From Arcobacter sp. (GTDB lineage: Bacteria; Campylobacterota; Campylobacteria; Campylobacterales; Arcobacteraceae), in contig DQSS01000257.1 of the NCBI GenBank assembly GCA_015663165.1, forward strand, positions 1 through 36,377: a stretch of DNA of 36,377 bases, read 5' to 3'. Positions 1 through 36,377 of this stretch are shown here, piece after piece. Position 1 is the first letter of the stretch. Each line of letters begins with the position of its first letter. Under the pieces are notes generated by a model. The model had not been told where the DNA came from. It saw only the letters and a list, made by a program, of their open reading frames with translations, and did no database searches. A program made the position numbers and the translations under genes.

Positions 1-445
1 ACTTAGTATAGCATCTTTTGCATTATTGATTATATTTATTAGTACTTGAGAAAGTTCTCTATCATAACCATTGCATTCTAAACTTTCATCTTCAAAAAAC
101 TTATATAATTTTACACCTTTTGCATCTAGTATAGGCTTTATGATTGACTCTATTCTTTTTATGTTTTTTATTATTTTAAAGATAGTTTTTTCTTTATCTT
201 CTTTTAAAAAATCTCTAAAGTCATCTATAGTTTGAGCAAGATATTGTGTTCTTTGTGTGATGTTATCTAAAGATTCATACATCGCTTCATCCGTAATCAT
301 ATCCATTTCATGTTGAAACTTGATTCCAGTAGCTTCTGTTGAGATTGCGTTAAGGGGTTGTTTAAATTGATGAATTATATTTTCAAACATTTCACCAAGA
401 AGTGAGTATTTTTCTTTTTGGCTCTCTAAGTTCACTTCTTGTTTC
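1..445 (-). CDS. Sensor histidine kinase, partial (C-terminus beyond window)
   Basis: Not in the ORF track because it has no stop inside the window. Reading the minus strand from a TTG at 445-447 gives about 148 residues. These include an H-box (HQFKQPLNAIS, phospho-acceptor His about residue 26) and, near the window edge, an N-box start (LINIINNAKDAI) of the ATP-binding HATPase_c domain. The TTG is preceded by AGAGGA at 452-457, and the frame upstream is closed by a TAG inside ispH, so the protein cannot be longer at its N-terminus. Only about 25 mostly charged residues precede the H-box, so no sensor or membrane segment is present. It follows ispH by 10 bp and is probably the last or a late gene of the pheS operon. 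A cytosolic two-component kinase is a safe family call; its signal and partner regulator are unknown. Confidence 0.85.
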
Positions 446-457
446 AAAATATCCTCT

Positions 458-1279
458 TTATATATTTTCTATTTTTTTTACAACATTTTGAATAATCCAA
501 TCAGGAGTTGAAGCCCCTGCAGTTATTCCACAATTTTCTTTATTTTTAAACCAATTGTTATCTAAATCATTTTCATCTTCGATTAGGTAACTTATAATAT
601 TTTCTTCGCAGATATTAAATAGTTGTTTTGTATTTGATGAATTTTTTCCACCAATAACAATCATAATATCAACTTTTGCACTAAGCTCTCTAGCTGCTGC
701 TTGGTTTTCAAATGTAGCATCGCAAATAGTATTGAAAACTCTGACTTCTTTATATTTTAAAATAAGTTTATTTACTATATCTAAATATTGCTCTTTTTGT
801 TTAGTAGTTTGAGCAACTGTTGCAATATTTTCATATTTGAAGTTGATACTATCCAATTCTTTAGCATTCTTTACAACAAAGACATCATCTCCATAAGATT
901 TTACACCTTTTACTTCAGGATGATCATCATCCCCAAATATAACAACGCTATAGTTTTCTTCACTCATTTTTTTTACAATTTGTTGAGGAGTTGTTACAAA
1001 TGGACAAGTTGCATTTATGACTTTAGCGTCTTTTGCTTTTAAGTCTTTTAAATCATTCTTTGGAATACCATGTGTTCTTATTATAATAGTGTCGTTTGGT
1101 TTTACTTCTTCAAGTGAATTGTAAAGTCCTACATTAAAGTCTTTACTTAACCTATCTATCTCTTTTTGGTTGTGTATTAGTGGTCCCATAGTTGCTGAAC
1201 TTTTGTGGTCTTGTGCAATTTTAATTGCTCTTTTAACACCAAAACAAAATCCATAACTAGTTGCTAATTGTACTTTCAT
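458..1279 (-). CDS. ispH: 4-hydroxy-3-methylbut-2-enyl diphosphate reductase (IspH/LytB)
   Basis: Last enzyme of the MEP isoprenoid pathway; it reductively converts HMBPP to IPP and DMAPP using a [4Fe-4S] cluster in the cytosol. The three cluster cysteines are visible at C12 (GFCFGVKRA), C92 (NATCPFV) and C186 (NTICDATFENQ). The substrate-binding IRTHGIP, DDDHPEVKG and GKNSSNT motifs are also present. Length (273 aa) is slightly shorter than the E. coli enzyme, as is common in this phylum. The ATG at 1279 lies 1 bp after the aroA stop, so translation is probably coupled. Downstream is the sensorless histidine kinase. The call is secure. Confidence 0.97.
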   Translation of the reverse strand: MKVQLATSYGFCFGVKRAIKIAQDHKSSATMGPLIHNQKEIDRLSKDFNVGLYNSLEEVKPNDTIIIRTHGIPKNDLKDLKAKDAKVINATCPFVTTPQQIVKKMSEENYSVVIFGDDDHPEVKGVKSYGDDVFVVKNAKELDSINFKYENIATVAQTTKQKEQYLDIVNKLILKYKEVRVFNTICDATFENQAAARELSAKVDIMIVIGGKNSSNTKQLFNICEENIISYLIEDENDLDNNWFKNKENCGITAGASTPDWIIQNVVKKIENI

Positions 1280-1280
1280 A

Positions 1281-2567
1281 TTAGTTCTTTAGTGACTCTA
1301 GTATTTCAGTAAAGTTTGGAAATGATGTTTCTATACATTGTGTATCTTGTACATCCATATCACATAATAATCCAGCAATAGCAAAACTCATTGCAATTCT
1401 ATGATCACCATGTGAATTTATACTTGCTTTATTTAGAGTTGAATTTCCTTGTATTGTATATCCGTCTTCATGCTCTGTGTATTTTACACCACAAAGTGCA
1501 AGACTGTTTACAACAGCAGATATTCTATCGCTTTCTTTTACTCTTAATTCTTTTGCATTTTTAACAACACTTGGTCCAGATGCAATTGACATAGCAATAC
1601 TAAGTGCAGGAAGTTCATCTATAAGCCATGCAATATTTTGTGAAACTTCAACACCTTTTAAAGTATCGTGTTCTACAACTATATCACCTATTGGTTCATA
1701 TAAATCTTCTTTTTGTATATAAGTAACTTTTGCACCCATTTTTTCTAGTATCTTATATGCTTCAATTCTTGTAGGATTTAAAGTAAGGTTTTTTAGTGTT
1801 ACTTTACTATTTGGTACAATAGCAGCTGCAACTGCAAAGAAAAATGCAGATGAAGGATCTGTTGGTACAGTTATATTAAGTGGTTTTAGTGGTTTTTCAA
1901 TAGGGTTTATTGCTATCCAACCATCATTTGTTTTTTTGATACATGCTCCCATACCATTTAGCATTCGCTCTGTGTGATCTCTACTTAGTAAATTTTCTTT
2001 ATAATATGATACTTCATCGCTTTGTATACCTGCTAGAATTAAAGCTGATTTTACTTGAGCTGAATCTATTGGACTGTGGTATTTAAATGACTTAAGTTTT
2101 CCACCTCTTATATGTAAGGGTGCTTTGTTTCCATCTTCTCTACCATCAATTGAAGCTCCAATAGCTCTTAATGGATCAGCAACTCTTTTCATAGGTCTTG
2201 ATCTTAGGTATTTATCACCTGTAAGTACAAAGCTACCTTCTATTCCAGCTAAAAGTCCTGCATAAAGTCTCATACCAGTTCCAGCATTTCCACAATCTAA
2301 TATGTCAGAAGGTTCGCTTAATTTTGAAGGAGGAGTTATAATAATAGTTTCGCCAAAGTCTTCGACACTTGCACCAAGCATAGCAGCTATTTTAAGAGAA
2401 TCCATAGTGTCTTCACCTCTTAAATAGTTTCTAATAGTAGAAGGCTTATCACTCAAAAGACTAAACATAGCACATCTATGTGATATAGACTTATCACTTG
2501 CAATATTATCAATTACAACATCAAAAGGTTTTATTAACTTTTTAACTTCTATATTTTTTTCTTTCAT
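1281..2567 (-). CDS. aroA: 3-phosphoshikimate 1-carboxyvinyltransferase (EPSP synthase)
   Basis: Sixth step of the shikimate pathway: transfers the enolpyruvyl group of PEP to shikimate 3-phosphate. The 428-residue protein has the family landmarks in order: DKSISHR (K26, R31), GNAGTGMR (93-100), [38 protein letters not shown], the catalytic DELPALSIA region, KESDRI and [10 protein letters not shown] near the C-terminus. The combination of SAQxK, RxHxE and NxTR resembles the class II group described for CP4 and Gram-positive enzymes. This is typical of Campylobacter-type AroA as I remember it. The gene sits between pheT (14 bp upstream, with an AGGAG site before the ATG) and ispH (1 bp). Confidence 0.97.
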
Positions 2568-2581
2568 TTTGTCTCCTAATA

Positions 2582-4900
2582 TTATCTAAGACTAATATTT
2601 AATTTTTCTTCTAAACTAGTTTGGATTTTATCCATGATTGATTTTATATCTTCTTCTTCCAATGTTTTAACATCTGATTGAAGTACAAACTTGATAGTTA
2701 AACTAGAGCTTTCACCTAGTTTTTCATCACTATAAATATCTATAAGATTATATTGTTTTAATTCTTTAATTCTCAAACTATTTAAAACTTTTTTTATCTC
2801 TTTATATTCCATAGTGTTTGGTACAACTACACTTAAATCTCTTTTAGAGTTTTGAAATTTTGAAATATCAGATGCTTTTATTAAGTTATTTGATAGCTTT
2901 TCAAAATCTATTTGAGCAAGATAAGTATCAGAACTTATATCAAAGTCACTAGCAACACTTGGGTGTAGTTTACTAATAAATCCAATTTTCTTGCCAGCTT
3001 GAATTATATTTGCACATTGGTATGGATGTAAAAATTTATCTGTTATATCTGTTTTAACTTCAAGTTCAAATTCACCAATACAGTTAGTAATCTTTTGTCC
3101 AAAATCAAACAGATTCATATTTGATGGTTTTCCACTATTACTTAATGCTTCATCTTCTTTTTGTCCAGAAAATACAAATGCTAATTTCTTAGATTCATTT
3201 CTTTGTTTGTCAAAAATAGTACCTATTTCAAATAAAGCTATAGATTTTAAACCTTGCTTTTCATTTGTAGATACTGCTTGAATCAAGTTTAAAAGTAATG
3301 TTGTTCTAAATGTATTTAAATCAGCTGTTATAGGATTTAAGATATCTTTTTTATCTACTACTGTTTCGTATGAATATTTTTGAAGTAATTCTCTTGAAGA
3401 GAAAACATAAGTAGTTGTTTCAAAGAAATTATTTGAAACTGCTGCTGCTCTTATTTTATTTTTCATAACTAATTCATCTGAAATAGCATTTGTTCTATTT
3501 ACTTCTGCAATTGCTAATGGTTTTGCTTGAATATTATCAATACCAATCATTCTTACAATCTCTTCAGTTATATCTGCAATATTTACTAAGTCATGTCTAG
3601 CTGCTGGAATAGTTCCTGTTAAAACATGGTTTATAATTTTACTGTCAGAAAAACCAAGTGAAGTTAAAATATTTTCTATTTGTAGTTTATCTATATCTTG
3701 ACCTACGATTTTATTGATTCTTTCAATATTTATATCAATAGTTCTTTTAGGAATATCAGTAATAAAGTCAACTTGACCTTTGTATATTGAAGCACCGTTT
3801 GCTGATACTAATCTCATAAGATAATTGATTCCAAATTCTAAATCAGGATTACTCCCTCTTGAACTTTTATAGTAAACATCACCAGTTTTTTGCTTTGTAG
3901 TAAATACTTTTTGTGCTAATTCAGATGGATTTGTATAAGATGCTTCAAATACAACAGTATCATCTTCTTTAGATATATAACCACTTTCAATTCCAATAAT
4001 ACTTAATGGTGTTTCTCCAGATATTTCTGTAAATCCATTTTTAGTTTTAGATATTTTTAATGAAATTGAAGAATCTTTTTTTGCAATTGCTTGCGTATAA
4101 ATATTTAATAACACTCCAGTAGAGTGAACTCCATAAGCTACCAATGTTTCAATATTTGTACCTTTTTCTATACCAACAAAAGCAGTTCTTATTTTATATA
4201 ATATAGGAGTATTCAAATTTTTAATATCAGCAACTTTATATAATAAATTGCACTCAAAGTCATTATTTGATTCTATTTCTAAAATTCTTCCAATTGCTCT
4301 TGAGTCTTCATTTATTTTTTCATCACATTTTAGTAACGGTATATTAAAATAAGCACTTAAATCTTTAGCAACACCATAAATATTTAGGCAGTCACCTCTG
4401 TTTGCTGTCAGTTCTATTTCAATTATATCATCGTTTATCATTTTATATTCATTTAGTTCTTTACCTAGAACCAATTTGCCTATAGAATCATCAAGTTCTA
4501 GAATACCATCGTTCATTTTTGGTAGTCCTATTTCATTTGAACTACAAATCATTCCAATAGAATCTTCACCTCTTAGTTTTGCTTTTTTTATAATAAAATC
4601 AGCCCCAAGGTTAGTTCCAACAGTAGCAACTGGTACAAATTGTCCTTTTGCAACATTTTTAGCTCCACAAACTATTTGAACGCTTGAATCTCCTAAATCT
4701 ACTTGGCAAATATTTAATTTATCAGCATCAGGATGTTTTATACAATCAGTCACAAAACCAATAAGAACACCTTCTGCTATATTAGGCGTTTTGATACTAT
4801 CAACTTCTAGCCCAATTGAGTTTAATGCTTTGCATATTGTTTGTGTTGATATGTTTGTAATATCAATAAATTCTCTTAGCCATGTTCTTGTAATAATCAT
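2582..4900 (-). CDS. pheT: Phenylalanine--tRNA ligase beta subunit
   Basis: Beta chain of the alpha2-beta2 phenylalanyl-tRNA synthetase. The 772 residues show the usual order. A short N-terminal segment ([11 protein letters not shown]) is followed by an OB-fold tRNA-binding domain (about 40-150, with [13 protein letters not shown] and the KIRGEDS-like [10 protein letters not shown]). Next come the B3/B4 editing region (about 200-370), the B5 domain (about 385-460), the catalytic-like core, and a C-terminal anticodon-binding FDX-ACB domain (from about 680, [13 protein letters not shown]). Length matches the bacterial family (E. coli 795). The start overlaps the pheS stop as ATGA, so the two subunits are translationally coupled. 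Confidence 0.97.
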
Positions 4901-5892
4901 CTAAACTGTCCTAATAATTTTATGTCACTTTCAAATAAACTTCGTAAATCGCCAATTTTATGTATAAGCATTGCAAATCTTTCAATTCCTAATCCAAAAG
5001 CATATCCACTTACATTTTTATATCCAACAGCTGTAAATACATTTTCATCAACTATTCCACAACCTAGTACTTCAAGCCAACCTGTATGTGAACAAACTCT
5101 ACAACCTTTTCCTTCACAAAATACACAAGAGATATCAACTTCACTTGATGGTTCAGTAAAAGGGAAAAATGAAGGTCTAAATCTAACTTCAACTTCTCCG
5201 AACATATGTTGTAAAAATTCAATCATTACATGTTTTAGGTTTGCAAAAGAAACTGTACCTAGCTCATCTACAACTAAACCTTCAACTTGACTAAACATAG
5301 GCGTATGTGTAATATCAAAATCTTTTCTAAAAACTGTACCGGGAGCTATCATTCTAATTGGTGGCTTTTGGCTCATCATAGTTCTAATTTGTACTGGACT
5401 TGTATGTGTTCTTAGTACTTTGTTATCTTTTGTATAAAAAGTATCTTGCATATCTCTTGCAGGATGATACGCAGGTAAGTTAAGTGCTTCAAAGTTATGA
5501 AAGTCATCTTCTACAAGTGGACCCTCTTCAACAGAAAAGTTAAGATTTTGAAAATATGTGATAACTCTATCCATAGTATCTTGTACTGGATGAAATGCAC
5601 CACTTTGTATTTTTGCAGAAAATGCAGTCACATCTATCTTATCTTCTTTTAGTTGTGCTTCTAGTGCTATAGCCATAAGAATTGTCTTTTTAGCTTCTAA
5701 GCTTTTTGTTACTGCACCTTTTTTTTCATTTAGGTTTTTTGCAAACTCTTTTTTATCTTCATTTGCAATATCTTTCATTTTGGCAAATTCTAAAGTTAAA
5801 GAACCCTTTTTACCTAAAATATTTACTCTTATAGTTTCTAATTCATCTAAAGATGAAGCACTTTCAATTGTATCTAGCCATTGATTATCCAA
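4897..5892 (-). CDS. pheS: Phenylalanine--tRNA ligase alpha subunit
   Basis: Catalytic subunit charging tRNA-Phe. Class II synthetase motifs are visible: [14 protein letters not shown], the motif 2 region [37 protein letters not shown] and motif 3 [11 protein letters not shown] normal CxxC...CxxC element ([12 protein letters not shown]) precedes WLEV. The N-terminal coiled coil (about 20-85, rich in K and E) binds tRNA. The start codon is TTG (5890-5892) with an AGGAG site 8 nt upstream; the frame offers no better ATG. It is the first gene of the pheS-pheT-aroA-ispH-kinase operon and has a TATAAT box about 45 bp upstream. Confidence 0.97.
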
Positions 5893-5936
5893 CGATTTCT
5901 CCTAAGTCATAATTTATTATTATGTATATATTCGTG

Positions 5937-5942
5937 ATTATA
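5937..5942 (-). promoter_or_regulatory. Putative -10 box for the pheS operon
   Basis: Minus-strand TATAAT about 45 bp upstream of the pheS TTG, in the 118-bp divergent region shared with the HIT gene. No convincing -35 is seen, which is usual for sigma-70 promoters in Campylobacterota. No T-box or Phe-rich leader peptide is visible between this box and pheS. Confidence 0.45.
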
Positions 5943-5966
5943 CTTAATATTTAATTATAGTTTGGT

Positions 5967-5972
5967 TATACT
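5967..5972 (+). promoter_or_regulatory. Putative -10 box for the HIT gene
   Basis: TATACT within GGTTATACT, 38 bp before the HIT start codon and divergent from the pheS promoter. There is no clear -35. The box is AT-rich sequence in an AT-rich genome, so this is only a positional candidate. Confidence 0.4.
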
Positions 5973-6010
5973 ATTTTGTAAGATTAAATAGTAAAAATAT
6001 AGGAGAAAAT

Positions 6011-6337
6011 ATGTGTCTTTTTTGTAAAATAATTTCTGGAGATATTCCAAATAAAACAGTACTTGAAAATGAAAACTTTTTAGCATTTGAGGATATAAAT
6101 CCACAAGCTAAAATTCATGTTTTAATAATACCAAAAGTGCATATTGCGTCATTTAATGAAATGACATCAAATATAATGCAAGAGATGACACCATTTATTC
6201 AAGAAGTAGCTCTGACTCTTGGTGTAAAAAGTGATGGATATAGACTAATAACAAATATTGGTTCAAATGGTGGTCAAGAAGTAGGACATATCCACTTTCA
6301 TCTTTTAGCTGGTGAAAAGTTAGGTTCAATAATATAA
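6011..6337 (+). CDS. HIT-family (HINT-type) nucleotide-binding hydrolase
   Basis: Small cytosolic purine-nucleoside phosphoramidase/AMP-lysine hydrolase of the histidine triad family. The active-site triad H-x-H-x-H is seen at H93, H95 and H97 (GHIHFHLLAG). The N-terminal CLFCKI gives C2 and C5 and, with H44 and H93, matches the zinc site known in some bacterial HINT proteins. Length 108 is normal. An AGGAG site lies 7 bp before the ATG. It is a single-gene unit between the pheS promoter and a bidirectional terminator. Family assignment is firm; the physiological substrate is not predictable. Confidence 0.93.
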   Translation: MCLFCKIISGDIPNKTVLENENFLAFEDINPQAKIHVLIIPKVHIASFNEMTSNIMQEMTPFIQEVALTLGVKSDGYRLITNIGSNGGQEVGHIHFHLLAGEKLGSII

Positions 6338-6351
6338 ATTATTTTGGGCAT

Positions 6352-6386
6352 AAAAAAAGGTTTAGTTAAGTACTAAACCCTTTTTT
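6352..6386. terminator. Bidirectional Rho-independent terminator between the HIT gene and accA
   Basis: Perfect 8-bp stem GGTTTAGT/ACTAAACC (6359-6366 with 6372-6379) and a 5-nt loop. It is flanked by seven A on the left and six T on the right, so it gives a U-tract in both directions. It lies between the convergent HIT (stop 6337) and accA (stop 6404) genes. Confidence 0.88.
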
Positions 6387-6403
6387 ATTGTATATTTTAA
6401 AGA

Positions 6404-7336
6404 CTATTGAAAACTACCAAGACTCATAAGTCTTTGATATCGTTTCTCAGTTCTTACTTCGTGTGATAATTCTTTTAATTCCTTAACAGAGTCTAAGAAG
6501 TAATCACCAAGTGCAGATATAGCTTCATCTCTACTTCTATGCGCTCCAATTAATGGTTCATTGATAATATCATCAACTAAGTTATAGTTCTTTAAATCAG
6601 CAGATGTTATTTTAAGAGCATTAGTTGCAGTTTCAACCATCGCTTGATCTTTCCATAAAATACTAGCACAACCTTCAGGAGAAATAACAGAATATACACT
6701 ATATCTCATCATTGCCAATCTATCACCAATAGATATTGCTAAAGCACCACCAGAACCACCTTCACCAATTACAACTGAAATAATAATAGTATTCATGTCA
6801 CTTAGTTCAAATAAGTTTCTAGCAATTGCTTCACTTTGAGATCTTTCTTCTGCACCAATTCCAGGATATGCACCTGGAGTATCTACTAAAAATAGAATTG
6901 GTAAATTGAATTTTTCAGCCATTTTAGCTGCTCTTAATGCTTTTCTATAACCTTCAGGATTTGGCATACCAAAATTTCTTTTGATTTTATTTTTAACGCC
7001 TCTACCTTTTTGCTCTCCAATTACAACACACTTTTGATCACCAATATATCCTAAATAACAAACAATTGCTTGGTCATCAGTAAGATGTCTATCTCCATGT
7101 ATTTCATAAGAATCAGTCATAAGACCTCTGATATAATCTAAAGCATAAGGACGATCAGGATGACGAGCTAATTTTAGTTTTTGAAAATCACTAAGATTAG
7201 AATATGTTTTTTCTACTTCTAAAGCTAGTTTTTTTTCTAAAATAGTTGCTGCATATTCATCTGCCTTAGTCTTTGCAACTATTATTTCATCTTCAATCTT
7301 TTTTATATTTTCTTCAAAATCTAAATATGTTGCCAT
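6404..7336 (-). CDS. accA: Acetyl-CoA carboxylase carboxyltransferase subunit alpha
   Basis: Alpha subunit of the carboxyltransferase that moves CO2 from biotin to acetyl-CoA, the committed step of fatty-acid synthesis. The crotonase-like fold signatures are present: [11 protein letters not shown] (78-88), [22 protein letters not shown] (122-143), [15 protein letters not shown] (152-166) and the GEGGSGGA oxyanion loop (191-198). Length 310 is typical. It lies 13 bp after fabF and ends at a bidirectional terminator. The beta subunit (accD) and the biotin components are not in the window. Confidence 0.96.
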
Positions 7337-7349
7337 TTTAATACCTTAA

Positions 7350-8606
7350 TTACTTAGAATACTTTTTCATGATTATAACACCATTAGTTCCACCAAACCC
7401 AAAAGAGTTTGACATAACGATATTTAAATCAGCTTTTCTTGCATTTTCTGCAACATAATCTAAAGTACAGTTTTCATCTGCTTCAATTTGATTGATTGTT
7501 GGAGGTATGATACCTTCTTGCATAGCTTTTATAGAGATAATAGCTTCAATAGAGCCAGCAGCTCCTAAACAGTGACCAATTTGACCTTTTGTAGAAGTTA
7601 CAGGAGGACATTCTTGATTACCTTCAAATAATTCTTTTAAAGCTGCAGTTTCATTTTTGTCATTTACAGGTGTAGATGTTCCGTGCGCATTTACATAATC
7701 AATATGTAGTTCGCCACCATTTGCTTTTTTAGCCATCTTATATGCAGCCTTCATAGCTCTTAATGGTCCATCTTGAGTTGGAGTTGTAATATGATTTGCA
7801 TCACCGCTTTCTCCAAATCCTAAGATTTCAGCATATATCTTAGCTCCTCTAGCTTCTGCAGATTCTAAAGTTTCTACAACTAATGCACCAGCACCTTCAC
7901 CCATAACAAAACCATCTCTGTTTTTATCAAAAGGTCTTGATGCTGTTTTAGGATCGTCATTTCTAGTACTTAGAGCTTTCATTGCTGCAAATCCACCAAT
8001 TCCTGCACCTGTAACAGCTGATTCTGCACCAATTACAAGCATCTTAGAAGCACCACCTAAAGCAATAGTTTTAAAAGCTTCTCCAATTGCATGTGTTCCA
8101 GCTGCACAGGCAGTTACAACAGAAAGATTTGGACCTTTTAAGTTATGTTGAATTGTTACAAATCCACCAAGCATATTTACTAATGAAGATGGTATGAAAA
8201 ATGGAGATATTTTTCCAGGACCTCTATTTGATAAGATAATTGAATTCTTTTCAATATTTGGTAATCCACCAATTCCAGAAGCTGAAACGATTCCAAACTC
8301 ATCTGCAATGTCATTTGATATTTTGCCATCTTCATCTGCTAGTCCACAATCTTTGATTGCTTCTAGTGAGGCATGAATACCAAGTTGAACAAATCTATCA
8401 GCTTTTTTAGCTTCTTTTTTACCCATGATTGCAGCAGGATCAAAGTCTTTTACTTCTCCTGCAATTTGTGCACTATATGCACTCGCATCAAATAATGAAA
8501 TTGTGTCAATTCCACAATTACCTTCAACTATTGAATTAAAAGATTCTTCAACATTGTTTCCTAATGAATTTATCATTCCTATACCGGTTACTACAACTCT
8601 TTGCAT
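7350..8606 (-). CDS. fabF: 3-oxoacyl-[acyl-carrier-protein] synthase II
   Basis: Elongating ketoacyl-ACP synthase of type II fatty-acid synthesis. The thiolase-fold catalytic set is complete: C167 (TACAAG), H308 (NAHGTSTP), K340 and H345 (STKGQIGHCLGA), and the C-terminal GFGGTNG loop. Length is 418 against about 412 in E. coli. It starts after the acpP terminator and has its own candidate -10, yet follows fabG and acpP in the usual fab order and runs into accA with a 13-bp gap. FabF rather than FabB is favoured by context and length. Confidence 0.95.
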   Translation of the reverse strand: MQRVVVTGIGMINSLGNNVEESFNSIVEGNCGIDTISLFDASAYSAQIAGEVKDFDPAAIMGKKEAKKADRFVQLGIHASLEAIKDCGLADEDGKISNDIADEFGIVSASGIGGLPNIEKNSIILSNRGPGKISPFFIPSSLVNMLGGFVTIQHNLKGPNLSVVTACAAGTHAIGEAFKTIALGGASKMLVIGAESAVTGAGIGGFAAMKALSTRNDDPKTASRPFDKNRDGFVMGEGAGALVVETLESAEARGAKIYAEILGFGESGDANHITTPTQDGPLRAMKAAYKMAKKANGGELHIDYVNAHGTSTPVNDKNETAALKELFEGNQECPPVTSTKGQIGHCLGAAGSIEAIISIKAMQEGIIPPTINQIEADENCTLDYVAENARKADLNIVMSNSFGFGGTNGVIIMKKYSK

Positions 8607-8636
8607 ATCTATTTGTGCTCCATTTTATGAAATTTA

Positions 8637-8642
8637 ATTATA
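8637..8642 (-). promoter_or_regulatory. Putative -10 box for fabF-accA
   Basis: Minus-strand TATAAT 30 bp upstream of the fabF ATG and downstream of the acpP terminator hairpin, so positioned to give fabF-accA separate transcription. No -35 consensus is seen. Confidence 0.4.
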
Positions 8643-8693
8643 AATTAATAAAAAATTAGAATATAATTCTTTTTTAATCTATAAATATTTTTA

Positions 8694-8716
8694 TAATAAG
8701 GGTAAACCCCTTATTA
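8694..8716 (-). terminator. Hairpin terminator after acpP
   Basis: Perfect 9-bp stem TAATAAGGG/CCCTTATTA with a 5-nt loop, beginning 4 bp after the acpP stop. On the minus strand it is followed by an A/T-mixed tract (TATAAAAATATTT) rather than a clean U run. It may therefore be a partial terminator or an attenuator that keeps acpP expression above fabF; it could also stabilise the 3' end of the acpP message. Confidence 0.6.
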
Positions 8717-8720
8717 ATAA

Positions 8721-8945
8721 CTATTTGTTATCTTCGATGTATTTTAACGCATCTGCAACAGTTAAGATACCTTCAGCATCTTCATCTGGAATTTCAATAT
8801 CAAATTCTTCTTCTAAAGCCATTACTAGCTCAACTACATCAAGAGAATCAGCACCTAAGTCCTCAATAAACTTTGAATCTTCTTTTACTTCTTCTGCATT
8901 ACAATCTAATTGTTCAACTACTACTGCTTTTACTTTATCTAACAT
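8721..8945 (-). CDS. acpP: Acyl carrier protein
   Basis: The 4'-phosphopantetheine-bearing carrier for fatty-acid synthesis. The true protein is 74 aa starting at MLDKVKAVV. The ORF track begins 24 codons too early, overlapping the fabG end, and the extra residues are not ACP-like. The ATG at 8943-8945 has an AAAGGAAC ribosome site and gives the normal ACP length. The modified serine is S34 in [10 protein letters not shown], followed by the acidic helix II ([14 protein letters not shown]). It lies 52 bp after fabG and 114 bp before fabF, with a hairpin directly after its stop. Confidence 0.97.
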
Positions 8946-8997
8946 ATTTGTTCCTTTTTTATTAGTTTCATTGTTATTATACCAAATTTTCTTAAAA

Positions 8998-9741
8998 TTA
9001 AGTATAAAGCCCGCCATTTACTTTTAATACTTCTCCTGTAATATAAGTAGAATGGTCACTTAGTAAAAATGCTACAGCATCCGCTACTTCTTTTGCTTCA
9101 CCAAATCTTTTAAGTGGTATATTTCTTGTATATTCATCTTTTACTTCTTGCTTTAGTTCATCAGTCATATCAGTTCTAATAAACCCTGGAGTTACTGCAT
9201 TGAATCTTATAGCTCTAGCACTTCCTTCTTTTGCAAACGCTTTAGTCATAGTGTTTACTCCACCTTTAGATGCAGAATAATTTGTTTGACCTGGATTTCC
9301 CATTTCTCCTACTATTGAAGAGATATTTACAACTGCTCCAAATTTCTTTTTACTCATAGTTTTAAGTGCATCTCTACATCCAATAAATGTAGATGTCAAG
9401 TTTGCACCAATTACATCGTTGAAGTCTTGAAGTGACATTCTTATTGCTAGTTTATCCTTTGTAATTCCTGCATTGTTTACAAGATAAGATAAAGCTCCAT
9501 CACTGTCAATTATTATTTTAATCATACTAGCCCAATCAGCTTCAATAGATACATCACCTTTAATAACAGCAGCAACTCCACCAGCAGCCTCAATCTCTGC
9601 TTTAACTGCATCAGCAAGTTCAGGTTTACTTCTATAGTTAATCCATACTTTTAGTCCATAAGTTGCAAGTTCTTTTGCAACCTCTGCTCCTATACCTTTA
9701 CTTGCGCCTGTAACTAATACGTTTGTTCCTGTGAATTTCAT
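8998..9741 (-). CDS. fabG: 3-oxoacyl-[acyl-carrier-protein] reductase
   Basis: NADPH-dependent reductase of the fatty-acid elongation cycle, short-chain dehydrogenase family. The nucleotide-binding GASKGIG loop (12-18), NNAG (89-92) and the catalytic S142, Y155 and K159 (YSASK) are all present. The C-terminal substrate and tetramer region ends in [11 protein letters not shown]. The length of 247 is typical. SDR sequences can be misassigned, but the adjacent acpP and fabF make FabG very likely. It starts 18 bp downstream of the aguAB fusion, so the fatty-acid genes appear to be read through from the que/agu block. Confidence 0.95.
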
Positions 9742-9759
9742 TTGTGTCCTTTATTAACT

Positions 9760-11664
9760 TTAGTCTATATATCTTTTTGTTATATCATTATAGCATTCTA
9801 TTCTTCTATCTCTCAAAAATGGCCACCATCTTCTTACATTTTCAGTATTTTTTAAATCTATTGGGGCATAAAGTATCTGTTCTTTTTGATTTGAAGCATG
9901 AGCTAAAAATTCTCCTTGTGCACCTAGTACAAAAGAATTTCCCCAAAAGTTTGTACCTTTTAGAATATTGCTATCATCTTTTTCAAAGCCAGTTCTATTT
10001 GCAGTTATTATTGGAATATTATTTGCAATACTATGACCTCTTTGTACCGTAATCCAAGCATCTAGTTGTTTTTGTTGTTCTTCTTTGCTATCATCTTCAA
10101 ACCATCCAATAGCTGTAGGGTATATTAATATATCGGCACCCTTTAAGCACATTAGTCTTGCAGCTTCAGGATACCACTGATCCCAACAAATTAAAACACC
10201 AAGTTTACCAACACTTGTTTGAATAGGTTCAAATCCTAAATCCCCAGGTGTAAAATAAAACTTTTCGTAAAAGCCAGGATCATCAGGAATATGCATCTTT
10301 CTATATTTACCTGCAATACTTCCATCTTTTTCAAATACGACTGCTGTATTATGATAAAGTCCTGCTGCTCTTTTTTCAAAAAGTGAAGTTACTAATACTA
10401 TACTATTTTCTAAAGCAATATTTGACCAAAATTTTAAATCCTCTTCCCAAGAATTAGCTAAGTCAAATGTATCAACATTTTCATTCTGACAAAAATAATG
10501 TGTTTGATGAAGTTCTTGAAGTACTACTAATAAAGCACCATTTTTACTTGCTTCTTGTATTTTAAATACAGTTTGTTTTATAGTTTCTTCTTTTGAAGAA
10601 TAATACTTTTGTTGTATTAGTGCTGTTTTTAAAATAGAATTATTTTCTTCTTCTTTAGTTATTCTTGGATATTGCATAGTTACGCAATGCAAACTTCCAT
10701 GTTGTTTTATCAAAGTCGTACAGTCAATACCTATTACATATCTTGAAGGAAAAATCTTTTTGAATATATCTAAAGCTTTGTTGTCATTTATATCGTTGTA
10801 TGTTGGCACTAGAACAGCACCATTTATAATTAGAAAGTTTGCATATGTTGCAGGTAATCTTTCATCGTCTTCATATTTTGCTTGTATTGTTGGTAAGGCT
10901 ATTAAATTATAAGGTTCATTTGAGGAGTTTGTAAATGTTTGAAGTTCTTCTTTCATTTTTTTTAGTTCATCATACTGTTCATCATTTTCATCATCGCAAG
11001 ATTGATAAACAATAGTATTTTTACAAACAAATCTTGCAAGGGTATCTATATGCGCATCTGTATCATCACCAATAAGTTCACCATGATTTAACCACAGTAT
11101 TTTAGATGCTCCAAGAGTATCTTTAAGTTTTTTTTCTATTGTAGTTTTTGATAAAGTTGGATTTCTATTTTTTTCTAATAAACATTTACTGGTAGTCAAA
11201 ATAGTACCATTCCCATCACTATCAATAGAGCCACCTTCAAGAACTAATTGTATTGATTGGTGAGAATATTCTTTTAGCATACCTTTTAATTTTAGTTTGC
11301 TTGTGATTTGATTGTCTAGTTTAGAGTCAAATTTATTTCCCCATGCGTTAAATTTGAAATCTAGTACGGTAAAGATATCTTCGTTTTGTACTGTAATTCC
11401 ACCAAAATCCCTAGACCAAGTATCGTTTGAATCTATACGAATAAATGTTAAGTTATTTTTATATTCAAAATCTTCAAAATAAGATTTTGTTTTACTAAGA
11501 TTTTTTGCAACTATTAAACACTTTTGATACTTGGCAATTGTTTTTGCTATATTTATAAAAGTATCTATAGCATTATCTAAGTATTCATTCCAATCAGTAT
11601 TTTCATGTGGAAATACCAACTGTACAAATTCTTGATCTTCCCATTGGGCTGGTAGTCTAGTCAT
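9760..11664 (-). CDS. Fused agmatine deiminase / N-carbamoylputrescine amidase
   Basis: One 634-residue frame holds two consecutive enzymes of the agmatine-to-putrescine route. Residues 1 to about 335 are a Porphyromonas-type peptidyl-arginine-deiminase family agmatine deiminase. Visible there are WSRDFGG (D86), LEGGSIDSDGNGT (142-154), DTDAHIDTLARF (H205) and the catalytic Cys in GSLHC (C327). Residues about 344-634 are a nitrilase-superfamily amidase with the E-K-C triad E384 (LQELH), K456 (YRKMH) and C493 (LICWDQW). The first domain would make N-carbamoylputrescine and ammonia; the second splits it to putrescine, CO2 and ammonia. The linker is only about 10 residues (RITKEEENNS). The gene starts with ATG after AGGAG, lies 16 bp after queE and 18 bp before fabG. 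Both catalytic sets look intact, so bifunctional activity is inferred. Confidence 0.92.
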   Translation of the reverse strand: MTRLPAQWEDQEFVQLVFPHENTDWNEYLDNAIDTFINIAKTIAKYQKCLIVAKNLSKTKSYFEDFEYKNNLTFIRIDSNDTWSRDFGGITVQNEDIFTVLDFKFNAWGNKFDSKLDNQITSKLKLKGMLKEYSHQSIQLVLEGGSIDSDGNGTILTTSKCLLEKNRNPTLSKTTIEKKLKDTLGASKILWLNHGELIGDDTDAHIDTLARFVCKNTIVYQSCDDENDEQYDELKKMKEELQTFTNSSNEPYNLIALPTIQAKYEDDERLPATYANFLIINGAVLVPTYNDINDNKALDIFKKIFPSRYVIGIDCTTLIKQHGSLHCVTMQYPRITKEEENNSILKTALIQQKYYSSKEETIKQTVFKIQEASKNGALLVVLQELHQTHYFCQNENVDTFDLANSWEEDLKFWSNIALENSIVLVTSLFEKRAAGLYHNTAVVFEKDGSIAGKYRKMHIPDDPGFYEKFYFTPGDLGFEPIQTSVGKLGVLICWDQWYPEAARLMCLKGADILIYPTAIGWFEDDSKEEQQKQLDAWITVQRGHSIANNIPIITANRTGFEKDDSNILKGTNFWGNSFVLGAQGEFLAHASNQKEQILYAPIDLKNTENVRRWWPFLRDRRIECYNDITKRYID

Positions 11665-11680
11665 AAGTATCTCCTTTTAG

Positions 11681-12433
11681 TTAAACGCCTCTTTTATTGT
11701 TCCATACTCTTATATGTAGTCTATCTGAATATTTATAACCTTTTTGTATTGCAAACTCTATAACTTCAAGTGAGTTATTGTCTATAAGTTCAGCTGTATC
11801 ACCAAGTGGCATTATATATACATCGCAAGGCGGTAAATCTTCTAGTATATAATCTATCTCTTCATTTGCTTTTTTTATAGAATCTTTAGATACTACAAAT
11901 TTTAAATAACTTTCTTTATTGAAATTAATTATTTTTTTAAGTGTATCTTTATTTATTCTTTTTGATAAAACCTCACCACTATTACTAAGTTTAACACTCA
12001 TAGAAAATAAAATCTTTTTTTGCCACTCATGTGTAAGTTCTATATTTATAGATGCATTTGTTTCTATAGTGATTTCATAGTCATGACTTATATAAAAATG
12101 TAAAAACTTTTGAAATTCAACATCATTCCAATATAAAAGTGGTTCACCACCAGTTATAACTATATCAACTTTATATTTTGGAAGAATTAAATTTATCTTT
12201 TCTATTAATGGTTTTGAGCTTTCATATGAATCCCAAGAATCTTTAAATGCACTATCACTAGCATAGTAAGAATCACAAGAGTATTTTTTGATACCACTTG
12301 GAGTTTCATATTCTACTTCAAAGCCTGAACATTGCATATTGCATTTACCAAATCTTACAAAAACTGAAGGATTTCCTACTCTTTTACCTTCACCTTGAAT
12401 TGTTGGTCCAAATATTTCATTTACTTCAAGCAT
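11681..12433 (-). CDS. queE: 7-carboxy-7-deazaguanine synthase (radical SAM)
   Basis: Radical SAM enzyme converting 6-carboxytetrahydropterin to 7-carboxy-7-deazaguanine on the way to preQ0 and queuosine. The opening (EIFGPTIQGEGKRVGNPSVFVR) is the QueE signature, followed by C31 and C35 (GKCNMQC) and a third cysteine at C53 (SCDSYYA). The third cluster cysteine is thus separated by an insert rather than in the standard C-x3-C-x2-C spacing. VITGGEPLL follows as the SAM-binding GGE motif. The 250-aa length fits the longer QueE group. The ATG overlaps the end of queD by 8 bp with no clear ribosome site of its own, indicating coupling. queC, queD and queE are together here. Confidence 0.93.
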   Translation of the reverse strand: MLEVNEIFGPTIQGEGKRVGNPSVFVRFGKCNMQCSGFEVEYETPSGIKKYSCDSYYASDSAFKDSWDSYESSKPLIEKINLILPKYKVDIVITGGEPLLYWNDVEFQKFLHFYISHDYEITIETNASINIELTHEWQKKILFSMSVKLSNSGEVLSKRINKDTLKKIINFNKESYLKFVVSKDSIKKANEEIDYILEDLPPCDVYIMPLGDTAELIDNNSLEVIEFAIQKGYKYSDRLHIRVWNNKRGV

Positions 12434-12974
12434 TATTATAAACTACTGATCTACTTTTTGGTGTTTCAAAATATTCTATATGAGATACTTTTACACCTAT
12501 TTTTGACATTTTTTTATCTACGATCTTAAGTAACCAAGCAGAAAGATTTTCACTTGTTGGTACAAAATCAACTATAATAAACCCTTCATACATCTCTCTT
12601 ATATGAAGTGGTTCATCTTTGATATGTGTTAAATCTGGTATTTTATAATCCTGTTCCATAGTATGTAAGTTGTTACCATCTTTATAAAATGGCAATAGTG
12701 TAGGGTATAAAGGATCATTTATATCTACTATAAACTTATGATCAATAGTATCATCTAAAAATTTTTTAAACCAATTTAGATGTTTAAAGTCTGTAACCAT
12801 ACCATTTTCTAAGTGTTCACTTTCAAGATGTACTAGTATCTTTCCTTGATGCCCATGTAAATGTCTACACATCAAACAATCATCAAGTGCATATTCTACA
12901 TTTAATTCTTGTGACCATACTCTATGACCATAACAAAAATCAAACTGTTTAGATATATTCCATTTCATTTTCAT
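12426..12974 (-). CDS. queD: 6-carboxy-5,6,7,8-tetrahydropterin synthase
   Basis: Second step of preQ0 synthesis, making 6-carboxytetrahydropterin from dihydroneopterin triphosphate. The zinc histidines are H17 (FCYGH), H40 and H42 (HGH), and the catalytic cysteine is C36 in CRHLHGH. The later DH pair is D80-H81 and the glutamate is E144 (PTSEN). At 182 aa it is about 60 residues longer than E. coli QueD. Most of the surplus is an insert around residues 90-133 before the FVPTSENL element. Two in-frame ATGs (MKM) give a two-residue start ambiguity. The gene lies 17 bp after the thioredoxin-like gene and overlaps queE. Confidence 0.93.
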   Translation of the reverse strand: MKMKWNISKQFDFCYGHRVWSQELNVEYALDDCLMCRHLHGHQGKILVHLESEHLENGMVTDFKHLNWFKKFLDDTIDHKFIVDINDPLYPTLLPFYKDGNNLHTMEQDYKIPDLTHIKDEPLHIREMYEGFIIVDFVPTSENLSAWLLKIVDKKMSKIGVKVSHIEYFETPKSRSVVYNNA

Positions 12975-12991
12975 TTATATTCTCTTTTCTT

Positions 12992-13486
12992 TCATAAGTT
13001 TGCCCACCACATTCTAATGCTTAGTCCTAAAGTGGAAGTATAACCAACATCACTAAATACTAGCTTTTGATTTTTATCAAATATCAAAGTTGTAGGGTAA
13101 ACTTCTATATTAAACTCTTGTGCAAGCTTACTATCTTCATCATGATGAACTTTAAAGTCTACATTTTGTTCTTTTAAATATTCTTCTATATTTTGTGATT
13201 CTACTGCAATTGTTATAACTTCATATTCTTTAGATACGCCTTGTATAGTGGAAGCTTCTATTTTACATATAGGACACCATGTAGCCCAAAAATGTACCAT
13301 AACAGCTTTGTCGTTTGGAAAGTTGTATTTTGTATTATCTAACAGAGTTAATTCATTTAAAGTAAGATTGTCTTTATTTAAATCTGATGATTTATAGTAA
13401 CTAACTCCATTAGATAAAACTGTAAGTAGTAGCACAAAAGTTATTAACTCTTTTGCATAATGTTTTATTTTATTAAATATATTCAA
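12992..13486 (-). CDS. Membrane-anchored thioredoxin-like (TlpA/ResA-type) protein
   Basis: A 164-residue protein with an N-terminal membrane anchor (about residues 12-27) followed by a thioredoxin fold. The redox motif is WCPIC (C71, C74), and the cis-proline is in EVYPTTLIFD. The domain should face the periplasm and act as a thiol-disulfide oxidoreductase, for example reducing client cysteines. The start is TTG at 13484-13486, overlapping the queC stop by 14 bp. No in-frame ATG is available before the membrane segment. It sits between queC and queD, which are cytosolic tRNA-modification enzymes, and no functional link to them is evident. The specific client is unknown. Confidence 0.87.
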   Translation of the reverse strand: MNIFNKIKHYAKELITFVLLLTVLSNGVSYYKSSDLNKDNLTLNELTLLDNTKYNFPNDKAVMVHFWATWCPICKIEASTIQGVSKEYEVITIAVESQNIEEYLKEQNVDFKVHHDEDSKLAQEFNIEVYPTTLIFDKNQKLVFSDVGYTSTLGLSIRMWWANL

Positions 13487-14147
13487 TTTTATCTTTTATG
13501 CCTGCAAGTTTGAAGCCATTTAGTCTTAATCTACAGCTATCACAAACTCCACAAGCTTTGTCTTCGTTTTTATAACATGACCAAGTATGTTGAAGTGGTA
13601 CATTCATCTCTATAGCTTTTTTTACAATTTGTTCTTTTGTAAGATGTACAAGTGGTGTTAGTATTTCTAGTGAAGTTTCTTTTTTCGTTCCTTCATTCAT
13701 AGCACTTTGAATTTTATTTATAAATGTATCAGAACAATCAGGATATCCACTACTATCTTCTTGCACTACACCTATATAAAGCTCACTAGCCTTTTCTTTT
13801 TCTGCTATTGCAGTTGCGATACTTAAAAATATACCATTTCTAAATGGTACATAAGTTACAGGCACTCCATCTTCTAATCCACCTGTAGGTACATCAATGC
13901 TTTGATCAGTAAGTGCAGATGCACCAATTTGAGTAAAAAATGGAATGTCTATTTCATATTTATTTGATACATTTAATTCACTACATATTTTTCTAAAAGC
14001 TTCAAGCTCTTTTCTCTCTGTTCTTTGTCCATAGTTAAAATGTACAGCAATAACCTCTGCACCATCTTTATCAGCCATATACGATGCAAGAGTAGAATCC
14101 ATTCCACCACTTAATATACATACCGCTTTTTTATTTGTAATTTTCAT
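13473..14147 (-). CDS. queC: 7-cyano-7-deazaguanine synthase
   Basis: ATP-dependent conversion of 7-carboxy-7-deazaguanine to preQ0, the precursor of queuosine in tRNA. The PP-loop SGGMDS is at 13-18, with VHFNYGQRTERKE following. The C-terminal zinc site has four cysteines, C191, C199, C202 and C205 (CYKNEDKACGVCDSC). The length of 224 is typical. It lies 11 bp after moeA, and its 3' end overlaps the TTG of the TlpA-like gene. The later steps (queF, tgt, queA) are not in the window. Confidence 0.96.
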   Translation of the reverse strand: MKITNKKAVCILSGGMDSTLASYMADKDGAEVIAVHFNYGQRTERKELEAFRKICSELNVSNKYEIDIPFFTQIGASALTDQSIDVPTGGLEDGVPVTYVPFRNGIFLSIATAIAEKEKASELYIGVVQEDSSGYPDCSDTFINKIQSAMNEGTKKETSLEILTPLVHLTKEQIVKKAIEMNVPLQHTWSCYKNEDKACGVCDSCRLRLNGFKLAGIKDKIEYI

Positions 14148-14158
14148 TTTTCCCTTTT

Positions 14159-15376
14159 CTAACTAAATAAGTCTTTTTGAATTTGTGTAAAAAACTTCCA
14201 GTTTATTGGTAATACTTTTACTTGTGAATCTTTTTTGATAAGTTCGTTGTGTTTGTCTAAAACTATTATGCTATTACAATTATGTAATACTCCAACCATT
14301 CCAGGTAATCTTTTCTCAGAAGGTATAAAATATTCTCCATCAAAAAATCCAGGAATAATTGTAGTTCTACCTTTTCTATTTGGTAAATCTTCTGATAATT
14401 TTGTAGCTATATAATTATGATAAACTTTTTTATTCCCTGTAAGTATTTGTAAAATAATTTTACCAAATACTTCAAATATAAGTGCAGCAGCTAAAGGGTT
14501 TCCTGGAAGATTTAAAACATATGTATTTCCAATCTTACCAAATACAGTTGGCTTACCTGGTTTGATTGTTATACCATCAAATAATACTTCCATGTCAAAT
14601 TCATTGAAAGCATCTTTTGTAAAATCTGCTTCACCAACACTCACTCCACCACTTGTGATAATAAAATCAGCATATAGTGAGTTTGAAATCATCTCTTTTA
14701 AAGATTCAATATTATCTTTAGCCATTCCTACAAATGTTACATCAGCCCCAAGCTCTTTAGCCCGAGCAAGTAGTGTAGGTGTATTTGAGTTATATATTTG
14801 ATAGTCTTCAATTTTTTCATAGTGAAGCTTAAGTTCTTCTCCACTTGTAAAAACTGATATTTTTGGTTGTCTGTATACTTTTACATGAGTAATACCTTGA
14901 CTTGAAAGCATAGTAATTGTTGCAAAATTTATTTCATCACCAATATTTAAAATCTTATCTTCTTTTTTTATATCTTCACCTAAGAATCTTACATGCTGAT
15001 TTTGCTTGATATTTGAAGGAAGTATTATATAATCTTCATCAACAATTTCAACTAACTCATGTGGTATTACAGCATCAACACTTGAAGGTACTCTTGCACC
15101 TGTCATTATTTTGATACATTGTGATTCATTAAAATTAGTTTGCTTAGATGAACCTGCAAATATAGAATCTATAACTTTTACTTTTTTAGAAGCATCACTT
15201 AACTTTACACCATACCCATCCATTGCTGAGTTGTTAAATGTTGGAAGTGAATGTGTCGCATATATATCTTGAGCACTAATTCTATTTTGAGTATTTTCAA
15301 TTGGTATTATTTCAAAAGAGACTTTTGTGACATTTGATTGTATTATTCTTAATGCTTCTTTTATACATATACCCAT
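14159..15376 (-). CDS. moeA: Molybdopterin molybdenumtransferase
   Basis: Inserts molybdate into adenylylated molybdopterin in molybdenum cofactor synthesis. Motifs include PTFNNSAMDGYG, ITSGGVSVGEADF and KPTVFGKIG followed by LPGNPLAA. The ORF track starts 22 codons upstream, but those residues (MKFSILYQNKTNLVLKKY) are not MoeA-like. The ATG at 15374-15376 (MGICIKEAL) has an AAAAGG site and gives a 405-residue protein, the normal MoeA length. It is the first gene of the long minus-strand block running to accA and is divergent from the small membrane protein gene. The link with queC is positional only. Confidence 0.93.
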   Translation of the reverse strand: MGICIKEALRIIQSNVTKVSFEIIPIENTQNRISAQDIYATHSLPTFNNSAMDGYGVKLSDASKKVKVIDSIFAGSSKQTNFNESQCIKIMTGARVPSSVDAVIPHELVEIVDEDYIILPSNIKQNQHVRFLGEDIKKEDKILNIGDEINFATITMLSSQGITHVKVYRQPKISVFTSGEELKLHYEKIEDYQIYNSNTPTLLARAKELGADVTFVGMAKDNIESLKEMISNSLYADFIITSGGVSVGEADFTKDAFNEFDMEVLFDGITIKPGKPTVFGKIGNTYVLNLPGNPLAAALIFEVFGKIILQILTGNKKVYHNYIATKLSEDLPNRKGRTTIIPGFFDGEYFIPSEKRLPGMVGVLHNCNSIIVLDKHNELIKKDSQVKVLPINWKFFTQIQKDLFS

Positions 15377-15419
15377 AATTTGCCTTTTATATTTTTTTAA
15401 TACTAAGTTTGTTTTATTT

Positions 15420-15428
15420 TGGTATAAT
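15420..15428 (+). promoter_or_regulatory. Extended -10 promoter for the membrane protein-rsmE pair
   Basis: TGGTATAAT, an extended -10 (TGnTATAAT) 28 bp upstream of the TTG start of the membrane protein. It lies in the 80-bp divergent region with moeA. The reverse strand of the same segment reads TATTAT, so moeA could use an overlapping face-to-face promoter, but that is weaker. Confidence 0.55.
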
Positions 15429-15456
15429 ATCGAAAATTTCATAAAAAGGTTCTATT

Positions 15457-15873
15457 TTGGACGCTGGCACACAACTTATAACATCATCTACTTTTACTCA
15501 TATAGTTACTATTTTTATATTATTATCAATTATTATTTACAATTACTATACAGTTCACACTCAAGACAATTTTATGCTTATGGCTAAAAGATTAAGAAAA
15601 TTAACACCATATTTTCACTCAATAAACTTTGCTTTGGCATATACAGGAGCAGTTCTATCAAGTTTTACTCAGGATTTAAGTCCTACAGTTATATTAATGA
15701 TTCCTACTACATTATTTATAATGATAACGGAAATTAAAAGATATAAAAAAATGAGAGTTATAAAGCATGATGCAATAGAACTACAAATAGAATTTAGAAA
15801 ATTTGCTAAAAAAATATACATAATGCAAATTATAGTAATAGTAAATATGTATGTAATAGCAAATATTTTTTAA
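15457..15873 (+). CDS. Small integral membrane protein of unknown function
   Basis: A 138-residue protein with four predicted membrane segments (about 13-30, 53-72, 76-93 and 117-137). There is a basic loop (KRLRKLTPYFHS) after the first segment and a charged stretch (EIKRYKKMRVIKHDAIELQIEFRKF) before the last. I do not recognise a functional motif; similar small membrane proteins next to rsmE may occur in relatives, but I cannot confirm this. The start is TTG at 15457-15459, preceded by AAAAGG and an extended -10. It ends 3 bp before rsmE, with which it must be cotranscribed. Coding character looks real: it is co-directional, well spaced and has a ribosome site. Confidence 0.8.
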   Translation: MDAGTQLITSSTFTHIVTIFILLSIIIYNYYTVHTQDNFMLMAKRLRKLTPYFHSINFALAYTGAVLSSFTQDLSPTVILMIPTTLFIMITEIKRYKKMRVIKHDAIELQIEFRKFAKKIYIMQIIVIVNMYVIANIF

Positions 15874-15876
15874 TAT

Positions 15877-16548
15877 ATGCAATTTACATTTCATGAGAAT
15901 GCAAAAGATAAAAACTTAAAAATAGATGGTGACTTACACAAATATATTTTCAAAGTAAGAAGACATGACTCTTCTAAAAATATATTTTTTAGAAATATGA
16001 AAGATAATTTTATATATGAATATAAAGTCATCTTCTCAAGTAGAAGAGATACCTCTCTTGAATTAGTATCTAAAGAAGAAAAAATAATCAAAGCAAAAAA
16101 AGATTTACATATAGGATGGTGTTTAATAGACCCTAAAAGTATAGAAAAAGTTCTAGCTTCACTAAATGAAATAGGTGTAAATAAAATCACATTTATAAAG
16201 TGTGATTATTCTCAAAATAATATCAAACTAAATTATGAAAAACTAAATAAAATACTTATAAATTCTTCTTGTCAATCAGGAAGAAGTGATATTATTAAAT
16301 TTGATGAGTCTGATAGTCTTGAAGAGTTTAAGAAAGAGTACCCAGAATCTTATATGTTCAATTTCTCATCAAATGATATATCTGATAGTAAAGATGATGT
16401 TAAAACTATAGTATTGGGTTGCGAGGGTGGTTTTTCTTCTGATGAGGTTTTATCTTTTTCTGAAGATAAAATTGTTGGGGTTGATTCATCTATGATAATG
16501 AGAAGTGAAACAGCAATTGTAACAATTGCTTCTAAGGTTTTATTTTAG
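15877..16548 (+). CDS. rsmE: 16S rRNA (uracil(1498)-N3)-methyltransferase
   Basis: SPOUT-class enzyme methylating U1498 of 16S rRNA in the 30S decoding region. The N-terminal PUA-like part contains HKYIFKVRRHDS. The C-terminal SPOUT knot carries VLGCEGGFSSDEV and the VDSSMIMRSETA motif, equivalent to the LGxRILRxETA signature, with altered first residues. The family-typical KSIEKVLASLNEIGVNKI is also present. Length (223) is slightly below the usual 240. There is no strong ribosome site; the ATG lies 3 bp after the membrane protein stop, so coupling is likely. A terminator lies 137 bp downstream. Confidence 0.93.
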   Translation: MQFTFHENAKDKNLKIDGDLHKYIFKVRRHDSSKNIFFRNMKDNFIYEYKVIFSSRRDTSLELVSKEEKIIKAKKDLHIGWCLIDPKSIEKVLASLNEIGVNKITFIKCDYSQNNIKLNYEKLNKILINSSCQSGRSDIIKFDESDSLEEFKKEYPESYMFNFSSNDISDSKDDVKTIVLGCEGGFSSDEVLSFSEDKIVGVDSSMIMRSETAIVTIASKVLF

Positions 16549-16680
16549 TATAGAATATAATGCTCTATTATTCATTATATATTTTTAAATAAATTGGCTT
16601 TCAAACGCATAAACGAAAGCTAAAATACTAAGTACTATTAACTATTCTTAATAGCAAAACATAATTAAATTTTCCCATAA
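16549..16680 (+). other. Intergenic stretch with two short inverted repeats upstream of the shared terminator
   Basis: Non-coding 3' region between convergent rsmE and petC. It contains a plus-strand TATAAT (16556-16561), a 6-bp inverted repeat GCTTTC/GAAAGC (16597-16602 with 16615-16620) and a 7-bp one CTATTAA/TTAATAG (16635-16641 with 16648-16654). The strong terminator follows. No ORF of note is seen. It may simply be the rsmE 3' UTR. Confidence 0.4.
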
Positions 16681-16714
16681 AAAAAGGCTAGTCAAAACTG
16701 ACTAGCCTTTTTTA
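16680..16714. terminator. Bidirectional Rho-independent terminator between rsmE and petC
   Basis: Perfect 9-bp stem GGCTAGTCA/TGACTAGCC (16686-16694 with 16699-16707) and a 4-nt loop AAAC. An A run lies on the left and a T run on the right, so it works for both convergent units. It is the strongest hairpin terminator in the window. Confidence 0.92.
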
Positions 16715-16734
16715 TTTGTTTAGAGAAAAATTAC

Positions 16735-17670
16735 TTAGTGTAATTTTTTCCAAACTGATTTTTTCCATAGTACAGCTAATATTGTAAATATACCCATATA
16801 TAGTAAGAACCAAACACCCATAGAATCTCTAATAGGTTTTGAAGGATCTCCTGTATTTTCTAAGTGCTGAATTACTTGTTCAGCAGCATCTTTTGTTAAA
16901 CCAACAGCAGGCATTGCTGTTCCGTGTAACTGAGACTGAGGATCTTCAATCATTGTTTCTAAGAAATGTGTTCCTTTAGCTCTAAAAATCATAGCTAAAT
17001 CAGGTGGTAATTTACCCATATATTTTTTAAGACTATCTTCATATTCGATAACTTGAATATCAAATGCTAAAGAATCTTTTTTATATTTGAATCTTTCTTT
17101 TTGACCAATTTGAGTCCATTTTTCACCCATAACTTTGTTATCATATCTATTTGCATGACATCTACCACAAGCATCAACATAAACTTCTTTAGGAGTTAAG
17201 TCTTTCTTTGCGATTGATTGCATATAAGTTACTATATGTTCAATATCTTCTTTTGGCATCCAGTTATATCCAGGCATTGGATGTGACTTACCACTTTCAG
17301 CTGTAAACTTATGTGATACACCAGAAGCTTTTGCAGGATCTGCAATAAATGCAGCAAGATACTTAGGATCTAATATAGCTCCAAAGTTACTTAAATCAGG
17401 TGGGTTAACACCATAAGTTGCTGCAGACATAACTGCATCCATAGGTGCAGGCATATTTTCAGCGTTTATTGAGTGACAAGCTGTACAGTTAGTCATAACT
17501 AACTCTTTACCTTTTGCAGCATCTCCAGCTTTTACAGCTGGAAGATGTGAATACTCAAAGTTTTTACCGTCAACGTGTGCGTGCATTTGTGAGTGAGCGA
17601 ATGGTTCAACTCCCCAGTATGTTAATAGTGTAAAGAATACAACTACTGCTAATATTTTTAGTTCTCTCAT
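16735..17670 (-). CDS. petC: Di-haem cytochrome c subunit of the bc1 complex
   Basis: Electron-accepting cytochrome c subunit of ubiquinol/menaquinol:cytochrome c reductase. There are two CxxCH haem-c sites, C62-C65-H66 (NCTACHS) and C168-C171-H172 (ACGRCHA), so it is the di-haem (c4-like) form found in Campylobacterota rather than classical mono-haem c1. Candidate axial methionines are in HPMPGYNWMP and GTAMPAVG. An N-terminal hydrophobic segment (5-20) acts as export signal or anchor, and a C-terminal helix (about 285-302) is a membrane anchor. It lies 13 bp after petB and ends at the shared terminator. Confidence 0.95.
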   Translation of the reverse strand: MRELKILAVVVFFTLLTYWGVEPFAHSQMHAHVDGKNFEYSHLPAVKAGDAAKGKELVMTNCTACHSINAENMPAPMDAVMSAATYGVNPPDLSNFGAILDPKYLAAFIADPAKASGVSHKFTAESGKSHPMPGYNWMPKEDIEHIVTYMQSIAKKDLTPKEVYVDACGRCHANRYDNKVMGEKWTQIGQKERFKYKKDSLAFDIQVIEYEDSLKKYMGKLPPDLAMIFRAKGTHFLETMIEDPQSQLHGTAMPAVGLTKDAAEQVIQHLENTGDPSKPIRDSMGVWFLLYMGIFTILAVLWKKSVWKKLH

Positions 17671-17683
17671 AATATTCTCCCTA

Positions 17684-18910
17684 TTACTTTATTTCTTTTT
17701 TTTCAAACGATGTTATTGCAACTAGCGCTGGCCATAATAGTAAGAATACCCATGCCGCAATTAGTCCAATAGTACTAAACATACCTGATGGAGGTACTTT
17801 ACCCATTACTGATAATACAATTAAGTCAAGTAATAATATCCAGAACCATATGAAGAATAATCCTCTTCTATGTGCAGGGATAGCATTAGGACTTCTATCT
17901 AGGAAAGGTAATAACATAAAGATAACTTGAGAGAAACCAAATGCCATTAAACCAACATCCTTAGAGAAAGGTCTTAAAATTTCATATGACCATAAGAAAT
18001 ACCACTCAGGGTAAATATGTGCAGGAGTTTTAAGTCCATTAGCCATATCAAAGTTCACTGGATCCATTGCAAAATTGAAATGGTAGAAAACTAGATAAAA
18101 GAAGAAGAATAAGAAGAAAGCCATAACCATAAAGTCTTTAGATAAGAAATCCCATTGGAATCTAATAACTTTAGCTTCTTTTGTATTTCCAGCTAAATAT
18201 TTAGCAGCTTCTTCATCGAAATCAATAATTTCACCTTCTTGGTTGTTTACGTGTGGAATTCTCAAAGATCCAAAGTGAAGTACAATTACACCAATAATTG
18301 CTAATGGTAATAAGAATACGTGTAACATAAAGAATCTAGTAAGGTAAGCATCACCAGGAACATAATCCCCTCTAATCCACTCAACAACACCATTTAATTC
18401 TAAAGAACCCATAGAGAATAAGTTAGTAATAACCATTCCAGCCCAGTAAGACATTTGTCCCCATGGTAACATATAACCAGAGAAAGCTTCAGCAGAAAAA
18501 GTTACAAATAATAACATTCCTGAAATCCAAATCATCTCTCTACCTTGCTTATAAGAACCATAATAGATACCTGTAAACATGTGGATGTATATTAGTAAGA
18601 ATACAACAGAAGCTGCAACTCCATGAATATGTCTAAATAACCAACCATAACCAACTTCTTGCATGATTGTGTAGTTTACACTATCAAACGCTAAGTTTAC
18701 ATCTGGTTTATAATACATTGTAAGGAAGATTCCAGATATTAAAAGAAATCCAAATACAACTGCAAGAATCATACCCATTGCCCATAAAAAGTTTATGTTT
18801 TTTGGAATCCAGTATTCAGTTGCCATTACTCTATTTAAAGTTCTAACACCTAATCTGTCATCTAACCATTGTTCACTAAATGGTCTAGCATTTTCGTCAA
18901 ATTTTGCCAT
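17684..18910 (-). CDS. petB: Cytochrome b subunit of the bc1 complex
   Basis: Membrane subunit carrying both b haems and the quinol oxidation and reduction sites. It is a single full-length protein of 408 residues, not split into b6 and subunit IV. Haem ligands are H96 and H110 (14 apart) in helix B, and H197 and H212 (15 apart) in helix D. The PEWY motif of the Qo site is present (PEWYFLWSYEILRPF), as is the SGYMLPWGQM segment. About eight to nine membrane helices are evident. It lies 10 bp after petA and 13 bp before petC. Confidence 0.97.
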   Translation of the reverse strand: MAKFDENARPFSEQWLDDRLGVRTLNRVMATEYWIPKNINFLWAMGMILAVVFGFLLISGIFLTMYYKPDVNLAFDSVNYTIMQEVGYGWLFRHIHGVAASVVFLLIYIHMFTGIYYGSYKQGREMIWISGMLLFVTFSAEAFSGYMLPWGQMSYWAGMVITNLFSMGSLELNGVVEWIRGDYVPGDAYLTRFFMLHVFLLPLAIIGVIVLHFGSLRIPHVNNQEGEIIDFDEEAAKYLAGNTKEAKVIRFQWDFLSKDFMVMAFFLFFFFYLVFYHFNFAMDPVNFDMANGLKTPAHIYPEWYFLWSYEILRPFSKDVGLMAFGFSQVIFMLLPFLDRSPNAIPAHRRGLFFIWFWILLLDLIVLSVMGKVPPSGMFSTIGLIAAWVFLLLWPALVAITSFEKKEIK

Positions 18911-18920
18911 CTAATTCTCC

Positions 18921-19472
18921 TTACGCTTTAGGATCTAATTCTACTTTTCCAAGTAGACCAGATTCTTTCATTTTATTATACGCTTCACCAGCTTCACCAA
19001 GTATAAGGCTATTTCCATCAACTTTAAATGGTGGAATTAACATTGGTAGTGGAGCAGGAAGTCTTGTATTTATACCAGATGTATCAAACTCAGCACCGTG
19101 ACAAGCACAAGCAAATTTATTTTTTGCTTTTTTATATGCTGGAATACAACCTAAGTGCGTACACAAACCAATACATACTAAAAATCTACTATCTCCAATG
19201 ATAACATCTCTTGATTTAGCGTTGTTAGATTCTTTTGCTACCATAGCAGCAGATTTTTTGATGATAAACACAGGTTTACCTCTCCATTTGTCAGTGTACA
19301 ACTTATCCTCTTCCATAACTGATACATCAACTACAGTTGAACCTGCAGCTTTAACACTTGGAAGTGGATCCCAAGCAGCTTTCATACCAGCTAATGCGTA
19401 AACACCACCAACGGCAGCACACGCACCAAATGCAATTCCCATTGCATCTCGTCTTTTCATTTCTTGAGACAT
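18921..19472 (-). CDS. petA: Rieske iron-sulfur subunit of the bc1 complex
   Basis: The [2Fe-2S] protein moving electrons from quinol at the Qo site to the cytochrome c subunit. Rieske boxes: C104-T-H106-L-G-C109 and C122-A-C124-H125-G. Ligands are C104, H106, C122 and H125, and the disulfide is C109-C124. The N-terminus has a twin-arginine-like signal (MKRRDAMGIAFG), followed by a hydrophobic helix that should stay as anchor. The PPF hinge-side loop (LIPPFKVDG) near the C-terminus fits the family. It is the first gene of petABC with a TATAAT 32 bp upstream. Confidence 0.96.
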   Translation of the reverse strand: MSQEMKRRDAMGIAFGACAAVGGVYALAGMKAAWDPLPSVKAAGSTVVDVSVMEEDKLYTDKWRGKPVFIIKKSAAMVAKESNNAKSRDVIIGDSRFLVCIGLCTHLGCIPAYKKAKNKFACACHGAEFDTSGINTRLPAPLPMLIPPFKVDGNSLILGEAGEAYNKMKESGLLGKVELDPKA

Positions 19473-19504
19473 ACTTATTCCTTTTTTTCAAATTTTAACT
19501 TTAC

Positions 19505-19510
19505 ATTATA
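19505..19510 (-). promoter_or_regulatory. Putative -10 box for petABC
   Basis: Minus-strand TATAAT (in ACAATATAATG) 32 bp upstream of the petA ATG, in the 104-bp gap after the antiporter gene. There is no consensus -35, and no terminator is evident between the antiporter gene and this box, so read-through into petABC is possible. Confidence 0.42.
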
Positions 19511-19576
19511 TTGTTTTATTACTTAAAGAGATATAACTTATATTAATTTTAAGGTTAATTTATGTTTATGGTAACA

Positions 19577-21340
19577 CTATGCTTCTATTTGTATATTGTT
19601 TTTACTATTTTTTGCTTTGTCTAGGGCTTCATTTAGTTTTTCTAAAAGCGTTGTGTAGTTATCTTCATCTGAAATTTGGCTAATTCCTAAATGTAACTTA
19701 GTAGATGAATCAATTTTAGTATGAAAATTTTCATCTATTTTTTGTGCTAAAATTAATGCACCACTTAATGATGTGTTTGAAGTAAGTATGATTAGTTTGT
19801 TGTCATTTTTTATACCAAAATAATCATTTGTTCTAATCATATTTTTGATTATATTACCAAGTATTTTATATGTAAGTTTATCATAGTTTGAATTGTTTGT
19901 ATCTATAAGTATACATGAAAATTCTGTTTTATATCTGCGTGATCTTTGAATCTCTTTTTCCATTATATCTTCTATAAATGTTTGAGTATATGCACCAGTT
20001 GTAAAGTCTTTTTCTATTAAGTCAATTAGATTCTTTTTTGAAATTGTATTTGAAGAATGGCTATCTTGAAGTTCAATATCATTTTTATATTCTTTAGAAT
20101 AAACCTTTATATGTAGCATCAATAAAATTGTATAAATAAATGTTGATAATAAAACATTACCAATTATGATAGCTTCAAATACCTCTTTATATATAAAAGT
20201 TTGAGGTAAAGAATGAACCATAATAATAGCTAAAGCACCTTTTGTACCAGAAAGGCTAAGGGCAAATATCCATCTATTTGGAAGAGAAAGTTTTTTTATC
20301 ATTGTAAATACTGCAAAATATCTAATAATAGATGTGATTAAAAATACAATTAATATCTCTTGATAGTATGTAAAAAGTAACTCTATATCTATAATATTTG
20401 CAACTATCATAAATACAATAGCATTTGCAAATATTCCTATAAATTCTGATTCTTTTTTATATTCTCTAAAATTCTTTTTTGTAAGTGCAGGTACTTTTTT
20501 CAGTAAAGTAAGAAGCGGTGGTTCTGTTTTATTAAAATATGAGTTTATATTTTCTTCTTGATTTGTTGAAATATCTTTTGCAATTAGATATTTAAATGTT
20601 AAAACTGATGTAACTATAGAAAGTATTCCAGCAATATTAAAATGCTCAGCAGTCATAAATGATATTATAACAATAAGGTAAATAACTAAAAATTGATCAA
20701 ATGAATTTTTTAATATTTTTATGGTGTAGTATCCAATATATGCTATAAATATACCAATAAAAGTAGATAAGAATAGTACTTTTATTAAAGTAGTATTTAA
20801 ATCTAAGATATTAATTTCTCCACTTGAAATCATAGGTAATGCAACAAAATAGTAAATTATAAGGGCTGTTACATCATTAAATAATGATTCTGATTCTGCA
20901 TATATTTTTAGTTTTTCAGGTAATTTAAACTTTGACATGATACTTGCAACAGTAATTGCATCAGTTGCCATAAGCATAGAAAATAAAGCGATAAGCATAC
21001 CAATACTAAATGAATATTGAGGTAATAAATAAGGAGTAACAAATATAGCTATACTAATAGATACAATAACAGCTACAAAAGCTAAATAAATAATTTCTTT
21101 ATAGTGTTTTTTAAGTTCATTGCTAGATATATTTAAAATATCAGGTAATAAAATAACAGGAAGCATCAAATACAATATCTCATCAAAGTTATCATTTGAA
21201 ATACTTAATAGTTCAGGGTAAACATAAGATAAAACAAAAGAAAATACAATAAGAGTAAGAGTTGATGGAATTTTTGTAGCAGTCTCTACTATTCTTGATA
21301 GTATTATAAAGATAAGTAAAATTGTAAACAACAATAGCAC
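19577..21340 (-). CDS. CPA-type cation/proton antiporter with degenerate GGDEF-like C-terminal domain
   Basis: 587 residues in two parts. Residues 1 to about 410 form about 12 membrane helices of the monovalent cation:proton antiporter (NhaP/Kef-like) family. They carry MATDAITVASIM (124-135), ESESLFNDVTALI (149-161), which contains the transport-type ND, and LSGTKGALAI (363-372). After a cytosolic linker, residues about 438-587 resemble a diguanylate cyclase domain: DFTTGAYTQTFIEDIMEKEIQRSRRYKTEFSCILID looks like its N-terminal half. The GGDEF signature position reads KNDNKLII, however, so catalysis is unlikely. The start is GTG, 2 bp after the preceding radical SAM gene stop, with a distant GAGGA. 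A regulatory or dimerising role for the tail is inferred. Confidence 0.85.
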   Translation of the reverse strand: MLLLFTILLIFIILSRIVETATKIPSTLTLIVFSFVLSYVYPELLSISNDNFDEILYLMLPVILLPDILNISSNELKKHYKEIIYLAFVAVIVSISIAIFVTPYLLPQYSFSIGMLIALFSMLMATDAITVASIMSKFKLPEKLKIYAESESLFNDVTALIIYYFVALPMISSGEINILDLNTTLIKVLFLSTFIGIFIAYIGYYTIKILKNSFDQFLVIYLIVIISFMTAEHFNIAGILSIVTSVLTFKYLIAKDISTNQEENINSYFNKTEPPLLTLLKKVPALTKKNFREYKKESEFIGIFANAIVFMIVANIIDIELLFTYYQEILIVFLITSIIRYFAVFTMIKKLSLPNRWIFALSLSGTKGALAIIMVHSLPQTFIYKEVFEAIIIGNVLLSTFIYTILLMLHIKVYSKEYKNDIELQDSHSSNTISKKNLIDLIEKDFTTGAYTQTFIEDIMEKEIQRSRRYKTEFSCILIDTNNSNYDKLTYKILGNIIKNMIRTNDYFGIKNDNKLIILTSNTSLSGALILAQKIDENFHTKIDSSTKLHLGISQISDEDNYTTLLEKLNEALDKAKNSKNNIQIEA

Positions 21341-21342
21341 GA

Positions 21343-22299
21343 TTAGTAGATTAAATCCTCTTTTAATAGTGCTTGTTTTATGTTATACATTTGTCTATGT
21401 TTATCGTTACACCACATAGGCGATAGCAAAGAATCATCACTTATACCTGCAGTAACTCTTGAAATAGATACATTATCTGGTAACATCTTTATAGATTTTA
21501 CTAAAGTATCAAGATATAGTTCTTCACTTATTGGAGTAAATTTACCATCTGTATAGTCTTTTGTTAATATTGTATTTTTTACAACATATAAAGGATGGAA
21601 TTTTATAGAATCTAAATTTAATTTTAAAGATTCTTCTACACTTTTTAGCATCATTTCTTGGTCTTCATCAGGTAAACCAAATATCATATGACCACAAACT
21701 AACAAATTTCTTTTTTTAGTTTTTTCAATCCACTCCACAATATTTGCAAAGTCATGACCACGATTTATTTTTTTTAAAGTACTATCATAAACAGTTTGAA
21801 TTCCATATTCAATCCAAATCTCTTTTGTTTGATTTAGTTCTTCTAAATAATCTAAAATTTCATCAGTAATACTATCAGTTCTTGTTCCAATACTAAGTCC
21901 TACAACATTATCAAAACTTAGTGCTTTTTCATATAAAGCTTTTAATGTTTCAATTGGAGCATAAGTATTTGTAAATGATTGAAAATATACTATAAACTTT
22001 TTTGCACCAAATTTATTTTGTAGTGTTTCTTTAGTATTTTCAAACTGTGTTTGAAGTTGTAATAGTTGATTTCCAAGCATTGGATTTTGCGGGTTTGATG
22101 GATGTAATTTAAAATCAGATTTTTTTTCTTTTTGTAAATTTGGAGCAAATGAGTCATTTTCACAAAATGTACAACCACCTTTTGCAACAGTACCATCTAT
22201 ATTTGGACAAGTAAAACCAGAAATACTAATAGGGATTTTATATACTTTTTCTCCATATTTCTTTTTCCAATATCTACCTATTGTATTTAATTCTTTCAA
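21343..22299 (-). CDS. Radical SAM protein of the YhcC/TIGR01212 family
   Basis: Elp3-like radical SAM protein of unknown reaction. The cluster cysteines are C31, C43 and C46 (CPNIDGTVAKGGCTFC), the spacing C-x11-C-x2-C typical of the YhcC/YtqA group. Family features include YFQSFTNTYAP, GLSIGTRTDS, WIEYGIQT, RGHDF and HMIFGLPDE. The 318-residue length is normal. The start is TTG at 22297-22299 with AAGG upstream, 10 bp after the purF stop. It is presumably cotranscribed with purF and the antiporter. Family membership is secure; the substrate is not established from sequence. Confidence 0.9.
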   Translation of the reverse strand: MKELNTIGRYWKKKYGEKVYKIPISISGFTCPNIDGTVAKGGCTFCENDSFAPNLQKEKKSDFKLHPSNPQNPMLGNQLLQLQTQFENTKETLQNKFGAKKFIVYFQSFTNTYAPIETLKALYEKALSFDNVVGLSIGTRTDSITDEILDYLEELNQTKEIWIEYGIQTVYDSTLKKINRGHDFANIVEWIEKTKKRNLLVCGHMIFGLPDEDQEMMLKSVEESLKLNLDSIKFHPLYVVKNTILTKDYTDGKFTPISEELYLDTLVKSIKMLPDNVSISRVTAGISDDSLLSPMWCNDKHRQMYNIKQALLKEDLIY

Positions 22300-22309
22300 T
22301 TTTCTAACC

Positions 22310-23665
22310 TTATGTTACGAAGTAATCGCCATCAAAACTTACAAGTGAATATTTTGTTTCTCTACCTAATGCACCTTTTAAGTCATCAATAGATAAATAT
22401 TCTAAAGAATCAGCTTCAATATATTCTTGAACTTCTTCTTTAGTTTTCATTGCATTAATTAGTTCTTCTTTTGTTGGTGTATCAATACCATAAAAACAAG
22501 GATGTTTAATCATAGGAGAGGCAACTCTAAAGTGTACTTCTGCAGCACCTGCATTTTTAAGCATTCTTACTATTCTTTTACTTGTAGTTCCTCTTACAAC
22601 ACTATCATCAATAACAACTAATCTTTTACCTGCAATTAAAGATTTCATAGGAGAAAGTTTCATTTTTACTTTCATATTTCTCATTGCTTGTGTTGGTTCT
22701 ATAAATGTTCTACCAACATAATGATTTCTTATTATTCCAAGTTCAAAAGGAATTCCAGATTCTTTAGCATAACCTAATGCTGAAGGTACCCCACTATCAG
22801 GAACTGGTATTACCATATCAAATTGTTCTTTTGGATTTGTTTCATTTGAAGCAAGGACTTTACCCATAGCTTCTCTTGCAGCATATACATTTTTACCATC
22901 TATATCACTATCTGGTCTTGCAAAATAAATATATTCAAATGCACATGGTCTAAACTCTTTTGTATCATCTAACATAAGTGATTCTGGTTCTTCAAAATCT
23001 TTAGAAAATATTAACATCTCTCCAGGTTTTACATCTCTAATGAACTCTGCATCTACAAGGTCAAAACAACATGTTTCACTTGCTATTATCCAACCACCTG
23101 ACTTTAGCTTACCAAGACTAAGAGGTCTAATTCCATGAGGATCTCTTATTACAAATAATTTACTTCTACTTTGAATTATAAAGTTATATGCACCTTTTAG
23201 TTTTGGTAATGACTTTGTAATTCTATCTCTTAATTTGTCTGCACTTGACTTTGCAATAAGGTGAATTAAGTTTTCAGTATCCATACCTGTTTGAAAGATT
23301 GAACCTTCATCAATAAGTCTATTTCTTACTTCATCTTTATTTGTTAAGTTACCATTATGAACTATAGATATTTCACCTAGTTTATATTTTGCTTGAATAG
23401 GTTGTGCATCAAAAACTGAGTCACTTCCTGCTGTTGAGTATCTATTATGACCAATAGCCATATTTCCTTTTAATACTTTAAAAGCTGCTTCATCAAAAAC
23501 ATCTCTAACAAAACCTCTATTCTTAACAGTAACTATTTTTTTACTATCATTACCACCAGCACTGATTCCAGTTGCTTCGTGACCTCTATGTTGCATTGCA
23601 AATAATGCAGCTGATGCTAACTTTGCAGCATCTTCGTTTCCATATATTCCTACTATTGCACACAT
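22310..23665 (-). CDS. purF: Amidophosphoribosyltransferase
   Basis: First committed step of purine synthesis, making phosphoribosylamine from PRPP and glutamine. The N-terminal nucleophile is C2 directly after Met (MCAIVGIYG), so no propeptide is needed. Glutaminase motifs GHNRYST and GNLTN follow. The PRPP loop VVIDDSVVRGTT is in the C-terminal domain. Of the four cysteines that hold a [4Fe-4S] cluster in the Bacillus enzyme, the two in RPCAFEYIYF and KHPCFYGID are conserved. The C-terminal Cys pair is replaced (YSLVSFDGD), so no cluster is expected. It lies 1 bp after dapB. Confidence 0.96.
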   Translation of the reverse strand: MCAIVGIYGNEDAAKLASAALFAMQHRGHEATGISAGGNDSKKIVTVKNRGFVRDVFDEAAFKVLKGNMAIGHNRYSTAGSDSVFDAQPIQAKYKLGEISIVHNGNLTNKDEVRNRLIDEGSIFQTGMDTENLIHLIAKSSADKLRDRITKSLPKLKGAYNFIIQSRSKLFVIRDPHGIRPLSLGKLKSGGWIIASETCCFDLVDAEFIRDVKPGEMLIFSKDFEEPESLMLDDTKEFRPCAFEYIYFARPDSDIDGKNVYAAREAMGKVLASNETNPKEQFDMVIPVPDSGVPSALGYAKESGIPFELGIIRNHYVGRTFIEPTQAMRNMKVKMKLSPMKSLIAGKRLVVIDDSVVRGTTSKRIVRMLKNAGAAEVHFRVASPMIKHPCFYGIDTPTKEELINAMKTKEEVQEYIEADSLEYLSIDDLKGALGRETKYSLVSFDGDYFVT

Positions 23666-23666
23666 A

Positions 23667-24440
23667 TTATAATCCTAAACAATCATTGATACTATAAAGA
23701 TCAGGTTTTTGGTTTACTAACCAAACAGCAGCTTTTATAGCACCTTTTGAAAATGTATTTCTTGAAGTTGCTGTATGGTTAAGTTCTATAAACTCACCAT
23801 CATTATAGAATCCAGCAGTATGTCTCCCAACAATATCTCCACCTCTTAAACTCATAACAGCAATTTCATCTTTAGTTCTCGCCCCAATGATTCCATCTCT
23901 TCCTGAAACTCTAACTTTATCAAGGTCAAGGTCTCTAGCATCAGCAGCATGTTCAGCTAATGTAAGAGCTGTACCACTTGGAGAGTCTACTTTATGCCTA
24001 TGGTGTTGCTCAACAATTTCACAATCGAAATCAGCTAAAGCTTTTGAAGCAAGGTGTACAAGCTTATTTAACACAGCAACCCCTAAACTCATATTTGTAG
24101 CATAAAGAATAGGAGCTACCTTTGAAGCTTCTATAAGTAAGTTTTTTTGATGTTCAGAAAAACCAGTTGTAGCAATCACAAGTGGTGTTGCTGAATTTTC
24201 TTTTATGATAGTTGTTAATAATTCTTCAGTTGCAACAGGTGCAGAAAAATCAATAATAACATCAGATGAATCAATCATTGTCTTCATATCATTTGTAACA
24301 ATCGCATCTTTTGGTAGAGTTTTTGTTAGTTCATCAAAAACATGAACAGCACCAACACAAGCAAATTCGTTATTTTCTAAATCATCAATAAGTAAAGATC
24401 CAACTCTACCTGTACTTCCTAAAATTCCAACTTTTAACAT
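23667..24440 (-). CDS. dapB: 4-hydroxy-tetrahydrodipicolinate reductase
   Basis: Reduces hydroxy-tetrahydrodipicolinate in the lysine/meso-diaminopimelate pathway. The nucleotide-binding loop is GILGSTGRVG (5-14). The catalytic motif EQHHRHKVDSPSGTA gives the general acid H146 and K150. Other family segments are ATTGFSEHQ and ATNMSLGVAVL. Length 257 is typical. An AAGGA site precedes the ATG. It lies between trxB (18 bp) and purF (1 bp), an arrangement of unrelated pathways often seen in Campylobacterota operons. Confidence 0.96.
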   Translation of the reverse strand: MLKVGILGSTGRVGSLLIDDLENNEFACVGAVHVFDELTKTLPKDAIVTNDMKTMIDSSDVIIDFSAPVATEELLTTIIKENSATPLVIATTGFSEHQKNLLIEASKVAPILYATNMSLGVAVLNKLVHLASKALADFDCEIVEQHHRHKVDSPSGTALTLAEHAADARDLDLDKVRVSGRDGIIGARTKDEIAVMSLRGGDIVGRHTAGFYNDGEFIELNHTATSRNTFSKGAIKAAVWLVNQKPDLYSINDCLGL

Positions 24441-24458
24441 TCTATTCCTTCTTTTTTA

Positions 24459-25388
24459 CTATTGTAAATATGCAATTGCACTAATTCCAGCCATCGCACC
24501 ATCACCTGCTGCACAAACTACTTGCTTTGGAGCATCTATTCTTATATCACCTGCTGCAAATAATCCAGACAGTGAAGTTCTCATTTTTAAATCAACTATA
24601 ACTTCTCCTGATTCATTTGTATCACATATAAAAGAACCATCTTCATTTTGTAAAGTTTGATTTAATACATCTCTTCCTACAAATATAAATGCACCTAAAA
24701 CATCAAGTGTTTTTGTTTCATTTGTATCTTTAGATTTTACTATTATACCAGTAACTCCACTTGCATCACCAATTATCTCTTCAGTTGTATGGTTAAGTAT
24801 TTGTATGATATTTTTATGTTTGTTTAGTTTTTCAACTTCATGTGGAGAAGCTCTAAATTTATCTCTTCTATGCACAATATAAACTGTTTTACAAATATTT
24901 GCTAAAAATATTGCTTCTTCAACAGCAGTATCACCACCACCTATAACTGCAACATCTTTACCTTTGTAGAAAAAACCATCACATGTAGCACAAGTACTAA
25001 CACCTCTACCAAAAAAATCAGATTCACCTTTTATGTTAGATGATTTAGGAACACTTCCTGTAGCTATTAGAACGCACTTAGATTCTACAGTTTCACCATT
25101 TACAAGTGTAATATTGAAAATATCGTTATTTTTAGATATTTTTGTTATTTCATTCATATTATGTTTTAAACCAAATCTTTGACATTGTTCAGGCCATTTT
25201 TCCATTAGGTCTAATCCTGTAACTACTTCAAGTTGTCCTGGATAATTTTCTATTTCACTACTTTGAGTTATTTGACCACCAGGTAGTCCTTTTTCAAACA
25301 TAGTAACATTTGCTAATCCACCTCTTGTAGCATATAGTCCAGCTGTAAGTCCAGCAGGTCCTCCTCCAATGATTGCAAAATCTAACAT
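24459..25388 (-). CDS. trxB: Thioredoxin-disulfide reductase
   Basis: FAD flavoprotein that reduces thioredoxin with NADPH. The FAD motif [13 protein letters not shown] is at the N-terminus. The redox-active CATC is C133/C136, the NADPH loop [10 protein letters not shown] starts at about 150, and the C-terminal FAD motif is GLFAAGDIR. Length 309 is typical. An AAGGA site precedes the ATG. It follows trxA by 115 bp with a hairpin terminator between them, so it may be transcribed partly by read-through and partly from its own promoter. Confidence 0.96.
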
Positions 25389-25450
25389 TTTTAGTCCTTA
25401 TTTATATTCATAAAAAAATATTTTGTATTGAAATTTTTTCATATAAACAT

Positions 25451-25482
25451 AAAAAGGCTAGGCATAAATATACCTAACCTTT
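25451..25482 (-). terminator. Probable terminator between trxA and trxB
   Basis: Imperfect inverted repeat AAAGG-c-TAGG / CCTA-a-CCTTT (25453-25462 with 25473-25482): nine pairs with one internal mismatch and a 10-nt loop. On the minus strand it ends in CCTTTTTATG, a short U run. It lies 21 bp beyond the trxA stop. It is likely leaky, giving more trxA than trxB transcript. Confidence 0.6.
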
Positions 25483-25503
25483 AAATTGTTGTTAAATAAA
25501 CTC

Positions 25504-25821
25504 TTATAATAAAGCGTTTAATTTATCAGCAAATGCTTGCTTAGAAGAAGCACCAACCATAGTTTCAACAACTTCACCATCTTTCATTAAAAGAATAGTT
25601 GGTATTGATCTTACACCAAATTTAGTTGAAAGTTCTGCTTGCTCATCTGTGTTTACTTTACAGATTGCTGCTTTACCATCAAAGTCTTCAGCTAATTCTT
25701 CAATTACTGGAGCAATCATTCTACAAGGACCACACCAAGGAGCCCAGAAATCTACCAGTGCGATACCTTTGCTTACTGTTGCTTCAAAATTTTCTTCTGT
25801 TAATTCTATATATTTTCCCAT
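25504..25821 (-). CDS. trxA: Thioredoxin
   Basis: Cytosolic protein-disulfide reductant, 105 residues. The active site is WCGPC (C30, C33) in the usual DFWAPWCGPC context, with the cis-proline in RSIPTILLMKDG and the GAxSKxxF end (GASSKQAFADKLN). It is the first gene of the unit running to trxB, its cognate reductase, and beyond. A TATAAT lies 28 bp upstream. Confidence 0.97.
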   Translation of the reverse strand: MGKYIELTEENFEATVSKGIALVDFWAPWCGPCRMIAPVIEELAEDFDGKAAICKVNTDEQAELSTKFGVRSIPTILLMKDGEVVETMVGASSKQAFADKLNALL

Positions 25822-25848
25822 TTTCTTTCCTTAATTTATATTTTAAAG

Positions 25849-25854
25849 ATTATA
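25849..25854 (-). promoter_or_regulatory. Putative -10 box for trxA
   Basis: Minus-strand TATAAT (CATATAAT) 28 bp upstream of the trxA ATG in the divergent trxA/alaS region. No clear -35 is seen. Confidence 0.42.
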
Positions 25855-25948
25855 TGAAACTTTGACTTTAATGAAGCTTGAATGATAAAATTAAACTCAA
25901 TAAATTATACACAAACAATTTATCAGTATTTTTTAGCTAAAATCACGA

Positions 25949-25954
25949 TATAAA
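25949..25954 (+). promoter_or_regulatory. Putative -10 box for alaS
   Basis: TATAAA 22 bp upstream of the alaS ATG, giving a leader of only about 15 nt. It is one of several AT-rich candidates, and position is the only support. Confidence 0.3.
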
Positions 25955-25975
25955 TTAAAAAATGGACAATATAAA

Positions 25976-28531
25976 ATGAATATCAGAAAAGAATTTTTAG
26001 ATTTTTTTGCTTCAAAAGAACACAATATAATCAAAAGTGCACCGCTAGTGCCAAGTGATGCTACACTACTATTTGTAAATGCAGGTATGGTTCAGTTTAA
26101 AGATATTTTTATAGGTGCAGTACCAGTTCCTTCAACTCCAAGAGCCACATCATGTCAGCTTTGTATAAGAGCTGGTGGAAAACATAATGACTTAGAAAAT
26201 GTAGGATATACAGCTAGACATCATACTTTATTTGAGATGCTTGGTAACTTTTCTTTTGGAGATTATTTTAAAGAAGAAGCTATTTCTAATGCTTGGGAAT
26301 TTATAACTAAAAACTTAGATTTACCTATAGATAAACTTTGGGTAACTGTACATGATAATGATGATGAAGCATACGACTTATGGAAAAAGCACATAAGTGA
26401 AGATAGAATCATGAGATTTGGAGATAAAGATAACTTCTGGTCTATGGGAGATACTGGTGCATGTGGACCTTGTAGTGAAATATTTTATGATCAAGGGGCT
26501 GAAAATTTTAATGGGTCTGAAGATAAAATGGGTGGAGAAGGTGATAGATTTTTAGAGATATGGAATCTTGTATTTATGCAGTATGACAGACAAAAAGATG
26601 GAACATTAGAGCCTTTACCAAAACCTTCAATTGATACAGGTATGGGACTTGAAAGAGTTGTTGCTATAAAAGAGGGTGTACTAAATAACTTTGATTCTTC
26701 ACAGTTTAAGCCATTGATTGAAAAAATAGAATCAATAAGCGAATCTAAAATAACAAAAGAAAATGTTGGAAGTTTTAGGGTAATAGCAGACCATGTAAGA
26801 ACTGTAGCATTTATGTTAAGCCAAGGAATACTATTTGATAAAGTAGGGCGTGGTTATGTTGCTAGAAGAATTTTAAGAAGAGCTGTTAGACATGGATATT
26901 TGCTAGGATTTAGAAAAGCATTTATGGGTCAAATTATAGAGCAACTTATATCTATGATGGGTGAAACTTATTCTGATTTAGTAGAAAAACATGACTTTAT
27001 ACAAGAGCAAGTAAAACTTGAAGAAGATAGATTCTTTAAAACTATTGCAAGTGGTATGCAACTATTCAATGAAGAGTTAAAAAATACTAAAGATGTATTC
27101 TCTGGACAAACGGCATTCTTATTATATGATACTCATGGTTTCCCTTTAGATTTAACAGAAGATATGTTAAGAGAAAAGAATATGACAGTTGATAATGATA
27201 TGTTTGATACTTGTATGGCAGAACAAAAAGCAAAAGCAAAATCAGCATGGAAAGGTAGTGGGGATGAAGCAAGCAATGGCGACTTTAAAAAACTACTTGA
27301 TACAGTTGGAGTAAATGAATTTATAGGATATGAAAATGTACAATCAAAAAGTAAAATTGTAGCAATACTAGATGAGAATTTTAAAGAGATAAATATCTTA
27401 AATACAAACCAAAGTGGTTGGGTAATGTTAGATAAAACTCCATTTTATGCAACTTCAGGTGGACAAAATGGTGATATAGGTGCATTAGAAGATGCTGAGC
27501 ATATAGCAACAATAAGTGAAACTAAAAAATTCTTTGGAATGAATATGTCAAAAGTAGAAGTTGCAAACTCTACATTGAGTGTTGGAGAAGTTGTAGATGC
27601 TGTGGTTGTATCAAGAGATGAAGTTTCAAAACATCATAGTGCTACTCATTTATTACAAAGTGCATTAAAAATTGTTTTAGGAGATACTGTTTCTCAAGCT
27701 GGTTCTTTAAATGATGATAAAAGATTAAGATTTGACTTTACATATCCGAAGGCACTTACTAAAGAACAACTTATAGAAGTACAAGATTTAGTAAACTCTT
27801 CAATTGCACATAATATAGTAGGGACTACTGAAGAACTAAATATTGAAGATGCTAAGAAAAAAGGTGCTATTGCTATGTTTGGTGAAAAATATGGTGATAC
27901 AGTTAGAGTTGTAGAGTTTGGAGATATGAGTGTTGAGTTCTGTGGGGGAACACATGTAAAAAATACAGGACATATTGGTAGCTTTTATATTACTAAAGAA
28001 AGTGGTGTTAGTGCAGGAGTTAGAAGAATTGAAGCAGTATGTGGACTTTCTGCAATCAATCATGCATCTAATGCTTTAGATAAATTAAGTAAAATAGAAC
28101 TTGAAGTAAAAAATAAAGATATTGTTCAAGGTATAAATAAACTAAAAGAACAAATAAAATCATTAAAAGTAGAACTAAATGAAGCACATTCAAATGTATC
28201 AACTCCACTAGAAGAACTAGAAATAAATGGTACAAAAGTAATAGTTGATATAGTTACAAATGGTGATATTAAAAAACTAGTAGATGATATGAAAAATGCA
28301 AATGAAAGTGTTGCTATACTTTTACTTCAAGCAAAAGGCGATAAAGTTATGCTTGTAAGTGGAGTGAAAAATGCATCTATTAAAGCTGGTGATTGGATAA
28401 AAGCTGTTGCTCCAATTGTTGGTGGTGGAGGTGGTGGTAGACCAGACTTTGCACAAGCAGGTGGAAAAGATGCTTCTAAGATAAATGAAGCAAAAGAAGT
28501 TGCTTTAAATTTTGCAAAAGAAAGTATATAA
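25976..28531 (+). CDS. alaS: Alanine--tRNA ligase
   Basis: Charges tRNA-Ala and edits mischarged Ser/Gly. Domains in order: class II catalytic core (1 to about 240, with [27 protein letters not shown] and GMGLERV), the tRNA-recognition domain, and the editing domain with the zinc set HHSATH and CGGTH. A coiled coil and the C-terminal C-Ala domain ending in the glycine-rich [15 protein letters not shown] follow. The 851-residue length is slightly under E. coli (876). The ribosome site is weak (GGACAAT). It is the first gene of a plus-strand unit with two membrane proteins; the next start is 4 bp after its stop. Confidence 0.98.
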
Positions 28532-28535
28532 GTAG

Positions 28536-29504
28536 ATGATAAAAGGTCTTGCCTTATCAAGTGCATTAGCACTTGTAGCTTATTTTCTATCTTTTTATAT
28601 AAGTATAGGTGCTGTTGCTATTGCAATTATACTTGGAATATTATATTCAAATATCGTAAAAATTTCTTCAGCTTATAATAGTGGAATCACATATTCTGAA
28701 AAATCTATTTTAGCATTTGCTATTATGCTTCTTGGAATCAATCTTGACTTCTCAATTTTAGCTTCTTTAGGTATTAGTACAATGTTACTTATTGTTTTAG
28801 GTATGGCTGTTACAATTTTCTCTACACTTTTTATATCAAAAATATTTAATATAGATAAAAAATTTGCACTTATGCTTGGTATTGGAAATGGTGTATGTGG
28901 AGCAAGTGCAATTGGAGCAACTAAAGGTATTGTACAAGCAAAAGAAGATGAGGTTGGAATATCTATTGCAGTTGTAAACTTCTTGGGAACTATTGGAATA
29001 TTTTTAGTTCCATTTGTCGCATTTGTCTTAGGTTTTGATGATACAAAAGCAGGAATACTTGTAGGAAATACTTTACAAGCAGTTGGTCAAGCAGTTGCAG
29101 GTGGATTTGCTATTAGTGATACTTCAGGAGAAGTTGCAACTGTAGTAAAAATGGGAAGAGTTCTTATGCTTACTCCTTTGATTGTTATTTTGCTATGGAT
29201 ATATGCAACACCTAAAGAAAATGAAAGAAAAGATACAAAAAGTATATTAAAGAATATACCTTTATTTATAATTGGTTTTATTTTTCTATCAATTATAGCA
29301 ACTTTACAAATTCTACCAGAGTTTATTGTAAATATTATTTCTATGATTAGTAAATACACTCTTATAATAGCAATGGCTGCTATAGGTCTAAAAATAAGCT
29401 TTTCAAGTATAAAAGAAAATGGACAAAAAGCACTTATAATAGGATGCATCATTTTTGTAATACAAATAGCCTTTACAAGCGCTTTCCTTTTACTATTCCC
29501 TTAA
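28536..29504 (+). CDS. YeiH-family putative transporter
   Basis: A 322-residue integral membrane protein with about ten hydrophobic segments. The sequence carries signatures of the YeiH/PF03601 (putative sulfate exporter) family: YSEKSILAFAIMLLGINLDF, the GIGNGVCGASAIGAT segment and GNTLQAVGQAVAGG. A charged loop (ATPKENERKDTKS) precedes the last three helices. Family members are proposed exporters of sulfur oxyanions or related anions, but the substrate is not proven. The ATG is 4 bp after alaS, so translation is likely coupled even though the functions are unrelated. Confidence 0.88.
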   Translation: MIKGLALSSALALVAYFLSFYISIGAVAIAIILGILYSNIVKISSAYNSGITYSEKSILAFAIMLLGINLDFSILASLGISTMLLIVLGMAVTIFSTLFISKIFNIDKKFALMLGIGNGVCGASAIGATKGIVQAKEDEVGISIAVVNFLGTIGIFLVPFVAFVLGFDDTKAGILVGNTLQAVGQAVAGGFAISDTSGEVATVVKMGRVLMLTPLIVILLWIYATPKENERKDTKSILKNIPLFIIGFIFLSIIATLQILPEFIVNIISMISKYTLIIAMAAIGLKISFSSIKENGQKALIIGCIIFVIQIAFTSAFLLLFP

Positions 29505-29553
29505 GAATCTTTTAGTATCATCCCAAGTTATTTTAATTAAAAAGGATTCTTAT

Positions 29554-30711
29554 ATGTTAAGAGACAACTATTCTCCAATGTATTTTTTATCAGCGCTAGG
29601 CGCTGGTGGTTTATCTGTATCATTCTTTATGTACCTAATGTTTTTAGTACCTCATAAAGGTGTGCCAATGACGACATTTGATTTTGCATTTCCTGCACTA
29701 CTTAAAGGTGATTGGCTTTCTTTTGTTATAGCTTTTTCTTTAGTATTTATACTTGCTTTTGCATTTTTGCATTTTAAACTTCTTATTTGGAATATCAAAC
29801 AATATAAAATGTTTAAATTAACAGACAAGTATAAAAAAATGCTAACTTCAAATGCTGAAGTTACTATTATGGCATTGCCTTTGACATTTGCTATGACTAT
29901 TAATGTTTGTTTTGTACTAGGTGCTTTACTTGTACCTGGTCTTTGGGATGTTGTTGAATACTTATTTCCATTTGCTTTAATCGGATTTGCTGTTGTTGGT
30001 TATTTTGCTTTAAAAATATTTATGGAGTATTTTACACGATTACTTACAACAGGTGATTTTGACTTTACAAACAATAATAACTTATCTCAAATGGTATCTA
30101 TTTTTGCATTTGCTATGATAGGTGTTGGTTTTGCAGCACCTGGTGCTATGAGTCAAAATATCGAGATGAATGCTATAGGTATATTCGGAGCAATATTCTT
30201 TATGTCTATATCTATATTATTAGTTGTATTAAAATTAGTACTTGGATTTAAAAATATGTTTGAACATGGAATTGCAATAGAAGCTAGTCCTTCTTTATGG
30301 ATTCTTATTCCTATATTAACACTTATTGGTATTACATTTATTAGAATCAACTTTGGACTTGACCATCATTTTGATCAAACTTTAGCTAAGTCATCATTAT
30401 TCACACTTACAAGTACATTCTTAGCATTGCAACTTATTTTTGGAATACTTGGTTATAAAGTTATGAAAACTATAGGCTATTTTGAAGAGTATATTGAAGG
30501 TGATAAAAAATCACCAGTTAGTTTTGCTCTTATTTGTCCGGGTGTTGCATTTATGGTATTTGGTATGTTTTTTGTAAACTTTGGATTAGTGGCAAATGGA
30601 ATTATTGAAGCAAACTCTATAGTTTATCTTTTATTTATGCTACCATTTATGTTTGTACAATATAGAACAGTTGTATATTTTGGAAAATTAAAAAGAAAAT
30701 TTGAATTATAG
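29554..30711 (+). CDS. Multi-pass membrane protein, possibly TsoY/SLAC1-TDT-like
   Basis: A 385-residue protein with about ten membrane segments and few charged loops. The N-terminus (FLSALGAGGLSVSFFMYLMF) resembles the first helix of the TehA/SLAC1 (TDT) anion-channel fold. The overall sequence recalls Campylobacterota proteins labelled TsoY family, some of which are reported as selenoproteins. That recollection is unverified. Two cysteines stand out, in INVCFVLG and LICPGVAFMVFG. No in-frame TGA is present, so this copy is not a selenoprotein. An AAAGGA site precedes the ATG. It follows the YeiH-type gene by 49 bp, and the two may form a transport module. Function unknown. Confidence 0.72.
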   Translation: MLRDNYSPMYFLSALGAGGLSVSFFMYLMFLVPHKGVPMTTFDFAFPALLKGDWLSFVIAFSLVFILAFAFLHFKLLIWNIKQYKMFKLTDKYKKMLTSNAEVTIMALPLTFAMTINVCFVLGALLVPGLWDVVEYLFPFALIGFAVVGYFALKIFMEYFTRLLTTGDFDFTNNNNLSQMVSIFAFAMIGVGFAAPGAMSQNIEMNAIGIFGAIFFMSISILLVVLKLVLGFKNMFEHGIAIEASPSLWILIPILTLIGITFIRINFGLDHHFDQTLAKSSLFTLTSTFLALQLIFGILGYKVMKTIGYFEEYIEGDKKSPVSFALICPGVAFMVFGMFFVNFGLVANGIIEANSIVYLLFMLPFMFVQYRTVVYFGKLKRKFEL

Positions 30712-30726
30712 AAATATATATAAGAT

Positions 30727-31269
30727 TTAAGAATTAACACCTTTTATCTTATATGATACTCTATGTAACTCACTAAAGCCATGTATCTTTATAGCTTCAA
30801 TATGTGCTTTAGTCCCATAACCTTTATGTTTTTCAAAACTATATAAAGGATACTCTTTAGCTATATCTTTCATATATCTATCTCTAGTGACTTTCGCTAG
30901 TATTGAAGCTGCACTTACTTCCTGTACACTTTGATCTGCTTTTATCAAGCAATCTAAACCTTCAATACCAAATGTAGTATTTCCATCCATTAAATAACTA
31001 GTAGCCTTTATATTAGACATAATATTTTTAATACTATTTGAAATACATAAAGATAAACCAAGTTCATCAATTTGCTTATTTGTTGTTGTAACTATATGAT
31101 ATGAGCAATTTTCTTTAATGATATCAAATAAAGATTCTCTTTTTTTCTCACTTAATTTTTTACTATCGTTTAAACCATCTATTGGTTTTTTTATCACAAC
31201 TCCAGCAACTGTCATAGGACCAGCAAGTGGTCCTCTTCCAGCTTCATCTATTCCACATAGTATATTCAT
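30727..31269 (-). CDS. rnhB: Ribonuclease HII
   Basis: Cleaves the RNA strand at ribonucleotides embedded in DNA and in RNA-DNA hybrids. Metal-binding acidic residues are D8 and E9 (GIDEAGRGPLAGP), D95 (LMDGN) and D112 (KADQSV). Family motifs NDSKKLS, AASILAKVTRDRYM and HKGYGTKAH are present. At 180 aa it is near the short end of the family. It lies 13 bp after the ATPase gene with a GGA-containing ribosome site, and faces the preceding membrane protein gene with a 15-bp gap and no obvious terminator. Confidence 0.96.
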   Translation of the reverse strand: MNILCGIDEAGRGPLAGPMTVAGVVIKKPIDGLNDSKKLSEKKRESLFDIIKENCSYHIVTTTNKQIDELGLSLCISNSIKNIMSNIKATSYLMDGNTTFGIEGLDCLIKADQSVQEVSAASILAKVTRDRYMKDIAKEYPLYSFEKHKGYGTKAHIEAIKIHGFSELHRVSYKIKGVNS

Positions 31270-31282
31270 CTATTCTTTTCCT

Positions 31283-32356
31283 TTAGTTTGTAAATGCCCA
31301 CTCATAAAATGGAATGATATCACAAGCTATTTCATTTAGGTGCATTGTATCATAATTGCTAATTGTAACTATGGTGATATTTTCTATATACAATCCATCA
31401 ATAGATTTTAAAATCTTATTTGAAATATTAGAAAATAACATTTTATTAAAAAATGGCATTGATATAACAATAGTATTTTCATTTGGCAAATAAAAATCAA
31501 CACCATCCATATAATAGATATTATTAAACTTTGAGTACAGTTCTAAGAAAACCATATTTGTAAATATATTAGCAAATTTCTTTTCATATAAAACAACATC
31601 AATCAAAGCATGATTAAAACAAAATATTTTTTTAACAGCTTTTGGCTGATTATATTTTTGACATAAAAAAATAATAGAATTTTGTTCATACTCTTTTATC
31701 TTATTATAAAAAAAATCTTTTGATATTTTAATATCTTTTTTTAATATACCATACAACCAATAAGGGGATTTTATTTCAGCTGATGATTTTATAAGTAGTT
31801 TTAGTATTTCAAGAGAAGTGGCATTGTTTTCATATAGTTCTAAAAGTTCTTGATTTCTATGTTGTTTTTTAAATTCTTTATATTCTATAATTTCCGCAAT
31901 ATTACCATACTTTAAAAAACTATTAAAACTATTAGTTGTATTTTGATGTTTTGTATCAAATAATATATATTCTTCAAAATCTAAAGGTAATACTTCAAGT
32001 AGTTCAAAATTTTCTAGTTCAAAATTATTTTTTGTACTCAATATTATAGAATCAACTTTTGGTAAAATAATATGGTTGCTATAGTTTTCAATAACTAATA
32101 TCTTAATATCATTAGTATTTATAAATTCTTGAAGGTCTTCTTTTGAAAAATCTAAATATCTAAAATCATTCTCATCTATATATAGATAATTTTTATCTTC
32201 ATTTAATGATAAGTAATCATAAATCAAAAAAGTTTTGCCAGATGATTTAGCACCATATAAAAGTGTATTGTAGTTATTTATTTTAATCTTTCTTTCAAAA
32301 AAAGTAGGAAAATTTATTTTATTGTCATATATATTTTGTAATGTTTTCATAAACAA
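31283..32356 (-). CDS. AAA ATPase of the AAA_14/DUF4143 (COG1373-like) type, divergent
   Basis: A 357-residue protein with a Walker A GAKSSGKT at 35-42. A Walker B-like strand IKILVIEN (84-91) has no aspartate at the expected place. PLDFEEYILFD (125-134) matches the conserved PLSFxEF-type element of COG1373 ATPases. Near the C-terminus YYMDGVDFYLP (281-291) looks like the degenerate nuclease-like core (EVDF) of DUF4143. Members are widespread but their function is poorly understood. The start is ambiguous: TTG at 32356 or ATG at 32350, with AAGGA upstream of both. It is divergent from the S10 operon and cotranscribed with rnhB. Very low GC is seen in this gene, but similar to nearby non-ribosomal genes. 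Confidence 0.75.
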   Translation of the reverse strand: MFMKTLQNIYDNKINFPTFFERKIKINNYNTLLYGAKSSGKTFLIYDYLSLNEDKNYLYIDENDFRYLDFSKEDLQEFINTNDIKILVIENYSNHIILPKVDSIILSTKNNFELENFELLEVLPLDFEEYILFDTKHQNTTNSFNSFLKYGNIAEIIEYKEFKKQHRNQELLELYENNATSLEILKLLIKSSAEIKSPYWLYGILKKDIKISKDFFYNKIKEYEQNSIIFLCQKYNQPKAVKKIFCFNHALIDVVLYEKKFANIFTNMVFLELYSKFNNIYYMDGVDFYLPNENTIVISMPFFNKMLFSNISNKILKSIDGLYIENITIVTISNYDTMHLNEIACDIIPFYEWAFTN

Positions 32357-32421
32357 TTATATAGTATTCCTTTTTAAAAGGAAATAAAATAGCTAATTTA
32401 CCTAGAAATGAACCTATTTCA

Positions 32422-32450
32422 TTGACATCTTAGTATAAATTAGTTATAAT
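32422..32450 (+). promoter_or_regulatory. Consensus sigma-70 promoter of the S10 ribosomal operon
   Basis: TTGACA (32422-32427), a 17-bp spacer and TATAAT (32445-32450), a perfect match to the consensus in spacing and both boxes. Transcription would start near 32457, leaving a leader of about 60 nt before rpsJ. The spacer carries a minus-strand TATACT (32432-32437), which could serve the divergent ATPase gene and compete with this promoter. Confidence 0.88.
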
Positions 32451-32468
32451 CCGCGTTCATACATATCT

Positions 32469-32496
32469 GTTAGGGTGTAATAAAACAAAACCTGAC
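32469..32496 (+). other. Leader hairpin upstream of rpsJ
   Basis: GTTAGG (32469-32474) can pair with CCTGAC (32491-32496), with one G-U pair and a 16-nt A-rich loop, in the short 5' leader of the S10 operon. The E. coli leader is much longer and is bound by L4. Whether this small element is regulatory cannot be told from one sequence. Confidence 0.3.
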
Positions 32497-32516
32497 GAGT
32501 TCTTTAAAGGAAAAAA

Positions 32517-32831
32517 ATGGAAAAAATTAGATTAAAGCTTAAAGCTTACGATCATAGAGTTTTAGATAGATCAGTTGCTTCAATTATTGAAGCTATTAAG
32601 AGAACAGGAGCTGAATTAATTGGGCCAATACCAATGCCAACTAAATTCAGAAGATACACTGTTATCAAATCACCACACGTTAATAAATCGTCAAGAGAGC
32701 AATTCGAGATTAGAATTCACTCAAGAGTTATTGACATTATGTCTGCTACGCCAGATACAATTGATTCATTGATGAAACTTGACTTAGCACCAGAAGTGGA
32801 TGTTGAAGTTAGATCAATGGGAAAAGAATAG
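32517..32831 (+). CDS. rpsJ: 30S ribosomal protein S10
   Basis: Head protein of the 30S subunit, also NusE in transcription antitermination. The 104-residue sequence shows [20 protein letters not shown] and the signature [22 protein letters not shown]. It is full length and the first gene of the S10 operon. An AAAGGA site lies just before the ATG, preceded by a consensus promoter. Confidence 0.98.
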
Positions 32832-32841
32832 GAGGTAAGAA

Positions 32842-33414
32842 ATGGAATTTATTGTTGAAAAAATCGGAATGAGTAGAACTATTACTGTACCTGCTATTGC
32901 TGTAACACTTGTAAAAGTAGTAGAAACTAAAGTATGTGAAGTTACAGACGGAACAGCTATAGTGTCATATGCTAGTGGTAAAAAACTTAATAAGACTATC
33001 GAAGGTCAGCAAAAGAAATATAACTTAAGCAAAGAATTTAATAGATTTGCTACAGTTCAATCTTCTAACACTGAAGCAGGGGACTTAGATACATCGGCAC
33101 TTATTGAAGGTGTTGTTGTTAAATCTACGTTCTCTTCTAAAGGTAGAGGTTTTGCTGGAGCTGTAAAAAGATGGAACTTTGCAGGTGGTAGAGCATCTCA
33201 CGGACATAGAATGGGTAAAAGAACTGGTTCTATTGGTAACGCAGAGTGGCCAGGTAGAGTTCAACCAGGTAAGAAAATGCCAGGTCATTATGGTTGTGCA
33301 ACTACAACACATAAGAATGATATCGTTTCTTTTGATGCAGAAACTGGAATTTTAGTACTTAAGGGTTCTGTTGCTGGTTCAAACGGATCTTTCGGAAGAG
33401 TAAGGATAGCATAA
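32842..33414 (+). CDS. rplC: 50S ribosomal protein L3
   Basis: Early-assembling 23S rRNA-binding protein near the peptidyl-transferase centre. The 190-residue protein carries [22 protein letters not shown] and the [13 protein letters not shown] loop, which includes the normally methylated Gln region of other bacteria. It lies 10 bp after rpsJ with an AGGAGG ribosome site. Its TAA overlaps the rplD ATG by one base. The 190-aa length is shorter than E. coli L3 (209) mainly in the N-terminal half. Confidence 0.98.
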
Positions 33415-34016
33415 TGAGTAAATTAATCGTTTTAAATGATAAATTTGAAGCTAATGGAGAATTAGTTTTAGGTGAAAAATTTGAAGGTATAAACGCGCAT
33501 AACTTACATTTATATGTAAAATCGTACTTATCTTCTTTAAGAGCTAATACAGCTAGAGTTAAAAATAGATCACAAGTTAGAGGTGGTGGTAAGAAACCTA
33601 AGGCTCAAAAAGGATCTGGTGGGGCTAGATATGGATCAAAGAGATCTCCATTATTTGTTGGAGGGGGTCAAGTATTTGGACCAACTGACAGAAACTACAA
33701 CCAAAAAATTAACAAAAAGCAAAAAGTTCTTGCTCTTAACTTTGCAATAAATGCACAAGCTGAGAGAGGAGCTATATCTATAGTTGATTCTGTAAAAGTA
33801 GAATCTGGTAAAACTAAAGATGCAGCTGCAATCGTTAATACAATGAACAAAAGAGATTTACTAATTGTAGTAGAAAACTTTGATGAGCAAACATACTTAG
33901 CGTTCAGAAATATTAAAAACTGTTATGTGATCGAAAAATCAGAATTAAATGCATATTTAGTTGCAGCTTACCATTCAATTTTAATTGAAAAAGCTGTAAT
34001 AGATAGCTTAATATAA
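33414..34016 (+). CDS. rplD: 50S ribosomal protein L4
   Basis: L4/uL4, lining the exit tunnel and in many bacteria an autoregulator of the S10 operon. The 200-residue sequence has [20 protein letters not shown] and [21 protein letters not shown], the extended tunnel loop. The start overlaps the rplC stop as TAATG, so translation is coupled. No unusual feature is seen. Confidence 0.98.
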
Positions 34017-34030
34017 GTAAGGGTATAAAA

Positions 34031-34312
34031 ATGGCAGATATTACTGATATCAAATCAATAATTTATACAGAAAAAACAATTGAACTTCAAGAACATGGAG
34101 TAATCGTAGTACAAACAAGTCCAAGAATGACTAAAAATGGACTTAAAGAGGTTTTTAAAGAATACTTTGGTGTTACACCTAAAAAAGTAAATTCTTTAAG
34201 ACAAAATGGTAAAGTTAAAAGATTTAGAGGAAAGCTTGGTTCAAGACCAGATTTCAAAAAATTCTATGTTACATTACCTGAGGGCGCTGTAATAGCGAAC
34301 CTTTCAGCATAA
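34031..34312 (+). CDS. rplW: 50S ribosomal protein L23
   Basis: Tunnel-exit protein and docking site for trigger factor and SRP. The 93 residues include [14 protein letters not shown] and the basic [18 protein letters not shown] loop. It lies 14 bp after rplD, with an AAGGG ribosome site overlapping the gap. The order rplD-rplW-rplB is canonical. Confidence 0.97.
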
Positions 34313-34322
34313 GGAAGTAAGA

Positions 34323-35150
34323 ATGGCAATTAAAAAATTTAGACCAATTACACCTGCTAGAAGATTTATGGCAGTTATGGATTCAGTAGATATTACTTCT
34401 AAAGCAACAGTTAGATCATTACTTGTAAAAGTAAAGGCTCATGCTGGTAGAAATAATAACGGTAGAATCACATCTAGACATAGACAAGCTGGTGCTCCAA
34501 AGCAATATAGAATTATTGACTTTAAAAGAAATAAATTAGACATTCCTGGAACAGTTAGTACAATTGAGTACGATCCTTACAGAAACTGTAGAATTTGTTT
34601 AATTACATATGCAGATGGTGAAAAAAGATATATCTTACAACCAAGTGGTTTAACTGTTGGTACAGTTGTAACTTCTTCAGTTGAAGGTCTTGACATCAAA
34701 TCTGGTAACGCAATGCACCTTATCAATATTCCTGTTGGAACAATGGTACATAATATTGAGATGCAACCAGGTCACGGTGGACAAATCGCAAGATCAGCTG
34801 GTGGATATGCTCAAGTTATGGGTAGAGAAGCTAAGTATGTTATCTTAAGATTACCAAGTGGTGAAATGAGAAAAATTCTTGGTGTTTGTATGGCAACTAT
34901 TGGTATTGTTGGAAATGAAGATTTCTCTAATACTGTAATTGGTAAAGCTGGTAGACAAAGACATATGGGTAAAAGACCTCAAACAAGAGGATCTGCAATG
35001 AACCCTATTGATCACCCGCATGGTGGTGGTGAAGGTAAGACTAACTCAGGAAGACATCCAGTTACTCCTTGGGGAATGCCAACTAAAGGTTACAAAACTA
35101 GAAAGAAAAAAGCTAGTGATAAATTAATCATTTCAAGAAAAAAGAAGTAA
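34323..35150 (+). CDS. rplB: 50S ribosomal protein L2
   Basis: Essential 23S rRNA-binding protein for subunit association and peptidyl-transferase activity. The 275 residues show [15 protein letters not shown] near the N-terminus, [14 protein letters not shown] centrally, and the C-terminal [14 protein letters not shown], which holds the conserved His. It lies 10 bp after rplW with a GGAAG site. Confidence 0.98.
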
Positions 35151-35159
35151 GGGTATAAC

Positions 35160-35438
35160 ATGGCAAGAAGTATAAAAAAAGGTCCATTTATTGATTCTCA
35201 CTTAGCTAAAAAAGTAGCTAAAGCAGTTGAGACTGGTGATAAGAAGCCAATCAAAACTTGGTCAAGAAGAAGTATGATTTTACCAGATATGATCGGTTTA
35301 ACATTTACAGTACATAATGGAAGAAATTTCATTCCTGTAAATATAACTGAAAATCATGTTGGTTATAAATTAGGTGAATTTGCACCAACTAGAACATTTA
35401 GGGGCCATAAAGGTTCTGTTCAAAGAAAGGTAGGTTAA
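35160..35438 (+). CDS. rpsS: 30S ribosomal protein S19
   Basis: 30S head protein contacting S13 and the A-site finger. The 92 residues start with [15 protein letters not shown] and include [32 protein letters not shown]-like [13 protein letters not shown] and FRGHKG. It lies 9 bp after rplB. Confidence 0.98.
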
Positions 35439-35443
35439 TCTAT

Positions 35444-35773
35444 ATGAGTAAAGCTACATTAAAATTCGTAAGACTTTCTCCGATTAAAGCTAGACTTATA
35501 GCTAGAGAAGTTCAAGGTATGAATGCTGAAGTTGCAATTGCATCTTTAGAGTTTACACCAAACAAAGCAGCTGGAATTATTTCTAAAGTTGTTGCTTCTG
35601 CTGTTGCTAATGCAGGTTTAGAACCTGAAGAAGCAATTGTAACTAGTTGTAGAGTAGATAGAGGACCAGTTCTTAAGAGATTTACTCCAAGAGCTAGAGG
35701 AAGTGCATCACCTAAACATAAGCCTATGGCACACATTTATGTTGAAGTTGCAGCAATAGAAGGAGACAAGTAA
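35444..35773 (+). CDS. rplV: 50S ribosomal protein L22
   Basis: L22/uL22, whose beta-hairpin lines the exit tunnel at the macrolide-binding region. The 109-residue sequence has [19 protein letters not shown], the [20 protein letters not shown] hairpin loop and HIYVEV. It lies 5 bp after rpsS, and its TAA overlaps the rpsC ATG by one base. Confidence 0.98.
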
Positions 35774-36377
35774 TGGGTCAAAAAGTAAATCCAATTGGAC
35801 TAAGACTTGGTATTAACAGAAACTGGGAATCTAGATGGTTTCCAAGTTTTTCAAAAATGCCAGCAAATATCGCTGAAGACGACAAAATAAGAAAATTTGT
35901 TAAAAAAGAACTTTACTATGCTGGAATCGCTCAAACATTAATTGAGAGAACGGCTAAGAAAGCTAGAGTTACTATCGTTGCTGCTAGACCTGGTATTATT
36001 ATCGGGAAAAAAGGTGCTGATGTTGAGAAACTTAAAAACAATCTTACTAAACTTGTTGGAAAAGAAATCGCTGTTAATATTAAAGAAGAAAGAAAACCTT
36101 TCCTTTCTGCTCAATTAGCTGCTGAAAATGTTGGACAACAATTAGAAAGAAGAGTTGCATTTAGAAGAGCTATGAAAAGAGTTATGCAAAATGCAATCAA
36201 AGCTGGAGCTAAAGGAATTAAAGTTTCTGTTTCTGGTAGACTTGGTGGAGCTGAAATGGCTAGAACTGAGTGGTACTTAGAAGGTAGAGTTCCTTTACAT
36301 ACTTTAAGAGCTAGAATCGATTACGGTTTTGCTGAAGGTCATACAACTTATGGTTGTATTGGTATTAAAGTTTGGAT
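35773..36377 (+). CDS. rpsC: 30S ribosomal protein S3, partial (C-terminus beyond window)
   Basis: Not in the ORF track because no stop lies inside the window. The ATG at 35773-35775 overlaps the rplV stop (TAATG). About 201 residues are readable, starting [23 protein letters not shown] domain carries the GxxG loop ([15 protein letters not shown]) and the C-terminal half has [25 protein letters not shown] and [12 protein letters not shown]. This is nearly all of the usual 210-235 residues. S3 forms part of the mRNA entry helicase. Confidence 0.97.

Follow-up and report, generated by a model that had tools for sequence, protein, structure and literature searches.

Separate aguA–aguB pairs of Campylobacterota, Bacteroidota and Gammaproteobacteria encode an agmatine deiminase (AguA) and an N-carbamoylputrescine amidase (AguB), from the same two families and in the same order, often in the same frame and with only a stop between them. 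Among the closest enzymes of known structure are the agmatine deiminases of H. pylori (3hvm) and C. jejuni (6b2w), free-standing proteins of about 330 residues, and two likewise free-standing amidases, the carbon-nitrogen hydrolase of H. pylori G27 (6mg6) and the Medicago N-carbamoylputrescine amidohydrolase MtCPA (5h8i), which forms octamers. The catalytic set of the Medicago deiminase consists of Cys366, Asp226 and His224 (PMC6447857), and that of MtCPA of a Glu48, Lys121 and Cys158 triad together with a second glutamate, Glu132 (PMC4812014).

Here we describe a gene of an Arcobacter-like genome in which, unlike in any of these enzymes, the deiminase and the amidase are domains of one protein. 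The gene lies in a window of 36,377 nucleotides (assembly GCA_015663165.1, contig DQSS01000257.1), by which we mean the whole stretch of DNA analysed. Judging from sequence comparison, we are confident that it is an AguA–AguB fusion of single origin, joined by an in-frame linker, which would act as a two-step enzyme from agmatine to putrescine and probably as the sole such route of the cell; rigid channelling between the two active sites is not indicated.

Two catalytic domains in one reading frame

The fused gene occupies positions 9760–11664 of the minus strand, where a continuous frame beginning with an ATG at 11664 encodes 634 residues. The initial annotation had given this span and length correctly and had left out the strand; numerous stops interrupt this stretch on the plus strand. 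The start is preceded by a Shine-Dalgarno sequence, AGGAG (11671–11675, minus strand), with a duplex energy of -7.1 kcal/mol. The neighbours on the same strand, both named from sequence, are a queE-like gene upstream (11681–12433) and a fabG-like gene downstream (8998–9741).

Two full-length Pfam matches divide the protein. Residues 1–333 (10666–11664, minus strand) match PAD_porph (PF04371; E 2.4e-118, 395 bits, model positions 1–321 of 321), and residues 345–634 (9763–10632, minus strand) match CN_hydrolase (PF00795; E 1.1e-55, model positions 1–256 of 256), the matches spanning residues 2–332 and 345–611, respectively; the query lacked the first methionine, so that its own numbers are one lower. 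Between the two lies a linker of 11 residues (334–344, RITKEEENNSI; 10633–10665, minus strand), delimited by comparison of the junction with split relatives and close to the 10 or so residues first estimated. The top NCBIfam model for the first half is agmatine deiminase (TIGR03380), with a score of 227 versus a cut-off of 381.8, and N-carbamoylputrescine amidase (TIGR03381) is by far the top-scoring amidase model for the second, at 282.5 versus 410.25; both scores are below the equivalog cut-offs. These scores notwithstanding, the deiminase half is 43–49% identical to the H. pylori (~49%) and C. jejuni (~43%) agmatine deiminase structures and resembles them in fold, as the amidase half does 6mg6 (62%) and MtCPA (~37%).

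The catalytic residues C327, E384, K456 and C493, which the initial annotation had singled out, are at the positions given there, and H205, D207 and E467, which it had not named, are also present. H205, D207 and C327 of the deiminase half correspond to His224-x-Asp226 and Cys366 of MtAIH (PMC6447857), while the Glu-Lys-Cys triad of the amidase half is that of MtCPA (PMC4812014). Nine of nine key positions (D86, E143, H205, D207, C327, E384, K456, E467 and C493) are invariant in 20 aligned Campylobacteria homologues. Each half is an ordinary member of a known family, the first of the guanidine-modifying enzymes (AguA/AIH) and the second of the nitrilase superfamily (AguB).

The same fusion is found in a second species, ‘Arcobacter sp. 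CSMAG_1765’ (G003; L054/L006), as a frame of 630 residues with no stop, with a Shine-Dalgarno duplex of -9.9 kcal/mol at its own start and with 79% protein identity to that of the window genome (G000), a figure that is lower for the deiminase half (76%) than for the amidase half (85%). One uninterrupted frame is thus conserved in two species. The differences between the two genes fall mostly on third codon positions, and a simple pN/pS between them gave 0.26 for AguA, 0.20 for AguB and 0.30 for the neighbouring gene, which argues that both halves are being maintained by purifying selection. The linker, 10 residues long in G003 by virtue of a single whole-codon gap, is the least conserved part (pN/pS 0.82, over 11 codons only).

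Two other genes in the window deserve mention. The protein of 19577–21340 (minus strand) combines a sodium/hydrogen exchanger membrane domain (PF00999, residues 9–406) with a C-terminal domain of the GGDEF family (PF00990, E 3e-7, residues 445–582), and is probably not a working diguanylate cyclase, since no GGDEF motif is evident; that of 31283–32356 (minus strand) is a predicted AAA-type ATPase with a borderline AAA_14 match (27.1 bits versus a cut-off of 27).

Coupling of the two halves and their place in the pathway

From one translation start, the gene would give rise to a protein of two ordinary catalytic domains, the first converting agmatine to N-carbamoylputrescine and ammonia, and the second converting N-carbamoylputrescine to putrescine, CO2 and ammonia. 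That one chain carries consecutive reactions, and that the fusion was kept in two species, could be taken to suggest a bifunctional single-chain ‘putrescine synthase’, recently evolved in one Arcobacter-like lineage, in which N-carbamoylputrescine is passed between active sites. We consider such a hand-over unlikely. The structure model of the fused protein (mean pLDDT 85.5, pTM 0.58) contains two well-formed domains, but linker residues 336–341 have pLDDT values below 50 and are predicted to be disordered, and at this pTM the placement of the domains relative to one another is uncertain. For these two reasons the model does not support substrate channelling, which the initial annotation had proposed; the linker looks like a simple tether, and tethering alone does not confer channelling. 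Moreover, amidases of the nitrilase fold form dimers and octamers of their own (PMC4812014), and agmatine deiminases occur as monomers, dimers or tetramers (PMC6447857), so that the varied oligomers of both families imply no fixed tunnel. If channelling were nevertheless real, the split relatives within the genus would offer a natural before-and-after comparison.

The tethered protein likely provides co-production of both activities at 1:1 as well as their co-localisation. The fixed 1:1 stoichiometry put forward at the outset follows from a single polypeptide as long as there is neither processing nor internal initiation. The possibility that translation also begins internally and yields some amidase on its own, leaving the ratio unfixed, is raised by an in-frame ATG, which is codon 330 of the gene in G000 and codon 327 in G003. 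It appears quite improbable, as the Shine-Dalgarno duplex at these codons reaches only -0.2 and -1.6 kcal/mol, which leaves codon 330 with no usable ribosome-binding site, and the methionine belongs to the VTMQ-P stretch that ends the deiminase and is common to split genes, so that its presence needs no other reason.

The pathway context is consistent with both activities. SpeA, the arginine decarboxylase, is encoded in 8/8 genomes of the genus and would act upstream of the fused enzyme, whereas the agmatinase/arginase family is found in none of the eight. Downstream would follow the carboxyspermidine route, with nspC (carboxynorspermidine decarboxylase) likewise present in all eight genomes, fragmented in one; nspC serves spermidine synthesis in this phylum. 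The amidase half has the context characteristic of an AguB, namely an adjoining aguA, the presence of SpeA and the absence of agmatinase. The fused gene is the only PAD_porph gene of the window genome, and only two weaker CN_hydrolase matches occur elsewhere in it. With both domains under purifying selection, SpeA present and agmatinase absent, the fused protein is probably the cell's only route from agmatine to putrescine.

Scores below the NCBIfam equivalog cut-offs might be read as a sign that one half is dead or repurposed and that the fused protein has a single activity. There is very little chance of this, given complete catalytic sets and similar purifying selection in both halves, in a genome that has no other PAD_porph copy and lacks agmatinase. 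That the protein is bifunctional, as first surmised from its motifs, is very likely on account of the intact catalytic sets, the selection on both halves, the loss of the aguB start signals (see below) and the lack of a second copy or an agmatinase.

Probable origin from an adjacent gene pair

Within the genus of eight genomes, two carry the fusion and six (G001, G002 and G004–G007) carry separate adjacent aguA and aguB genes at the same locus, between the same upstream (250 aa) and downstream (247 aa) neighbours. In each of the eight, the 250-aa gene immediately precedes the fusion or aguA, and the contig of G003 is too short to show the whole downstream neighbour. Two of the split pairs share a frame, with one stop between the genes in G002 and two in G005.

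At the junction, where the initial annotation had advised looking for sequencing error (10640–10660), there is neither a frameshift nor a stop, and G003 independently shows an open junction. Comparison with split relatives indicates that the linker originated from the former AguA tail and the intergenic stretch. The aguB start codon of split relatives is ATG, GTG or TTG; both fused genes have TTA at the matching codon, that of L345 in the window (10630–10632, minus strand). Likewise, seven split genomes, the six of the genus and G093, have a strong Shine-Dalgarno duplex before aguB, ranging from -5.9 to -9.9 kcal/mol, and its energy is about 0 in both fused genes. From the missing stop, the lost duplex and the TTA codon it follows that both fused genes retain neither the stop codon of aguA nor a ribosome-binding site or start codon for aguB.

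Removal of the stop between two separate genes by a sequencing or assembly error had to be considered, because the window genome was assembled from a metagenome in 398 contigs with 6% contamination (G003 is a metagenome assembly too) and because, with relatives having in-frame aguA-stop-aguB neighbours, one wrong base could mimic a fusion. Such an error is scarcely credible and was discarded: a different species, assembled separately, is likewise open at the junction, with a linker that has diverged and shows no gap other than a whole codon, and one error could not also have removed the start codon and ribosome-binding site of aguB in both genes.

The two fused genes group together in trees of the concatenated sequences (bootstrap 100), of aguA alone (83) and of aguB alone (98), a grouping that, at full support in the concatenated tree, is consistent with one fusion event. 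We therefore favour a single fusion event, placed in the common ancestor of the two Arcobacter-like species and involving an adjacent aguA–aguB pair of the same order, such as relatives still carry. Loss of the aguA stop and of the aguB ribosome-binding site and start left the in-frame linker of 11 (in G003, 10) residues. The fusion is apparently recent.

A separate observation concerns the genus itself. In the concatenated (95) and aguB (98) trees, the fused genes are closer to the split genes of G043 (L010), from another genus of the family, than to those of their congeners, which means that at this locus the genus is not a natural one, or else that the locus has moved between genera. The split arrangement also varies elsewhere, as in Helicobacter-like genomes (L149 3213–5972, L150, L038 3486–6215) a cation efflux gene (CDF, the family being named in L149) is located between aguA and aguB, and overlaps both of them in L038.

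Rarity of the fusion and relation to known systems

Full-protein searches returned the window gene as the only stop-free full-length match in 397 genomes of Campylobacteria, a sample that does not include G003, and found no fusion in Bacteroidia (395 genomes), Gammaproteobacteria (369 genomes, with 20 doubtful regions fetched), Bacilli (331 genomes) or the phylum to which a Desulfuromonadales genome belongs (317 genomes); these surveys are samples that could miss a fusion with a long insert or one in an unsampled phylum. When 84,980 species were scanned with a pattern, only the contig of G003 was fused among the best 80 loci, and the other 79 were unfused. Plasmid and phage collections yielded nothing better than split pairs, and IMG/VR no match. 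Within the sampled genomes, the fusion is rare and found in one lineage only. The surveys rule it out as the ordinary form of the family and, with two fused genomes out of eight in the genus, agree with the initial premise that two consecutive enzymes usually encoded by separate genes are here joined.

Adjacent aguA and aguB genes in the same frame, with one or a few stops between them, are present in many Bacteroidota, Gammaproteobacteria and Bacilli (L161–L165, L171–L174, L195–L198 and many of L055–L100). The raw material for fusion is therefore common, though fusion is rare. A naive full-length search mistakes such pairs for fusions: the full-length-looking matches in G002, G005 and G093 read through a stop and represent split genes. 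Open frames of ~600–950 aa in Helicobacter-like and gammaproteobacterial rows are not evidence of fusion either, since every region fetched (the 20 gammaproteobacterial ones and several others) consists of separate genes. A supposed three-part fusion in G117 proved to have no such frame.

No description of an AguA–AguB fusion was found in the literature searched, a body that left most subscription journals outside its scope. A similar idea was reportedly raised in early plant work on a multifunctional ‘putrescine synthase’. The paper on the Medicago deiminase mentions a soybean deiminase of 70 kDa, its sequence being unknown (PMC6447857). In some bacteria only, polyamine enzymes are combined in one chain, as in the decarboxylase-arginase/agmatinase fusion of Fusobacteriaceae (PMC8503589) and in SpeD-SpeD fusions (PMC10407285), but the enzymes involved are different. 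The nearest counterparts of the fused gene remain the split pairs of its own genus, which occupy the same locus; unlike these and other separate aguA–aguB pairs, it no longer has the stop, or the ribosome-binding site and start of the second gene, and encodes one protein. The passage from an operon pair to one gene, very likely bifunctional, is thus documented alongside near relatives of the genus that remain split, and comparing these congeners with the two fused species would show cleanly whether flux or stability changes when consecutive enzymes are fused. Set against the known systems, the fusion represents a rare change to a well-known pathway, the pathway itself being unchanged.
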